This document shows positions 1 to 64,000 of a stretch of 64,000 nucleotides of DNA, in pieces (positions within the stretch are counted from its first letter, which is position 1; each line of letters starts with the position of its first letter). The notes beneath the pieces were generated by a model. The model was not told the origin of the DNA. It did no database searches and saw only the letters and a program-made list of their open reading frames with translations. The stretch is from Gammaproteobacteria bacterium (GTDB lineage Bacteria; Pseudomonadota; Gammaproteobacteria; Pseudomonadales; IMCC2047). The DNA is taken from the NCBI GenBank assembly GCA_021773395.1, contig JAJFKB010000020.1, positions 310,001 through 374,000 on the forward strand, read 5' to 3'. The position numbers and the translations under genes are program-made.

Positions 1-31
1 CGAGTAACGATAGATTACCGTTCAAATCCGT

Positions 32-808
32 TCAGGTAAAGCGCGCTGCTACCTTACCACCCTGAAATATAGATAATTCACCCATTTTCATCTCATTCCA
101 CTGTTCATTATCGGTTAACGGGCGTGTACTGATCACAGTAACAATATCCTTGGGTGAGGTTTCATTGACGAAATCAACCTTCAATTCGGTATCCTTCAGC
201 GATGCTTCACCGAAAGGCGCTTTACGGGTTATCCAGGCGAGATGGGTTGCACAATATGCGTACAGATACTTAGAGTCCGTCATCAGCATGTTAAACACAC
301 CCAACTCGTTTAGTGACTGACTCAATTCATAGATGGTCCGGAACAACAGCTTTCCGTTGCGTGGCGCCTTTGGGAAGCGCTGTTTGATTTGATCCAGCAT
401 CCAGCAAAATGCGTATTCACTGTCGGTACTGCCCACCGGTTGAAAATGCTGCAAGGGTCTCTTCTTTACTGATTTTATCTGTCCATTATGAGCGAATGAC
501 CAGTGACGCCCCCACAACTCTCGGGAAAAAGGATGGGTATTTTCCAGGCAGATCTTTCCGGAGTTTGCCTGCCGAATGTGACTGATAACAATATCACTTT
601 TAATCGGGTACTGTTTTACCAGCCTTGCAACTTGCGAGGACGCGCTGGGGTTTTGATCCCGGAACTCTCGATAACCTTTGCCATTGTAAAACACAATCCC
701 CCACCCGTCCTTGTGTGGCCCCGTCACACCACCGCGTTGCATTAGGCCGGAAAAGCTAAAACAAATATCCGTGGGCACATTTGCGCTCATTCCCAGTAAT
801 TCACACAT
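32..808 (-). CDS. Class II glutamine amidotransferase, YafJ/EgtC-like
   Basis: A 258-aa protein of the Ntn-hydrolase glutamine amidotransferase class II superfamily. Cys2, exposed after removal of Met1, is the expected nucleophile (start MCELLGM). Other family signatures are HIRQANSG, NTHPF and FAHNG in the first 120 residues, which build the glutaminase site. The length matches stand-alone YafJ-type proteins that lack a synthase domain, so glutamine hydrolysis is expected but the acceptor is unknown. It is the last gene of a minus-strand run and begins 3 nt after the TIGR03503 gene, so the two are probably co-transcribed. The family assignment is firm; the physiological substrate is not known. 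Confidence 0.9.
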   Translation of the reverse strand: MCELLGMSANVPTDICFSFSGLMQRGGVTGPHKDGWGIVFYNGKGYREFRDQNPSASSQVARLVKQYPIKSDIVISHIRQANSGKICLENTHPFSRELWGRHWSFAHNGQIKSVKKRPLQHFQPVGSTDSEYAFCWMLDQIKQRFPKAPRNGKLLFRTIYELSQSLNELGVFNMLMTDSKYLYAYCATHLAWITRKAPFGEASLKDTELKVDFVNETSPKDIVTVISTRPLTDNEQWNEMKMGELSIFQGGKVAARFT

Positions 809-811
809 AGC

Positions 812-3049
812 TTAATTTGACTCGGGTTTGTCCTTTATTTTTGACTCTTGTATCAGCTCATCATCCAGTTTAATATCATCGAAAGAGGGGTTCTTATCTT
901 TAATTTCTATATCAGTTTCCACATCCAACTGGCTCCATTCAGAAGCTAGCTCAATTTCTTCCTGTATATCTTCATCCAACTCAATTTCAATTTCGATCTC
1001 TTCTGAATGATGATCAAAATCAGGAGCTGGCTCTTCCATTTTTTCATCTAGGGCCGCCGGTTCAATATCGGTATCTTCCGTCTCATCAAATTCAACAATC
1101 AACTCATCCTGTTCAGATTCACCAACTGCCAACTCTCCATCGTTGCCGGACTGATCCAGTTCAAACTCGACCTCAAAATCTTCCTCAGGCCCAGCTTCTT
1201 CCTCAGGCCCAGCTTCTTCCTCAAGCTCAGTTTCTTCCTCAGGTTCAGCCTCTTTATGCTGCGACTCCTCGACAATATCGGTCAGCTCTGGTGCCGCTTG
1301 CCGATTAGCTCTCGATTGTTGCCTACGCCAATAATGGAAAGCAGCCGAACCCAGAATAATTGCCGCAGCCAGCAACCACATTATCATCGACATATCTTGA
1401 TCCGCGCCCGCGTGTGAATTGGGTTTCAGCAAAGCAACTTTGGGCTCCTTGCTTTGCACAGGTTCGTCGATTATCACAGGCTCAGTTTCTTTTGCCTGCT
1501 CCTCTTCAGTAAGCTCAACGGACCGATCAACTTCAATCAATAGGGGCTTGGGTTTAAAATTGATCTCCCTTCCGCTCAATGATCGCCCCTTGAAGTCCAG
1601 GTCGACACTAAACTCATGGCTTTTGCCATCATCTTCGACAACTAATTCCCAAAAGCCATCTTGATTAAGACTAATTGTACGAACTGTCCAGGCACCGACA
1701 GCATCGGTGACGGTTGCGATTACTGTCGATTGCTGAAGGTCCAACCCTTTATCTTTGGGTGATATGGTCAATACATAATCGCGAAACTTGCCACGCGCTT
1801 GTGAAGCGACGTCCAGTTCCAACAGCTCATGCACCCTGACAAGCCTCTCGCTGACTCGGGTATAGTCCACCGCTTCTGCTGATGCCTTAAGTTGATATAG
1901 CCCCGACTGCCGCAACCCGTTAATTTGTCCGGAAAATTGATTTGCAGCATCTGCTGTGCGTTCCAGATTTTTGACAAAGTTATCCAGTCCAAGGATTTCT
2001 GCTGTGACTCTAGTTGACCCTAGACCTTCCGGCATCTTGCTGGCCGAAGCACCTTCAAGTCGCGCCATCAAATCAATATTCTGACCGGCATAGTAATTAT
2101 CTTTGGTATTCTCCAACTCCAGTGATAATTCACTTTGCAGATAAATACGACTGTCATCATCAATTCCACCTTCAACCGTCCACTTACCAAGCTGTGGCTC
2201 ATCGATCTGTATGATTGAAAACCGCTCTCCTTCAACCCATCTAACTTTCTCGCTATCGTATTTTGAATCGATAATATCGCCGTCAGGAGCCTTGAGTGTT
2301 AGGCCCGCCTGTTTTTTATGCCTTAACAATGCCCTGAACTGTGATATCTGCGTATCAACGGCAAATTGATTTGCGACCAACGGCAGGCTATTTGCGGCCT
2401 GTATCCATTGGGCAAGCAGTTGACTAAAACTATAGATGTCGCGAGCGCTTTCCATCACAAAGGAAAAGCCCCCGGTCTCTTTAGCTAATTCAGTCAATAC
2501 CTGGTTGTCTGCGCCTGGGTTGAGCGCGATTGTATGAACTCTGTATCCAGCCTCCCTTATTTTTGGCAGCAATTGGCTAAGCACGCGATCTGATGCCTGC
2601 TGATTCCCCTGTTGTTCTTCGGAAACCAGCATGCCGCCACTGCTGATCAACAGCAGGACTCTTTGATAACCCTTATCCGGTTTTTCCAGATCATAGGCTG
2701 CTTTCTTTAGCACAGCCTCTATATTTCTCTGAATAGCAACAGAGCGGATCCTTCCAATTTGTGCAACCGCGTTTTTGCGCCAAAACTCGGAAACCGGGCC
2801 CTGTTTGACCAGGTAATTTACGTATTTGCCAAAGGTCCAGATCCCGGCTCGACTATTTTCCGGCAGTTGCTCAACCAACATTGTCAGCGCATCGAGATGT
2901 TCACTGTCTGGTAGACTGGTTCGCACTGGGTTTGAAATGTCGACCAGTATTCGAAGGTCGACTGGCTGTTTATCGATTGCGCTTGCCAGAGCAACAGGCA
3001 TAAAACAACAGCACATTATAATGAGGAGCTTACTAATTCGTTCAGGCAT
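812..3049 (-). CDS. TIGR03503-like vWA-domain membrane protein with acidic cytoplasmic tail
   Basis: A 745-aa protein. It has a signal peptide (about residues 1-24), a von Willebrand factor A domain (about 28-215), a long beta-rich middle, one membrane helix (about 554-573) followed by the positive stop WRRQQSR, and a very acidic C-terminal tail (about 588-745). The predicted topology is periplasmic vWA and cytoplasmic acidic tail. The MIDAS-like motif near residue 37 reads DISNP, so the second serine of DxSxS is missing and metal binding may be altered. The architecture fits the TIGR03503 family of gammaproteobacterial proteins, whose role is unknown. The tail contains four 18-bp DNA repeats (listed separately). 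It lies 91 nt after the upstream small membrane protein gene and 3 nt before the amidotransferase gene. Confidence 0.75.
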   Translation of the reverse strand: MPERISKLLIIMCCCFMPVALASAIDKQPVDLRILVDISNPVRTSLPDSEHLDALTMLVEQLPENSRAGIWTFGKYVNYLVKQGPVSEFWRKNAVAQIGRIRSVAIQRNIEAVLKKAAYDLEKPDKGYQRVLLLISSGGMLVSEEQQGNQQASDRVLSQLLPKIREAGYRVHTIALNPGADNQVLTELAKETGGFSFVMESARDIYSFSQLLAQWIQAANSLPLVANQFAVDTQISQFRALLRHKKQAGLTLKAPDGDIIDSKYDSEKVRWVEGERFSIIQIDEPQLGKWTVEGGIDDDSRIYLQSELSLELENTKDNYYAGQNIDLMARLEGASASKMPEGLGSTRVTAEILGLDNFVKNLERTADAANQFSGQINGLRQSGLYQLKASAEAVDYTRVSERLVRVHELLELDVASQARGKFRDYVLTISPKDKGLDLQQSTVIATVTDAVGAWTVRTISLNQDGFWELVVEDDGKSHEFSVDLDFKGRSLSGREINFKPKPLLIEVDRSVELTEEEQAKETEPVIIDEPVQSKEPKVALLKPNSHAGADQDMSMIMWLLAAAIILGSAAFHYWRRQQSRANRQAAPELTDIVEESQHKEAEPEEETELEEEAGPEEEAGPEEDFEVEFELDQSGNDGELAVGESEQDELIVEFDETEDTDIEPAALDEKMEEPAPDFDHHSEEIEIEIELDEDIQEEIELASEWSQLDVETDIEIKDKNPSFDDIKLDDELIQESKIKDKPESN
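1181..1252 (-). repeat. Four in-frame 18-bp tandem repeats encoding an acidic hexapeptide
   Basis: Four consecutive 18-bp units start at 1181, 1199, 1217 and 1235 on the plus strand. The first two are identical (TTCCTCAGGCCCAGCTTC) and the other two carry a few substitutions. Read on the minus strand they encode EEEAGP-like hexapeptides in the acidic tail of the vWA protein. Unit length is a multiple of three, so gain or loss of copies would keep the frame. Confidence 0.85.
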
Positions 3050-3140
3050 GATTCGAGTTAATTTTTATTTGATCATTGAGTGCCGCCAATGGAATGCGCC
3101 AAGCTGATTCCACCGGTTGCTGCGTCTTCTAATTACCGTG

Positions 3141-3506
3141 CTAATTACCGAGATTATTATCGGATGTACCACTAGAGTTTAATCCTTTCTTGGCAACAAT
3201 CCAGTAACAGGGTCTCAATACCAGTAGAAATAGTATGAAACCGCTGGCAATGGGTAGCAACCCGCGCAGACTATTGCCTTCCGAGCCAAAAGCTAGATCA
3301 TGTGCCAGGATAATCAAAGCCGGTGCCAGCTCAACCCCTTGTGGTGTAGCAAACCAGGGTGTAAAAAGCATAAATAGCACAAACCCTAGTAACAGATCAC
3401 GTATATAGCGAGCTTTGATGCGTTTAACCAGGCGCCACCAGAGATACAACGCCCCGCTGGCGCCCATCACATAAGCAAACCACATGAAGTAATAAAACCC
3501 TTTCAT
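3141..3506 (-). CDS. Small membrane protein of unknown function
   Basis: A 121-aa protein I do not recognise as a named family. It has about three hydrophobic segments (roughly residues 5-24, 36-55 and 85-110) and basic connecting loops, so it is probably an inner-membrane protein. Its start codon overlaps the stop of the upstream DUF4389 gene by one base (TGATG), which indicates translational coupling and likely joint function. It sits between gpsA/DUF4389 and the TIGR03503 gene. No catalytic motif is visible. Confidence 0.7.
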   Translation of the reverse strand: MKGFYYFMWFAYVMGASGALYLWWRLVKRIKARYIRDLLLGFVLFMLFTPWFATPQGVELAPALIILAHDLAFGSEGNSLRGLLPIASGFILFLLVLRPCYWIVAKKGLNSSGTSDNNLGN

Positions 3507-3850
3507 CAGGAACCCGTTGTCGGAGGTTCCTGATCTTCAGCGCCCGGATCGGCACCGGACTTTTGCGCAGCAGTCATCTCTACCGCGGGCCATTCAGCAA
3601 ATGGAAACGGCTTTATCTCTGTGTTATAGGTAATGAAGGCAACCATTTCCCGGGCGTACTTACCCAGACTGTCGCCAAAGCGACGCAAATTTTCATTACA
3701 CCTTCCCGTTATGATAGAGAATAAAAACTGCAACACTGCAACACTAATCACTATCATTTCTGTGATCTCATAAACTACAAAGTAGAGCAACATAAAAAGC
3801 CCCCGCAGCCACTGCGCTTCAGACTTTACCCCTTCACTCACATCGTTCAT
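3506..3850 (-). CDS. DUF4389 family membrane protein
   Basis: A 114-aa protein if started at the ATG at 3850; a TTG directly upstream is also in frame. A purine-rich GGGGGAGAG lies 6 nt before the ATG and supports that choice. It has a hydrophobic N-terminal half with one or two membrane segments (about 16-48) and the family-typical stretch ending in FGDSLGKYAREMV, then a Pro/Glu-rich tail. This fits DUF4389, small bacterial membrane proteins of unknown function. It follows gpsA by about 25 nt and overlaps the next gene by one base, so it is an internal cistron of the gpsA run. Confidence 0.75.
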   Translation of the reverse strand: MNDVSEGVKSEAQWLRGLFMLLYFVVYEITEMIVISVAVLQFLFSIITGRCNENLRRFGDSLGKYAREMVAFITYNTEIKPFPFAEWPAVEMTAAQKSGADPGAEDQEPPTTGS

Positions 3851-3875
3851 CAAGCTCTCCCCCTCTCAGCGATTA

Positions 3876-4895
3876 TTATTCGCCGGTAAACATAAACTCA
3901 ACATCACTGTTTTGCGCGCTGAGCATCAACTTTTTTATTGCCGTAGCAATATCCAGCTTGTTAAAAATGACCTCATACAGCACGTTGGCCAGCGGCATAT
4001 AGATTCCCTTGCGGTCAGCCTCCTGCTTAACCAGCTTGAGCGTATTGACACCTTCAGCCACCTCTCCCAACTCAGAAACTACCTGCTCAAGCGATACACC
4101 TTTCCCTAGTGCATAACCCACCCTGAAATTACGACTCAAGGGTGACATACAGGTAACAATTAAATCGCCGACCCCTGATAATCCGATAAAGGTCATCGGA
4201 TTGGAACCCATGGAAACCGCAAATCGACTCATTTCTGCAAGGCTACGAGTGATTAACATACTTCGGGTATTTTCCCCCATCTCGAGTGCGGCCGCTAATC
4301 CTGAGATGATGGCGTAAATGTTCTTTAACGCCCCGCCCAGCTCAACGCCATACATATCACTACTGCTATAAACTCGAAAATATTCGTTGGCCAATAACTT
4401 TTGTATCGATTCACGTACCGCTTCATGTTCGCTGGCGATGACTGTGGCCGTTAGCACATGACTGGCAATTTCCTTAGCGAGATTCGGGCCACTTAAAACG
4501 CCGATTTTCTTATTATTGGTATCCGAGGCTAATATTTGGCTCATCAGCTTAAATCCGTCCGCCTCAAAACCTTTAGTGGTACTCACTAATATTTGATCTT
4601 CGTTTAAAAAAGGTGCCATTGTCCTGACCACAGTCCGGAAGCCGCCACTAGGAATAGAAACCAGTATAACGGGGCTCTCACATACTGCCTGCTTCAGATC
4701 CGTAGTGGCAACCAAGCCACTGTGCAATGGGTAGCCTGGTACGTATCGCTTGTTTTCATGAATACCATTAACGTCCTGTGCGAGCACGGCATCCCGCATC
4801 CAAAGATTCACCTGACAACCATTTTCAGCGGCAATATTCGCTAATACCGTTCCAAAACTACCGCCTCCGAGGATCGTGACATCCTTTTGATACAC
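3876..4895 (-). CDS. gpsA: Glycerol-3-phosphate dehydrogenase [NAD(P)+]
   Basis: A 339-aa cytosolic enzyme that reduces dihydroxyacetone phosphate to sn-glycerol 3-phosphate for phospholipid synthesis. It has the N-terminal Rossmann motif GGGSFGT (about residues 10-16), the NAD-binding stretch around VLVSIPS, the substrate-site segment SGPNLAKEI, and the C-terminal helical domain with GVELGGALKNI and GLSGVGDL. Length is normal for GpsA. The start codon is GTG, and AGGAG lies about 12 nt upstream. It is the first gene of the minus-strand run toward the amidotransferase gene. Identification is secure. Confidence 0.97.
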   Translation of the reverse strand: MYQKDVTILGGGSFGTVLANIAAENGCQVNLWMRDAVLAQDVNGIHENKRYVPGYPLHSGLVATTDLKQAVCESPVILVSIPSGGFRTVVRTMAPFLNEDQILVSTTKGFEADGFKLMSQILASDTNNKKIGVLSGPNLAKEIASHVLTATVIASEHEAVRESIQKLLANEYFRVYSSSDMYGVELGGALKNIYAIISGLAAALEMGENTRSMLITRSLAEMSRFAVSMGSNPMTFIGLSGVGDLIVTCMSPLSRNFRVGYALGKGVSLEQVVSELGEVAEGVNTLKLVKQEADRKGIYMPLANVLYEVIFNKLDIATAIKKLMLSAQNSDVEFMFTGE

Positions 4896-5279
4896 GCTGA
4901 TATTTTCTCCTGATATTTCGTGGCAACTTAATCAAGTTCGCCGCAATAATTGGATAATTTCAGGCTCATTTTTCGAATATTTCGCTCGATGTGCCATTTT
5001 ATTGGAATAGGCTTATGAACTAGAATATTACCGAAAATTAATAAGTTATGGTAATTTCATAATTAAAAGTCTAAAATCCGTGACTATTCTAGTTTAATTT
5101 AGCCGGTTTAGCGAAAAGCAATCACAAACATATGGGGCGGCTGAAAATATAAATTAGAGCAATAAAGAGTACAAAAAAACAGCACCATTAAGTAAAAAAG
5201 GCCCAGCAACTGGCAAGCGGCTTAACTGGTGGCTTTTACTTCATATAAACGACTTGACCAACAAAAAGATCAATCTATT
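4896..5279. promoter_or_regulatory. Divergent gpsA/parA intergenic region
   Basis: This AT-rich region of about 380 bases must hold the outward-facing promoters of gpsA (minus) and the ParA-like gene (plus). An interrupted inverted repeat, ATTACC at 5027-5032 and GGTAAT at 5050-5055, is visible, but I cannot assign it to a regulator. No coding sequence with a convincing start was seen. Confidence 0.4.
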
Positions 5280-5984
5280 ATGAGAGTGATCCAAAATAAT
5301 AAAGCGCATCGTGTACTCATCCTGAATGCGAAAGGCGGCTGCGGTAAAACAACCGTAGCTACCAACCTTGCCTGTCAGTTTGCTAATGAAAACCAGCAAA
5401 CGGCATTGATTGATTATGACCCGCAGGGCTCCAGCACCTATTGGCTGCAGGCCAGGCCAGCCCATGTTCCACCTATACACTGCGTTTCAGCTTTTATAAA
5501 TAGCGGCCAGGTCACGCGCACATGGCAATTACGTGTTCCGCATGGAACAACACGCGTAATTGTTGATACCCCTGCGCGGCTGGACACCATTACCGCTTCA
5601 AAACTGGTACGCGAGGCGGATACTATTCTAATACCAGTATTAGCTTCGGCAATCGATATACGCGCAGCAACGCAATTTTTAAAGGATCTTATGCGAGATT
5701 CAGAGTTCAAGCGTTTAGATCGACGCATTGCTGTTCTGGGCAATCGAGTAAGAAAGAACACCCAAGCCTATGCCAAGCTTAGAGCCTTTCTAGAACAACT
5801 GGATATCCCTTTTATTACCAGCCTCAGAGATACTCAAAATTATGTACGTGCAGCTGAAGAAGGGCTCGGCGTGCAGGAGTTAAAACTGAAAAGCGCCGAG
5901 AAAGATTCAATTCAATGGCACTCTTTAGTCCGCTGGATAGAGGGTGATCCGGAAAACACGTTGCGCCAGTCGGCACGTAACTAA
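5280..5984 (+). CDS. Orphan ParA/MinD-like ATPase
   Basis: A 234-aa P-loop ATPase of the ParA family. The deviant Walker A motif KGGCGKTT lies near residues 18-25, the switch region DYDPQGSS follows, and a Walker B-like segment VIVDTPAR is near residue 97. I chose the ATG at 5280 because the protein then starts just before the first beta strand (MRVIQNNKAHRVLI); a GTG at 5229 would add 17 unremarkable residues. No parB-like gene or centromere repeat is nearby, so a plasmid or chromosome partition role is not supported by context. Such solitary ParAs can position other cargos. The cargo here is unknown. Confidence 0.85.
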   Translation: MRVIQNNKAHRVLILNAKGGCGKTTVATNLACQFANENQQTALIDYDPQGSSTYWLQARPAHVPPIHCVSAFINSGQVTRTWQLRVPHGTTRVIVDTPARLDTITASKLVREADTILIPVLASAIDIRAATQFLKDLMRDSEFKRLDRRIAVLGNRVRKNTQAYAKLRAFLEQLDIPFITSLRDTQNYVRAAEEGLGVQELKLKSAEKDSIQWHSLVRWIEGDPENTLRQSARN

Positions 5985-6084
5985 TCATTTGGTTTTCTAC
6001 CGCTGATCAGTTCACACCAGTAATTAACACTAATCTCTAATCATCCGTAGGCCCGATCTAAAACCAGGCCCTATATACCCGACT

Positions 6085-6119
6085 AAAAAAGCCTTCCAGG
6101 GCCATCACCTAACCCTGGA
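6085..6119 (-). terminator. Rho-independent terminator of the ammonium transporter gene
   Basis: On the minus strand TCCAGGG (about 6119-6112) pairs with CCCTGGA (about 6100-6094) around a loop of roughly 11 nt, followed by AGGCTTTTTTAG. It lies about 100 nt after the amt stop codon. Confidence 0.8.
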
Positions 6120-6124
6120 GACCT

Positions 6125-6164
6125 CTTTTCATCTTCTGGCGACTTCTTTTCATCTTCTGGCGAC
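6125..6164. repeat. Two-copy 21-bp direct repeat in the amt 3' region
   Basis: The 19-bp sequence CTTTTCATCTTCTGGCGAC occurs at 6125-6143 and again at 6146-6164, a 21-bp period. It lies between the amt stop codon and the terminator hairpin, so it would be in the 3' UTR. It looks like a simple local duplication. Confidence 0.85.
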
Positions 6165-6219
6165 AATGTCCAGCTTTGTCCATCGCTCGGATTTCTCAGG
6201 CTAATCCAGCAATCAACCT

Positions 6220-7524
6220 TTACAGGTCATACCCGCGTTCGTTATGTAACACCAGATCCAGACCTTCCGTTTCCTCCTCGGCGCTAACACGTAATGTCAT
6301 AAATAGTGACATCAATTTCAGAATGACAAAGGTGACAGCTGCTGTATACACCAACGTTGAAACGACACCTATCGCCTGAACGCCAAGCTGGTGACCCATG
6401 GTCACGCCTTCCGCATACCCTTTACCGCTAAACAACCCCAGCTGATCTGAGGCGAACAGCCCAGCAAACATAGTCCCCAAAATGCCGCCAATCCCGTGTA
6501 CCGGAAAAACATCCAGCGAGTCATCAATTTTAAGAACCCGTTTTATCCAAATAGTGGCCATGAAGCAAACCAACCCGGCTACCACACCGATAACCAGCGC
6601 ACCTCCTGGCCCAACATAGCCTGACGCCGGCGTTATGGTTCCCAATCCGGCTACCATTCCGGTCACAATACCCAGCGCGCTGGGTTTCTCAAACCTCACC
6701 CATTCCGCAAACATCCAGGTCAAAGCGCCCGCAGCAGCTGAAATATGAGTAACCAGGATCGCCATACCAGCATCACCGTTAGCTGCCAACGCGCTTCCCC
6801 CGTTAAATCCAAACCAACCGACCCAGAGCATACCGGCACCCATAACAGTCATCGTCATATTGTGTGGCGGCATGGCCTGCGTAGGAAAGCCATTTCGATT
6901 TCCCAATACCATTGCTGTCACAATGGCACCAACGCCCGCAGTGATATGAACCACCGTTCCGCCGGCAAAATCCAGCAGACCCATTTGAGCCAGCCAGCCA
7001 CCACCCCATACCCAATGGGTAATCGGTGCGTAAACAAATATCAGCCATAAAGCCGAGAAAAGCAGTACTGCAGAAAAACGCATACGCTCAGCAAAGCCAC
7101 CGACAATCAAGGCCGGAGTAATAATAGCAAAGGTGAGTTGAAACATGGAAAAAACGCTTTCCGGGATATCTCCAGACATTGAACTACTGGTCACACCCGA
7201 AAGGAACCATTTATCCAAACTCCCTATAATGGCATTGCCCTCACCAAACGCCAGGCCGTAAACGCCGACCAGCCATAGCACGGATACCAGGCAAGTTATT
7301 GCAAAACACTGCATTAACACGCTCAGTACGTTTTTAGCGCGCACCAAACCGCCGTAGAACATAGATAGTCCGGGAATCGTCATAAAGAGGACTAGCGCGG
7401 TGGCTGTCAATATCCAAGCGCTATTACCAGTATCTAACTGTGATATTGGATCTGCCAGCGCCGGCTCCGAAACCAGCGCCACCCCCCCAAGAAACGCGGA
7501 ACGCGAAAAATTACGGTATTGCAT
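6220..7524 (-). CDS. amt: Ammonium transporter, Amt family
   Basis: A 434-aa integral membrane channel for NH4+/NH3 uptake. It has a signal-like N-terminus ending near ALADP, then 11 expected membrane helices. Family signatures include GLSMFYGGLVRAKN after the first helix, DFAGGTVVHITAG in the middle, and VHGIGGILGTMFAG near the pore histidines. Length is typical. No glnK/PII gene is adjacent, unlike the usual glnK-amtB pair, so a PII partner would have to be encoded elsewhere. It is monocistronic: it has its own terminator at 6085-6119 and a divergent neighbour upstream. I saw no clear sigma-54 -24/-12 element upstream. Confidence 0.96.
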   Translation of the reverse strand: MQYRNFSRSAFLGGVALVSEPALADPISQLDTGNSAWILTATALVLFMTIPGLSMFYGGLVRAKNVLSVLMQCFAITCLVSVLWLVGVYGLAFGEGNAIIGSLDKWFLSGVTSSSMSGDIPESVFSMFQLTFAIITPALIVGGFAERMRFSAVLLFSALWLIFVYAPITHWVWGGGWLAQMGLLDFAGGTVVHITAGVGAIVTAMVLGNRNGFPTQAMPPHNMTMTVMGAGMLWVGWFGFNGGSALAANGDAGMAILVTHISAAAGALTWMFAEWVRFEKPSALGIVTGMVAGLGTITPASGYVGPGGALVIGVVAGLVCFMATIWIKRVLKIDDSLDVFPVHGIGGILGTMFAGLFASDQLGLFSGKGYAEGVTMGHQLGVQAIGVVSTLVYTAAVTFVILKLMSLFMTLRVSAEEETEGLDLVLHNERGYDL

Positions 7525-7557
7525 GTTTAGTTACTCTGTTATTTTGAATTAATTCAG

Positions 7558-7688
7558 TTGACATTCGTCGATGCCTTGCTGAAATTTTCAGTGAAAAACG
7601 TATGGAATTATATTAAGGGCACCATAATAACAAAGATTAGGCCGCAACTTAATCTTAGACGACCATTCATCTCGTCTTTTTTTAATTT
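7558..7688 (+). ncRNA. Candidate small RNA or leader ending in an intrinsic terminator
   Basis: The 288-bp gap between amt and the 156-aa gene contains a plus-strand hairpin, AGACGA (7657-7662) pairing with TCGTCT (7672-7677), followed directly by a T run to about 7683. A second hairpin lies just upstream (AAGATTA/TAATCTT, about 7633-7656). A perfect -35-like TTGACA is at 7558-7563, but the -10 element is poor. No plus-strand gene lies upstream, so the terminator would end a short non-coding RNA or an attenuated leader of the gene at 7813. This is inference from sequence only. Confidence 0.3.
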
Positions 7689-7812
7689 TACGAATTGTTA
7701 TGGTTGTCGAATTACAGGCCACGGCACATCTATTCAGGAATACTGGCCAGCCAGGAACTAAACCCTTATACTTTGCGCCCTAAAATACAGATCGCAAGGA
7801 CCCCTTATTCTT

Positions 7813-8283
7813 ATGTCGACCAACCAAACCGTTACACTGAAACCACAACAGATACTAACGCTCGCCACACAGGTGCTTTACAAATGCTTCTTCGAAGCTA
7901 ATCGTGAACAGTCCAAGCAGATTTACAACGAGATTGAAAAAGGCAAGCAAACTACACTTTTTAGCATGGAAGTCGGCCCGGGCCAACAGATGAGAGGCAG
8001 TTTAGCTCTTGAAAAAAGTGAATTCATCGGAAAGTTGAACTTCAGTCATTTCCGAACTGCACTCGGAGTCATGATCAACAATATTTCCGATAAAACTAAA
8101 AACAGGGAAGAGCCTCAAACCTTTACTAACCAAGAAACCGGTGAGTTGCTCTTCCATATTCCTGGCTTTGTTGAGGAAAAAGGTCAGCTTAACGTGTTGG
8201 TTTTGACCGTCGTGCAGCCTAGCCAAGGCGAACTCATTTTTCGTCTAATGTTCGTTGACCCCAACCAGTATGTTAAAACATAA
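7813..8283 (+). CDS. Conserved-looking hypothetical protein, unrecognised
   Basis: A 156-aa soluble protein with no signal peptide, membrane helix or recognisable catalytic motif. It looks like a mixed alpha/beta fold with an N-terminal helical part (MSTNQTVTLKPQQ, then ATQVLYKC) and a beta-rich C-terminal half. Coding potential is supported by AAGGA about 11 nt before the ATG and normal amino-acid composition. It stands alone, convergent with the MOSC-domain gene. I cannot name a function. Confidence 0.7.
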   Translation: MSTNQTVTLKPQQILTLATQVLYKCFFEANREQSKQIYNEIEKGKQTTLFSMEVGPGQQMRGSLALEKSEFIGKLNFSHFRTALGVMINNISDKTKNREEPQTFTNQETGELLFHIPGFVEEKGQLNVLVLTVVQPSQGELIFRLMFVDPNQYVKT

Positions 8284-8337
8284 CCTTCTGATTAAAACTG
8301 ACAATACATATTAAATACATTGTGTTATATCATTTAT

Positions 8338-9171
8338 TTAATTTAGAATATCACCTATTTTAATCATTTCACCGATACCTTCCTCCAATATCGAATTTTG
8401 ACCAAAATAGGCGCCCTGATAACCGGGCGCCGTATTCATTGACTTCAACGTTCTCAATGGTTCTCCCAACTCTTTATCCACCATGCCGGTTTTTTGGTCT
8501 GTTGTAATGACAATGCAACGTTCACTGGGATATTTCAGAGCCAATCGATATTTCCTGTCGGCATGCCGCAGCACCCTGTCCGAGTACTCTGAGAAAGCGG
8601 GCAGTCCATTGATTACAATATTAGGCCTGAATCGATTCATAGGCACCTGCTCAATATCACGCAAAGCCAATTCTTCATTCAAGACCTTTAAAGATGCATC
8701 ACTGGTGATTAGAAAGGGCGCAGCATCGGCAAAAGCCGTATGGGTATTTTCGCCGAGCAGATCCGGCTTTGATTGTGGGCGTGTTTGACGATCATCGATG
8801 CTTACCAGTCGCAATGGATAGTCTGAGGACAAAGCGCGAGTTAACCAAACTGAAGCCTCCTCGCCAGTATCCAGAGCAGAAAATTTATCCCGCCATACGC
8901 TCACATCAACGAGCGTACCCGAATCCTGGAGCAATGGTACTTTGAGTTCAGGCTGCCCGACAGCGGCCAACCTCAGGTATCCATCACTTAACTCAGCCGA
9001 CAACGTGGCTAACTGCGGCTTTTGCCGCTGCGTAACCATGCGTCCGTTAGGCATGACAATCATCCAGTTACGGTCGTAACGCAATCCTCTGCCTGTGAGT
9101 TCCGCGCTATTAACCGCGACCCCTCTCAATCCTTTGACCGGATAGAGGAACAATCCTGTGACTTCTATCAT
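8338..9171 (-). CDS. MOSC-domain protein, mARC/YcbX-like molybdenum enzyme without ferredoxin domain
   Basis: A 277-aa protein with an N-terminal MOSC beta-barrel domain (LYPVKGLRG near residues 11-19) and a C-terminal MOSC domain. The family's cofactor-ligating cysteine lies in SERCIVITTDQKTG (about residues 223-236), preceded by the typical RFRPNIVINGLPAF. In mARC and YcbX this cysteine binds molybdopterin for reduction of N-hydroxylated compounds. E. coli YcbX has an extra C-terminal 2Fe-2S domain that is absent here, so an external electron donor is expected. It lies downstream of the formate dehydrogenase/Moco gene run on the same strand, which fits a Moco user. Function by family only. 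Confidence 0.8.
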   Translation of the reverse strand: MIEVTGLFLYPVKGLRGVAVNSAELTGRGLRYDRNWMIVMPNGRMVTQRQKPQLATLSAELSDGYLRLAAVGQPELKVPLLQDSGTLVDVSVWRDKFSALDTGEEASVWLTRALSSDYPLRLVSIDDRQTRPQSKPDLLGENTHTAFADAAPFLITSDASLKVLNEELALRDIEQVPMNRFRPNIVINGLPAFSEYSDRVLRHADRKYRLALKYPSERCIVITTDQKTGMVDKELGEPLRTLKSMNTAPGYQGAYFGQNSILEEGIGEMIKIGDILN

Positions 9172-9255
9172 CTATCTTCTTCCTTACGATAATATGGGCT
9201 TTTACATCATCAGCTATGGTTGATTCTGGTCATCTAGAAACATGAACGCCTATGA

Positions 9256-9507
9256 TTAAATCGGTGTTTGATACTTGTCCTTCCATTCATCGTAAGGCAT
9301 GCCATAAATCAATTCGCGCGCAGTATCATAGTCCATCTCAACACCCTTCTCCTCGGCTGCCGCCATATACCACTTACTCAGACAGTTGCGACAAAATCCC
9401 GCCAAATTCATGAGCTCAATATTTTGTACATCTTTTCGCGAATCCAAATGCTGCAACAGGTGCCTGAATGCCGCTGCCTCCAGTTCTGTTCTGGTCTGTT
9501 TATCCAT
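9256..9507 (-). CDS. DUF1244 family protein
   Basis: An 83-aa protein of the DUF1244 family, recognised from FRHLLQHLDSR, NLAGFCRNCLSKW and the ending around YGMPYDEWK. The two cysteines in the CRNC motif are a plausible metal or redox site. The ATG at 9507 lies 6 nt after GAGGAG; an adjacent GTG at 9510 is also in frame but too close to it. It sits about 105 nt after moeA and about 85 nt before the MOSC gene on the same strand. Function unknown. Confidence 0.85.
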   Translation of the reverse strand: MDKQTRTELEAAAFRHLLQHLDSRKDVQNIELMNLAGFCRNCLSKWYMAAAEEKGVEMDYDTARELIYGMPYDEWKDKYQTPI

Positions 9508-9615
9508 CACTCTCTCCTCATATAATAAAAACCAATCAATAACGCACCATAATATTAGGCTTGGCTCTTTGTTTTTTGTCTCTTGTTATTTTGTATGCGT
9601 TACATTGCACATTAT

Positions 9616-10872
9616 CTAAAACCCAAATTGAGCAAAAGGCATAAATGCCACCCTGTCGCCTATTTCGACTTCGGTTAATTCATCGGGCAACTCCACTAAA
9701 CCATCAGCTTCAACCATCGAGGTCAACACGCCAGATCCCTGTTTAGGATGCTTATCTACGCTTACAGCCCCCTCGGCACCAGCAACTAACTGCGCCCTTA
9801 CCCATTCACGTCTCCCCGCTTTCTTTTTCATCTTAAAGGTAGCAGGCAAATCCAGATATTGTGGCTCTGGCCAACTTTGACCTGACAACGCCGCAAGCAG
9901 CGGGTAGGCAAAGCGCAAAAAACAAACAGCCGTGGCTACCGGATTCCCGGGGAAACCAATAAAATACTGATTATGCAACTTCCCAAATGCCAGAGGTCTG
10001 CCGGGCTTGATGGCCAGGCGCCAAAATCCCACCTCTCCACTCTCCCCTAAAATTTCGGCGATATGGTCCGCATCGCCTGTCGAGACGCCACCCGAAGTCA
10101 TAATCACCTGATGCTCCGCCGCCGCTTTTTCCAGCGATTGCGCTATACTTTTTTTATCATCCTTTAGTATCCCAAGATCTGTCGTTTCACAGCCCATGGT
10201 CTTTAACAGTGCCTGGAGCATGTAGCGGTTCACATCGTAAACGCCATCTTCGGAAAGAGACTCACCAGGTTCAAAAATTTCATCTCCTGTAGAAAAAACC
10301 GCAACTTTTAAAGGATGGAAAACCTTAACTTTGGGATAACCAAAAGCCGCAATCATCCCGATATCTGTGGGCGACAAACAATGTCCGGCGGTATAAAGCT
10401 GCTGATCCTTTGTGACATCTTCACCACGACAGCGATAATTAATTCCCTGCTTCAGATCCTCCGGCAGCAAAATATCCTCATCTACCAACGTCACATCCTC
10501 CTGCATCACTACGGTATCTGCACCTACCGGGATTTTTGCGCCGGTAAAGATACGTGCAGCTGTTCCTCTGGCTAGAGGCTGACCCATCATGCGGCCGGCT
10601 CGTATATATTGTGATACAGGCATAGGCTGACCCTTTGCAATGACATAATCGGCATATGCGAAGGCATAGCCATCGACCGCTGCATTATCAAAGCCAGGGA
10701 CATCCCTGGTGCTATGTAGATCTTCGGCGAGGATTCTTCCTGAGGCCAGCTCTATCGGCACCACTTCTGTTGAGCTTATTGCTCCTGCCGCCTTCTTTAG
10801 CTTGGCTATAGCTTCGGCGGTGGACATCAGGCGCTCTTTTTCATCAAAGCAGTCGTTAGATATTTTCGTCAT
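9616..10872 (-). CDS. moeA: Molybdopterin molybdenumtransferase
   Basis: A 418-aa enzyme that inserts molybdate (or tungstate) into adenylylated molybdopterin. It shows the domain order of MoeA: N-terminal domains I/II with DVPGFDNAAVDGYAFAY (about 59-75), the MPT-binding domain III with STGDE and TSGGVSTGDADH, GFPGNPVA, and the C-terminal beta domain IV. Length is normal. The ATG is preceded by AAGGAG at about 10 nt. It is the last gene of the formate dehydrogenase-mobA-permease-mobB-moeA run, 46 nt after mobB, so it probably supplies cofactor to this formate dehydrogenase. Confidence 0.96.
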   Translation of the reverse strand: MTKISNDCFDEKERLMSTAEAIAKLKKAAGAISSTEVVPIELASGRILAEDLHSTRDVPGFDNAAVDGYAFAYADYVIAKGQPMPVSQYIRAGRMMGQPLARGTAARIFTGAKIPVGADTVVMQEDVTLVDEDILLPEDLKQGINYRCRGEDVTKDQQLYTAGHCLSPTDIGMIAAFGYPKVKVFHPLKVAVFSTGDEIFEPGESLSEDGVYDVNRYMLQALLKTMGCETTDLGILKDDKKSIAQSLEKAAAEHQVIMTSGGVSTGDADHIAEILGESGEVGFWRLAIKPGRPLAFGKLHNQYFIGFPGNPVATAVCFLRFAYPLLAALSGQSWPEPQYLDLPATFKMKKKAGRREWVRAQLVAGAEGAVSVDKHPKQGSGVLTSMVEADGLVELPDELTEVEIGDRVAFMPFAQFGF

Positions 10873-10918
10873 AAAAAGATGACTCCTTTAGGTTTACGTG
10901 TTGCAGGCCTATTCCATA

Positions 10919-11431
10919 TTAATCTGCAAAGAAGTCCAAAATGAAATTGCCAATTTGCCGGGTATTATTGAGATCGAGAACAGGGCAGTCTCGGCCGTAG
11001 TCAGCCGAATTAATAGACTGATCTGAGGCAAAAGCGACAATACCGGGAATGTTCTCAGGCATTGGTTGATTTGATTTCGCTTCACTGGGCCTGATTACCT
11101 GAATTTTCGGATGGCCTTCAACCTTGTAGCCCTCGACCAGCACAATATCGACCTTGCCCAATTTGGCAAGCAGCTGCTCTAAGCCTGGCTCCGGTTCATC
11201 CAGGGTTTCATGAATCATCGCCCAACGAAGGTTGGAAACAACGATCACCTCCTGCGCACCCGCTTTACGATGTCTGTAGCTATCGGTACCCGGAACATCG
11301 ATATCGAAATCGTGATGGGCGTGTTTGATAGTCGCGACAGTTAGCCCCTGTGCGTCAAAATGTTCGACCAGTCTTACTACCAGGCCGGTTTTACCGGAAT
11401 TTTTCCAGCCTGTAATTCCAAATACATTCAT
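10919..11431 (-). CDS. mobB: Molybdopterin-guanine dinucleotide biosynthesis adaptor MobB
   Basis: A 170-aa GTP-binding protein with the P-loop GWKNSGKT near residues 8-15 and the conserved TIKHAHHDFDID segment and GTDSYRHRKAGA, all typical of MobB. It assists MobA in forming the guanine dinucleotide cofactor. It lies between the TupB-like permease gene (17 nt upstream) and moeA. A stand-alone mobB rather than a moeA-mobB fusion. Confidence 0.95.
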   Translation of the reverse strand: MNVFGITGWKNSGKTGLVVRLVEHFDAQGLTVATIKHAHHDFDIDVPGTDSYRHRKAGAQEVIVVSNLRWAMIHETLDEPEPGLEQLLAKLGKVDIVLVEGYKVEGHPKIQVIRPSEAKSNQPMPENIPGIVAFASDQSINSADYGRDCPVLDLNNTRQIGNFILDFFAD

Positions 11432-11448
11432 TGGCTACTTCCCAGACA

Positions 11449-12132
11449 TCAACTATTGAAAGTGTTTTTATGAGGCATATCGAGATACTTAAGCGAAAGC
11501 AGAGTGGCCGCACCAAGAAGCAGCACCAAACCGAGCTGTAACGTTGCCGGTCCGGCCCCCTGCATGACTTGAGGGCGCAACAGGTAGTCCAGCATTGTGC
11601 AAAGCAAAGCTAGCCCTCCCAACTCAGCAACTATCCGTCCGTAAGTAATCACCGCCAAATGAAGTAACTGTAGACGTGCCCTCCAAAACAGAGTGGGTAG
11701 CGCTTGCTGGGCATTCATACGCCAAAATCGAAGCTGAGGCTTAAACTGTTTCCATTCAACCTCAATAATCTTTTGTGTACCGATAGCCGCTGAGGGCATT
11801 ACAAAGATCATCTGAAAGGTTATGAGAAACACGGGTGTCTCCAGCAAACCAGTTACGCCTTGAGGATTACTGTGACAAAGCGCCAGGTAAACCAATAAGC
11901 CAACAGGAATCAACACCGTACCAGCAATTCGCTGTAAATAATCAAGGATTCTTTGTTTGCCATCAAAACGCTTGACCGCCAGTACGCCGCCCAGAGAAAA
12001 CCCCAGCAATGCGGTGATCGCGAAAGATAACAAACTAATCATTATTGCCAGCTGCATAAGTGGCCCAAGTTTGGAATTTGTGGCAAAGCTTTCGAATAAA
12101 CTTGAAATAACCCCTGCCACACTGAGTTCCAT
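11449..12132 (-). CDS. Orphan TupB-like ABC-type permease with a degenerate coupling motif
   Basis: A 227-aa membrane protein with about five hydrophobic segments (roughly 24-54, 68-86, 100-120, 153-184, 198-215). The layout and motifs such as ISLLSFAITALLGFSLGG and YGRIVAELGG resemble tungstate ABC permeases of the TupB type. The cytoplasmic EAA loop that should contact an ATPase is eroded: the usual glycine is replaced (FWRMNAQQALP). No substrate-binding protein (TupA) or ATPase (TupC) gene is nearby. Its start overlaps the mobA stop by one base (TGATG), so it is translationally coupled to mobA. A role in tungstate or molybdate entry, or in handing metal to MobA/MoeA, is inferred from context only. 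Confidence 0.65.
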   Translation of the reverse strand: MELSVAGVISSLFESFATNSKLGPLMQLAIMISLLSFAITALLGFSLGGVLAVKRFDGKQRILDYLQRIAGTVLIPVGLLVYLALCHSNPQGVTGLLETPVFLITFQMIFVMPSAAIGTQKIIEVEWKQFKPQLRFWRMNAQQALPTLFWRARLQLLHLAVITYGRIVAELGGLALLCTMLDYLLRPQVMQGAGPATLQLGLVLLLGAATLLSLKYLDMPHKNTFNS

Positions 12133-12749
12133 CAGATTAACTCCTGAACTTTTTTGAGATCTTCCGGCGTATTTAGATTAAAAAACGGATCAACCGGTTT
12201 ATCGTCATAGCAGACTTCAAGATAGTTATGACGATTCAGCCAAGCGCCCATGCGACGCAAATCCTGTTCTACAAGCGCATGCCGCAGATCATCATAAAGA
12301 CGTGTCGGCCACAGTCCAAACACCGGATGTAATTGTGAACCACTTTTAGCACAGGCAATGTCACCGGATTTCTCACGCAAGGCAGACTGAAACCGGGCGA
12401 CAATATCCGTGGGGAAAAAAGGCGTATCACAGGCAAAACTGGCGAGCCATTCGCACTCAGGATGTTGTTCCCTGGCCCAATGCATTCCGGTCAGAATACC
12501 TGCCAACGGACCGGCGAAGCCTTCAACACAGTCAGCAATGACAGGCAGACCAAACTGATCAAAGCGTTGAGCATCCACATTGGCATTGATTACCACGTAG
12601 TCCACCTGCGGTTTGGCTCGCTCAACAGTGATTTCCAGCAGTGTTTTACCTGCTAATTCAATATCAAACTTGTCACCACCGCCCATCCGACGAGATAACC
12701 CCCCGGCCATCACTACGCCAACTACCGGTGCTAAATTAATTGCCACCAC
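12132..12749 (-). CDS. mobA: Molybdenum cofactor guanylyltransferase
   Basis: A 205-aa cytosolic nucleotidyltransferase that links GMP to molybdopterin to form MGD. It shows the N-terminal GTP-binding signature AGGLSRRMGGGDK (about 15-27) and the metal-site ACDTPFF (about 108-114). The start is GTG, supported by GAGGA about 8 nt upstream; an ATG a few bases upstream is out of frame. It begins 10 nt after the formate dehydrogenase alpha gene and overlaps the permease gene by one base, so it is part of the same operon. The bis-MGD cofactor it makes is needed by that alpha subunit. Confidence 0.95.
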   Translation of the reverse strand: MVAINLAPVVGVVMAGGLSRRMGGGDKFDIELAGKTLLEITVERAKPQVDYVVINANVDAQRFDQFGLPVIADCVEGFAGPLAGILTGMHWAREQHPECEWLASFACDTPFFPTDIVARFQSALREKSGDIACAKSGSQLHPVFGLWPTRLYDDLRHALVEQDLRRMGAWLNRHNYLEVCYDDKPVDPFFNLNTPEDLKKVQELI

Positions 12750-12759
12750 TCATTTTTCC

Positions 12760-15537
12760 TCAATCAGTATCTATTTCAATTTTCGCTGCGCAATATTTAA
12801 ACTCGGGGATTTTTCCGAAAGGGTCCAGCTTGGGATTCGTTAAGAAATTGGCGGGACTCTCTGAAAAACAGAAGGGCATAAACAGGCAACCTTCTGCCAC
12901 TTCAGGATCCTGCCTGACTTTGACCACTACACTACCCCTGCGTGTGGAAACCTTAATCTGATCCCCTGCATGAATCTGGTAATTTCGCATGTCCCTTGAA
13001 TTCATGGTAATAATTGCTTCCGGCTCAAGGGTATCCAGCGCATCCGAACGGCGAGTCATCGATCCGGTATGCCAGTGCTCCAACAATCTTCCAGTAGAAA
13101 GTATTAACGGGTACTCATCATCCGGCTTCTCGTCAGGTGGCACAATCGCCGCCGGAACAATGGTCGCTTTGCCCGTTTGTGTGGGGAAACTATCTGTGAA
13201 AACCACGTCCTGTCCTGGTTTGTCCGGCGCCGCGCAAGGGTACATAACGCTGTTCTCGCGCAACAAACGATCCCAGCTGATATTAGACAGTGAATGCATT
13301 GCCTGGTGCATCTCATTAAAAACATCCTTTGGCCCGCCATAACTCCATGACAACCCCATACGCTGCGCAATCTGCTGAATAATCCACCAATCCTGACGTG
13401 CTTCCCCGGGCAATGACAGTGCCTGCCTGCCCATTTGAACCTGGCGGTTGGTATTGGTTACGGTACCATCTTTCTCAGGCCAGGCTGATGCTGGTAGGAC
13501 AACATCGGCATACAGTGCTGTCTCGGTTAAAAACAGGTCCTGTACCACCAAGTGTTCAAGTCCGGCCAGCGAAGCACGGGCATGATTGATATCGGGATCT
13601 GACATAGCCGGGTTTTCACCCATAATATACATACCCTTTATCGTCCCTTCCGCTATGGCATCCATAATTTCAACCACTGTTAATCCAGGGTTGGGATTCA
13701 GCTTAGTCTGCCATAATTGTTCAAACTTAGATTTAACTTCGCTTTCACAGACCTTCTTATAATCCGGGTACATCATTGGGATGAGTCCGGCGTCAGACGC
13801 ACCCTGTACATTATTTTGTCCCCGCAGCGGGTGAAGCCCTGTACCCGGCCTGCCTATCTGACCCGTCATCAGGGCCAGAGAGATCATGCAGCGTACGTTA
13901 TCCGTGCCATGAACATGCTGGGAAACGCCCATTCCCCAAAAGATAATGGCTGAACCCGCGGTTGCATACAGTCGCGCAACCTGTCTTATCGTATCAGCAT
14001 CAATTCCACAAATGGGAGCCATCGTTTCCGGGCTATAAGCCTGAAGATGCTCTTTCAACTGGTCAAACCCCAGCGTCATCTTGTCGAGATAATCTTCCTT
14101 GTACAGATTCTCTTCGATAATCACGTGCATCATTGCATTGAACAGGCTGACGTCACTACCAGGGTTGAACTGCAACATATGGGTAGCATAGGGCTTGAGA
14201 ACCTGTCCCCTGGGGTCAATGATCACCAGTTTCGCGCCACGCTTAACCGCGCGTTTAAAAAATGTTGCGGCAACAGGATGGTTGGATGCAGGGTTACACC
14301 CCGCCACCACAATGACTTCCGCGTTATCCGCCTCCATAAAGGATGCTGAAACCGCACCTGAACCCACACCCTCCAATAGAGCCGCCACAGAAGATGCATG
14401 ACATAGACGCGTACAATGATCAACATTATTGGTACCAAAACCGGTGCGTACCAGCTTCTGAAATAGATAGGCTTCCTCATTGGAGCATTTGGCTGACCCA
14501 AATCCTGCCAGTGCCTGACCACCTTGAGCGTGACGAATTTTCTGCAAACCCTGTGCGGCGATGTCAAGCGCTTCCTCCCAACTGGCTTCACGAAAGTGGG
14601 TATGGGGATTGGTGGGATCAAAGGTTTCGTTTACATTTTTAGGTACCGATTCTTTACGAATCAGCGGGACGGTAATACGATCAGGATGATTCACATAATC
14701 AAATCCAAACCGTCCTTTAACACAAAGTCGATTTTTATTGGACGGGCCGTTTGCCCCTTCAACATAAAGGATTTTGTTATCCTTAATCTGATAGGTCAGC
14801 TGACACCCAACACCGCAGTACGGACAAACGCTATTAATGGCCTTGTCGGGTTTCTGCCCTGCATCGAATATCCCTATACCCGATTGATCAACGGTCGTTG
14901 CCGGCAACAACGCACCCGTCGGGCAGGCCTGCACACACTCACCACAGGAAACACAGGTGCTATTCCCCATCGGGTCATCAAAATCAAAAACTATTTTTGT
15001 TTTTACACCTCGCCCTGACAAACCGATCACATCATTCACCTGTACCAGCCGACAGCCTTGAAGGCAGAGTTGGCAATCGATACAGGCGTCCATGTTGACT
15101 GCAATTGCGGTGTGACTGGTATCAGATTTCGGCTGAATACGGGCAGGAAAGCGACTGTGACTAATCTTTAACTCAGACGCCCAATGCCAAAATTTCGAGT
15201 TTTTATCATGGCCAGAGGATTGTTCCGGTTGATCACTGACCAGCAGTTCCATCACCAAGCTTCGTGCCTGTTGCGCCCTCTCTGAGGTCGCGCTGCGCAC
15301 CTTCATGCCTGCCGATGGTTGGCGACTGCAGGAAGCAGCAAGTGTCCGCTCCCCTTCTATCTCAACCATGCAAGCACGACAATTTCCGCTGGGCTCATAA
15401 CCCGGTTCCGGTAAATAGCAAAGATGTGGAATATGTTCCTGATTACGCTGAGCCACTTGCCAGATACTTTCACCTTCCAGCGCTTCGACCTCCTTTTCAT
15501 CCAGATAAAATCTGATCGTCTTGCCTGAGTCGCCCAT
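12760..15537 (-). CDS. fdhA: NAD-dependent-type formate dehydrogenase, alpha subunit
   Basis: A 925-aa molybdo- or tungsto-bis-MGD enzyme oxidising formate to CO2. Domain order: N-terminal 2Fe-2S ferredoxin domain (Cys40, 53, 56, 70), two 4Fe-4S motifs (Cys152-162 and Cys195-205), the active-site-proximal 4Fe-4S motif CPYCGVGC (Cys238, 241, 245 and Cys272), then the catalytic domain. Cys379-His380 in CTRLCHASS aligns with the Sec/Cys-His pair of formate dehydrogenases, so this is a cysteine enzyme. The NuoG-type His-Cys cluster usually found between the first two modules lacks its cysteines (around HDKNSKFWHW, residues 110-119). Its start overlaps the beta-subunit stop by one base (TAATG). 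Confidence 0.93.
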   Translation of the reverse strand: MGDSGKTIRFYLDEKEVEALEGESIWQVAQRNQEHIPHLCYLPEPGYEPSGNCRACMVEIEGERTLAASCSRQPSAGMKVRSATSERAQQARSLVMELLVSDQPEQSSGHDKNSKFWHWASELKISHSRFPARIQPKSDTSHTAIAVNMDACIDCQLCLQGCRLVQVNDVIGLSGRGVKTKIVFDFDDPMGNSTCVSCGECVQACPTGALLPATTVDQSGIGIFDAGQKPDKAINSVCPYCGVGCQLTYQIKDNKILYVEGANGPSNKNRLCVKGRFGFDYVNHPDRITVPLIRKESVPKNVNETFDPTNPHTHFREASWEEALDIAAQGLQKIRHAQGGQALAGFGSAKCSNEEAYLFQKLVRTGFGTNNVDHCTRLCHASSVAALLEGVGSGAVSASFMEADNAEVIVVAGCNPASNHPVAATFFKRAVKRGAKLVIIDPRGQVLKPYATHMLQFNPGSDVSLFNAMMHVIIEENLYKEDYLDKMTLGFDQLKEHLQAYSPETMAPICGIDADTIRQVARLYATAGSAIIFWGMGVSQHVHGTDNVRCMISLALMTGQIGRPGTGLHPLRGQNNVQGASDAGLIPMMYPDYKKVCESEVKSKFEQLWQTKLNPNPGLTVVEIMDAIAEGTIKGMYIMGENPAMSDPDINHARASLAGLEHLVVQDLFLTETALYADVVLPASAWPEKDGTVTNTNRQVQMGRQALSLPGEARQDWWIIQQIAQRMGLSWSYGGPKDVFNEMHQAMHSLSNISWDRLLRENSVMYPCAAPDKPGQDVVFTDSFPTQTGKATIVPAAIVPPDEKPDDEYPLILSTGRLLEHWHTGSMTRRSDALDTLEPEAIITMNSRDMRNYQIHAGDQIKVSTRRGSVVVKVRQDPEVAEGCLFMPFCFSESPANFLTNPKLDPFGKIPEFKYCAAKIEIDTD

Positions 15538-17258
15538 TAGTCTACCTCTCTTACCGTCAGGACTTCCTCTGAAAAATACTTAATGGCTGTTGTGACCGGA
15601 TTCGATGCCGCCTGCCCCAACCCGCAAATTGACGCATCACACATAACCTGTCGTAACTGATCCAGCAGCTTAACATCCCACTCATCCTGTTCCAGAAGTG
15701 CTACCGTCTTTTCCGTTCCGACACGACAGGGAGTACACTGACCGCAACTTTCATCCTCGAAAAATCGCAGCAGATTCAGAACGACCTGACGCATATCATC
15801 CTGATCAGATAACACAACGACCGCCGCAGAACCAATCAGGCAACCATATTCCTCCAAAGTGCCAAAATCCAGCGGAATATCAGCCATACTGGCCGGCAGA
15901 ATACCACCCGATGGCCCACCGGGCAGATAAGCCTTAAAAGAATGGCCCGGTTGCATGCCACCACAGTATTCATCTAGCAGCTCTCGCATGGTAATACCTG
16001 CCGGAGCCAGTTTGACGCCGGGACTGGTCACCCGCCCGGAAACTGAAAAACTGCGCAACCCGGTACGGCCATTTCTACCCTCCTCCGACAATATCTGCGG
16101 CCCTTTTTCCAGCACTCGTTGCAACCAGAAAAGTGTCTCAACGTTATTAACCAGAGTGGGCCGGTCAAACAACCCTACCTGAGCCACATAAGGAGGCCGC
16201 TGCCTGGGATAGCCACGCTTACCCTCAATCGATTCGATCATGGCAGACTCTTCGCCACAGACATAGGAGCCAGCGCCTCTTCTTAAATGAACATAGTCAG
16301 AGCCAATAAGCCCCTCTGATTGAAGCACCTCAATTTCTCTCAATAGGATCTCACGCACCACGGGATACTCATCACGCAGGTAAATGTAAATGGCTTTCGC
16401 TTCCACAGCCCATGCGCTGATTAGCATACCCTCTAAAAAACAATGGGGATTACGTTCCAAATAATATCGATCCTTAAAAGTGCCGGGCTCTCCTTCATCG
16501 GCATTTACCGCCATTAACCGGGGCTGGGGTTCCTTACGCACAAATTCCCACTTGCTGCCTGTAGGGAAGCCTGCCCCACCGAGACCACGTAGTCCCGAAC
16601 CCTTAACTTTTTGAAGAATTTCCTCAAAGCTAAACTCACCTGCAAAGCACTTTCTGTAGATTGCATAACCACCGGCATTGGAGTATTCCTGGTAATTTTC
16701 GTAGCGGGGAATCTCCGGGGTGAAGTTTCTATCTGCTATGGCCTGTTGAATATTGTCGACGGATGCACTATCGATATGGCGATGTCCAATTTCCGCCACA
16801 GGCGCCGTATCACAACGCCCCATACAGGGTGCACGCACTACTCTGACTTGTTGTGGATCCAGGTTCTGCTGCAAAGCATTTTGTAGTTGCTCTGCACCTC
16901 GAAGCTCACAGCTCAAACTGCCACAAACTCTTACGGTAATTTCCGGTGGCGCAGACTCACCCTCTTTGACCAGATCAAAGTGAGCATAAAAGGTTGCCAC
17001 TTCATAAGCCTCTGCCATCGGCACCTTCATTTCAGCCGCCAGCGCAGCCAGATGTGCGGCGGAAATATGTCCATACTTATCCTGGATCAAATGCAGATGC
17101 TCCAAAAGCATGTCTCGTTGCCGTGAACGATCACCCAATAACGCGCCTATCTGTTCCACAGCCTTGCCGTCTAACTGCCGCCCTCGATTAAAGTTACGTC
17201 CTTTATCAACACCCTTTCCGGGGTGGCGGCGTTTTGTCTTTTGCTGTTCCGACAGCAT
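15537..17258 (-). CDS. fdhB: Formate dehydrogenase beta subunit, NuoE-NuoF fusion
   Basis: A 573-aa diaphorase subunit that passes electrons from the alpha subunit to NAD+. Residues about 30-180 form a NuoE-like thioredoxin-fold domain with 2Fe-2S cysteines 112, 117, 145 and 149. Residues about 195-573 form a NuoF-like domain with the NADH/FMN site (GLRGLGGAGFPTGSKW, near 222-237, and NADEGEPGTFKDR) and the N3-type 4Fe-4S cluster ESCGQCTPCR (Cys505, 508, 511, plus Cys545). In Rhodobacter-type enzymes these are separate gamma and beta subunits. It is the first gene of the minus-strand run ending at moeA. GAGGA is about 13 nt before the ATG. Confidence 0.93.
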   Translation of the reverse strand: MLSEQQKTKRRHPGKGVDKGRNFNRGRQLDGKAVEQIGALLGDRSRQRDMLLEHLHLIQDKYGHISAAHLAALAAEMKVPMAEAYEVATFYAHFDLVKEGESAPPEITVRVCGSLSCELRGAEQLQNALQQNLDPQQVRVVRAPCMGRCDTAPVAEIGHRHIDSASVDNIQQAIADRNFTPEIPRYENYQEYSNAGGYAIYRKCFAGEFSFEEILQKVKGSGLRGLGGAGFPTGSKWEFVRKEPQPRLMAVNADEGEPGTFKDRYYLERNPHCFLEGMLISAWAVEAKAIYIYLRDEYPVVREILLREIEVLQSEGLIGSDYVHLRRGAGSYVCGEESAMIESIEGKRGYPRQRPPYVAQVGLFDRPTLVNNVETLFWLQRVLEKGPQILSEEGRNGRTGLRSFSVSGRVTSPGVKLAPAGITMRELLDEYCGGMQPGHSFKAYLPGGPSGGILPASMADIPLDFGTLEEYGCLIGSAAVVVLSDQDDMRQVVLNLLRFFEDESCGQCTPCRVGTEKTVALLEQDEWDVKLLDQLRQVMCDASICGLGQAASNPVTTAIKYFSEEVLTVREVD

Positions 17259-17574
17259 AGAGTCAAGATCCTCTAATAGGTAATAAATATACAGATTTGC
17301 TAAGAATAACAGGCCATCAGAGCTTCTTACATAGCTAAATCCTGTTTTCTATTTTCTGTTTTGAACTATCAATTCGACTGAGCACCATAGTTCTCTTCCG
17401 ACGTCTTTGAAATGGAGGCTCGAACTAAACCGGACGTATAGCAACACTCTTGTCTGCGCTCTTGTCTATACTTTTGTCTATACTCTTATTTATACTCTGG
17501 GAGCAAACGGCACATTACGTGATAGCATAACCCGTCTTTTATATTAATAATGGGGCATCGGCAAAACAATTATC
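17259..17574. promoter_or_regulatory. Divergent promoter region between fdhB and the diguanylate cyclase gene
   Basis: A 316-base gene-free stretch separating the formate dehydrogenase operon (minus) from the substrate-binding/GGDEF gene (plus). Its only clear structure is the 12-bp tandem repeat at 17445-17498, listed separately. Promoters for both directions must lie here, but I cannot place -35/-10 boxes with confidence. Confidence 0.45.
17445..17498. repeat. 12-bp tandem repeat, about 4.5 copies
   Basis: Units starting at 17445, 17457, 17469, 17481 and (partial) 17493 follow the pattern yACTCTTGTCTA with drift: CACTCTTGTCTG, CGCTCTTGTCTA, TACTTTTGTCTA, TACTCTTATTTA, TACTCT. The array is non-coding and lies about 77 bp before the diguanylate cyclase ATG and about 187 bp before the fdhB ATG. 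It could be an array of binding sites or a simple slippage repeat. Confidence 0.85.
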
Positions 17575-19098
17575 ATGCTCAAATTTACTACCCGATATTG
17601 GTTGTTCCTGGCTTTGCTTTTCAGCATAAAAGGCTTCTCCCAGGATCAGCCCATTCCATTATCACTAACAGACGCTGAGCGTGCATGGCTAGTTGATCAT
17701 CCGGTAATTACCTTCGCCGCGGACCCTTTTTTTTCGCCCATCGAATTTTATAACGAAGAAGGACAGTTTTCAGGTATTACTCAAGATTATCTTACCTATA
17801 TAGCCAAGCAATTAAACGTCACTTTTAAACCCGTTAAAACCGACAGCTGGGCAGAATCAGTTGACCTGGTCAGAAACGGTAAAGTCCTTATGTTGTCCTC
17901 TGAGCTTAAAACACCCGAAAATACTAACTATTACGAATTTAGTAAGCCTCACATTATTTTTCCCACTGTTATTCTCGCCCGAGAAAATGTTATTCGTCAG
18001 CAGAAGTATGAAGATCTTTCTGGAAAACGTTTGACTGTTGTTCAGGGCTATCCGGATATCGATTTAATTCGCGAAAGCTATCCAGACATTGAGCTCTTGG
18101 AAGTGGCGACCGTAGTGGATGCACTACGCATGACCGCCTTTGGACAGGCCGATGCCACGAGTATTTCTCAGCCCGTCGCTTCCTACTACATAGAAAAGGA
18201 AGGTATCACAAATCTTCATGTAGTGGGCGTCGCTGATTACGTATCACACGCCTCTTTTGCGATCAATAAAGAGCATGCCGTTTTGGCACATATTCTAAGT
18301 AAAGTATTGGATGCAATGCCAAAACAGGAAGTGCAGGAAATATTCAATCGCTGGGTATTACTAAAGGCCGATCTAAATTTTGACTACGGGCCGTTAATCA
18401 AAATGTCCATCGTCGCCGGGCTGATCATTCTGTTGCTGATCGCATGGATCTATCAAACGCAAACCCAAAAAAGGCGTCTTCAGAGGGAGATCTCGATGAG
18501 ACAGTCTAAGGAAAATGAACTCAACCATGTCATGGAGGAATTACAAAAAGTTAACCGTCAACTGGAAGTTGCCATCATTACAGACCCTCTAACAGGCGTA
18601 ATGAATCGTCGAGGATTTTATGATCTGTTAAACACTGAGCTCAGTAGAGTAATGCGTTATGGTGGTGAGGCAGCCCTGCTGATGATGGATATCGACCATT
18701 TCAAGGTTATTAATGACACACATGGGCACAGAGCAGGCGACTCAGCATTGCATGAGTTTACCCTCGTCTGTAAAAATGTTATTCGCTCGATCGATGTTAT
18801 TTCACGCATTGGTGGTGAAGAGTTTGCTGTCATGCTACCTAATACCAATATAGAAAGCGCAGTTATACTTGCTGAGCGAATCAGGGAAGCCGTTGAAGGC
18901 ATTTCAATTGAAGTGATCAGGGGTATGAAAATTCGAATGACAGTTAGCATTGGCGTTGCTTCCTATGAGAACAATGACGACGCCGATGCATTTATTCACA
19001 AAGCCGACCAGGCATTGTACTTTGCGAAAAATAACGGAAGGAACCAGACAATTTGTTACCACGACCTGCAAAACCAGCACCAAGACCACTCAAATTAG
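17575..19098 (+). CDS. Diguanylate cyclase with periplasmic SBP_bac_3 sensor domain
   Basis: A 507-aa membrane sensor. It has a signal peptide (about 1-22), a periplasmic solute-binding domain of the family 3 type (about 38-265), a membrane helix (about 276-293), a short coiled coil (about 300-335) and a GGDEF domain (about 336-490). The active site is GGEEF at 413-417, and an inhibitory-site motif RSID is at 404-407, so cyclic-di-GMP synthesis with product inhibition is expected. The sensor domain suggests it responds to an amino acid or similar small molecule. It is transcribed divergently from the formate dehydrogenase operon and shares its intergenic region. Confidence 0.93.
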   Translation: MLKFTTRYWLFLALLFSIKGFSQDQPIPLSLTDAERAWLVDHPVITFAADPFFSPIEFYNEEGQFSGITQDYLTYIAKQLNVTFKPVKTDSWAESVDLVRNGKVLMLSSELKTPENTNYYEFSKPHIIFPTVILARENVIRQQKYEDLSGKRLTVVQGYPDIDLIRESYPDIELLEVATVVDALRMTAFGQADATSISQPVASYYIEKEGITNLHVVGVADYVSHASFAINKEHAVLAHILSKVLDAMPKQEVQEIFNRWVLLKADLNFDYGPLIKMSIVAGLIILLLIAWIYQTQTQKRRLQREISMRQSKENELNHVMEELQKVNRQLEVAIITDPLTGVMNRRGFYDLLNTELSRVMRYGGEAALLMMDIDHFKVINDTHGHRAGDSALHEFTLVCKNVIRSIDVISRIGGEEFAVMLPNTNIESAVILAERIREAVEGISIEVIRGMKIRMTVSIGVASYENNDDADAFIHKADQALYFAKNNGRNQTICYHDLQNQHQDHSN

Positions 19099-19283
19099 AA
19101 AGACATTACATGACTTCCAGCCGCTTTGATTTGGCACTCCTCGCGTGTAACTTGTCATTGTAGTCAGGCTTGAATGTTCGCATTATCAACTTGATCAAAA
19201 TCCGACACCAGTTGTTCATGGCACCGCATGAAACTGCTTATGCAATCAGGTAGTTAAGGCGAAATAAAGCAGGTAAAAATGAG

Positions 19284-20006
19284 ATGCCACTCACACAATC
19301 TCTCAAGCGCACGGCAGCACCCATCCTAATCTCAAGGTTTGTTCGATTGGAGTTTGGAGCCTTAGGGCGAAAAATAGCGAGGGCTTTTGGTTACCGTACT
19401 CCCACGAATATCGCCCTGGAGGAGATCAAGATTCCAGATTCGGCACTAGCCATAAAAACAACCGAACTAGTTGAACAATGCTCACCACTATATCTGCTTA
19501 ACCATTCAATACGTAGCTACTGCTTTGGTGTTGCCATCTCTCGTCAGCTCAACATAAAGGCAGATTTAGAGCTCTTTTATATGGCGGCTATCATGCACGA
19601 TCTGGGGTTAGTATCACCCTATGATCAATATGAGGGCTCATTTGAAGTCGCGGGAGCAGAAGTGGCACGCAAGTTTATCCTGGAGCAGGGGCAAACTACC
19701 GAAAAAGCAGATCTTATACACGAAGCCATTGCACCGCATTCCTCTGTGGGCATAGCCCATAAAAAAGAAGCAGAAATTGCCCTGCTACACTACGGCGCAG
19801 GTGTCGATGTAATTGGTTTTCGTGCTGAAGATATTGCGCCGCGAACGCGCAAAGCCATCGTAACAGCGTATCCCAGGCTTCAATTCAAAACTGAGTTCAC
19901 CAAGCTTCTGGATTACCAGATAGAGCATAAACCGAACTGCCATATCGCCGGTCATTGTGCGCTGGGTTTTCGCGGAAAAATTAAAGACGCTCCCTTTAGC
20001 GAATAA
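19284..20006 (+). CDS. HD-domain protein, cyanamide hydratase-like
   Basis: A 240-aa soluble protein with an HD metal-binding domain. The HD pair lies in MHDLGL (about residues 107-112), and there are further histidines at HEAIAPH (about 144-150). The spacing and size resemble the HD family that includes cyanamide hydratase-like proteins. Such domains hydrolyse phosphoesters or amides; substrate unknown. The N-terminal 60 residues look helical and less conserved. It is convergent with dodecin, 26 nt away. Confidence 0.75.
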   Translation: MPLTQSLKRTAAPILISRFVRLEFGALGRKIARAFGYRTPTNIALEEIKIPDSALAIKTTELVEQCSPLYLLNHSIRSYCFGVAISRQLNIKADLELFYMAAIMHDLGLVSPYDQYEGSFEVAGAEVARKFILEQGQTTEKADLIHEAIAPHSSVGIAHKKEAEIALLHYGAGVDVIGFRAEDIAPRTRKAIVTAYPRLQFKTEFTKLLDYQIEHKPNCHIAGHCALGFRGKIKDAPFSE

Positions 20007-20032
20007 AAACTCACTATTCAGCTAACAAAATG

Positions 20033-20242
20033 CTAGTCGTCGAGGCGAAAGCCTATTTTCATCACCACTTGATAGTGTCCAACTTCGCCATCGACAACAT
20101 GTCCTCGAATCTCTTCAACTTCAAACCATTCTACCCGTTTGACGGTTTGCGAAGTTCTTTTAACTGCATTCTGAATAGCATCTTCAATGCTGACTTTAGA
20201 GGATCCAACGACATCAACCTTTTTATAAACATGACTACTCAT
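20033..20242 (-). CDS. Dodecin, flavin-storage protein
   Basis: A 69-aa protein matching dodecin in length and sequence: MSSHVYKKVDVVGSS, SIEDAIQNAV, and the flavin-stacking tryptophan in VEWFEV. Dodecins form hollow dodecamers that bind riboflavin or FMN and buffer free flavin. It lies about 60 nt after moaA on the same strand and may have its own promoter. Identification is firm. Confidence 0.93.
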   Translation of the reverse strand: MSSHVYKKVDVVGSSKVSIEDAIQNAVKRTSQTVKRVEWFEVEEIRGHVVDGEVGHYQVVMKIGFRLDD

Positions 20243-20300
20243 AGGTTTTTCCCTTTTTATTGATTAATGCTATGCCCGGCTTTTTACCAGGCAACCCTTG

Positions 20301-21290
20301 TTAACCACCAGTGGTATTCATAAAGCGTAATATTTGCGGCTCATTTTCAAGCTCAAAGTAATGCCTTTCAGGCTTAATTTCCATTCCCTGCATAATCGCT
20401 TCGGTCAGTTTTTCCTTATCTCCGGGATAGGCTCTGACAACGGAGCGCAAATCGATAGAATGTTCATTGCCCAGACAGAGCAATAATCGGCCTTCAACCG
20501 TGAGCCGCACTCTATTGCAGGTATCGCAAAAATTTTCGCTATGCGGGGAAATAAAACCGACACGCGAATCATAGCCAGGCACACGCCAATAACGCGAAGG
20601 CCCGCCAGTATTTTCGCTCGTAGGAATCAGCTCAAATTCTTCACTAATGATGTCACGCAACGCCTGACTGGAACAAAACGCTTCTCCACGATTGTGCTCT
20701 GTAATCGCACCAAGCGGCATCTCCTCAATATAGGAAATATCCAGCCCCCGACCCAGCGCATAGCGTAACAGGCTCAGCACTTCGTCGTCATTGCGACCAC
20801 TTAAAATTACCGCGTTTAGTTTAATGCGATCAAAGCCGTTCGCAATGGCCGAATCAATCCCTTCCAGAACCTTTTCCAGCTTGCCAATACGGGTCAACTC
20901 CTTAAAGCGGTCAGCTTTAAGGCTATCCAAACTGATATTAATACGTTTAACCCCGGATTCTTTTAATTCCGTGGCGTATTGGCTGAGATGAGAGCCGTTT
21001 GTGGTAAAAGTAAGTTCATCCAGATTTTCAAGAGCTCCAAGATGACGGAAGAGCTGCTGCACATTGTGTCGAACCAAGGGTTCGCCACCTGTCAGTCGAA
21101 TTTTTTTCACACCAAGATCAACGAAGGTTTCACCGATGAATGCCAACTCTTCAAGCGTCAACACCTGCTCTTTAGGTAGAAAGGTCATATCTTCAGACAT
21201 GCAATAGACACAGCGAAAATCACAGCGATCTGTCACCGACATTCTCAGATAAGTAACTTCCCTGCCAAAACGATCTATTAATTTTGCCAA
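20301..21290 (-). CDS. moaA: GTP 3',8-cyclase
   Basis: A 329-aa radical-SAM enzyme for the first step of molybdopterin synthesis. The SAM cluster motif is CDFRCVYC (Cys23, 27, 30). A C-terminal second cluster is in CDTCNRVRL with a downstream Cys, and the protein ends in the expected Gly-Gly. The start codon is TTG, supported by GGAGAG about 8-10 nt upstream; no ATG lies before the catalytic motif. It overlaps the 3' end of moaE by 13 nt. It is the last gene of moaC-moaD-moaE-moaA. Confidence 0.96.
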
Positions 21291-21727
21291 CGTGACTCTC
21301 TCTCCGTATCAGATGCTTTGGCATCTACCCAAACATCACCGGTACTGCGCTGCTCTTTTTTCCAGAACGGCGCTTTAGTTTTCAAAAAATCCATCAAATA
21401 TTCACAAGCGGCAAAAGCCGCCTCTCGGTGCGCACTATTTACACCCACGAATACTATTTGATCAGAGGCATGTAACGCACCAATACGATGAATAATTCTG
21501 GCATTGGTAATAGGCCAGCGCTGCCTGGCATCTTCGATGAGCTGTGCCAACACCTTCTCTGTCATGCCCGGATAGTGTTCCAGAAACATGCCGTTAACTG
21601 ACTCATCATTGTGCAGATCTCTCACTAAACCGACGAAGGTAACGATCGCACCTATTTGAGGCGCATCTTCCCTTAGCGCCTGGTACTCATCGGCCAGACT
21701 AAAATCCTCATTTTGAATACGAATCAT
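21278..21727 (-). CDS. moaE: Molybdopterin synthase catalytic subunit
   Basis: A 149-aa protein that receives sulfur from MoaD thiocarboxylate and converts cPMP to molybdopterin. It shows FVGLVRD, the LEHYPGMTE segment, HRIGAL and the catalytic lysine region [11 protein letters not shown] chose the ATG at 21727, with GAGTGG a few nt upstream; a GTG 9 nt further upstream is possible. It lies between moaD and moaA. Confidence 0.95.
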
Positions 21728-21792
21728 TAATACCACTCACTACTGATAAGCGCTCTAAACCTGTTGATAGCTACGATGAGCGCTTTTTTGCT

Positions 21793-22044
21793 TTAGCCTC
21801 CCGTAACCGGAGGGAAAAAACCAACTTCATCCCCCGCATTAACCACTACATCAGGCGTTGCGATTACCTGATTAACTGCCACCAGCAGATTTTCATCCTG
21901 CATCGCTGATAACCAAGGCTCTCCGCGAGCCGCCAGCTGTTGCCTTAATTCAGCGACCGAGTTTCTCGAATCCCGCAGCATTACCTGCTCTTCAGCACAG
22001 TCAAGCTGATCGCGTAACCGAGCAAAATAAAGTACTTTAACCAT
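21793..22044 (-). CDS. moaD: Molybdopterin synthase sulfur carrier subunit
   Basis: An 83-aa beta-grasp protein. The C-terminal Gly-Gly (ending PPVTGG) is the site of thiocarboxylation, and VKVLYFARLRDQL is the typical first strand. It starts 6 nt after moaC and lies about 65 nt before moaE. It acts as sulfur donor to MoaE. Confidence 0.95.
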   Translation of the reverse strand: MVKVLYFARLRDQLDCAEEQVMLRDSRNSVAELRQQLAARGEPWLSAMQDENLLVAVNQVIATPDVVVNAGDEVGFFPPVTGG

Positions 22045-22050
22045 TTGCCG

Positions 22051-22533
22051 TCAATTCTCTTCTACCCGCCAATGACCGGACTTACCGCCTTTCTTTTCCA
22101 GTAATCTCGTACTTTCAATAATCATTCCCCGATCTACTGCTTTGCACATATCATAGAGAGTCAGAGCGGCCACTGAGGCAGCCGTTAACGCCTCCATCTC
22201 TACCCCGGTCTGCCCACTCACTTTACAGGTAGCCTCGATTCTTACCATCGACTCCTGTTCCACCGCATCCAGCGCCACTTTGACTGAAGTCAGCATGAGC
22301 GGGTGGCATAAAGGGATCAACTCCCAGCACCTTTTGGCAGCCTGAATACCGGCAATACGCGCTGTCGCAAACACATCACCTTTTTTATGTCCACCAGACA
22401 AAATCAGTGACAGTGTCTCGGGGTTCATTCTGACAAAAGCTTCCGCTGTAGCAATACGTGATGTGGATTCTTTCTCACCGACGTCCACCATTTGGGCTTT
22501 GCCATGCTCATCTAAATGGGTTAACTGGCTCAT
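22051..22533 (-). CDS. moaC: Cyclic pyranopterin monophosphate synthase
   Basis: A 160-aa enzyme that completes cPMP formation together with MoaA. Family signatures are [16 protein letters not shown] near the N-terminus, [21 protein letters not shown] and [11 protein letters not shown] with the DMCKAVD metal region. First gene of the moaC-D-E-A operon. No moaB/mogA homologue is in the window, so the adenylylation step must be encoded elsewhere. Confidence 0.96.
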
Positions 22534-22658
22534 TCAATCATCTTTGGTTAATAAAACTCAACTCGCCCTAACGCCAGGCGAACAAGGAAGTACACAGATC
22601 TGATTCTAGCATTTTGCAGCCCACAGATAAATCATTTCAGGAGCAGGAAAACCTAGTT

Positions 22659-22679
22659 TAACCGTAAATTTAACGGTTA
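22659..22679. other. Short inverted repeat between the FAD-oxidase gene and moaC
   Basis: TAACCGT (22659-22665) and ACGGTTA (22673-22679) form a 7-bp stem with a 7-base AT loop. It lies after the oxidase stop codon and upstream of moaC on the minus strand. No U-run follows on the minus strand, so it is a poor terminator; an operator for moaC is possible but unproven. Confidence 0.3.
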
Positions 22680-22725
22680 TTTTACACCATTCTAATCTAA
22701 AGCCTGGCTACGCACAAATCGCTTT

Positions 22726-24102
22726 TTAGAAAATCTTACCGGGATTCAGCAGGTTGAAGGGATCAAATAAATTTTTAACTGATTTCATCAACGCAATTTC
22801 TTCCGCATTCCTACTGAGACTTAAATAGGCTTTTTTCTCCAGACCAATACCATGTTCAGCCGACACAGATCCGCCGCATTGTTCGAGTGGCTCATAAATA
22901 ATCTGATTAACCTGGTGATGCAGATCTGCTGAGTCATCATTTTGCGGTGAAACGAAAAAATGCAGATTCCCATCTCCGATATGCCCAAGAGCGTAAAAAG
23001 GACACTGCGACCAACGCTCAGATAAACGCTGTTCTAACGTTTGTATATAATGATCCATATCTTTAATAGGTAAACTGACGTCATATATAAACTGCGGCCT
23101 TAAAGAAAGCAGTGCCTCAAAATCCTCTCGGATAGCCCACACTTTGTCTCTCTCTGCTTCAGATTTGGGCAGCACCGCATCCTCGATCAGTCCTTTTTCC
23201 ATCGCCGCTTCCATCATCAACTGGAAATGTTCTTTGTCGGCTTGCGGGTCCGCTCCTTGCGCTTCCAGCACCACATAATAGGGGTAATTTCTGGGCAAAG
23301 GGGACTCGTGCCAGCCAGCTTCCGTGACCGCCTGGTAGTAATTACGCCACATTAATTCATAGGAAGTTAACTGCCCGCCGAGTGATTTATCAACAAATTT
23401 AAGCAGATCCACAACCTGCGAAAATTCGTTGACAGCAACCAATGCGCTGTTAGCACTGAGCGGCAGTTCTTTCAATTTAACGATAGCTCGGGTCACTATA
23501 CCCAGCGTACCTTCAGTGCCGACAAACAACTGTTTCAGGTCATACCCGGCATTATTTTTAAGCATACGGTTCATTGAGGAAATCAGGGTGCCATCGGCCA
23601 GCACCACCTCCAACCCTAAAACTAACTCGCGCATCATCCCATAACGAATAACATTCACACCGCCAGCATTGGTCGCAATATTACCACCGATCGTACAGGA
23701 GCCTCTGGCCCCCAGATCCAATGGAAACATCAAATCATGCTGCTTCACATTCTCCTGAAGTGTTTGCAGAACAACCCCGGCCTGAACGGTCGCCGTGCGG
23801 CCCTGAGGATCTATCTCCTCAATCGCATTTAACCTTTCCATTGACAGCACCAGGTCCGCTTTCCCGGAAAGAGTGCCCTGAACCGTTCCTGTAAGCCCCC
23901 CATGGGTTACGACATTTATCTTGTGCTGGTGGCAAAGTTTCAACACCGCACACACCTGTTCGGTCGTTTTCGGCCTTACAAGAGCCCGTGCTTTCATCGG
24001 TGACGCATCCCAATAGCTTTTATTCCGGATGCTTACCTGTTCTGAACCAAGAAGACCTCCCTTCCCTACTATCTCTTCAAGCTGCTGCAAAAAATCGGTC
24101 AT
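22726..24102 (-). CDS. FAD-binding 2-hydroxyacid dehydrogenase, GlcD-like
   Basis: A 458-aa flavoprotein of the FAD-binding PCMH type. The FAD domain (about 37-215) contains THGGLTGTVQG, LDLGARGSCTIGGNIATNAGG and GLEVVLADG. The C-terminal FAD-oxidase domain carries ALGHIGDGNLHFF and SAEHGIGLEKK. This is the GlcD/D-lactate or D-2-hydroxyglutarate dehydrogenase group, which oxidises a D-2-hydroxyacid and passes electrons to quinone, cytochrome or ETF. No glcE/glcF partners are adjacent, so it is probably a single-subunit dehydrogenase. The substrate cannot be decided from sequence. Confidence 0.88.
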   Translation of the reverse strand: MTDFLQQLEEIVGKGGLLGSEQVSIRNKSYWDASPMKARALVRPKTTEQVCAVLKLCHQHKINVVTHGGLTGTVQGTLSGKADLVLSMERLNAIEEIDPQGRTATVQAGVVLQTLQENVKQHDLMFPLDLGARGSCTIGGNIATNAGGVNVIRYGMMRELVLGLEVVLADGTLISSMNRMLKNNAGYDLKQLFVGTEGTLGIVTRAIVKLKELPLSANSALVAVNEFSQVVDLLKFVDKSLGGQLTSYELMWRNYYQAVTEAGWHESPLPRNYPYYVVLEAQGADPQADKEHFQLMMEAAMEKGLIEDAVLPKSEAERDKVWAIREDFEALLSLRPQFIYDVSLPIKDMDHYIQTLEQRLSERWSQCPFYALGHIGDGNLHFFVSPQNDDSADLHHQVNQIIYEPLEQCGGSVSAEHGIGLEKKAYLSLSRNAEEIALMKSVKNLFDPFNLLNPGKIF

Positions 24103-24189
24103 ATATCAAATCTTAAATTGGTAAGTTTATCGCTACTTTTATCAAATATTACCCGCTCGGACAAAAACCCGGCCGGGCTTACCCTTTAA

Positions 24190-24561
24190 CTACTCGAGTC
24201 CAGCACCCGCAGCTAGAAATGTTTCTATTTTTTCTTCAAAATCGGGGCCTATCGGCTTGCAAATATGATCATTACAACCCGCCTTAATCGCCGCTTCAGC
24301 GTCTTCGCTCATCGCCGATGCTGTAACGGCGATAACCGGCTTATTGTAACCCTGCTTTTTTAGCTGCAGGGCAGCTTCATGCCCGTCCATTACAGGCATA
24401 TGCATATCCATCAACACCAGATCATAGCTACCTTGCAGCGCTTTTTCGACACCTTCCTTACCGTTTGCCGCCTGCTCAACTTCGTGACCGCGCAATTGCA
24501 AGCGCAATTGCAACATTTTCCTAATGGGTTCGTCATCTTCAACAATCAAAATACTCGCCAC
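24190..24561 (-). CDS. Single-domain response regulator
   Basis: A 123-aa stand-alone receiver (REC) domain. Acidic pair in VEDDEPIRK, phospho-acceptor Asp in LVLMDMHMPVMDG (about residue 52), Thr/Ser at VTASAM, and Lys in CKPIG. There is no output domain, so it acts as a phosphorelay intermediate or partner protein. The start is GTG with AAGGAG about 8 nt upstream; this SD overlaps the stop of the histidine kinase gene 4 nt away. It is probably phosphorylated by that kinase. Confidence 0.92.
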   Translation of the reverse strand: MASILIVEDDEPIRKMLQLRLQLRGHEVEQAANGKEGVEKALQGSYDLVLMDMHMPVMDGHEAALQLKKQGYNKPVIAVTASAMSEDAEAAIKAGCNDHICKPIGPDFEEKIETFLAAGAGLE

Positions 24562-24565
24562 TTGG

Positions 24566-26731
24566 TTACTCCTTCATTACTATAGTGAACCTGAACAGGG
24601 TTCCTTGTCCCTGCTGGCTCTCCACCTGAATAATTCCATTATGTAATTCTACCAGTCTTTTGGTAATTGCCAGCCCCAAGCCTGAGCCTCCCTGCCGCCG
24701 TGTTCTTGTGGAATCCACCTGTTTAAAAGCATCAAAAATATCAGGCAGATCCGAAGCCGGGATACCCACTCCGCTATCTTTCACGCTCATTTTGAGCGTT
24801 GAACCATCTATTGTACCTTCTACCCTAATCGTTCCCTGCTCAGTGAATTTCAAAGCATTACCCACCAGGTTGATCAGTATCTGCCGAAAACGCATAGGGT
24901 CAAGAATAAATTGTCCCTTTTGAACGGCGGTTTCCATATCAACGCCTTTTTTCCTTGCCATCAACTCAAACTCTGCAAGCACTTTTTGTACCGATTCGCT
25001 GATATCTGTAGACGCTGGCTTTAGTGATAACTGCCCCGCTTCTATTTTGGAAATGTCCAACAAATCATTAATTAACTCCAGCAAATGATTACCCGATTGA
25101 CTCATATCCTTCGCAATATCAGCAATCATCCGAGGTGCGGGCATTTGCTCTTCATTCTGTAATACTGGCAGATAACCCAATATCACTGTCAAAGGCGTAC
25201 GCAATTCATGGCTCATCATATTCAAAAAAGTTGATTTTTGTCTATTCGCCTGTTCCGCCCCTTCTTTTGCCGAAATCAAAGCAGCCTCATGGGCCTTTCG
25301 AAGCGTTAAATCCAGCAATACACCTACATACAATTTTTCCTCCTCAGAGCTCGCGTCACCTACAGAGAGGTGTATCGGTAAAGTACTACCATCCTTTCGT
25401 TTCCCAACGACTTCCCTTCCTTCGCCAATTATATTTTCCTTGCCTGTTCTCTGGTAGTTTTCCAGATATTGATCATGTTCTGAACGGTAAGGCTCGGGCA
25501 TCAGCATTTTGACATTTTGACCCACCACCTCTTCTGAGCCGTATCCAAAAATACTTTCTGCTGCGGGATTAAAAAACAGTATTTTCCCTTTACCATCGAT
25601 AGCAATAATGGCATCAGCTGCATTTTCTAAAACAACGGCCAACCGCTTCTCACTTCTCTTAAGCTCCGAGGTTCTTATCTCCACCTCTGTTCTAACCTGT
25701 TTTTCTCTTTGCACTAACGACCACAGGAAAAAACTCAACATCGTTGTAAGTAAAAACCCGGTAATTAATACCGTATCCGGCAGCCATGTTCTACGGCTAT
25801 CGACATATTGTTTTGTTGCATGGGTAGTGATTCGCCAGATTCGACCCACGATTTCTACGGGGTGACTGGCCATCCATTTCTGCGATGCGGCAATGAACGT
25901 CGATGAACCAACCAGGTAAGTGCTCTTTTCCGGGTCAGTAACGTCTGACAACGCAAGATCCAGCCCTTCCAGCCCGGTTAATCCCTCCAGTGACTCCTGA
26001 AAAAGCCGATCAATTCTTATGACACCTACAACCACACCTCGAAGATCGGCAGCGGAACTGTTTTGCGGTTGTTGTTCTTTATAGACGGGTAAAAATATGA
26101 GTACCCCCAGCGCATGCTGGCTATTTCCCTGCGCATCCTGAACCAGCGGTATTGCCGAGGTTGCTTTGACTTTGCCATCTTCTGCCGCGCTTGTGATCGC
26201 ACCGAATCTTATTTGATTGGAGCTTAAGTCAAAGCCGAGCACAGATTCATTTCCGCGCCATGGCTGCATATAGAATACCGGGAAATACTGGTTACGGGTT
26301 TTCACAGGAATCAGTTGGCCCTGATTATTCTGTTCCTTTATTTGGTAGTTTGACAGCCCCATCTCTCGAACATCCCGCTCGAAATCTGCCCGATCTTCTA
26401 ACGGAATTCTGGGAACCCACTCCAATGCCTGCAGTTCCGGATGAGGCTCCAGATAGGATTGGGTAAATATCTCAAACTCTTCACGACTAACCTTTTCTGA
26501 TGCCAAAAACAAACCGCGAATCGATTCTAAAATCGTGGAACTGAGATCTATACGGTCGCGAAGTTCATATGCAATCAGCTCCATGGCACGCTGCTGGGCA
26601 GCAAAAATCGTTTTTTCCTCCAGATTGCGGGTTACTTGAAACCCCAGCAAACTTACGATTAGTCCGACCGCTAATACAGCGGCAAATATGGATGAGCCGG
26701 CAGTTGTAAACTTATTCGGCGCTGGGGACAT
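24566..26731 (-). CDS. CHASE-PAS sensor histidine kinase
   Basis: A 721-aa membrane kinase. TM1 is at about 12-31, a periplasmic CHASE domain at about 70-290, TM2 at about 320-340, a PAS domain at about 362-480 (AIIAIDGKGKILFFN, ending in a DLTLRKAHE tail), a HisKA domain with His508 in MMSHELRTPL, and an HATPase domain with DSGVGIP and GGSGLGLAI. It lacks its own receiver, so it signals to separate partners. Its first codons overlap the end of the upstream Hpt-REC-REC-GGDEF gene by about 20 nt, and the single REC gene follows after 4 nt, giving a three-gene signalling operon. Confidence 0.92.
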   Translation of the reverse strand: MSPAPNKFTTAGSSIFAAVLAVGLIVSLLGFQVTRNLEEKTIFAAQQRAMELIAYELRDRIDLSSTILESIRGLFLASEKVSREEFEIFTQSYLEPHPELQALEWVPRIPLEDRADFERDVREMGLSNYQIKEQNNQGQLIPVKTRNQYFPVFYMQPWRGNESVLGFDLSSNQIRFGAITSAAEDGKVKATSAIPLVQDAQGNSQHALGVLIFLPVYKEQQPQNSSAADLRGVVVGVIRIDRLFQESLEGLTGLEGLDLALSDVTDPEKSTYLVGSSTFIAASQKWMASHPVEIVGRIWRITTHATKQYVDSRRTWLPDTVLITGFLLTTMLSFFLWSLVQREKQVRTEVEIRTSELKRSEKRLAVVLENAADAIIAIDGKGKILFFNPAAESIFGYGSEEVVGQNVKMLMPEPYRSEHDQYLENYQRTGKENIIGEGREVVGKRKDGSTLPIHLSVGDASSEEEKLYVGVLLDLTLRKAHEAALISAKEGAEQANRQKSTFLNMMSHELRTPLTVILGYLPVLQNEEQMPAPRMIADIAKDMSQSGNHLLELINDLLDISKIEAGQLSLKPASTDISESVQKVLAEFELMARKKGVDMETAVQKGQFILDPMRFRQILINLVGNALKFTEQGTIRVEGTIDGSTLKMSVKDSGVGIPASDLPDIFDAFKQVDSTRTRRQGGSGLGLAITKRLVELHNGIIQVESQQGQGTLFRFTIVMKE

Positions 26732-28394
26732 TTTGGTTGGCGACGACTATTTGATTACGACCATTCTCTTTGGCCTGATAAAGTGCATGATCCGCTGTTT
26801 CTATCAGAGTTTTAGTATCGGTTGCACCATTTTGCGTAATGGCAATACCCGCACTAAAGGTACAGATAAACGTCTTGTCGCCAGCCAGGTGGCGAATATT
26901 CGCAAACCTCTCACGTAACTCATCGATAATTTTCATTGCAACAGCACCCTCGGTTTCCGGTAAAATCACCCCGAACTCCTCACCGCCATACCTGCCGACC
27001 TGATCCATCTGCCTAAGACGGTCCTGCAGCAAATTGGCAATACTTTTTAGCACTCGATCGCCTGCAGCATGGCCATACTCATCATTAACCCGTTTAAAAT
27101 GATCCAAATCCAGCAGCACAAAACTTAGACAGGAGTTTTGACGGCTCGCACGTGCCAACTCTGCATCCAATTGTTGTTTTAAGCAACTATGGTTGAGAAC
27201 ACCCGTCAGCCCGTCATAATACATCAAGGCACCCAGAGCTCTTGTGCGTTCAGCACGATGCACTACAGCCTGGACTAAATGATCATCCCGTATCGGTTTT
27301 TGCAGAAAGTCATCACCCTGCTGTAAAGCCAGCAACTGTTTATCCAAATCCTCTTCGGTCGAAAGAAAAACCACAGGAATACTGAACAACTCCTGGTGCT
27401 GACGCACTACCTGTGCTGCCTCAATCCCAGAGACTTTTTCCATATAAATATCCATGAGTATCAACTCAGGGCGGAATTCAACCATCGCCTTGAATATCTT
27501 TTCCGGATCATTCAGAGTTTGAGCATGCATGCCAGCCTTTTGCAAGACCAAAGCATAATGACTTGCCAACCTGGGATCGTCATCGATGATTAAAATGCGA
27601 TAGGGTTCCTGCTTATGGCGCATCAACAAACGATCGAGATAGCTCACCAATGCTGGCACATCCACGGGTTTTAGCATATAGGCGTTTCCTCCCGCACGCA
27701 CTGCAGCCAAGCGAGCCTGCCAGTCCCCTCGTACCGACGTAAAAACTATCGGGAACTCCTTATCAGTCCGCCGATTTTCATCCAGCTCAAGTGACGCGTT
27801 CCGCACGGGCAGTAGTTCCGTACCCGCATATTCGACATCCACAATCAATGCCGCGGGGCACCTTTCTTGTGTCGCTCGTACTACTTCAGCAACGCTGCCA
27901 AACACCTCAACCTCATAGCCAAAATGTACCAACTGAGCCGCCATTTCTCTTCCCGCAGCCAGTTCTTCTTCGATAATGTAAATAAGGTAGCCGCGCTGTT
28001 CTTTTCTGGTTTGCTGAGGCCTTTCCTCAGCACGATCTGAAAGAATAAGAAAATCGGAACTTGGGCCTTCCGCTGCTAATTGATAGAGCCGCTGTATACC
28101 CAAACGCAAATTGGCCAAGGCTCTTGATTCTATGGATTGCCCATGATCAATAATATACCTTAAATCAAGCTCCAGCTGCCTGGCACTCCGACCCAGTTTG
28201 GGGTAACCAAATGTTGCCGCTGAACCTGAAAGCTTATGCACCTGACGATATAACTCTTTAATGCCTCCAGCGGGCACACGCCCTGCTTCCAACTGATCGA
28301 TACTTTTAGCGATATCCCCTAGTCGCTCGGACAATGTATCCGAATACTCCCTGGCAAGCTGATTTAGCTGCCGTTCTATCTCCTTTGAATCCAT
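26712..28394 (-). CDS. Hpt-REC-REC-GGDEF diguanylate cyclase
   Basis: A 560-aa cytosolic protein (numbered from the ATG at 28394; an in-frame GTG lies 9 nt upstream, but AGGTG is better placed for the ATG). Domain order: Hpt with phospho-His53 in VHKLSGSAATFG, REC1 (Asp186), REC2 (Asp315 in LILMDIYM), and GGDEF (about 385-550) with an intact GGEEF at 470-474 and inhibitory site RQMD at 461-464. REC1 is divergent. The layout allows phosphorelay between Hpt and receivers with c-di-GMP output. It is the first gene of the operon with the CHASE-PAS kinase and the single REC protein. Confidence 0.92.
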   Translation of the reverse strand: MDSKEIERQLNQLAREYSDTLSERLGDIAKSIDQLEAGRVPAGGIKELYRQVHKLSGSAATFGYPKLGRSARQLELDLRYIIDHGQSIESRALANLRLGIQRLYQLAAEGPSSDFLILSDRAEERPQQTRKEQRGYLIYIIEEELAAGREMAAQLVHFGYEVEVFGSVAEVVRATQERCPAALIVDVEYAGTELLPVRNASLELDENRRTDKEFPIVFTSVRGDWQARLAAVRAGGNAYMLKPVDVPALVSYLDRLLMRHKQEPYRILIIDDDPRLASHYALVLQKAGMHAQTLNDPEKIFKAMVEFRPELILMDIYMEKVSGIEAAQVVRQHQELFSIPVVFLSTEEDLDKQLLALQQGDDFLQKPIRDDHLVQAVVHRAERTRALGALMYYDGLTGVLNHSCLKQQLDAELARASRQNSCLSFVLLDLDHFKRVNDEYGHAAGDRVLKSIANLLQDRLRQMDQVGRYGGEEFGVILPETEGAVAMKIIDELRERFANIRHLAGDKTFICTFSAGIAITQNGATDTKTLIETADHALYQAKENGRNQIVVANQNVPSAE

Positions 28395-28681
28395 CCTAGG
28401 CACCTGAAATTATTATCTTATCATTGGTTGATGCTGGTCATTAGTATGTCCGTAGATGCATGTTACTATACCACCAATTTTATGGCGCGATTACATCTTT
28501 AATCCGCCACTTAAAACAGCGGTATCAAAATAAAGCTATAACCTTTTTATTGTACTTAACTTAGCCAAAAACGTTTTTACCTGTTCAACTAGAGCGCACG
28601 AGAATGGCGCATTGGATTAGAAATCAAAAATCTCATATCGCCTGAAACTTTGGGCATGTGGAAATTGAGGCAGGCGGTGTT

Positions 28682-30400
28682 ATGGAAGGCGCTCGAATCT
28701 TAATCCTAGAAGATGACCCCTTTGAAGCAGAGGAGTTACAGCTAAGCCTGACCGAAAGAGGCTACCACGTTGTTTCTGTTGTGGATAATGCCAAGGACTG
28801 CATGGAACAGATTCGCGGCGGTGAGATCGATCTGATCATCATCGATATTGTGCTCGAAGGTGATTTGGATGGTATCGATATCGCCGAAATGGTATCCCGC
28901 TTTTACAACACCCCCTTTATCTACCTGACCGCTCACGATTCGGACGAGTTACTGACGCGCGCAGAAAAAACCAGACCAGTCGCCTATTTGCTGAAACCCT
29001 ACCGAATCAAAGAGCTGGACTTTCTCATTCGTGCCGGGCTTGAACGCTGGAAACTGGAACAGCGGTTACAGCGGGAAAAAGCGAAAGCAGAAGCCGACCT
29101 CTGGCAATTAGCCACCCATGATCCATTAACTCAGTTACCTAACCGAGATCTTTTTATCAACCGATTGGAACGGTCAATTCGTAAAGCTAGACGAGCCAAT
29201 ACCCACATCGGGTTACTCTTCATCGATCTGGATCACTTTAAAGAGATCAACGACAGCTTTGGTCACTTTGTCGGTGATCAGATACTACAGAGCGTTGCTC
29301 GCCACCTGGAGGAACATACTCGGGCGGATGACACGGTCGCTCGTTTAGGTGGCGATGAATTCACTGTCATTATTGATGAGCTGGACGATTTCCAGAACAT
29401 CGGTATTTTTGGACAAAAACTGATCGATTCCTTTAATAAACCTTTTTCCGCAGGCAAGCTGCAATTCACCCTCAACACGAGCATTGGTATCAGCTTATAC
29501 CCGGAAGACGGCACTAACCCGGCAACGCTGCTGCGCAATGCAGACGCTGCGATGTATCGTGCCAAAGCTGAAGGGCGTAGCAATTTTCAGTTTTATACGG
29601 CAGACATGACTGAGCGAGCCAAGGCGCGCGTGCATATTGAATCTGAATTACGAGTCGCATTAGAAGAAAAACAGTTTGTTTTGCATTTTCAGCCGCAAAT
29701 AAATATTGAAACGAATCAAGTAATTGGTGCCGAGGCTCTTATTCGCTGGCACCACCCCGAGAAGGGCCTCGTTCCACCACTGGAGTTCATTCCAATTGCT
29801 GAAAAAACCGGGCAGATAGTAGCCATTGGGAAGTGGGTTCTCGAAACCGCCTGTACCAAGCTGGCTTTATGGCAGCAGCAGGGAATTTACCCAGGCAAAA
29901 TTTCCGTTAACCTCTCTCAAAGACAAATCTCTCGCCCTGCCTTTGTCGATATGATTCGCGACGTGCTGCAAAAAACTCAATGCGACCCCAACTGCCTGGA
30001 ACTTGAAATTACCGAAAGCCTTTTGATCTCTAATCCAGAGCGGATCGAGCGCGAACTACAGGAATTGCGCGACCTTGGATTTTCCATTGCCATTGATGAT
30101 TTTGGCACCGGCTATTCATCTCTCGGCTATTTGAAAAAGTTTCCCATTAATAGGCTGAAAATTGATCGAACATTTATTCGTGATATACCCGAAGATAGTA
30201 ACGATCAGGCAATCTCTCGCGCCATTATTGCGCTGAGTTCAAGTCTGGACCTGGAGGTAATCGCAGAAGGTGTAGAAAACGATGCGCAAAAGCAATTCTT
30301 GCGCGAAAACGGCTGTCTGATGGCACAGGGATTTTATTACAGCAAGCCGTTGCCAGAACAAGAATTTCTGAAATACCTTGAAGAGCATTCATCAGAGTAG
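28682..30400 (+). CDS. REC-GGDEF-EAL bifunctional c-di-GMP protein
   Basis: A 572-aa response regulator. The REC domain (about 1-120) has LEDDPFE and phospho-Asp in LIIIDIVLEGDLDG. The GGDEF domain carries RLGGDEF with the inhibitory site RADD upstream. The EAL domain (about 320-560) carries GAEALIRW and IDDFGTGYSSL, so both synthase and phosphodiesterase sites look intact. I chose the ATG at 28682 (MEGARILILEDD); a GTG at 28658 would add eight residues. It is divergent from the Hpt-REC-REC-GGDEF operon and is a plausible target of the same kinase. Confidence 0.93.
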   Translation: MEGARILILEDDPFEAEELQLSLTERGYHVVSVVDNAKDCMEQIRGGEIDLIIIDIVLEGDLDGIDIAEMVSRFYNTPFIYLTAHDSDELLTRAEKTRPVAYLLKPYRIKELDFLIRAGLERWKLEQRLQREKAKAEADLWQLATHDPLTQLPNRDLFINRLERSIRKARRANTHIGLLFIDLDHFKEINDSFGHFVGDQILQSVARHLEEHTRADDTVARLGGDEFTVIIDELDDFQNIGIFGQKLIDSFNKPFSAGKLQFTLNTSIGISLYPEDGTNPATLLRNADAAMYRAKAEGRSNFQFYTADMTERAKARVHIESELRVALEEKQFVLHFQPQINIETNQVIGAEALIRWHHPEKGLVPPLEFIPIAEKTGQIVAIGKWVLETACTKLALWQQQGIYPGKISVNLSQRQISRPAFVDMIRDVLQKTQCDPNCLELEITESLLISNPERIERELQELRDLGFSIAIDDFGTGYSSLGYLKKFPINRLKIDRTFIRDIPEDSNDQAISRAIIALSSSLDLEVIAEGVENDAQKQFLRENGCLMAQGFYYSKPLPEQEFLKYLEEHSSE

Positions 30401-30750
30401 CCGGAAAATCACATAATTTTGCCAATTTCTATTTTTTTTATTTTTCTATTAAAAAACAGTTGTTTGCAGCCTATACATTTATCAAAACTTTAAAGAAGTC
30501 CCGCAACCACAAGAACCTTATGTGCACTGCACAATTTTAATATTCTTAAATAACAAAGAGTTACAACACATTCCAAATAACTATAAAAAGAGCTGGTGAT
30601 AGAATAAATTAATGGTCGACATACTCTCTTAATTTCGCTTTACTTGATGGTCGAGTAACTCATAAAACGCTTAGGCATCAGAATGCATACTGGTGCTAAT
30701 AAAACCCAAGAATGAATATCTAAAGATTTTCAACCAAGAGGCAAGCCTAT
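30401..30750. other. AT-rich intergenic region upstream of rmf
   Basis: About 350 bases without a convincing gene. The first part is a long A/T run (about 30420-30480). The rest must contain the rmf promoter and 5' UTR. I could not identify a definite promoter or terminator. Confidence 0.4.
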
Positions 30751-30960
30751 ATGAAATCACAGAAACGAGACACTAGTGTTCGAGCCTATAAAAAAGGATA
30801 TCAAGCCGGCATTGTTGGCAAGCCAAAGGATACCTGCCCCTTAAACAGAGAACCGGAAAGGCAGCAGTGGCTGATGGGCTGGCGAGAGGGACGCCAGGAC
30901 AACTGGGATGGATTGACTGGTGTTTCAGGAGTTTCTAAAACAGCAACAATGTACCACTAA
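30751..30960 (+). CDS. rmf: Ribosome modulation factor
   Basis: A 69-aa small basic protein matching RMF: the YKKGYQAGIVGK segment, CPLNREPERQQWLMGWREGR, and size. RMF dimerises 70S ribosomes into inactive 100S particles during stationary phase or stress. E. coli RMF is 55 aa; this one has a C-terminal extension (about residues 56-69, ending KTATMYH) that is partly encoded by the first unit of a degenerate repeat array. GAGG lies about 10 nt upstream of the ATG. It is monocistronic with a terminator at 31051-31085. Confidence 0.95.
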   Translation: MKSQKRDTSVRAYKKGYQAGIVGKPKDTCPLNREPERQQWLMGWREGRQDNWDGLTGVSGVSKTATMYH

Positions 30961-31013
30961 ACAATGCACCACTAGCTAGATAATGAACCACTGGCTAGAC
31001 AAAGCACCATTAA
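30946..31013 (+). repeat. Degenerate tandem repeats spanning the rmf stop codon
   Basis: Four related 15-bp words, ACAATGTACCACTAA (30946-30960, includes the rmf stop), ACAATGCACCACTAG (30961-30975), ATAATGAACCACTGG (30980-30994) and ACAAAGCACCATTAA (30999-31013), follow one another with 0-4 nt spacers. They appear to be decayed copies of one unit. Confidence 0.75.
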
Positions 31014-31050
31014 TTAAATACACAACTAATTAGTCCTTAAAATATTACTA

Positions 31051-31085
31051 AGCCCGAAGTGTTTCAGCATTTCGGGCTTTTTTAG
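31051..31085 (+). terminator. Rho-independent terminator downstream of rmf
   Basis: AGCCCGAA (31051-31058) pairs with TTCGGGCT (31071-31078) around a 12-nt loop, followed by a run of six or more T. It points in the rmf direction; the stem could also slow transcripts from the convergent peptide transporter gene. Confidence 0.9.
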
Positions 31086-31133
31086 GCTATGAATTCCAGG
31101 GAACAGAAGAGGCCTCTTTGCACAAAAGCATCA

Positions 31134-32693
31134 TTAATGCACTCCATGCATCCCCTTTTTCAACAAGGGCACCATCAGAAACAGGATGACTGACACCGCA
31201 ACAGCAAACCAGCCTACATTACTGTACACTTCGATGACCCGCGCTGTTCTATCTACCTGATCAATAATCTGTCCACCTGTATCTATCGCTCCGGTCATGA
31301 CGGCAATTTTTCCTGAGATAAAATTCGCAGCGGCAAAAGCGAGAAACCATATCCCCATCATCATACCCACGATTTTTTTCAAACTAAGTTTGGTCACAAC
31401 AGACAATCCAACCGGCGAAAGACAAAGTTCTCCGGTAGTATGCAGAAAATAAATTAACACCAGCCAAACTATACTGGTCAAACCATTTTCCCCGGAAAAC
31501 TTTGAACCAAACACAAGGGCAAGAAATCCTAATCCCACCAACAGAATCCCCAAACCAAATTTAGCCGGTGTCGATGGCTCCCTCCCTCTTTTCGCCAGCC
31601 AAATCCACAATGCCGAGAAAACCGGAGCCAGGGTGAAAATAAAAAAAGCATTGAGCGACTGAAACATCGATGCGGGTATCTCCATGTCAAAAAATGACCG
31701 ATCAACTGACCGATCAGCGAAAATATTAAGAGAGGACCCCGCCTGTTCAAAGAGCGACCAGAAGAGTACTGAAAAAACGATCAAAACGGAAAGCACCAGC
31801 ATACGATCCCGATCAACTTTATCACAATCCGTGAAGGCATAAACCAGCATTAACATGATAGCCACCGCTCCCATACCCAGCAGCACCTGGCCCACCAACT
31901 CCTGATGCTGTATCAGTTGCCATATCACCACCACACCAAGCAACCCTCCCAAATAGATGAGCGTCTCTCTGGATAGCCCGGCAAAAACCCTCTCTTTGAG
32001 CTGCTGTTGATCAGGCGGATGCGCATGGCCCTTTAACAGACCGCTCCCCCGAAGAAAAACAAACAGGCCGAACAGCATGCCAAACCCGGCAAGGCCAAAT
32101 CCATATCCCCAGCCATATGTCTGCCCCAGCCAGCCACAAAGTAACGCAGAGAAAAACGCTCCCAAATTAATCCCCATATAAAAAATGGTAAAACCGCTAT
32201 CTCGTCGGGGATCTTCCTGCTCATATAATGCGCCCACAAGGGTTGAAATGTTCGCCTTCAAAAACCCGACGCCGGTGATAATCAAGGCTAAGGAGAGATA
32301 AAAAATATCCAGATAAAATGGGTTATGAACCACCTCGGCGCCCTGCCTGACAGATTCAGGACCTTCAAACGCCATACCAAAATGCCCGAGTACCAGAAGT
32401 ATTGCACCGAAAGTCACTGCCTTGACTGAGCCCAGGTATCGATCCGCCAAAATCCCTCCAATTAGGGGAGTAACATAATTTAGCGCCGTATATGCACCAT
32501 AGATAAGATAGGCTTTGCGATCTGAAAACAAAAAATGCTGTGTCAGGTAGAAAATCAATAAAGCTCTCATCCCGTAGTAGGAAAAACGCTCCCACAATTC
32601 TGTGAAAAACAGAATATACAGCGCTCGGGGATGTCCAAAAATATCATCTGATTCTGCAAAAACGCTCGGCCCGGCTTTTTCGTTCTTTGGCAT
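31134..32693 (-). CDS. POT/PTR family proton-dependent oligopeptide transporter
   Basis: A 519-aa major facilitator protein with about 14 membrane helices. The proton-coupling motif ExxERF is present as ELWERFSYYG (Glu32-Arg36), followed by GALYEQEDPRRDSGFTIFYMGINLGAF, the PTR2 signature region. It imports di- and tripeptides with protons (DtpA-like). It is convergent with rmf and not in an operon. Confidence 0.93.
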   Translation of the reverse strand: MPKNEKAGPSVFAESDDIFGHPRALYILFFTELWERFSYYGMRALLIFYLTQHFLFSDRKAYLIYGAYTALNYVTPLIGGILADRYLGSVKAVTFGAILLVLGHFGMAFEGPESVRQGAEVVHNPFYLDIFYLSLALIITGVGFLKANISTLVGALYEQEDPRRDSGFTIFYMGINLGAFFSALLCGWLGQTYGWGYGFGLAGFGMLFGLFVFLRGSGLLKGHAHPPDQQQLKERVFAGLSRETLIYLGGLLGVVVIWQLIQHQELVGQVLLGMGAVAIMLMLVYAFTDCDKVDRDRMLVLSVLIVFSVLFWSLFEQAGSSLNIFADRSVDRSFFDMEIPASMFQSLNAFFIFTLAPVFSALWIWLAKRGREPSTPAKFGLGILLVGLGFLALVFGSKFSGENGLTSIVWLVLIYFLHTTGELCLSPVGLSVVTKLSLKKIVGMMMGIWFLAFAAANFISGKIAVMTGAIDTGGQIIDQVDRTARVIEVYSNVGWFAVAVSVILFLMVPLLKKGMHGVH

Positions 32694-32942
32694 CTTAATT
32701 GAATCCTATAAGCGCAATCTTTTTTGTTATTTGAGCGTCACTTACTCAAAGCTCTTCTTTTATGCTGCCGACAGTATAAACGTAAGCGATACAAAACCTC
32801 ACCAATCCGAGTCGAAACTTTTTGGACATGTAGGGTTACAGCATAAGCGCAAAGATTGGCAAGGAAAGACCGAAGGAGAAGCAACTGCTCGGTTAATACC
32901 AAATCAGCGCCCAATATCGCTTTGTCAGAGAGACCGCAATAA

Positions 32943-33734
32943 CTATGTTGAAAAACACCGGATTTGATTTTCCGAGGATAATGCATGCCGTTTCACTAAC
33001 TCGATAAAGCCCTGTGAGCCCCAGGGATCTTTGAGCTGCAATTGAGCCACTTTTTTCTGTATCCGGCTCAACCAATCGTCAAATTGGGAAGTTTCCTGCC
33101 ATAACTGCCCAAGATTGAGGTACTGCAACCTCATCATATAGGGCGCATATGCCGCATCGGCCAGGGAATATTCATCACCGACAAGCCAATCATTAATCGC
33201 TAACGCCTCATCCATCTGACCAATAACCTGCTTTAGCTGTGCCAGGGCAACAGCAACAGCGGGCGACTCAATCCCCAGCTCGTGGGTATGTTGCTGACGT
33301 TCACGGCGTTTCGGGTCAACGACCGCTTCAAAATGCTGTTCCAGCTGTTGCGGTGTTTTCAACTCATTCATCTGTTGGCGTAGCACGATTGCGTAGGTTA
33401 GCACACCAATAGCCGGATGGACTTCATCATCAACCGTCTTTACCCATAAACGCATCTGACTTCGCTCAGCCGAATCCAGTGGCTTTAGGGGCGGCTTTGG
33501 AAACACTTCATCCAGATATTCATTAATAATGGAAGATTCTCGAATCACCCGCCCACCATGAACTAAAGTGGGCACTACCGCTTTGGGATTTAACGCCAGA
33601 TAATCGGGTAAAAACTGGTCGCCCCTGCGCAAATTAAGAAGCTTCTCTTCCCAAACTAATTGCTTTTCAGATAGCACCAACCGGACTTTTTGTGCACAGG
33701 CAGATTCCACACTGGTATAAAGCAATAGAGACAT
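32943..33734 (-). CDS. Glutathione S-transferase family protein
   Basis: A 263-aa protein with an N-terminal thioredoxin-fold domain (about 1-80: YTSVESACAQKVRLVL, NPKAVVPTLVH, ESSIINEYLDE) and an all-helical C-terminal domain (about 90-250). The glutathione-binding VPTL and ESxxI motifs are present. Ser6 is a candidate catalytic residue. It starts 7 nt after pyrD on the same strand. Substrate unknown. Confidence 0.88.
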   Translation of the reverse strand: MSLLLYTSVESACAQKVRLVLSEKQLVWEEKLLNLRRGDQFLPDYLALNPKAVVPTLVHGGRVIRESSIINEYLDEVFPKPPLKPLDSAERSQMRLWVKTVDDEVHPAIGVLTYAIVLRQQMNELKTPQQLEQHFEAVVDPKRRERQQHTHELGIESPAVAVALAQLKQVIGQMDEALAINDWLVGDEYSLADAAYAPYMMRLQYLNLGQLWQETSQFDDWLSRIQKKVAQLQLKDPWGSQGFIELVKRHALSSENQIRCFST

Positions 33735-33741
33735 AGATGAC

Positions 33742-34761
33742 CTACCGGATAGGGATATTCTTCACAATATCCCTAATTAGTTTTGGGCCGGAATAGATAA
33801 ATCCGGTATATATTTGCAGCAAACGGGCTCCGGCATCAAGCTTGGCCTGTGCCGATTCTGCATCCATGATGCCTCCAGCCGCAATAATAGGGATATCTCC
33901 CCTGAGTTCCGCACATAACTGACGAACCACCTGCGTTGACCGATCCGTTAACGGCGCGCCACTCAGGCCACCCTGCTCCTGAGCATGCTCAAGGCCTTCC
34001 ACACCCTCTCTTGAAAGCGTGGTATTGGTAGCGATGACAGCATCCATCTCAAACTCCAACATAGCGGAAGCGACGGTAGCACAGTCATTCTCATCCATAT
34101 CGGGAGCAATTTTAACTGCCAGTGGTTTGTAGCACTGATACTCATCTGCAAGTTTTCGCTGCTCCTCTTTCAAACCAGATAACAGCTGTTTGAGGGAATC
34201 ACCAAACTGTAAATCACGAAGTCCGGGCGTATTGGGAGAGGAGATGTTCACTGTTATATAGTCCGCATGAGCGTAAACCTTGCGCATACCGATCAAATAA
34301 TCGCTCAGGGCATTTTCCACCGGTGTATCAAAGTTCTTACCAATATTGATACCCAGAATCCCTGGGTAGCGTCGCCGTGCCGCTTGCGCAGAAAGGTAAT
34401 TTACCCCTTTGTTGTTAAAACCCATACGATTAATAATCGCCTGCCGCTTGGGAATGCGAAACAACCGGGGCTGAGGATTTCCGGGTTGCGCTCGTGGCGT
34501 AGCGGTGCCAATTTCGATAAAACCAAAACCGAGTGCACCCAAGCCATCTATATGGTCGCCATTTTTATCCAGGCCCGCAGCCAAACCCACGGGATTTGGG
34601 AATTTTAGGCCCATTACCTTGACCGGCTTGGCGGGTACATTAGGTAGCAAAGCAGGAATGATTTTCAATCGTTCAGCAAGACTAATACCGGCGAGCGACA
34701 GATTGTGGGATATTTCAGGGTCTAATAAAAACAGCAGATTACGAATTAGAGAATAGCTCAT
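33742..34761 (-). CDS. pyrD: Dihydroorotate dehydrogenase (quinone), class 2
   Basis: A 339-aa membrane-associated flavoprotein that oxidises dihydroorotate to orotate in pyrimidine synthesis. It has the N-terminal membrane-association helix typical of class 2 (about 1-40), [16 protein letters not shown], the catalytic serine region [14 protein letters not shown], and FMN-site segments IATNTT and [11 protein letters not shown]. Length is normal. Followed closely by the GST gene. Confidence 0.97.
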
Positions 34762-34848
34762 AGATTTTGATAAAAGTTAGGAACGAAGTGAGCGCAGATT
34801 ATACGCTAGTCGCGTAGAATCCACACGTCCGTTTGCTTGCGCCAAGAT

Positions 34849-35487
34849 CTATAAAGGATCTACGCCCAATCTTGATTGCAACCGCCCCATGCTTCCATCT
34901 GGATCACAAATATCAAACCAGAAGCTCTGCATGCCCACCACTTCCGCGCCTTTGCAATTGGCATGCATATCATCGACAAACAAGCACTCCTGTGGCTGAC
35001 ATTGCAGCGCTTCAACACAGGCCAGATAGGGTTCAGGAGCAGGTTTTCTTACGCCGACTGATTTGACATCGACCACCTGCTCAAACAGATGTGCATGTGG
35101 CCAGGTTTCCCACCAACGCTCACCCAACCACGCTGTCGCATCATTGGTTAACAGTGCCTGCCGAAATCCCGAATCTCGAAGATGGCCAATCACCTGCCAG
35201 GTAAATCCTCGCTCCCCCGTTGAAAAATCCATATCCTGATAAGGATTGAAGGAGATTCCCTCTTTCTGCAAAGCATCAGTGATACATTGCAGATACTCGG
35301 GTTCACTGATCTCACCCTGATCCATTTTCGCATAAAAAGGATCATCCCCCGGCCCGGTTGGCCCAAGCGGTAATCGTTCTAACGGCCAGTTTCTCTCTTT
35401 TCCAATCTCAACCATCAGCTCAGTAAAGAAGCCGTACATTATTCCGCCCATATCCCAGATAATAATCCGGGGTATTGAATCACCCAT
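34849..35487 (-). CDS. HAD-superfamily hydrolase with DxG motif I
   Basis: A 212-aa HAD-fold protein. Motif I is WDMGGIM: the nucleophile Asp is present, but the second Asp used as general acid by HAD phosphatases is replaced by Gly. Motif II is LLTNDAT, motif III Lys is in VRKPAPEPY, and motif IV is LFVDDMH. HADs with DxG in motif I include non-phosphatase members, so phosphatase activity is doubtful. It overlaps the LysE-type gene by 8 nt and lies in the same run. Confidence 0.85.
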   Translation of the reverse strand: MGDSIPRIIIWDMGGIMYGFFTELMVEIGKERNWPLERLPLGPTGPGDDPFYAKMDQGEISEPEYLQCITDALQKEGISFNPYQDMDFSTGERGFTWQVIGHLRDSGFRQALLTNDATAWLGERWWETWPHAHLFEQVVDVKSVGVRKPAPEPYLACVEALQCQPQECLFVDDMHANCKGAEVVGMQSFWFDICDPDGSMGRLQSRLGVDPL

Positions 35488-36106
35488 TGTTATCTATCCT
35501 AAGTGTTAATAATCCTGCGGTCATCAGCGCAGTGCCTCCGCCAAAGCCAAACCACCGAGTCAAACGCGGCGACTGAAACAGTTTACCGCACTTTCCCGCA
35601 AGGTTGGTATAAATGAGCATATTGATCATGGCCAATAGAAGAAACGTAACTCCGAGAGCAGCAAACTGGGGGAAAAGCGGGTTATCAGGGTTAACAAATT
35701 GCGGCATAAACGCCGAGAAAAAGATAATACCCTTCGGGTTTAACGCTGTGATGGTGAAAGCACGCCTGGTCAACAGTAACGCGTTAAACGCTTGCAGAGG
35801 CTGGTTCATGTTTTGAATCTGCACGCCCGAGCGGAACATGGTAATTCCCAGGTAAAGCAGGTAACCCGCCCCGGCCAACTTAATCCAGCCAAACAATACT
35901 GACGATGTCGCCAGCAACGCGCCCAAACCAAGCAGAGAACACAGGATACAGATAGCATCCCCACAAACCACACCCGACATCAGCGGCAACACCGCTTTTC
36001 TGCCATGAAACACCGACTGACCCACGGCATAAATAACTGTTGGGCCGGGGATAATCAGTATTAGCATGGCGGCAAAAACAAAGGCAACCCAAAGTTGAAT
36101 GGTCAA
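35480..36106 (-). CDS. LysE/RhtB family amino-acid exporter
   Basis: A 208-aa inner-membrane protein with about six helices. The conserved PGPTVIYAVGQSVFHGRKAV region near residues 21-40 and ALNPKGIIFFSAFMPQFV in the middle are typical of the LysE superfamily, which exports amino acids or related compounds. The start codon is TTG, supported by GGGAG about 7 nt upstream; a stop codon lies directly upstream. It overlaps the HAD gene by 8 nt. Confidence 0.92.
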   Translation of the reverse strand: MTIQLWVAFVFAAMLILIIPGPTVIYAVGQSVFHGRKAVLPLMSGVVCGDAICILCSLLGLGALLATSSVLFGWIKLAGAGYLLYLGITMFRSGVQIQNMNQPLQAFNALLLTRRAFTITALNPKGIIFFSAFMPQFVNPDNPLFPQFAALGVTFLLLAMINMLIYTNLAGKCGKLFQSPRLTRWFGFGGGTALMTAGLLTLRIDNNG

Positions 36107-36188
36107 TCAGCACTCCCGGTAAAACCCGTGAACAGGTTGTAGTTGCAACAGACTACCGGAAACCCGCTAACTGTTTCAACTATCCAGG

Positions 36189-37121
36189 CTAGGGTTTTAT
36201 ATGCTCAACAACCACAAAGTTCTGGGCAACTTCACTCCACTCAACGATCACTGACTCTCCCGGTGCCGGAAAGTCGTCCAATTCAAAAGTGCCTTCATAG
36301 CCTTTGGAGTAGGCTTCACCCAGGCCAGTGACCGTAAATGACACCTCATCAATCTTTTTGCCATCAACGAAGGTTTTCAGGGTGTGGTCACCCTCGCCTA
36401 ACAGTCCCCAGGCGATCACCATGCCATAACCATTATTAGCGTCACCGCAAATAGCGCGGGTATCCTCTCTGGAAGTACCGTAGGCTATGTTAATCAGCTC
36501 GCCATCATCAAACGAGATATCGACCCGATACGCGTGACAGGCCCATCCTCTGATAACGCCTACACCACTTTCCGTTGAACCCTCGAAGGGAACCTCCTGA
36601 ACCGCCTGGTCAGGAAGGATAAGATCCTCATTTTCAGGAAATGGAAAAATTGGTACAGAACCTATAAAACCATCCAATTCAAAAAGCGGTTCAGCTTCAT
36701 CATAGAGAGCCATATATTTGTTGGGGTGATCAAATTTGGAAAATGCGGCCGACAAATCGACTGCCAAATTAAGATTCCCACTCGGCGCAGGGCAAGGATC
36801 CACGTCAACTCTTTTAATGTCCATGGAAATAGAAATATTTTCGTCAAAAAACTTTATTCTATTGACCGCTATATCTGAAATACAGCCATCGTTTATATTA
36901 AAGGGAAGGGAAAAATCCCGCTTCGAAATAAACAGTTCTTCGGTGACCGGCCCAATTGTAAAACCATCACCCTCAATGGTATCAGGTAAGGCCTCTTCGG
37001 CTGGCAAACTAGAGGAAGTCCCTAAAAATAGAAGCAGTAGAGTAACCGTTAAAAAGTGCTTCATAGTCCGATTAAAGCCATATCGGTTAACACTTTGAGA
37101 TTGCCCGTGAATCATGTCCAT
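36189..37121 (-). CDS. Secreted protein with two-Cys domain and shared GWACxA C-terminal domain, no LRR
   Basis: A 310-aa protein. AAGGA lies about 7 nt before the ATG at 37121, so a long signal peptide is likely (n-region about 1-22, hydrophobic core about 23-37); an internal ATG at 37064 is also possible. Residues about 70-150 contain a Cys-x(about 30)-Cys beta-rich segment similar to the middle of the two LRR proteins upstream. The C-terminal 125 residues share the domain marked by IRGWACHA, YGTSREDTRAICGD, NNGYGMVIAWGLLG and a final EWSE. It is the third gene of a three-paralogue run, 67 nt after the preceding gene. No function can be assigned; secretion is inferred from the signal peptide. 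Confidence 0.75.
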   Translation of the reverse strand: MDMIHGQSQSVNRYGFNRTMKHFLTVTLLLLFLGTSSSLPAEEALPDTIEGDGFTIGPVTEELFISKRDFSLPFNINDGCISDIAVNRIKFFDENISISMDIKRVDVDPCPAPSGNLNLAVDLSAAFSKFDHPNKYMALYDEAEPLFELDGFIGSVPIFPFPENEDLILPDQAVQEVPFEGSTESGVGVIRGWACHAYRVDISFDDGELINIAYGTSREDTRAICGDANNGYGMVIAWGLLGEGDHTLKTFVDGKKIDEVSFTVTGLGEAYSKGYEGTFELDDFPAPGESVIVEWSEVAQNFVVVEHIKP

Positions 37122-37188
37122 TTTGTAGTCCTTAAATCTATTTCCTTAATTAAAATAATGTACTAATAATTCTAAAAGAGCCCCAACT

Positions 37189-38535
37189 TCAGGGGCTACG
37201 GTAATGAATGCGAAACCCCTGGTGGGCCTCACTCCAACCGATGTTTACGCTATCGCCGGAAATCGGAAAATCATACAGGCGATAGCTGCGTGTCGGCAGG
37301 TCCTTGGCAAACGCCTGATCCAGTCCCACCACCTCAAAATCGACATCTGCAATCTCCACATCATCAATAAAGGTCTGTAACCGGTGAGAGCCCTTCCCTA
37401 GCAGCCCCCAGGCAAATACCATCCCGTAGCCATTGTCCGCATCACCGCAGATTGCGCGTGTATCCTCCCTTGAGGTGCCATAGGCCACAGGAATACGGGA
37501 ACCTCCGTCAATCGCAATCTCCACCTTGCGCGCATCACAGGCCCAGCCTCGAATTATCCCAATACCGCTTTCTTTGGAGCCCATAGAGGGTGTTTCCTGC
37601 ATGCTTGTGGTGAGCTCACCCAAATTTGGGTTTGCTACATTTACTAATAAATAAGCTATCAAACGTGACTCAAAAGATGGGTAATATTTAATGTAAAGGT
37701 CAATTCGATAGTCACCGGGTGACGTCAGCAAACCTAAATCAATGTTTCCATCTGTAGGCCAGCAAGGAACACCAAAGGTGTCCTGACCAACCACTTTCAA
37801 CGTAATGGATATCACCTTTTTCGCATAATTGATATCAACCTCGTCAAAGGAATTTCTATAACAATAAAATGCGTTGTTGAAGTTTAAAGACAATGCCTTT
37901 TTGGTGCTGGCTATTGGCCATGGGCTAAGGACTAACGCATCACCCCACAATGGCACAGGAGGACTATTTTCCGTCAGCAAAAAACTTTTCTCATCAAGCA
38001 AGTTGTTGGAGACATCTAAAAATTCAAGATAGGGTAATTCTTTAACACTTTGAGGAATTAGACCCGTTAACTGGTTATTATTTAGGAGTAATTTATAGAG
38101 TTTTTTAAGGTTTCCAAGACTGGAAGGAATGTCTCCTGTTAGTTGGTTGTCAGATAACTCAAGATCTTCCAGCTCCTTTAAATTGCCAATAGTTTCAGGA
38201 ATTACACCTGTTAGCCCGCTTTTGTTAATATGCAATCTTCTAAGATGGCTTAAATTACCAATACTTTCTGGAATCTGCCCAATCGTATATTCACTTTCAA
38301 GCACAATAGATTCTATATGAGCAAATTTGCATGTCAGCCGTGGATCGTTACAAATAGGCTCTCCCTCAACACCAAAACCTGCACCTAAATCTTGTAATAC
38401 CTGGCATTCCGTTTGATTGATGACAGAGACATGATTGCAATCCAGCTCAGCTTGAGAAAATGGCGCATAGAGTAGCGCTAACATCCATAGAACGGATGCC
38501 GAAATGAGTTGTTCCTTTTGCTTAAATAGTTTCAT
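37189..38535 (-). CDS. Secreted plant-type LRR protein with shared GWACxA C-terminal domain (short form)
   Basis: A 448-aa protein started at the ATG at 38535, 13 nt after the upstream paralogue's stop; an upstream in-frame start at 38592 would overlap that gene and spoil the signal peptide. Signal peptide about 1-28 (ending PFSQA), a Cys-rich N-cap (ELDCN, QTEC), four or so 24-residue leucine-rich repeats (about 95-182, IPESIGNL / LSDNQLTGDIP pattern), a two-Cys beta-rich domain (about 215-300), and the GWACDA domain (312-448). The C-terminal 137 residues differ from the upstream paralogue at about 14 positions by eye. Function unknown; probably extracellular binding. Confidence 0.8.
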   Translation of the reverse strand: MKLFKQKEQLISASVLWMLALLYAPFSQAELDCNHVSVINQTECQVLQDLGAGFGVEGEPICNDPRLTCKFAHIESIVLESEYTIGQIPESIGNLSHLRRLHINKSGLTGVIPETIGNLKELEDLELSDNQLTGDIPSSLGNLKKLYKLLLNNNQLTGLIPQSVKELPYLEFLDVSNNLLDEKSFLLTENSPPVPLWGDALVLSPWPIASTKKALSLNFNNAFYCYRNSFDEVDINYAKKVISITLKVVGQDTFGVPCWPTDGNIDLGLLTSPGDYRIDLYIKYYPSFESRLIAYLLVNVANPNLGELTTSMQETPSMGSKESGIGIIRGWACDARKVEIAIDGGSRIPVAYGTSREDTRAICGDADNGYGMVFAWGLLGKGSHRLQTFIDDVEIADVDFEVVGLDQAFAKDLPTRSYRLYDFPISGDSVNIGWSEAHQGFRIHYRSP

Positions 38536-38548
38536 CTTTTGTAATCCG

Positions 38549-40330
38549 TTACGGGCTATGATAATGAATTCGAAAACCCTGGTGCGCCTCACTCCAACCG
38601 ATATTCACGCTCTCCCCTGCGTTGGGGAAATCAAACAGGCGATAACTGCGTGTCGGCAGGTCTTTGGCAAAGGCCTGATCCAGCCCCACCACTTCAAAAT
38701 CGATATCTTCGATCTCTACATTATCCACAAAGGTCTGTAAGCGGTGGATGCCCTTGCCAAGCAGCCCCCAGGCAAACACCATCCCATAACCGTTATCCGC
38801 ATCACCACAGACTGAGCGTGTATCCTCACGGGAGGTGCCATAAGCCACGGGAATACGGGAGCCACCGTCAATTGCAATCTCCACCTTATACGCATCGCAG
38901 GCCCAGCCCCGGATAATGCCAATGCCGCTTTCTTTAGAACCCATAGAGGGTGTTTCCTGCATGGCGGGGGTATCGCTAATGGTGCCCGGGTCCGGGTCAT
39001 TGGTAATTAAATCATTCACAGAGAAATAGCCAATTAAACCCGGTTCATACGCTACCGAAGCAAAATCTAGATATAAATCATTTCTTAGTTGATAAATCTC
39101 CACAAAATACTCTTCGGCATCGGGCAAAACTCCGATATCAAGCTCTAGACCTGTTGCCTGTGGACAGGTTGGGAAATCGATACCCCAGGGGTGCGACAGC
39201 AGAGTGATCATTATTTTTCTGTTTTTATAGTCAATATCAACTTCTTCTATTCCAAAAGAGGATGCGCAAAACTGAGCTACTAAATTAAGTCCAATACGAA
39301 ATGGCTTTGAACTGCCAATTTCAGGAAATGGGTCGATAATGACTTCATTACCCCAAATTCCAAACTGAGGGTTTTCTTTAGTCACTAGAAAGTTGGATTT
39401 ATCCAACAAATTGTGGGAGAAATCCACTTCAACCTTTGGAGACAGTTTTTTTACAGCATCAGGAATAAGCCCCGTCAATTGATTGTTATTAAGCAATAGA
39501 GCTTCTAACCGCGTCATATTACCGAACTCTGGCGGAATAGATCCGGATAGTTGATTGTAGCTGAGATCCAATACCGCCAAGCTATTTAAATTACTGAGGC
39601 TAGCGGGTAAAGAGCCTGTTAATTGATTATCGGTGAGCCAGAGAAAGTCCAATGCGTCGAGATTGCCAATGCTACTGGGTATTGGGCCACTTAACCGGTT
39701 TTGATAGATAAAAAGGTAGATTAAATTTGTCAGATTCCCGATGCTCGAAGGGATCTGGCCAGTTAGCTTATTATTATTTAGATAGAGGGTTTCCAAATCG
39801 GATAGGTTGCCAATGCTTTCAGGTATTGGGTCGCTTAATTGATTGTGATCCAGCTCCAGCACTCTTAAATTGACGAGACTTCCTATGCTATCGGGAATAC
39901 TCCCTGACAATTGGTTGTTCGACAAATCCAATGTGGTCAAATCTACCAGGTTCCCAATATTCTCCGGAATTTGCGTCAAACCGCTGCTGGTTATTCTTAA
40001 AGCTCTTAAGTGCGTAAGATTTGAAATTGTTTCGTACAGCTGAGCCGAATGAAATCCACCAGAAAACTGAACACCTACCACTTGATCAGCTTCACAAAAT
40101 ACTTGAGAGGTATCGCAAACAGTTGTCCTGTCGCTACTCCATAACTCTTGCCCGTATGCCAATTCCAGATCCCCCAATGCCCGGCATTCTGAATAAGAGA
40201 TATCCGTAATTTTGTTGCAGTCCAGCTCAGCTTGAGAAAATGGCGCATAGAACAGGGCCAGCAGAATAAATAAAACAAACACGAAACGAAAAATTGGAGG
40301 GGGCTTTTGCGATTCCCTGAATTTATCCAT
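38549..40330 (-). CDS. Secreted plant-type LRR protein with shared GWACxA C-terminal domain (long form)
   Basis: A 593-aa protein. Signal peptide about 1-34 (hydrophobic VFVLFILLALFYA, ending PFSQA), Cys-containing N-cap (DCN, SEC), about nine 24-residue LRRs (104-310; consensus LxxLxLxxNxLSGxIPxSIGN), a two-Cys domain (about 320-450) and the GWACDA domain (457-593). The repeat consensus is the extracellular plant-type LRR, usually a ligand- or protein-binding solenoid. First gene of three paralogues on the minus strand. No transmembrane anchor, sortase or PEP-CTERM signal is seen at the C-terminus, which ends HYHSP. Confidence 0.8.
   Translation of the reverse strand: MDKFRESQKPPPIFRFVFVLFILLALFYAPFSQAELDCNKITDISYSECRALGDLELAYGQELWSSDRTTVCDTSQVFCEADQVVGVQFSGGFHSAQLYETISNLTHLRALRITSSGLTQIPENIGNLVDLTTLDLSNNQLSGSIPDSIGSLVNLRVLELDHNQLSDPIPESIGNLSDLETLYLNNNKLTGQIPSSIGNLTNLIYLFIYQNRLSGPIPSSIGNLDALDFLWLTDNQLTGSLPASLSNLNSLAVLDLSYNQLSGSIPPEFGNMTRLEALLLNNNQLTGLIPDAVKKLSPKVEVDFSHNLLDKSNFLVTKENPQFGIWGNEVIIDPFPEIGSSKPFRIGLNLVAQFCASSFGIEEVDIDYKNRKIMITLLSHPWGIDFPTCPQATGLELDIGVLPDAEEYFVEIYQLRNDLYLDFASVAYEPGLIGYFSVNDLITNDPDPGTISDTPAMQETPSMGSKESGIGIIRGWACDAYKVEIAIDGGSRIPVAYGTSREDTRSVCGDADNGYGMVFAWGLLGKGIHRLQTFVDNVEIEDIDFEVVGLDQAFAKDLPTRSYRLFDFPNAGESVNIGWSEAHQGFRIHYHSP
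39400..40022 (-). repeat. 72-bp-period coding repeat (LRR solenoid)
   Basis: The DNA shows a clear 72-bp period, with words such as TTGCCAATGCT and GTTAATTGATTATT recurring at that spacing. It corresponds to successive 24-residue leucine-rich repeats in the long LRR protein, so it is protein repeat structure and not a non-coding array. Confidence 0.8.
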
Positions 40331-40454
40331 TACTGCCTTCCTTTAGCGGCAACTATTCCTGTAGATAGACCCGTCACGGTCATATTGGTAAGTCTAAGAA
40401 GGGTTATTATAAACAGACTAAACAGTTTGGTATAGAGATAGAAAGACGTGTAGC

Positions 40455-40682
40455 TTATCCACCACCAATACGGTTAATCCGTATAAACCGGTTTTCCGAA
40501 TCCGTTTCAATTTCAAAGGATCCGGAAATGCCATTATGGGTAACGAACGGCTGCAGGATATTGGATGGGAAAGCGACGTTTTTTCCGCTTCTGTCGCGGG
40601 CGATCACGCTCCTTGCGGCACCCTTGTAGTGCGCCAGATAATCCTCGGCGGAGATTTGCAGGTCAACCAGGATCTTGGGCAT
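40455..40682 (-). CDS. DUF2835 family protein
   Basis: A 75-aa protein matching DUF2835: starts MPKILVDLQISAEDYLAHY, with the central GxARSVIARDRSGKNVAFP and LQPFVTHNGI segments. Probably a small nucleic-acid or regulatory protein, but the family is uncharacterised. It lies after the large glutamate dehydrogenase terminator and is transcribed in the same direction. Confidence 0.88.
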   Translation of the reverse strand: MPKILVDLQISAEDYLAHYKGAARSVIARDRSGKNVAFPSNILQPFVTHNGISGSFEIETDSENRFIRINRIGGG

Positions 40683-40732
40683 GGATTAAGTGTCGTTTTA
40701 GGTTTTAAATCTATGCTTCAGTCTATTCGATT

Positions 40733-40763
40733 AAAGCCGAAGCACAGAAAATACTTCGGCTTT
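40733..40763 (-). terminator. Terminator of the NAD-glutamate dehydrogenase gene
   Basis: A perfect 10-bp stem, AAAGCCGAAG (40733-40742) and CTTCGGCTTT (40754-40763), encloses an 11-nt loop just after the gdh stop codon. The T run on the minus strand is short (CTTTAAT), so strength is moderate. Confidence 0.7.
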
Positions 40764-40777
40764 AACATCATGTCAAA

Positions 40778-43700
40778 CTACTCTTCCCGCTCCATATCCA
40801 TCAGTTCTCTGATCGCCACGGCGAACATGGCGGTATCAACTTCGGATACATTACGCAGATCTTTTTGCATGGCCCGCCAGCGTTTTAATAGGGTTTCGTG
40901 TTCAGCCATCCAGTAATCTATTCGTTGATCAACCCCTTTCGGCGCACTGCCATCCAGTTTGATAATTGCCTGGGTCAGTTTGCGCAACTGCAGATCCAAA
41001 TCGTCTCTGAAGGTGTCACGCGCAGCTGCATGCCATCGATTTTCCACATCCAGCAGGCTAATCTGATGACGGAACCAGTGCAGGTCCAATTTATCCGCTA
41101 TCTTGAAAAATATATCCGCAACATAGTCCAGATCTTTTCCATCGCTTGCGGACGCCTCAATAATATCCAATGCAAAGTAGATCACGCCACAGGTCGCAAT
41201 ATCAGAGGCCAGAGCTTCCGGTACGCCTTCCTTTAATAGTTTGCCATGGGTTGACTGCCACTGCTTCAGGGGCTCTCCACACAGCATATCCGGCATTTTC
41301 TGACACAGTTTATTGATACCCGGGGCGAAATATTTGATCACAGACTGCACATCGCCGTAGTTGCGCCGGTGCCTTAGCAGCCAGCGCGAACCATGCCGGA
41401 CAAGGCGCATGATGGCAAACATCATATCGATCTGCACCTCGGCTGAAATCTGGTTATCCAGTGCTTCAATGGCTTGCCATTTCTGCGGCATCTGAAAGAT
41501 ATCTCGCGAGATCACATAGGCCATTGCAATCTGTTCGTTCTGAGCATCGGTCGAATTACGCATGCGATTTACAAAGGTAATACCCATATGATTGACGATG
41601 TCATTGGCCAGTTGAGTAGCAATAATTTCACGGCGCAGTTGATGCTGATGAATCGCTTTTTTGTATTTCTTGACCAGCATCGCCGGAAACGCCGTTTCAA
41701 TCACCCGCGCCATATAGGGATCGTCCGGTATTGCGGTATTAACCAGCACCTCTTTTAGCTCCGCCTTACTGTATGAAACCAGTACCGCCAGTTCAGGACG
41801 CGTCAATGTCTTGTCCTGTTCGGCCCGCTGCAGCACCTCATCGTCGCCAGGCAAAAACTCCAGCGAGCGGTTCAGTTTGCCGGCATCTTCAAGGTAGCTG
41901 ATAAAGCGCAGATATTCGTTCATATACTGATCGGCTCTTGAGAGTGCAATACTAATCGCCTGAACCTGCTGATAGTTGTTCTCCAGCACCAGTTCTGACA
42001 CATCTTCTGTCATCTCAACGAGCAGCTTGTTACGTTGTTTTCCCGTTAGCTCTCCGGCCGTCACCAGGTTATCGATCAGAATTTTGATATTGACCTCATG
42101 GTCCGAACAGTCAACGCCACCGGCATTATCGATTGCATCCGTATTACTGGCACCACCAGCCAAACCAAACTCCACGCGACCCAGCTGTGTCATACCCAGA
42201 TTGCCGCCCTCACCGATGACTCGCGCCTTGAGATCGGAGCCATTGATTCGAATGGCATCGTTGGCCTTATCCCCCACATCGACATTGGATTCCGAACTGC
42301 CCTTGATATAGGTGCCGATGCCACCATTCCAGATCATGTCCACTGGCGATTTCAGTAACGCGACAATCAGGTCGTTAGGCGTCATCTGGTTTTCTTTAAT
42401 AGCAAAGCGTTGCTTCATTTCAGGGGTCATGGTGACTGATTTAGCGCTACGCAGGAAAATACCACCGCCTTTTGAGATCAACTTGCTCTCATAATCGGCC
42501 CAGCTGGAGCGCGGCTTTTCAAACAGCCGTTTACGCTCCTTAAAACTTTTGGCAGGATCTGGATCCGGGTCGACAAATATATGCATATGGTTAAAAGCTG
42601 CAACCAGTTTGATATGCTCGGAAAGCAACATGCCGTTCCCGAAAACATCGCCCCCCATGTCCCCGATCCCTACGACAGTAAAGTCCTCTTTTTGTACATC
42701 GTGTCCCTTCTCCCGAAAATGTCGCTGCACTGAAACCCAGGCGCCGCGAGCGGTAATTCCCATACCCTTATGGTCATAGCCCTGGCTACCACCTGAGGCA
42801 AAGGCATCACCCAGCCAATAGCCATATTCCTGGGAGAGCCCATTGGAGATATCAGAGAAAGTGGCGGTTCCCTTGTCTGCCGCCACCACCAGATAGGGGT
42901 CATCCTCATCGTACCGAATCACATCAACAGGCGGTATCACCTTGTCTTTGAGCAGATTATCACTGATATCCAGAAGACCACGGATGAAGGTTTTATAACA
43001 GGCAATCCCCTCCTCCATGAAGGCTTCCCGGTCGGTCATTTCAAAGGTGCGGTGAGCGACAAATCCACCCTTGGCACCAACCGGCACAATCACGGCATTT
43101 TTAACCTGTTGTGCTTTGACCAGCCCTAATATTTCCGTACGATAATCTTCAGCCCGGTCGGACCAGCGCAACCCCCCGCGGGCCACTTTCCCACCTCTCA
43201 GGTGAACCCCTTCCATTCGATTGGAGTAGACAAAAATTTCAAACATAGGTCGTGGCAGGGGGATATCCGGGAGCTGACTCGGATCAAATTTAAAGGAGAT
43301 ATACTCCTTATAGCGTCCCTGCGCATTCTTTTGGAAAAAATTGGTTCGCAGCATCGCCTTGTTCAGTTCCAGATAGCGCCTGAGCACGCGATCTTCACTC
43401 AGGCTTTCTACCTGATCCAATAACGCGGAATATTCGGACTCCAGATTTTCCAGTTTCTGATTACGTTGTTTGGCATTCAGTTTCAGTTGCGGATCGAACT
43501 TGATCTTAAAGTATTCAACAATCAAATGGGTTAACCCGGCATGTCGCAATAGCGTATCGGCAATATAATCCTGACTCAAACCCAGCCTGATTTGCTTCAT
43601 ATAGCGCCCGCAAGCACGTAAAAAAGCGATAGACCGCCAATCCATTTGCGCCGATAGCACCAGTCGGTTAAAACTATCATTACTGGCCAACCCTGCCCAT

Positions 43701-45640
43701 ATGCTGTCAAAGGCTTCAGTGAACAACTGATTGGTACTGACCGCATCCACCTGTCCTCCCAAACGATAGGTCAGATTAAAATCGTGGTTCCAGGCGATCT
43801 GTCCATCGCGGTCCACAACTTTATAAGGGTGCTCACCCAGTACTTTTAATCCCAGATTTTCCAGGATGGGAATGATATCTGAAAGTGGCAAAGGCTTTTC
43901 GCGGTGATAAAGAGAAAAATGTACCTCCTCATCATCTTCCGCATATTGATAAAACCAGGTGGTCAGCGGATTCTCATCGGATAACGAAAGAATGTGCTGC
44001 ACATCGCTCACGCCCACTCTGGGTGGAAAGTTATCCCTGAAACTGCTGGGAAAAGCACTCTGGAAACGTCTGCCATAAAGGATGCCCTTTTCCTCTCCAT
44101 GTTTTTCTATCAACCCCTGCAATAATTCATCCTGCCAGGAACGAGTCACATCGATCACTTCCTGTTCCAGATCCGACAAGTCGAAGGTATATTCCTGACT
44201 GGGATCGGTACGCAGTACAAAGTGGGTGCGCACCAGAATTGATTCACCAAAATAGGTAGTAAATTCCACATTCAACGACTTGAAGGTGCGGCACAAAATA
44301 TCCTGAATTTTTTTACGAATTTCAGTGTTATAGGTCTCTTTGGGCATGTAAACCAGACAGGAAAAGAATTTGCCGTAATGGTCCTTGCGCACAAACAGCC
44401 GGGTTTGTTGTCGCTCTTTGATCTGCGCGACACTGGTTACTGTCTCGAAAAGTTCATTAATATCGGTCTGAAACAGCTCTTCCCGGGGAAAAGTATCCAG
44501 CACCCGAGCCAGCTCTTTACACTCGTGGCTAAAGGGATATAAGCCTGATCGCTGAATAATCTGCTCCACTTTTTTACGAAGCACAGGAATACGCTGCAAC
44601 CTTTCCGTATAAACTGGCAGTGTATAAAGGCCAAGGAACCCGTGTTCTCCAATGACCTCCCCTTTGCTGTTGAATTCTCGAACCGCGATATAGTCCGGAT
44701 AAGCCGGGCGATGCACCCGTGCCATGGTTCCAGATTTGGCAAAACTCAGCATCTGCGGGGACTCGATAAACTTCTGCAGCTCTGGACTCAGGTCATCTAG
44801 GTATTTATCTTTTGTGGACTTCTGTTTGTGTTTAACAATACCCAGCTCTTCACCATCCATATGCTTAATCAGCTTTTTCTTGCCCTTCTTCACCAACTCA
44901 TATTTTTTATACCCCAGAAAGGTGTAATTGTGATCCAGTAACCAGCCGAGAAAGGTTTTAACTTCGTCAACCTCCTGTGCGTTGATCGGAGGCGGATTGT
45001 TGGTCATACCGGAGATAATACTTTCCACTTTGGTTTTCATCGCGTGAAAATCTGAAACCACTATACGGACATCAGCTAAAACGCTGACCAGATCTTTTTC
45101 CAACTGCTGAAGCGTATCCTTGCCTGCCATACGGTCGACTTCGAAATACATGAAGGCCTCTGTCTCATAGCCTTTGATGTCAACCGGGCACCCCGCATCA
45201 TAGTTGCAGACAGCACGTTCCTGCATCTTGCCATTCGCGCTCCGCTTAACCTGGGATACCACACTCTGTACAGCGTGAGTATTGATCTCCTGACGGGTCA
45301 GTTCCATGCGTACAGAATCCACCAGAAAAGCCATATCCGTGTGCAGCACCATCACAATCGTATGACTGGATTGCCAAAAGTGCTGATCAAAATCCGGATT
45401 AAACACCTTGATTTTAGGCCGTGCGCGCTCAAATTCCTGGTTAAACTTCCAGGCACTCAGGGTTTGTCCATAGATATCTATAACCTGTTTGCCAGTCAGA
45501 TCTTCAGCGGGGGTGTTTTTAAAAAAATCGCGGGCGAAGGTGGTTACTTTTGCCTGTTGGGACTTGCTCAGTTTTTCTTTAAGCTCCGCTTCTAATTGCG
45601 CCATGCACTTATTCTTATCACTTTGCATCACACCTTTCAT
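40778..45640 (-). CDS. gdhB: NAD-specific glutamate dehydrogenase, large (180-kDa) class
   Basis: A 1620-aa enzyme of the large NAD-GDH family, converting glutamate to 2-oxoglutarate and ammonium. The long N-terminal regulatory region includes ACT-like parts; the catalytic region includes GGLRWSDRAEDYRTE, KNAVIVPVGAKGGFV, DAFASGGSQGYDHKGMGITA and VVGIGDMGGDVFGNG, which bind glutamate and NAD. Length is typical (about 1,600 residues). I chose the ATG at 45640 (MKGVMQSDKNK) with AGGG about 11 nt upstream; a TTG at 45700 would add 20 residues, and an ATG at 45628 is also possible. It is divergent from the hydantoinase gene and has its own terminator. A catabolic role in glutamate use is likely. 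Confidence 0.95.
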   Translation of the reverse strand: MKGVMQSDKNKCMAQLEAELKEKLSKSQQAKVTTFARDFFKNTPAEDLTGKQVIDIYGQTLSAWKFNQEFERARPKIKVFNPDFDQHFWQSSHTIVMVLHTDMAFLVDSVRMELTRQEINTHAVQSVVSQVKRSANGKMQERAVCNYDAGCPVDIKGYETEAFMYFEVDRMAGKDTLQQLEKDLVSVLADVRIVVSDFHAMKTKVESIISGMTNNPPPINAQEVDEVKTFLGWLLDHNYTFLGYKKYELVKKGKKKLIKHMDGEELGIVKHKQKSTKDKYLDDLSPELQKFIESPQMLSFAKSGTMARVHRPAYPDYIAVREFNSKGEVIGEHGFLGLYTLPVYTERLQRIPVLRKKVEQIIQRSGLYPFSHECKELARVLDTFPREELFQTDINELFETVTSVAQIKERQQTRLFVRKDHYGKFFSCLVYMPKETYNTEIRKKIQDILCRTFKSLNVEFTTYFGESILVRTHFVLRTDPSQEYTFDLSDLEQEVIDVTRSWQDELLQGLIEKHGEEKGILYGRRFQSAFPSSFRDNFPPRVGVSDVQHILSLSDENPLTTWFYQYAEDDEEVHFSLYHREKPLPLSDIIPILENLGLKVLGEHPYKVVDRDGQIAWNHDFNLTYRLGGQVDAVSTNQLFTEAFDSIWAGLASNDSFNRLVLSAQMDWRSIAFLRACGRYMKQIRLGLSQDYIADTLLRHAGLTHLIVEYFKIKFDPQLKLNAKQRNQKLENLESEYSALLDQVESLSEDRVLRRYLELNKAMLRTNFFQKNAQGRYKEYISFKFDPSQLPDIPLPRPMFEIFVYSNRMEGVHLRGGKVARGGLRWSDRAEDYRTEILGLVKAQQVKNAVIVPVGAKGGFVAHRTFEMTDREAFMEEGIACYKTFIRGLLDISDNLLKDKVIPPVDVIRYDEDDPYLVVAADKGTATFSDISNGLSQEYGYWLGDAFASGGSQGYDHKGMGITARGAWVSVQRHFREKGHDVQKEDFTVVGIGDMGGDVFGNGMLLSEHIKLVAAFNHMHIFVDPDPDPAKSFKERKRLFEKPRSSWADYESKLISKGGGIFLRSAKSVTMTPEMKQRFAIKENQMTPNDLIVALLKSPVDMIWNGGIGTYIKGSSESNVDVGDKANDAIRINGSDLKARVIGEGGNLGMTQLGRVEFGLAGGASNTDAIDNAGGVDCSDHEVNIKILIDNLVTAGELTGKQRNKLLVEMTEDVSELVLENNYQQVQAISIALSRADQYMNEYLRFISYLEDAGKLNRSLEFLPGDDEVLQRAEQDKTLTRPELAVLVSYSKAELKEVLVNTAIPDDPYMARVIETAFPAMLVKKYKKAIHQHQLRREIIATQLANDIVNHMGITFVNRMRNSTDAQNEQIAMAYVISRDIFQMPQKWQAIEALDNQISAEVQIDMMFAIMRLVRHGSRWLLRHRRNYGDVQSVIKYFAPGINKLCQKMPDMLCGEPLKQWQSTHGKLLKEGVPEALASDIATCGVIYFALDIIEASASDGKDLDYVADIFFKIADKLDLHWFRHQISLLDVENRWHAAARDTFRDDLDLQLRKLTQAIIKLDGSAPKGVDQRIDYWMAEHETLLKRWRAMQKDLRNVSEVDTAMFAVAIRELMDMEREE

Positions 45641-45756
45641 TTTTCTGTACCCTGTAAAATTATTGATTGCGGGATCGAGTTCGATGGCTTTCGTCCACAA
45701 CTGTTTTACAATAGCTCAGACGATTATCAACAAGTATAGCTAATAATTGGATTTTA

Positions 45757-48700
45757 ATGAGTTTTTCATCACGCAACAAACAGCTGAATCCCACTGGAAA
45801 ATGGCAATTCTGGGTAGACCGTGGCGGCACCTTTACTGATGTCGTTGCTCGAAGCCCTGAAGGAAAAATCGTAACCCGCAAACTGTTATCAGAAAACCCC
45901 GAGCAGTATTCTGACGCTGCAATACAGGCGATTAGAATGTTGCTCCAATTAAAAGAGGGCGAACGGATTCCCGACACGCTGCTTGAAAGCGTAAAGATGG
46001 GTACCACCGTTGCTACCAACGCACTGCTGGAAAGGAAAGGCACTCCCACATTGCTGGCGATCACCCGGGGTTTCAAAGACGCTCTTCGTATCGCCTACCA
46101 GAACCGACCGAAACTGTTCGAACTGAACATCCAGCTTCCTGAACTGCTATATCAACAGGCCATTGAGATTGAAGAAAGAGTTAATGCTCAGGGTCAGATC
46201 TTACAGGCACTGGATCTGCAAAGCGCGAGAGAGGATTTCAGGAAAGCCTATAACAACGGACTGCGGTCCATCGCCATTGTGCTAATGCATGGTTACCGTT
46301 ATCCCAGCCATGAACAGCAACTTGCCCGGCTCGCCGAAGATATCGGTTTCACACAGATCTCAACCAGTCACCAGAGTAGCCCGCTGATGAAATTAATCAG
46401 CAGGGGTGATACCACGGTTGTCGATGCCTATTTATCACCCATTCTTAGACATTACATCGACCAGATTATAGCTGAGCTGGGTAACACCCAATTGATGTTT
46501 ATGCAATCCAATGGTGGGTTAGCCAATGCAAACCAGTTCCAGGGCAAAGACAGCATTTTATCGGGTCCGGCAGGCGGTATCGTCGGCGCAGCCAAGACCT
46601 GCCAGTTGGCAGGCCATGAGCGCATTATTGCCTTTGATATGGGTGGCACCTCCACCGATGTATCCCATTTTAACGGTCAGTTTGAACGCAACTTTGATGC
46701 ACAGGTTGCCGGAGTACGGATGCGCGCCCCCATGATGCAAATTCACACCGTGGCGGCCGGAGGTGGTTCGATCGTTAAATTTGATGGGGCGAGGTTCCGC
46801 GTCGGACCGGAATCTGCAGGTGCCGATCCAGGACCCGCCTGTTATCGTCGCGGTGGGCCGCTGACTGTGACCGACTGCAATCTGATGCTGGGCAAAATCA
46901 ACCCGGATCTTTTTCCCTGTGTGTTTGGAAAAAATGCGGATCAGCCACTGGACAGAGTTTGTGTAGAACGGGCATTTGCGAAACTCGCACAACGCGTGCT
47001 TGAAGCTACCGGGCAGAAACTGGCACCGCAGGAGATCGCAGAGGGCTTTCTCAAAATTGCAGTCGATAACATGGCCAATGCCATCAAGCAGATTTCAACA
47101 CAGCGGGGCTATGATGTTACCCGTTACACACTCTGCAGTTTTGGCGGCGCTGGGGGGCAACACGCCTGCATGGTGGCCGATGCGCTGGGCATGAAAAGAA
47201 TCATTTTACATCCCTTTGCCGGAGTGCTTTCAGCTTATGGCATGGGGCTGGCAGATCTTGGTTGTATTCACCAAAAATCGGTCGAGCGCCTGTTCGACAA
47301 AACACTCGCTGCTGAAATCGTCATTGAACTTAAAGCGCTGGAAGCTCAGGGAAGTAAAGAACTGATGCATCAGGGGGTCGACTCGAAGGGGATCACTTTT
47401 GTGCGTACAGCCTACCTCAAATATCAGGGCACAGACTCCAGCCTGGCTGTACCGTTATCCGATTATCAATCAACCATCGACGCGTTCTCCGCTACGCATC
47501 ATCAGCATTATGGCTTTATCGTCGCTCAACGGCCGCTGGTGCTGGAATCCATTTCAGTGGAAACCATTGGTAAAGGCCAGGATGCCGGGCAGTTGCCTGT
47601 TACTTTTAACAAAAGAGAAACCGCGATACAGCCCCAATCCCACAAGTATTTCTATAGCCAGGGGGAAGAGAGAAATGCGCCGGTATATACCAGAAACGAA
47701 TTGATCCCTGGCGACCAGATTGAGGGTCCTGCAATTATCGTGGAGGACACCGGAACCACGATTATTGAACCCGGCTGGCGTGCGACACTCAGTCAACTCG
47801 GCAATCTCGAACTTGAACGGGTAATAGCACTTCCTGAGCGTGTTGCGATTGGCACTCAGGTTGATCCCATAATGCTGGAAGTTTTTAACAACCTGTTTAT
47901 GTCAATTGCCGAACAGATGGGCGCCACGCTTGCGAACACCAGCTATTCGGTAAACGTTAAAGAGCGGCTGGACTTCTCCTGTGCCATTTTCAATGCCGCG
48001 GGTGACCTGATTGCCAATGCACCGCATATGCCTGTTCATCTGGGCTCGATGGGCGAAAGTGTGAAGTCGATCATTACCCGGTTTGCTGGTGAGATGAGCC
48101 CCGGCGATGTATTCATCAGCAATGCGCCCTACAACGGCGGAACTCACCTGCCCGATGTAACCGTCATTACTCCGGTCTTTGACCCAAAACAGAACCGCAT
48201 ACTTTTTTTCACGGCCTCCAGGGGACACCATGCAGATATTGGGGGAATCAGCCCTGGATCGATGCCCCCGGACAGTCGATCGGTTGAGGAGGAAGGTGTT
48301 CTGTTTGACAACATCCGGTTGGTATATCAGGGGGAATTTAGAGAACAGGCGATACGCGCGCTCCTCTCAGACAACCCCTACCCCGCCAGAAATCCCGATC
48401 AGAATATCGCTGATCTCAGAGCTCAGATCGCAGCGAACAACAAGGGCGTCAGCGAAATGTGGCGGATGATTGAGCATTTTGGCTCCAACACCGTTTTGGC
48501 CTATATGCAGCATGTTCAAGACAACGCTGAGGCAGCCGTTCGAAAAGTTATTGGGCAACTGAAGGAGGGTCAATTCAGCTATCCCATCGATGATATGGCG
48601 ACTGTTCGGGTTAACATCACTCTAAACAAAGAACGAAACGGCGTGAAGGTTGATTTTACTGGCACCTCTGCGCAATTGGATAATAATTTCAACGCCCCCT

Positions 48701-49398
48701 CGGCCGTATGTAAAGCAGCGGTGCTTTATGTATTCCGGACGCTGGTCAAGGATGATATACCGATGAACCAGGGCTGTCTTAAACCAATTGAGCTGATCAT
48801 TCCTGAGGGTTCAATGCTCAATCCCGCCTATCCTGCCGCCGTTGTAGCCGGGAATGTCGAAACCTCGCAGTGGATCGTCAATGCCCTGTATGGCGCTTTG
48901 GGTGTGTGCGCCGCTGCCCAGGGGACCATGAATAATTTCACCTTTGGTGATGATACCTATCAGTATTATGAAACGATTGCGGGTGGCATGGGTGCCGGGC
49001 CCGATTTTGACGGCGCCAGTGCCGTACAAACCCATATGACCAATTCACGATTAACCGATCCGGAAGTGTTAGAATGGCGCTATCCTGTTTTGGTGGAGGA
49101 TTTTTCTATTCGCGCAGCCAGTGGAGGTGTTGGCAAGCACCATGGCGGCAACGGCGTTATTCGTAAAATTAAATTTCTGGAACCCATGTCAGCCGCGATT
49201 CTGTCTTCACACCGAAAGACAGCACCTTTCGGGATATGCGGCGGCCAGCCAGGTCAGGTAGGTCTCAGTTACGTTCAGCATGCGAACGGTCAGGTTACAA
49301 GATTAAAGGGTACCGATCGGTTTGACATGAGCGCCGGTGATACCTTTGTTATTGAAACACCGGGCGGTGGCGGATACGCAGCGCCCTCAGATGATTAG
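45757..49398 (+). CDS. Fused HyuA-HyuB hydantoinase / 5-oxoprolinase
   Basis: A 1213-aa ATP-dependent amidohydrolase. The N-terminal HyuA-like half (about 1-690) has the ATP-binding WVDRGGTFTDVV (about 19-30), GTTVATNALLERKG and DMGGTSTDVSHF. The HyuB-like half (about 700-1213) begins near VDPIMLEVFNNLF and includes the APHMPVHLGSMGESV and GNVETSQWIV segments. The single-chain form and length match eukaryotic-type 5-oxoprolinase (OPLAH), which opens 5-oxoproline to glutamate using ATP. That would feed the divergent glutamate dehydrogenase, which is a link by context. A hydantoin-like substrate is the alternative. Confidence 0.9.
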   Translation: MSFSSRNKQLNPTGKWQFWVDRGGTFTDVVARSPEGKIVTRKLLSENPEQYSDAAIQAIRMLLQLKEGERIPDTLLESVKMGTTVATNALLERKGTPTLLAITRGFKDALRIAYQNRPKLFELNIQLPELLYQQAIEIEERVNAQGQILQALDLQSAREDFRKAYNNGLRSIAIVLMHGYRYPSHEQQLARLAEDIGFTQISTSHQSSPLMKLISRGDTTVVDAYLSPILRHYIDQIIAELGNTQLMFMQSNGGLANANQFQGKDSILSGPAGGIVGAAKTCQLAGHERIIAFDMGGTSTDVSHFNGQFERNFDAQVAGVRMRAPMMQIHTVAAGGGSIVKFDGARFRVGPESAGADPGPACYRRGGPLTVTDCNLMLGKINPDLFPCVFGKNADQPLDRVCVERAFAKLAQRVLEATGQKLAPQEIAEGFLKIAVDNMANAIKQISTQRGYDVTRYTLCSFGGAGGQHACMVADALGMKRIILHPFAGVLSAYGMGLADLGCIHQKSVERLFDKTLAAEIVIELKALEAQGSKELMHQGVDSKGITFVRTAYLKYQGTDSSLAVPLSDYQSTIDAFSATHHQHYGFIVAQRPLVLESISVETIGKGQDAGQLPVTFNKRETAIQPQSHKYFYSQGEERNAPVYTRNELIPGDQIEGPAIIVEDTGTTIIEPGWRATLSQLGNLELERVIALPERVAIGTQVDPIMLEVFNNLFMSIAEQMGATLANTSYSVNVKERLDFSCAIFNAAGDLIANAPHMPVHLGSMGESVKSIITRFAGEMSPGDVFISNAPYNGGTHLPDVTVITPVFDPKQNRILFFTASRGHHADIGGISPGSMPPDSRSVEEEGVLFDNIRLVYQGEFREQAIRALLSDNPYPARNPDQNIADLRAQIAANNKGVSEMWRMIEHFGSNTVLAYMQHVQDNAEAAVRKVIGQLKEGQFSYPIDDMATVRVNITLNKERNGVKVDFTGTSAQLDNNFNAPSAVCKAAVLYVFRTLVKDDIPMNQGCLKPIELIIPEGSMLNPAYPAAVVAGNVETSQWIVNALYGALGVCAAAQGTMNNFTFGDDTYQYYETIAGGMGAGPDFDGASAVQTHMTNSRLTDPEVLEWRYPVLVEDFSIRAASGGVGKHHGGNGVIRKIKFLEPMSAAILSSHRKTAPFGICGGQPGQVGLSYVQHANGQVTRLKGTDRFDMSAGDTFVIETPGGGGYAAPSDD

Positions 49399-49441
49399 TC
49401 ACATGAACTTGGTCATATGAACAAAGGTATTGAGTAAACAG

Positions 49442-52138
49442 ATGATCGCCGACCAGGATATTATTCTCACCAAACTGATGCCACCGACCAATAGTGGCCG
49501 TATCATTCATCGTCCGCAGTTTGATCAACTGACCAGCAAGCCGCCAGAGCATCCAGTGACCTTGATTTGCGCATCTGCCGGTTATGGAAAATCTACACTG
49601 ATGGCAACCTGGCATAAACAACTCAGTGAGCAGAACCAGGTGACCTGTTGGCTGTCACTGGAGAAAGAAGAAAGCAGCACTATTGCCCTGCTCTCCTATT
49701 TGATTAGTACATTAAGCCAGGTGGATACCATTTCTGGTGCCTTGGCCCGTGGACAATTGGCCAACTGGTCTGCTGATAGCTCCGTCAACACCATCGCCAC
49801 ACTAATGAAAGAGGTTACAACGCAAGCCAAATCTATGGTGTTTTTCATCGACGACTATCACACAGTCGATACACCTGCCATTGCCCAGATAATGGAAACG
49901 CTGATCAACCTATTACCGGACAATTTGTCACTTGTAATCGCCAGTCGTAAACGACCGCTTTTTTCCATTGGCGTATTAAAGGTTCGCAACCGTCTTAAAG
50001 AGATTGATGCTGGTAGCCTCCGCTTTAGCGAACGGGACGTTGAACAGTTTATCGGGCAGCAGCTCGATACTGAGCTGGCGCATGAAAGCATTCAAAAAAT
50101 CACCCAACAAACTGAAGGCTGGCCTGCTGCGATTCAACTGGTCACGCTGGCTTTAATGGGCACGGCAAATAATCAGGATATACTGAATAAGATTTCAGGT
50201 AATGTACTCGATATTGCTGATTACCTAGCAAAGGATGTGCTGGGAAACCTGGCGCCGGAGATGCAACAGTTTCTTCTTAATACAGCTGTACTGAATCGCT
50301 TTCAACCGGAGTTGTGTGATGCAGTGAACCCCGGACAAAATAACCGTCAGCTTATCGATCAATGCTCGCAGCAAAACCTTTTTTTGATCCCGCTTGATCA
50401 AGCCCGCGGCTGGTATCGCTACCACTATCTATTTCGTGAATTTCTGCTGAATCAATTAGCCATCAAATACCCTAAAGAGTTACCGGAGCTGCACCGCAAA
50501 GCCAGCCGCTGGCTAGCCGCTCAAGGACTAATAGACGATGCAGTATCGCACGCTATTGAAGCGCAGGATTTTCCATTTTTAACCGAACTGGTGGAACGCC
50601 ACGCAAAGCGCTTTATTACCCGAGGACATATGACTCAGGTGCTGGAATGGATCAACCGAATTCCCGCTGACCTGATCGCTGACCGTCCGACCATTCCCGC
50701 TTACAAATGCTGTGCGCTGTTCCATATGCGCCGACCGACGGAAGCCGCCGAGGCGCTGCGCGATGCGGAACAACGACTAGACGAATTGGAGGCGCGCGGT
50801 GAATCCATACCGGGCTTACGCGGTGAACTAAATGTCTATCGTAGCGGTACCGCTGTCGCTGCCGATGATGTCAACAAGGCAAAGGCTATTGCCATGGAGC
50901 CATTGGGCAGCGACGTTGAACCCTTCATTCATGGCGCGCAACAAAATATTCTTGGCTATTGCCATTTCGCAGACGGTGAATACCAGTTGGCACGAGAGGC
51001 GCTGGCGCGCGGAAACCAATACCACGCGCAATGCAACTCCACCTACGGTGTGGTTTATTCACAATGTTTTTCTGCACTGGTAGAAATGGCTATTGGCGAC
51101 CTTTCACGTGCTGAGAAGCTGTTCAGTCTGGCGGAGAAAACGGCTGAGTTGGAAGAGAGCTGGCGCAGTTATATTTCCGCCGAGCCCTCACTGTACCGAG
51201 GCTGTATTTTGTATGAATGGAATCAAATCGAGGGCGCGCGCGAACTGCTTGAACAGAACCTGCCTTACGTGGAGCAATGCTCACAAGCCAGCGCACCAAT
51301 ATTGGGCCATATTGTCAGGGCAAAAATTTGCTGGCGTGAAGATGACCGCTTCGAGGCCTATGCCCACCTGGAGAGAGCGCAATCTATCTGTCAATCAGCC
51401 AATCTACGATATCAACGCCTGCTAGTGGCAAATGAGCAAATTCGTTTTTTGATTGCCGAAGGGCAGATTTACCGAGCCATGGCGACAGCAAACCTACTGG
51501 GTATACAACCACATTCCGGCACACCAGACACATTGCCAAAAAGTTGGCAGCGAGAACCGGGATTCCATTATCTGATCAAATCCAGACTTCTATTAGGACT
51601 GGGTGAGTATGCAGAAGCGTTACTCTTGATCGACCAGCTGCTGCCCTTGGTAGAAATGACGGAGACACGCAGACCGCAGATTTTGTTACGCATTATGAAA
51701 GCGAGGGCTGAGTTGATGTTAAATAAGAAACGTGAAGCATTTAACTCTATTCGCATCGCTATCGAAAAAGCACAGTCCGGGCCCTATTTGAGTCAGTTTT
51801 TGGAGGAAGCCCCATTTGTTTTCGATCTGGTTAACGAGCAATCGTTGCCGAATGATTTATCCAGCGAAGCGCTTTATTTTTTATCGCAACTGAAAAATCC
51901 GGGAGCCGCAGGCGAAGACCCTGGCAAAGTCGGTTCGGCTTCTGAAAAACTGAGCAGTCGGGAAATAGAAATATTACTACATATTTCCCAGGGTAAAACC
52001 AATCACCAAATCGCAGAAAAGCTCTTTATCGCGGACAATACGGTCAAATGGCACTTAAAGAATATATTTGACAAGCTGGAGGTGCGTAACCGCACCTCAG
52101 CTGTGTTTGTGGGTAAGGAAATGGGGTTAATCAAATAG
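49442..52138 (+). CDS. MalT-like LuxR-family transcriptional regulator
   Basis: An 898-aa STAND-type regulator. The N-terminal ATPase domain has Walker A ASAGYGKST (about 44-52) and FFIDDYHTVD as Walker B. A winged-helix/TPR-like region (about 380-800) should bind the inducer, and a C-terminal LuxR HTH (about 830-895, SSREIEILLHISQGKTNHQIAEKL) binds DNA. I used the ATG at 49442 with GAG about 7 nt upstream; a TTG at 49430 has an ill-spaced Shine-Dalgarno. It follows the hydantoinase gene on the same strand by about 45 nt and is a natural candidate to control the local catabolic genes. Confidence 0.9.
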   Translation: MIADQDIILTKLMPPTNSGRIIHRPQFDQLTSKPPEHPVTLICASAGYGKSTLMATWHKQLSEQNQVTCWLSLEKEESSTIALLSYLISTLSQVDTISGALARGQLANWSADSSVNTIATLMKEVTTQAKSMVFFIDDYHTVDTPAIAQIMETLINLLPDNLSLVIASRKRPLFSIGVLKVRNRLKEIDAGSLRFSERDVEQFIGQQLDTELAHESIQKITQQTEGWPAAIQLVTLALMGTANNQDILNKISGNVLDIADYLAKDVLGNLAPEMQQFLLNTAVLNRFQPELCDAVNPGQNNRQLIDQCSQQNLFLIPLDQARGWYRYHYLFREFLLNQLAIKYPKELPELHRKASRWLAAQGLIDDAVSHAIEAQDFPFLTELVERHAKRFITRGHMTQVLEWINRIPADLIADRPTIPAYKCCALFHMRRPTEAAEALRDAEQRLDELEARGESIPGLRGELNVYRSGTAVAADDVNKAKAIAMEPLGSDVEPFIHGAQQNILGYCHFADGEYQLAREALARGNQYHAQCNSTYGVVYSQCFSALVEMAIGDLSRAEKLFSLAEKTAELEESWRSYISAEPSLYRGCILYEWNQIEGARELLEQNLPYVEQCSQASAPILGHIVRAKICWREDDRFEAYAHLERAQSICQSANLRYQRLLVANEQIRFLIAEGQIYRAMATANLLGIQPHSGTPDTLPKSWQREPGFHYLIKSRLLLGLGEYAEALLLIDQLLPLVEMTETRRPQILLRIMKARAELMLNKKREAFNSIRIAIEKAQSGPYLSQFLEEAPFVFDLVNEQSLPNDLSSEALYFLSQLKNPGAAGEDPGKVGSASEKLSSREIEILLHISQGKTNHQIAEKLFIADNTVKWHLKNIFDKLEVRNRTSAVFVGKEMGLIK

Positions 52139-52202
52139 AAACATTTGCATAACTACTGCGCCAGGCAATAGGCAGAGATCTCATATAATTATCCTCAAGC
52201 AG

Positions 52203-52580
52203 TTAAGGCTGTTCAGATTGAAACAGCTTGCTGACAATGAACCACTTATCCCCCGTTTTTATTAACTGAAAACTGTTAGTGAAATTCATTCCCCAATAGC
52301 TACTTTCCTTAAGAAGCACTGTTGCCGTCTGGTCGGTCGCTTCGACACAGCTGAGTTTCGCATGATAGGGTTCTCCCGAAACAACCGGACTGGGAGCCGT
52401 CGAAACGGCCTGATAAAACACCTCTGGCGTCCCCAGCATCAACTCTCCATTCAGATAGCCATACATGGTCGCCTGCTGGTGGAATATTTGCTGCAGCCCT
52501 TCGACATTGCCTTGTCGACAGCATTCTACATAGGTATTGATGGTTGCGGTTGCTGAGCTTTGATCAATCATGTCGTTCAT
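52203..52580 (-). CDS. Putative lumazine-binding / NTF2-like protein
   Basis: A 125-aa protein of the NTF2-like (putative lumazine-binding) fold. IFHQQATMYGYLNGELM and NSFQLIKTGDKWFIVSKLF are typical of the family. A small cone-shaped alpha/beta binding pocket is expected; the ligand is unknown. CAGGGA lies just before the ATG. It follows the HDAC-like gene by 40 nt on the same strand. Confidence 0.8.
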   Translation of the reverse strand: MNDMIDQSSATATINTYVECCRQGNVEGLQQIFHQQATMYGYLNGELMLGTPEVFYQAVSTAPSPVVSGEPYHAKLSCVEATDQTATVLLKESSYWGMNFTNSFQLIKTGDKWFIVSKLFQSEQP

Positions 52581-52621
52581 TCCCTGTCAGTGCATTTCTA
52601 ATGTTTGAGCTTATTATGCCG

Positions 52622-53731
52622 TTAACCGATTTTGTTCACCAGTTGTTGCGCCGCTATGATTATCTGCTCCTGATGTGGAAGCAGCTGTTGCCCACCCAGA
52701 CTGGCCATCATCTCCAGAAAAGGATCCTCAACCGATGTACGGATACCGCTTAACTCTTCCAGTACAGCCAGCCCCATAAAGGGCAAGGTGTCACCGTTAT
52801 AACCACCCTCGTGACACATCAAAATTCGTCCTTCGCAGAGCTCGTCTGCCACCTCCATTAGCTTTTTGGTTAATGAACGATAGCCGCCACTATGCATCTG
52901 CATACGTCCCAGCGGATCGTAGGCCCCCGCATCAAATCCGCAGGGGACAATAATAAGTTGCGGTTGATAGGCCCGCAGCGCAGGAATCACCACTCGATCG
53001 AACGCCGCTTCATAGGCTCCAACACCGGATCCGGCAGGCAATGGAATGTTGATGTTGTAACCTTCCCCTCGCCCTTCCCCGTTTTCGTTCAGATGACCAG
53101 AATCCGGTGGAAAACAGTTATCCTGATGCAACGAGATGGTCAAAGCTCTGGGATCGTCGTAAAAACCACTTTGGGTACCATTACCATGATGTACATCCCA
53201 ATCGACGGTCGCGATGCGCTCCAACCCGTAATGCTCCAGCGCGTGCTTCCCGGCAATCACTGCGTTACCAAAAATACAGAACCCCATGCCATCATCGGCA
53301 AGTGCATGATGACCGGGTGGACGTACCAGCGCATAGGCATTTTTAACCTCACCGGACATAATCGCTTCAAGTGCCGCCAGTACTCCACCGGCGGAAAGAC
53401 GGGCAATGTCATAGCTACCAACCCCCATCGGCGTAAAAATGCCAGCATCGCCACCGATGCTAGAGCTTAGCGTCTTTATTTTTTCCAGATACTGCGCAGT
53501 GTGAAAGCGCAAGATTTCCTGTTCAGTGGTCTCTCGCGCGGCGATAGGCTGTAATTGCGGCAATAGCCCTGAAACTTCCAGTAAGTTACGAAAACGGCGC
53601 TTGGTTTCGGGATTTTCCACATGGGTCCCCGGTTGTACCGGATTACCATAGGGCATGACACCCGCGTAATTTCCGGTGTTGTGCCACATATAAATTTCGT
53701 GCCATACAAAGCCTGTCTTTTTATTGCTCAT
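52622..53731 (-). CDS. Histone-deacetylase-family amidohydrolase
   Basis: A 369-aa zinc hydrolase of the HDAC/acetylpolyamine amidohydrolase family. His141-His142 in RPPGHHA and the metal-site Asp179/His181 in DWDVHHGNGTQ are intact, with GFDAGAYDPLG and HEGGYN later. Bacterial members deacylate small amides such as acetylpolyamines. Neighbours are amidohydrolase and transport genes, which suggests small-molecule catabolism rather than histone-like regulation. Class II HDAC-like sequence. Confidence 0.92.
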   Translation of the reverse strand: MSNKKTGFVWHEIYMWHNTGNYAGVMPYGNPVQPGTHVENPETKRRFRNLLEVSGLLPQLQPIAARETTEQEILRFHTAQYLEKIKTLSSSIGGDAGIFTPMGVGSYDIARLSAGGVLAALEAIMSGEVKNAYALVRPPGHHALADDGMGFCIFGNAVIAGKHALEHYGLERIATVDWDVHHGNGTQSGFYDDPRALTISLHQDNCFPPDSGHLNENGEGRGEGYNINIPLPAGSGVGAYEAAFDRVVIPALRAYQPQLIIVPCGFDAGAYDPLGRMQMHSGGYRSLTKKLMEVADELCEGRILMCHEGGYNGDTLPFMGLAVLEELSGIRTSVEDPFLEMMASLGGQQLLPHQEQIIIAAQQLVNKIG

Positions 53732-53789
53732 AGGTCTTCTCAGTTCTTATCAAAAAGTATAATAGGGCTCACCACATATCAAGAAAGTT

Positions 53790-55535
53790 TTATTTGGACT
53801 CTGTCCGTTGGTAGACAGTTTCACCCTTAAAAAACGTCATTTGAATCTGTGTTTCACTGATATTCTCTGCCGGGATTTCAAAAAGATTGTGATTCAAAAC
53901 CACCAGATCAGCCGATTTGCCCAGCTCCACCGAACCCGTTGAATCTCCCAGTCGCAGTGCTTTTGCACCGCCTCGGGTATAAATATCCAGCGCCTGGGCG
54001 AGAGTAATTGCCTGCTGGGGCCAGAATGTACCCGGAAACTCGCCACGTGGATCGGCGCGGGTCACCATCGCCTCGATGCCAACCCAGGGGTCCATGGTCG
54101 GCACAGCGGCAGGCCAATCAGAACCTGCGGCAACTGGCGCACCGGATTCGACTAGATCTTTGATTGGCCAATAATGTTCGCCACGCTCACCCACGGCACC
54201 AAGGACCGAATCAATAATTGGTGATGGGTGCCACAGATAAGGCGAGAGATCAGCGACCGCATTGAGCGCCGCAAACCTGGGTAGATCTGCTTCGTCAATA
54301 TAGCCCGCGTGCGCCAGCTCATGGCGCAAGCCGGAATCACCATTGGCTTTCCTCGCTTGTTCAATAGCGTCAAGGGTAACGCGAACAGAACGATCGCCAG
54401 CGGTGTGAATCTTAACTGTAAAACCCGCTTTATCCAATGCGGTAATCATTTCAGCCAGCTTTTCGATATCAAAATGCAAACCGCCATTATGGCTATGGCC
54501 GTTGTTTCCTGCCGGCAAATAATTTGCCAGCATGGCCGCCGTACGGGATGAGGTCGGCACGCCATCCATAAAAATTTTCACATAGCGGGTATCCACCTGA
54601 TTGGCGCTGTACCTGTCCCTGAGCATTTCCAGCTTAGTGACATCAAACGTCTCATTATCAAACCCATACTTAACATCAATGGCAGCCGCTAAATGCAGTG
54701 TCACCTCGCCCGCGTCCCCCAGCGCTTTAAACGCAGCCAGTGCACTCTCACCGGCCCAGGCATCCTTGAGACCTGTGATGCCATAACGGTTTGCGATTTC
54801 CATAGCATGCACGGTTGCCGTTTTATACTGTTCCATCGACCAATCGGGCACCAGTTTTTCGACCAACTGATTAGCATGTTCAAGCAACAGTCCGCTGGGT
54901 TCGCCAGTAGCAGCGTCGCGCCCTATCACACCGCCTTCAACTTCCTGGCTATCTTTGTTAATTCCGGCCAGCTCCAGGGCTTTACTATTGGCCCAACCAT
55001 CGTGTCCGGAGTCTGAACTCAGCAACACAGGCTTATCACCTGATACAGCGTCTAGCAGTGCTTTGGGCGATGCCATCGGATATTTGACGAATAGATCACT
55101 ATCCCACTGACCGCCAATAATCCACTCGGCTTCGGGGTTGTCTTTTACACATTGGGCAAGCGTTGCGACTATTTCATCCGGTGTAGCTGTAAAGGGAAAT
55201 ACGCATTGATAGAGCATTTTTAGCCCACCCATTTCCGGGTGTTGATGCGCGTCGTTAATGCCAGGCATCACCATTTTGCCCTGCAGGTTGATAAGCTGGG
55301 TGTTTTCCCCTTGATACTGTTTGACGCCTGTTCCATCACCTACATAGTGATAAACCCCATCTTTAATCGCTACCGCTTCCACCCAGGGTTGCTTAGCATC
55401 AAGTGTATAAATATTGGCATTAACCAGAATCAGATCAGCTTCGTCCTGAGATGAAGTAAGCTGCGCTGCCGGAATATTACAGCCAGAGATTAAGGCGCTC
55501 AAAACTATCAAAAGAAGGTGGTTTTTTGTCTTCAT
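53790..55535 (-). CDS. YtcJ-like amidohydrolase lipoprotein
   Basis: A 581-aa exported metal-dependent amidohydrolase (amidohydrolase 3 / YtcJ type). I chose the ATG at 55535 because it begins a lipoprotein signal peptide with lipobox LISGC; the longer in-frame start at 55607 would lie inside an upstream terminator. Motifs: PGINDAHQHPEMGG (metal His pair), VKIHTAGDRSV, LAHAGYID, AAGSDWPAAVPTMDPW. Predicted to be anchored in the outer membrane facing the periplasm. It comes after the TonB-dependent receptor gene on the same strand but a terminator separates them. Confidence 0.88.
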   Translation of the reverse strand: MKTKNHLLLIVLSALISGCNIPAAQLTSSQDEADLILVNANIYTLDAKQPWVEAVAIKDGVYHYVGDGTGVKQYQGENTQLINLQGKMVMPGINDAHQHPEMGGLKMLYQCVFPFTATPDEIVATLAQCVKDNPEAEWIIGGQWDSDLFVKYPMASPKALLDAVSGDKPVLLSSDSGHDGWANSKALELAGINKDSQEVEGGVIGRDAATGEPSGLLLEHANQLVEKLVPDWSMEQYKTATVHAMEIANRYGITGLKDAWAGESALAAFKALGDAGEVTLHLAAAIDVKYGFDNETFDVTKLEMLRDRYSANQVDTRYVKIFMDGVPTSSRTAAMLANYLPAGNNGHSHNGGLHFDIEKLAEMITALDKAGFTVKIHTAGDRSVRVTLDAIEQARKANGDSGLRHELAHAGYIDEADLPRFAALNAVADLSPYLWHPSPIIDSVLGAVGERGEHYWPIKDLVESGAPVAAGSDWPAAVPTMDPWVGIEAMVTRADPRGEFPGTFWPQQAITLAQALDIYTRGGAKALRLGDSTGSVELGKSADLVVLNHNLFEIPAENISETQIQMTFFKGETVYQRTESK

Positions 55536-55570
55536 ACCAATTTTTCTCGCTTTAAAGTGTGGATTGCTTG

Positions 55571-55597
55571 AAAAAGGGCCCGGCAGGAACCGGGCCG
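55571..55597 (-). terminator. Rho-independent terminator after the TonB-dependent receptor gene
   Basis: GGCCCGG (55577-55583) pairs with CCGGGCC (55590-55596) around a 6-nt loop; on the minus strand the stem is followed by CTTTTT. It lies between the receptor stop and the amidohydrolase start. Confidence 0.88.
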
Positions 55598-55628
55598 AAT
55601 CTTCCAAGACAGAGGGGACTCTATCGAC

Positions 55629-58076
55629 TTAGAAGTTGTAATTCAGAGTAACACCATAGGTCACCGGCATTCCCATGCTGCGAACATAGGGGCCATTCCC
55701 GCCGGCATAAGCAGCAGGGTAATAGTCTTCATCCGTAATATTGCGACCCCAAAGCAGTGCGCGCCATTTACCATCAACGTCTTTAATACCAATGCGTGCG
55801 TTGTAGATGCTGTAGTCGTCCGTTGCATCTTCGGGTTTAGCGCCACCAGAGGTTTCATCGGTAAAGTTGAAGTCCGCGCCCACTTCCATGAGCAGCGCAT
55901 CACCTACCGCCCACTCATAGTGAACCATGCCGTTGTAAGTCCATTCCGGCGATTGCGCTAATTCAAGACCAGAGGCATCAAAGGTGACTACAGTTGGCCA
56001 ACTGCTGGCATTGGAAGTAGCGTTCCATTTTTCCACCAGAGTATCCAGATAAGCGACGCCCAGGTTAATGGTTAAACCCTCCAGCGGCATCCACTGCATA
56101 TCCAGTTCCGCACCGTTAATGCGCGACTCTGGCACATTGGTTAAACCGCCGATATTGCCGACGAAAGCGACCGCTAAATCCTGCTCCTGCTTATCTTCAT
56201 AGTCATACCAGAAAGCAGCAGCATTCAATTGCATCGAGCCTTCCAGCAATGTGCTCTTAACACCGATCTCAAAAGCGGTCACTTCCTCCTCTTTATAGGG
56301 CTTAAGCTGTAACGTGGTGTTTGAATTTGCACCATTAAACCCACCGGATTTAAAGGCGTTCGAGTAGGTCGCATAAATCAGCAGATCTTCGGTGAGCGCG
56401 TAGTCAATACCCACTTTACCCATCCATTTTTCCGTGCTGATACTATCCCTGTATACGTGGAAGGCGTCGTTGACATTGGGCCCGCCAATCAAGGCAAATA
56501 TATAGGTGGAAGAATTGGGATCGTCGTCAATAGTGCCACAATCTCCTGCCCCCAGACTGCTACCAAACTGAGCATTCGAAAAACCCGCCAAACTGCCATC
56601 ATCGGCAACGAATGTACAACCCTGCCAATCACGCTCCTCTTCGGTATAACGCAAGCCGACTGTTAAGCGCATTTTGTCGGTAAACTGCCATTCAACATGT
56701 CCAAATATCGCCTGGGATTCGGTTTCCTGAGAGTATTTGGTGTCCAGCTCCAGGATAGGTGTTCCAGCAAATAGCCCAACACCCCAAGGGATCGAACCAA
56801 GGCCAAATACCGAATCCGACATAAAGTAATGGTAATACTCATCCATTTCATCTTCGGAGTAATACAGCCCGGCGATCCAAAGTAATTTATCGGTCTGGCC
56901 TGACAAGCGCAGTTCCTGCGAAAACACCTGGAGATCAGTGGTATTGATATTGCTCGAATCATTAAAGAAACCGCCATCCCAATCGTTAGTTTCCTGACGT
57001 TCAAAATCATCATAACCGGTGATCGAGGTCAGGGTCATATTGCCCAAGTCCCATTCCAGCTTCAGCGACAGTCCTTTCAGCTCATTATCACGCTGCGGGC
57101 GGATATCCCAGGTTTTGCCGGTGATTGGGCTGGTATAGCTATTGGTCCAGTCCGCTGCACGATTGTCGCCAGTGGAATACCAGGGTGGTTTTTCACCAAA
57201 ATTTGAACCCGTCGGGAGGAAATAATTTTCCAGTGGTGTATAAGGATTATTAAATTCCGTGAGCTCAGACAACGTGCCGTTATAAGCGGTGTTCGCCTTG
57301 TTGTCGGACTGATCCTTCACATAATGGAGGTTGAGTAAGGCATTCAGCGTATCGGAGAGATTAAAGTTAAACAACGCCCGAATCGCATTGGTGTCTTTTT
57401 CGCCCAGCTCATCATTTCTGGTTTGGCTTTCCTGCCAGCCCTCACCGGACTGGCTTGTTTTAAAGGCGACACGCGCCTGCACTGAGTCAGACAAACTACC
57501 ATTAACAAACCCTTCCATGTCCAACTGATCGAAACGTCCATAGCTGGCCGTCACGCCTGCGCCGAATTCATCCGTTGGCTTCTTGCTGATAAAGTTAATC
57601 TGCCCCGCGGTAGTGTTACGACCATAGAGATCGCCCTGCGGCCCTTTTAATACCTCGATACGCTCCACATCAAACACCACACCTCGACTCATCACTGTGT
57701 AGGGGATCGCCACCTCATCAAAATAAAGACCTACGGTTGAAGATGCCGCTGTTGAGTAGTCCTGAAAACCGATCCCACGAATGGTGTACGCCGGAACACC
57801 GGTTGCACCTGTTTCGTTGACCGTCAGACCAGGGGTGAATTGCGCGATATCTTCAGCCGAAGTTACGCCAAGATCCTTGATGGCATCTCCTGAGAAGGCA
57901 TTGACGGTGATGCCCACATCGTTGATGCTTTGTGCATGTTTTTGCGCGGTGACTACGATTTCTTCTAATACTTGAGCCGCCTCCACGAATGGCACAACAG
58001 CCAGACTCAATGAGGCAATTCCCACTGCCGCATACAAGCTGTTCTTTTTGCCCCTGACATTAGTTATATTTTTCAT
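55629..58076 (-). CDS. TonB-dependent outer-membrane receptor
   Basis: An 815-aa receptor. Signal peptide about 1-34, TonB box VLEEIVVTAQK (about 36-46), plug domain (about 50-165, including GRNTTAGQINFISKKP), then a beta-barrel ending in the aromatic terminal strand VTYGVTLNYNF. It resembles the large group of receptors for siderophores, sugars and other nutrients; substrate cannot be read from the sequence. The adjacency of exported and cytosolic amidohydrolases suggests uptake of an amide-containing molecule, which is an inference. Confidence 0.93.
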   Translation of the reverse strand: MKNITNVRGKKNSLYAAVGIASLSLAVVPFVEAAQVLEEIVVTAQKHAQSINDVGITVNAFSGDAIKDLGVTSAEDIAQFTPGLTVNETGATGVPAYTIRGIGFQDYSTAASSTVGLYFDEVAIPYTVMSRGVVFDVERIEVLKGPQGDLYGRNTTAGQINFISKKPTDEFGAGVTASYGRFDQLDMEGFVNGSLSDSVQARVAFKTSQSGEGWQESQTRNDELGEKDTNAIRALFNFNLSDTLNALLNLHYVKDQSDNKANTAYNGTLSELTEFNNPYTPLENYFLPTGSNFGEKPPWYSTGDNRAADWTNSYTSPITGKTWDIRPQRDNELKGLSLKLEWDLGNMTLTSITGYDDFERQETNDWDGGFFNDSSNINTTDLQVFSQELRLSGQTDKLLWIAGLYYSEDEMDEYYHYFMSDSVFGLGSIPWGVGLFAGTPILELDTKYSQETESQAIFGHVEWQFTDKMRLTVGLRYTEEERDWQGCTFVADDGSLAGFSNAQFGSSLGAGDCGTIDDDPNSSTYIFALIGGPNVNDAFHVYRDSISTEKWMGKVGIDYALTEDLLIYATYSNAFKSGGFNGANSNTTLQLKPYKEEEVTAFEIGVKSTLLEGSMQLNAAAFWYDYEDKQEQDLAVAFVGNIGGLTNVPESRINGAELDMQWMPLEGLTINLGVAYLDTLVEKWNATSNASSWPTVVTFDASGLELAQSPEWTYNGMVHYEWAVGDALLMEVGADFNFTDETSGGAKPEDATDDYSIYNARIGIKDVDGKWRALLWGRNITDEDYYPAAYAGGNGPYVRSMGMPVTYGVTLNYNF

Positions 58077-58352
58077 TCATCCCTCTCTCTTGAATAGTTA
58101 TTTTTACGAGTTAGATACTAATCGAGAGCACTGCCAGACATAACCGCGCAAAATAATTGTTTTCATCTACCCACTCCCCACCCGAAAGTAGGGGTCTTTT
58201 TATTGCGTAACTTAACTTAACTTGACTTAATTTAATGTCAGGGTCACTGTTTTTGAAACCATCTTCTGGACTTCGTCGTTTCAGTATTGAACTTTCGCTC
58301 CGATTGATCTCTAATAATCCGCACTCATTTTGTTAAGAGCAGGGGAAAAACC
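58077..58352. promoter_or_regulatory. Divergent region between TonB receptor and exported methyltransferase
   Basis: A 276-base gene-free region with promoters for both directions expected. It contains five AACTT-like pentamers in a row (58209-58233: AACTT AACTT AACTT GACTT AATTT), a simple microsatellite. No defined regulator site was recognised. Confidence 0.4.
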
Positions 58353-59180
58353 ATGAGCATCAGAAATACTAAGTCACTAATACTCTCTCTACTATTCACA
58401 ATCACATGGCTCGCACCCACACTGCAGGCACATGAAAGTACCCAACACCTGCTGGAGCAGGTATTAAACGGTGACCATCGAGATGCCTCAAATAAAGCAC
58501 GCGATCGCTATCGTCACCCATTGCAAACCTTACTGTTTTTTGGCGTCAAACCTGATATGACGGTTGTGGAAATCTCGCCCGGCGGAAAAGGCTGGTATAT
58601 GGAAATGCTGGCACCTTACTTAAGAGAAAGCGGGCAATACTATGCGGCAAGTTACGATCAAAGCGCCAATAGCGGCTATGTTAAACGTAACTTGAAAGCA
58701 TTCGATGCAAAAGTCAAAGCCAGGCCTGATATCTACGATCGTATTACGGTCACTGAATTTGCACCTCCAACAAAACTCAGTATTGCCCCGGAAGGTTCTG
58801 CAGATATGATCCTCACGTTCCGCAACGTACATAATTGGGTGGGAAGCGGCGCGGCCGACAAGGCATTCGCCACCTTTTATAAAACTCTAAAACCCGGCGG
58901 CGTGCTTGGTCTGGTCGAACATCGGGCCAGCACGAGCACTCCTCAGGACCCGAAAGCAAAGAGCGGCTATGTGCGTGAAGATTACGTGATTAAACTGGCT
59001 GAAAAAGCGGGATTCCAGTTGCTGGCCAAGTCAGAAATCAATTCAAATCCCAAGGATAGTAAAGATCATGTGAAGGGGGTTTGGACATTACCGCCCTCAT
59101 TACGCGGTGGCGATGGGCAGGAAGAGAAATATCGCATGATTGGTGAGAGTGATAGAATGACCCTGAAGTTTATAAAATAG
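58353..59180 (+). CDS. Exported SAM-methyltransferase-like protein (COG4798 type)
   Basis: A 275-aa protein with a clear signal peptide (about 1-26, ending TLQA) and a class I methyltransferase fold. Motif I-like VVEISPGGKGWYMEML is near residues 71-86, and ILTFRNVHNW near residue 148 is a later core motif. Its predicted periplasmic location is unusual because SAM is a cytosolic cofactor; whether it binds SAM is not known. AGGGG lies about 10 nt before the ATG. It is monocistronic with a strong terminator after it. Confidence 0.85.
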   Translation: MSIRNTKSLILSLLFTITWLAPTLQAHESTQHLLEQVLNGDHRDASNKARDRYRHPLQTLLFFGVKPDMTVVEISPGGKGWYMEMLAPYLRESGQYYAASYDQSANSGYVKRNLKAFDAKVKARPDIYDRITVTEFAPPTKLSIAPEGSADMILTFRNVHNWVGSGAADKAFATFYKTLKPGGVLGLVEHRASTSTPQDPKAKSGYVREDYVIKLAEKAGFQLLAKSEINSNPKDSKDHVKGVWTLPPSLRGGDGQEEKYRMIGESDRMTLKFIK

Positions 59181-59205
59181 ACATTGGCATTGCTACGCGT
59201 TAGCT

Positions 59206-59239
59206 GGAGCCGGACTCAGATTGACTCCGGCTCCTTTTT
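59206..59239 (+). terminator. Rho-independent terminator after the exported methyltransferase gene
   Basis: GGAGCCGGA (59206-59214) and TCCGGCTCC (59226-59234) form a perfect 9-bp stem with an 11-nt loop, followed by TTTTTA. Confidence 0.95.
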
Positions 59240-59338
59240 AATTCGGCTAAATTATTTAATCAATTTACCTCTATATTCAATCGATCACTGGACGAATTTT
59301 CTGTAATCGATAAAATCTCCTTTTTTATAAGGCATAAC

Positions 59339-60316
59339 ATGCAGCAGATGGATACAAAAAACGCTTTTCAAAAATTAAAAGAGAATCTATCTAACCAGAT
59401 CGTCGGTCAGGAACATTTGGTCGACCGTTTGCTGATCGCGCTTCTTGCAGACGGTCATCTATTAGTCGAAGGAGCCCCGGGTCTGGCAAAAACCAGGGCC
59501 ATAAAATCACTCTCCGATGGTATTCAAGCGGATTTTCATCGGATTCAGTTTACTCCTGACCTGCTCCCCTCTGATATTACCGGCACAGAAGTGTTCCATC
59601 CGGAAGATAGCAGCTTTAATTTCCAGCAGGGCCCCATTTTTCATAACCTGGTGTTAGCTGATGAAATCAACCGCGCGCCAGCCAAAGTGCAGTCAGCATT
59701 GCTGGAAGCGATGGCGGAGCGCCAGGTCAGCGTCGGCAGAGTCACCTATCCGCTACCAGAACTGTTTCTGGTCATGGCGACGCAAAATCCGATTGAACAG
59801 GAAGGCACCTACCCCCTGCCAGAGGCCCAGCTCGATCGCTTTCTGATGCATGTCACTATTGATTACCCGGACATAGAAACTGAACGACGTATATTAAAAC
59901 TGGTACGCGGTGAGGCGCTGGCACAGGCCAAACATGAAAGGGAAGCAGCGCCAATACTGGAACAGGAAGCGATATTCGCAGCGCGTCAGGAAGTGCTGAA
60001 TATTCATATGGCTGAGGCGGTCGAGGAATATATCGTTCAGCTTATCATGGCGACGCGTCAGGCCCAGCTCTACAACCCTGAACTGGCTGATTGGATTGAG
60101 TACGGCGCCAGTCCGCGGGCCACTCTTTCTTTAGATCGCTGTGCTCGAGCACATGCCTGGTTAACCGGGAAGGAATTCGTTACTCCTGACGACGTACAGG
60201 CTGTGATTCATGATGTAATCCGACACCGCATCATCCTCAGCTACGAAGCGGAAGCCAGCGGTCACCACAAGGACGAATTGATCAACAAATTACTGGAATC
60301 AGTACCTGCACCCTAA
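59339..60316 (+). CDS. MoxR-family AAA+ ATPase
   Basis: A 325-aa AAA+ protein of the MoxR type. Walker A is EGAPGLAKT (about 40-48), Walker B LADEINRAP, and TQNPIEQEGTYPLPEAQLDRF is the sensor/family signature. MoxR proteins work as chaperones with vWA-domain partners, here the BatA and BatB genes downstream. First gene of a tight operon, with the DUF58 gene 3 nt later. AAGG lies about 7 nt before the ATG. Confidence 0.95.
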   Translation: MQQMDTKNAFQKLKENLSNQIVGQEHLVDRLLIALLADGHLLVEGAPGLAKTRAIKSLSDGIQADFHRIQFTPDLLPSDITGTEVFHPEDSSFNFQQGPIFHNLVLADEINRAPAKVQSALLEAMAERQVSVGRVTYPLPELFLVMATQNPIEQEGTYPLPEAQLDRFLMHVTIDYPDIETERRILKLVRGEALAQAKHEREAAPILEQEAIFAARQEVLNIHMAEAVEEYIVQLIMATRQAQLYNPELADWIEYGASPRATLSLDRCARAHAWLTGKEFVTPDDVQAVIHDVIRHRIILSYEAEASGHHKDELINKLLESVPAP

Positions 60317-60319
60317 TCG

Positions 60320-61276
60320 ATGAATCCGCTTCAGATGACAGAAAAATCCGTGACCCAGTCTGGTGCCGGGGTCTATGTAACGCTTGAAGAATTGTTACAT
60401 TGCCGCCTGCTAGCGAGAGACTTAAAGCTGTCGAAACAGCGTAAAATTTTAAGTCATCAGTCCGGACTTCACTCCTCTAAATTCAGAGGCCGTGGCATTG
60501 ATTTCGCTGAGGTGCGCGCCTACCAGGCGGGCGATGATATTCGTTCGATAGACTGGCGTGTAACCGCTCGCACGGGAAAGCCCCATACCAAACTCTATAC
60601 GGAAGAAAGGGAAAGACCTGCAATGGTTATTGCGGATCAGAGTCAATCAATGTTTTTTGGTAGCCAGGTAGCTTTCAAATCGGTAATCGCTGCACAAGCC
60701 GCCGCGCTACTAGCCTGGTCTGCATTGGCACGTGGTGACCGCATAGGTGGCATTGTTTTTTCTGATGAACAACAGAAGGATATCAGGCCCAAAAGGAGCC
60801 ATCATAGCGTGCTACAACTCACAGAAACCCTGCTGCAATACAATCATGCTCTGAACAGGTCAAATGATTCGCAACCAACATTTACGCTCTGCGACGCCTT
60901 GCAACAGGCTCGACGAATTGTGAAACCGGGTAGCGAACTATTTATTATCAGTGACTTTCAGGACTTTGATGAAAACTGCCAGCGGCACCTTTTTCAGTTA
61001 TCCCGGCATAACGAAATTGTTTGCGTTTGTATTTACGATCGACTGGAAATGGAGTTACCGCCACCCGGTTACTATGCCATTAGCGATGGCATCAAACGTA
61101 CCAAGGTGAATCTGTTCGACACAAATTTAAGGGAGGAATATCATGCCGCTTTTAGACTCAGGTCGGAACAGCTGCAAATAGAAATGGATCAGCTCAAAAT
61201 ACCACTCCTAAAACTACGCACCGATCAAAACCTGTTATCCACGCTCACCTTGGGTCTTGGGATCCGAAAACGATGA
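60320..61276 (+). CDS. DUF58 domain protein
   Basis: A 318-aa protein with the DUF58 signature (RGRGIDFAEVRAYQAGDD, then IDWRVTARTGKPHTK near residues 74-90) and a vWA-like fold downstream. It is a standard partner of MoxR ATPases. No clear membrane helix. It starts 3 nt after moxR and ends close to the DUF4381 gene. Confidence 0.92.
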   Translation: MNPLQMTEKSVTQSGAGVYVTLEELLHCRLLARDLKLSKQRKILSHQSGLHSSKFRGRGIDFAEVRAYQAGDDIRSIDWRVTARTGKPHTKLYTEERERPAMVIADQSQSMFFGSQVAFKSVIAAQAAALLAWSALARGDRIGGIVFSDEQQKDIRPKRSHHSVLQLTETLLQYNHALNRSNDSQPTFTLCDALQQARRIVKPGSELFIISDFQDFDENCQRHLFQLSRHNEIVCVCIYDRLEMELPPPGYYAISDGIKRTKVNLFDTNLREEYHAAFRLRSEQLQIEMDQLKIPLLKLRTDQNLLSTLTLGLGIRKR

Positions 61277-61301
61277 AAACCTCTGGAGCTCGACGATAAT
61301 C

Positions 61302-61781
61302 ATGGATCCATTGGCGCAGCTTAAGGATATCCACTTACCAGAGGCGGTAAGCTTATGGCCACCGGCGATTGGCTGGTGGATACTGCTCACACTTTTGCTG
61401 GCTGGTCTGTTAGTCATTAGCTTTTACCTGCTTCGTTACGTCAAAAAAAACCGCTACCGAGGTCTTGCCGTTGAGGAGCTGAAACGGATACAGGGAAACT
61501 ATAATCAAACAAATAATAAGTTTATTTATATATTTTATATCAATCAGTTATTAAAGAAAGTTGCGGTTAATTATTACGAAAAAAACAGAGTGTCTACGCT
61601 ATCTGGACAGGATTGGATTAGCTTTTTGGATAGCGCAGCCGATATGCAGGACTTTACTCAGGGAGCAGGACAAATACTGGCTAGCGCACCCTATAGCCCA
61701 CCCGAGCATATCGAAAAGACAACAGTCGATACCGAAAGTCTTTACCACTGTACTTTGCAGTGGATAAGGAAGCATAAATGA
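61302..61781 (+). CDS. DUF4381 family membrane protein
   Basis: A 159-aa protein started at the ATG at 61302 (MDPLAQLKDIHLPEAVS). One membrane helix lies at about 24-48 (ILLTLLLAGLLVISFYLL), followed by a mostly helical cytosolic domain. DUF4381 proteins are found in MoxR/Bat operons. It overlaps the next gene by 4 nt (ATGA), so translation is coupled. An extended start at 61257 would overlap the DUF58 gene. Confidence 0.87.
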   Translation: MDPLAQLKDIHLPEAVSLWPPAIGWWILLTLLLAGLLVISFYLLRYVKKNRYRGLAVEELKRIQGNYNQTNNKFIYIFYINQLLKKVAVNYYEKNRVSTLSGQDWISFLDSAADMQDFTQGAGQILASAPYSPPEHIEKTTVDTESLYHCTLQWIRKHK

Positions 61782-62833
61782 TTGAGTTTGCCTGGCCCTA
61801 CGCACTGCTATTGTTGCCGCTACCTTTGCTGCTGAGGTATCTGCTGAGCCCTCACCAAAAAGACGAAGCCGCATTGCGCGTACCTTTCTTCAGGCAACTG
61901 GCCAGCATGTCAAAAGAATCACCGCTACACTCCAGATCATTAGCCCGAAAAACAGGCCTGCCGCACCTGTTGAGCACTTTAGCCTGGCTATCACTTATCA
62001 TTGCCGTATGTCGTCCTATGTGGATTGGCGACCCAATTAACCTTCCCACTAGTGGTCGGGATTTGATGATAGCGGTTGATATCTCCGGCAGTATGAAGCG
62101 TGAAGATCTAACCTTAAAGGATGAACCCGTCACCCGACTGGAAGTCGTCAAAGAGGTGCTAGGGGAATTTATATCAGAACGTAAAGGTGATCGTATTGGC
62201 TTGATTTTATTTGGTACGCAGGCTTACCTGCAGGCCCCACTCACCTTTGACCGCCAAGCTGTAGAAACGCTGCTTGATGAATCACAGATCGGATTTGCCG
62301 GTGAGCAAACGGCTATTGGCGATGCCATTGGCCTGGCAACCAAAAGACTGCGCAAACGGCCGGAAGCCAGTCGGGTAATGATTCTGCTCACAGATGGTGC
62401 CAATACCGCCGGTCAGATCACACCCGAAAAAGCAACTGAGATAGCACTGGCTGAACAGATTAAAATCCACACCATTGGAGTTGGGGCAACGGAAATGGAA
62501 GTATCCAGTCCTTTTGGCGGTATATTTGGTCGACGCACCATGAATCCTTCGGCGGATCTGGATGAAAAAATGTTGCAACAGATAGCCAACCAGACCGGCG
62601 GCCAGTATTTCAGAGCCTATAACACACACGAACTACAGCAGATCTACGCCACCCTTGATCAGATCGAGCCGATCGATCAAGAAGCTGAAACCTTTAACCC
62701 CGTTAAATCCCTATACTACTGGCCCTTGTCGCTGTTCCTTTTGCTCAGCCTGCTTACGGCCGGCATTCGTTTATATCCGATCTACCGCCATGCGTGGCGC
62801 CGCACTGCAAAGGAAGTCGCATCCAATGTCTGA
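61778..62833 (+). CDS. batA: vWA membrane protein, BatA-like
   Basis: A 351-aa protein with two N-terminal membrane helices (about 8-24 and 63-80), a vWA domain (about 95-285) with an intact MIDAS motif DISGS (Asp101-Ser105), and a C-terminal helix (about 310-328). This is the BatA architecture (aerotolerance operon naming from Bacteroides); the substrate of the MoxR/Bat system is unknown. It overlaps the next vWA gene by 8 nt. Confidence 0.9.
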   Translation: MIEFAWPYALLLLPLPLLLRYLLSPHQKDEAALRVPFFRQLASMSKESPLHSRSLARKTGLPHLLSTLAWLSLIIAVCRPMWIGDPINLPTSGRDLMIAVDISGSMKREDLTLKDEPVTRLEVVKEVLGEFISERKGDRIGLILFGTQAYLQAPLTFDRQAVETLLDESQIGFAGEQTAIGDAIGLATKRLRKRPEASRVMILLTDGANTAGQITPEKATEIALAEQIKIHTIGVGATEMEVSSPFGGIFGRRTMNPSADLDEKMLQQIANQTGGQYFRAYNTHELQQIYATLDQIEPIDQEAETFNPVKSLYYWPLSLFLLLSLLTAGIRLYPIYRHAWRRTAKEVASNV

Positions 62834-64000
62834 TCTGTTAAGTCAATTGGCTGATTTCCATTTCCTGCGCCCATACTGGCTGCTGATGCTGCTGGCCATC
62901 CCCGTCATTTACATCGGCTTTAAGAATTATCATCAGGAGAACTCTGCCTGGGCTCGGGCAATTGACCGACACTTACTGGGTTATTTGCTGGAACAAAACG
63001 ATACCGTTACACGACAAACAGCACTTTACCTGGTGATTTTTGCAGCCCTGTTAACTGCATTATCACTTGCCGGCCCGGCCTGGAAGAAAATCCCCGTTCC
63101 AATGCACAAAGCTGAAGATGGTCTGGTGATCCTTATGGACCTATCGTTATCCATGCAGGCTGCGGATATTAAGCCATCCAGACTGGTTAAGGCTCGTCAT
63201 AAGCTTATTGATATTTTGGACGCCCGCCACCAGGGACAAACGGCACTCATTGTCTATGCAGGAGACGCACATATCGTTTCACCGCTAACCGATGATACCG
63301 CCACCATAAAGGCTATGGTTCCCGCCCTTTCACCGCTGATTATGCCTGCAATGGGGAGTAGACCTGAACTGGCTTTTGAGCTTGCGCAACAGATGCTGAA
63401 AAACAGCCTGATTGAAAAAGGCCGCATCTTACTGATTACCGATGGTCTGAGTTCGCAGGACAGTACGAAAATAGGCGATTTACTGACAAATACCCAACAT
63501 GCCCTGTCAATTTTATCGGTCGGGTCACTGGAAGGCGCGCCAATTCCTATACCCAACCAGGGGTTTTTAAAGCAACGGGGCGAAATTGTGATCGCTAAAA
63601 ACGATCCGGCAACTTTGGCGGAGTTGGTAAATATTACCGGGGCCAGAGCCATCGGCCTGCAAATAGATGACACGGACATCAACTATCTGCTTGCGGAGAA
63701 CCCGCTCGTATTAGCCAATAGCACCAGAGAAGTAGAGCGCGAGTTTGATCAATGGCGTGAAGAAGGCCCCTGGCTACTGTTCCTTCTGGTACCCATAGTG
63801 GGCTTGGCGTTTAGACGTGGCTGGCTATTATCGATTGTATTGTTAATGGCTATTCAACCAACCCCGTCCTATGCCTTCAGCTGGCAGGATTTATGGGAAA
63901 CCAGGGATCAACAGGGCGCTAAAGCATTCTCTGAGGGAGATCATCAAACCGCTGCAGAGTTGTTTGAGTCCAGTGAATGGCAGGCAAGTGCAAATTATAA
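62826..64000 (+). CDS. batB: vWA-TPR membrane protein, BatB-like, truncated by the window end
   Basis: At least 391 codons, open to the last base; the C-terminus lies outside. N-terminal helices about 15-33 and 66-83, a vWA domain (about 100-290) with MIDAS DLSLS (Asp105-Ser109), a further pair of helices near residues 315-345, then the start of a TPR-like region (GAKAFSEGDHQTAAELF). It begins inside the last codons of batA (8-nt overlap). The TPR part suggests a BatB/BatC fusion. Confidence 0.88.
   Translation, partial: MSDLLSQLADFHFLRPYWLLMLLAIPVIYIGFKNYHQENSAWARAIDRHLLGYLLEQNDTVTRQTALYLVIFAALLTALSLAGPAWKKIPVPMHKAEDGLVILMDLSLSMQAADIKPSRLVKARHKLIDILDARHQGQTALIVYAGDAHIVSPLTDDTATIKAMVPALSPLIMPAMGSRPELAFELAQQMLKNSLIEKGRILLITDGLSSQDSTKIGDLLTNTQHALSILSVGSLEGAPIPIPNQGFLKQRGEIVIAKNDPATLAELVNITGARAIGLQIDDTDINYLLAENPLVLANSTREVEREFDQWREEGPWLLFLLVPIVGLAFRRGWLLSIVLLMAIQPTPSYAFSWQDLWETRDQQGAKAFSEGDHQTAAELFESSEWQASANY

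Follow-up and report, generated by a model that had tools for sequence, protein, structure and literature searches.

The window, by which we mean the whole stretch of 64,000 nucleotides that was analysed, covers positions 310001-374000 of a contig in a 3.80-Mb genome of 26 contigs. Three adjacent genes lie on its minus strand, to which all feature coordinates of the cluster refer: P0001 (36189..37121; 310 aa), P0002 (37189..38535; 448 aa) and P0003 (38549..40330; 593 aa). The gaps between them measure 67 nt (P0001/P0002) and 13 nt (P0002/P0003), and the P0002 product is counted from an ATG, a GTG 57 nt upstream giving 467 aa. The open reading frames bear out the layout of the original prediction, and the motifs which it quoted (IRGWAC, YGTSRED and GDAxNGYG) are present in the proteins. 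P0001 comprises a putative signal peptide, a two-Cys-containing region and a C-terminal Ig-like domain, and carries no LRRs. P0002 and P0003 are each composed of a putative signal peptide, a 4-Cys N-cap, plant-type LRRs (a short run in P0002, a long one in P0003), a two-Cys domain and an Ig-like domain. Promoter- or terminator-like sites are no commoner in the cluster than in shuffled sequences, so that an operon, or co-transcription, is not demonstrated. Five neighbours were scanned (POT transporter, GST, HAD, LysE and GDH), and none shows a functional link to the cluster. A role in anti-phage defence was rejected, since none of the three proteins matched any family of the PADLOC models at E<=0.01. 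Matches of P0002 and P0003 to PHROGs are confined to the LRR region, and P0001 has none. A search of open-licence PMC papers returned no description of the domain or of the cluster.

Hydrophobic N-terminal stretches compatible with the signal peptides initially proposed occur in all three proteins. The putative signal peptides span aa 20-41 of P0001 (36999..37064), aa 1-29 of P0002 (38449..38535) and aa 1-34 of P0003 (40229..40330), with the cleavage sites, and for P0001 also the start, judged by eye. Translation of P0001 perhaps begins at the internal Met20, yet a better ribosome-binding site precedes the upstream ATG, again by eye. No second strongly hydrophobic 19-residue segment was found in P0001-P0003, the highest mean Kyte-Doolittle value beyond residue 50 being 0.89-1.07. 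The number of cysteines is even throughout (4 in P0001, 8 in P0002 and 8 in P0003). The signal-peptide-like starts, these even numbers and a conserved Cys pair suggest that the three proteins are probably exported; type II secretion, the secretin of which scores above cut-off in the same genome, would be a candidate route out of the cell.

LRR and two-Cys regions

Plant-type (PS) LRRs follow the consensus LxxLxLxxNxLxGxIPxxLGxL, and the repeats of P0002 and P0003 agree with it in both sequence and 24-aa spacing. The P0002 region (37981..38316) holds four strict 24-aa repeats and, by eye, one degenerate repeat, and matches Pfam LRR_8 at E=1.8e-15. That of P0003 (39395..40078) holds eight strict repeats and one degenerate repeat, also by eye, and matches LRR_14 at E=1.9e-29 and LRR_1 in seven stretches; Pfam gave no LRR match in P0001. 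The expectation of plant-type LRRs of unequal length in two of the three proteins is supported. When the P0003 region is compared with solved chains, plant receptor-kinase ectodomains score best among the best 60 of 223 matches. In its strict repeats 5 and 6 the variable positions are rich in aromatic residues (LIYLFIYQN and LDFLWLTDN), and from the sequence these positions can be taken to resemble ligand faces. Elsewhere in the genome lies another exported-looking LRR protein, of 690 aa (L049:3300-5372; G000:C17:123299-125371); its LRRs are plant-type and its cysteine N-cap is similar, and its C-terminal region is a different one, devoid of the Ig-like domain.

The two-Cys domain is found at 37630..37950 in P0002 (Cys225, Cys258) and at 39008..39358 in P0003 (Cys355, Cys389). 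BLASTP with this region alone relates the two at E=1e-10. The corresponding region of P0001 (36639..36974; Cys80, Cys110), modelled with a pLDDT of about 60 or less, gives E=0.003 against P0002 and E=4.1 against P0003. In leave-one-out HMM tests P0002 and P0003 score above 2000 of 2000 shuffles, whereas P0001 is equalled or beaten by 113 of 2000. A two-Cys domain common to all three proteins had been claimed, and the claim stands for P0002 and P0003 but not for P0001 taken alone. Whole-protein alignments do extend from the C-terminal domain into the two-Cys region, from P0001 residue 68 against P0003 and from residue 33 against P0002; homology of the P0001 part to that of the other two may be suspected but is not proven.

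Searched with the two-Cys profile A5, the genome yields the three window copies only. The profile A7 matches 3 of 321 class genomes, namely the present one, G109, whose copy is itself in the profile, and G174, whose E=0.0096 is too poor to be counted. UBA652 (L009, 276 aa), Halieaceae BB37 (L011) and G541 (L057) also have a region with two Cys immediately ahead of the Ig-like domain. Of these, L011 scores above 2000 of 2000 shuffles in leave-one-out tests and L057 above all but 14, and L009 fails (473/2000). The L057 and L011 regions match each other at E=8e-4 (BLASTP), and hhalign of profile A5 gives 4.1% against L057 and 1.1% against L052.

The C-terminal domain, its relatives and its partners

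The C-terminal domain, of about 130 aa, lies at 36192..36593 in P0001, 37192..37593 in P0002 and 38552..38953 in P0003. P0001 matches the other two proteins at E 2.3e-49 and 3.5e-49, far above chance, and P0002 and P0003 are identical at 124 of 139 residues, in agreement with the proposal that all three proteins end in the same domain. That this domain is "unnamed" is correct insofar as no Pfam or NCBIfam model exceeds its cut-off on the window copies; it is nevertheless related to Big_7 (PF17957), because a divergent homologue in G565 (L058) passes Big_7 (26.3 vs 24.1 bits) and the predicted fold is an Ig-like beta-sandwich (pLDDT about 91). The domain profile A6 matches L058 at 98.6% over 131 columns. 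Other homologues stay narrowly below the Big_7 cut-off (23.9 and 23.3 vs 24.1 bits), and Big_7 is matched at E<=1 by 4 of 32 domain members. The window copies do not pass its gathering threshold: P0001 matches no family at E<=1, and P0002 and P0003 are without Big_7. No solved structure was retrieved by sequence search with P0001 or with the 32-row domain profile. The window subfamily resembles Big_7 in its Ig-like fold, its GWA...G..R.D core and its place in modular, mostly signal-peptide-bearing proteins, and differs from it in a Cys pair of its own (expected to be Cys195-Cys225 in P0001) and a conserved C-terminal extension (FP...W.E..QNF). By sequence and structure model it is an uncatalogued Big_7-related Ig-like subfamily, with that Cys pair and extension, and neither an orphan nor a new fold. 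A recurrent subfamily missed by current Pfam and NCBIfam models is thereby delimited. Passages of PMC8877628, among them one table row with Big_7, and of PMC2244805 hold nothing decisive on the domain.

The genome contains five copies of the domain: the three of the window, a fourth in a 205-aa protein made of signal peptide and domain (L004) and a fifth attached to a matrixin-type protease (L005). A collection of genome contigs was scanned with two short peptide patterns, a procedure that misses divergent copies; 55 stretches fit a pattern and 23 encode a relative, in 22 loci, three of which (L025-L027) align over only 22-26 residues. By lineage, 13 loci belong to Ca. Binatia/Binatota, 2 to 'Desulfurellaceae bin18', 1 to 'Deltaproteobacteria' and 6 to Gammaproteobacteria or Proteobacteria. 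In whole-genome samples that include the present genome, the domain was found in 1 of 96 relatives (P0001 query) and 1 of 398 genomes of the phylum sample. It was also found in 5 of 369 class genomes, again with the present one included; one of these five (G165, E=8.3e-4) we take as spurious, its frame reading by eye like a DinG-type helicase. Among 391 order genomes, the present one included, seven have it, with full-length strong copies in this genome and G541 only. Going by these low counts, the domain is rare and patchy, occurring in Ca. Binatia and some Gammaproteobacteria. No relatives were found in plasmids or phages (L004 query, E<=1e-3), and none of 10 pattern matches in viral contigs is a relative (profile A6), which leaves an origin from mobile elements without direct support. 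In G501, G751 and G735 (L060, L061 and L062), the domain profile has partial, divergent matches near the C-terminus of long, hydrophobic membrane proteins that by eye are glycosyltransferase-like, so the Ig-like superfamily would also tail membrane proteins.

We examined the architecture of 34 domain proteins from the retrieved loci, with fragments, the truncated L029 and loci present in duplicate set aside. The domain is C-terminal in 19, N-terminal only in 8 and internal in 7, and 12 of the 34 have two copies; positions were read from stop-to-stop frames, making the N-terminal count a lower bound to which some of the seven internal cases may belong. Its partners include a trypsin-like peptidase, DUF5122 and PD40 propellers, BACON, an InhA-like MAM, Lcl_C, Cache, PhoPQ_related, a beta-lactamase fold and RCC1 repeats and, on divergent copies, BspA-type LRRs and a cupredoxin. 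The divergent L058 copy is joined to a plastocyanin-like domain. Positions and partners as varied as these point to a portable module, probably an extracellular one, rather than to a C-terminal sorting signal. Several lineages, mostly uncultured, bear it on proteases, propellers and solenoids. Adjacent paralogues in Ca. Binatia (L019:6916-8547 and 8531-10066) carry the domain close to the N-terminus, followed by a beta-lactamase/serine-hydrolase fold that was assigned by Pfam match in the first and by sequence likeness in the second; they form another tandem set built on the Ig-like module.

The pairing of two-Cys region and Ig-like domain recurs outside this genome. In Halieaceae BB37 it stands behind a stretch that reads as beta-helix-like (no Pfam match), and in UBA652 and G541 the same layout occurs without a solenoid. 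In G109, a 328-aa ORF of scaffold-like layout (L035) adjoins an 815-aa ORF, also beta-helix-like by reading and without Pfam match. In a 47-row tree, a branch with 98/99 support unites six scaffold-linked domains with the long-branch copy L005, and the seventh scaffold-like protein, that of G109, groups with its own neighbour L031 and not with the six. In a 46-row tree without L005, a 100/99 branch, present in 100% of 200 bootstrap trees, separates the same six (P0001-P0003, L009, L011 and L057, from four genomes) from all other rows; the six had been named as a group in the light of the first tree. What stands in front of these six scaffolds is no solenoid, LRRs or a probable beta-helix. The idea of a common scaffold with differing front modules is borne out in that similar layouts exist in other genomes and six of seven two-Cys-linked domains group together. 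As regards surroundings, in UBA652 (L009:4178-6402) an M12-type metalloprotease gene ends 2 nt upstream of the scaffold gene, possibly in one transcript. In G541 (L102:6750-7646 and 10259-11500) some 2.6 kb separate the scaffold gene, beside housekeeping genes, from an ORF that by eye resembles a phage-type integrase.

Divergence and genomic history of the cluster

Between P0002 and P0003, pN is 0.06 in the C-terminal domain and 0.42 in both the two-Cys region and the N-cap with the start of the LRRs. The Ig module is strongly constrained and the front parts have diverged. The corresponding pS values are 0.49 (0.39-0.60) vs 0.68 (0.55-0.81) and 0.69 (0.54-0.85) for the other parts, with overlapping intervals. 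Third-position matches rise at the C-terminal domain (91/139 vs 82/188; Fisher p=1.3e-4), a signal confounded by amino-acid identity, and gene conversion of the domain was set aside; at conserved residues, fourfold sites match in 33 of 59 cases in the domain vs 10 of 20 elsewhere. Since the fourfold-site matches are similar and the pS intervals overlap, we retain constraint as the explanation of the conserved domain, gene conversion being possible.

The cluster is missing at the matching site of a same-genus genome, G001. There HAD follows about 0.56 kb downstream of GDH, and tblastn over the 11.5-kb stretch found neither the three cluster proteins nor LysE. In G002, G003, G014 and G012, GDH has PyrD (identified by eye) behind it within 0.3-1.1 kb, and tblastn found none of the three proteins in these GDH-PyrD stretches. 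The pattern favours, but does not prove, gain of the cluster in this lineage over loss, the search having covered a single further genome of the genus, G001, which is 83% complete. In GC3, the three genes fall 1.5-2.6 s.d. below the mean of 27 other long window ORFs. Between HAD and the three genes lies a gene for a LysE-type exporter (35480-36106), which was likewise not found in the G001 stretch and so may have arrived in the same insertion. Its GC3 is shifted upwards (z 2.4), the reverse of what the three genes show.

Possible roles and comparison with known systems

We propose, with a probability of about 0.6, that the cluster encodes internalin-like extracellular binding proteins, not members of the internalins, in which a conserved Ig scaffold is combined with variable solenoids. 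The three products would be exported, disulphide-stabilised multidomain proteins, and their Ig-like and two-Cys modules a scaffold or stalk by which the front module is carried, displayed or docked and possibly retained at the cell surface. In P0002 and P0003 this front would be a plant-type LRR solenoid of unequal length, with a protein or glycan as its extracellular ligand; P0001 would be a scaffold without solenoid. All three genes probably entered this lineage together, beside the gene for NAD-glutamate dehydrogenase. P0002 and P0003 would have arisen by tandem duplication, after which the fronts diverged and the Ig module was retained. If the LRR fronts do bind ligands, the cluster offers a compact natural set (no LRR, four and eight repeats on one scaffold) to ask how bacterial extracellular LRR proteins gain specificity.

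Alternatively, in a rival reading that is serious if on the unlikely side, the Ig-like domain might itself be the binder, for example a carbohydrate- or cell-wall-binding anchor for exported enzymes and solenoids, with a secondary role for the LRRs. The variety of hydrolases, proteases and solenoids that bear it, with two copies in 12 of 34 proteins, would fit such a role, as would its constraint, the strongest among the three parts of P0002/P0003 that were compared, and the listing of Big_7 among carbohydrate-binding domains of chitinases in part of PMC8950537; however, neither the alignments nor the fold matches indicate a ligand site, and the carriers share no obvious substrate. Rather doubtful is a bolder form of the internalin-like reading, according to which the two-Cys and Ig-like pair would be a mobile extracellular display scaffold for interchangeable solenoids (plant-type LRRs, beta-helices) and the cluster a diversifying recognition set, with a frozen scaffold, variable binding parts and gain and loss at chromosomal sites between close species.

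It is improbable, in our estimate, that the cluster proteins are exported, PGIP-like LRR inhibitors of enzymes instead of receptors or adhesins, with the Ig-like and two-Cys modules as inert spacers. The plant extracellular LRRs among the best-scoring solved structures (best 60 of 223 matches) and the UBA652 metalloprotease gene would agree with this, and the Ig-like domain of a T. petrophila mannanase is described, in part of PMC3966859, as of unknown function or a spacer; yet none of the five scanned window neighbours is a protease or a cell-wall enzyme, and strong constraint is unexpected for a mere spacer. An accessory or spacer role of the Ig-like domain as such is a serious, live rival to the ligand-binding scaffold. 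That the domain is a sorting or secretion signal defining the family, like the type IX CTD, which is obligatorily C-terminal, is very improbable: it would suit the very C-terminal position in the window proteins and in the 19 C-terminal cases counted above, but the N-terminal-only and internal copies disfavour it, and we do not assign the domain to the type IX CTDs.

Returning to internalin-like binding proteins, internalin LRRs are built of repeats of 22 residues. In the cluster proteins the repeats are plant-type and of 24 aa, and neither LRR_adjacent nor any other Pfam domain follows the LRRs; internalin models stay far below cut-off (NCBIfam internalin_A, 17.5 bits vs 1600), which is why membership was rejected. 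The plan is nevertheless shared with Listeria internalins of the InlB type, in which an exported cap, LRRs and an Ig-like region are followed by further beta modules and the concave LRR face binds the ligand (both as given in part of PMC8900821). With plant LRR receptor kinases and receptor-like proteins (GSO1 and FLS2 ectodomains) the cluster proteins share the LRR type, LxxLxLxxNxLxGxIPxxIGNL; unlike the kinases, they have no kinase domain or second strongly hydrophobic segment, and bear the bacterial two-Cys and Ig-like modules instead. In G565, from another family of the order, a second LRR class is joined to the Ig-like domain (L064:1354-2538 and L066:715-1950). These BspA-type proteins differ in that their LRRs are of the LRR_5 class, their Ig copy is divergent and lacks the Cys pair, and a two-Cys module is not seen; they resemble P0002 and P0003 in combining an LRR solenoid with a C-terminal domain of the same superfamily.
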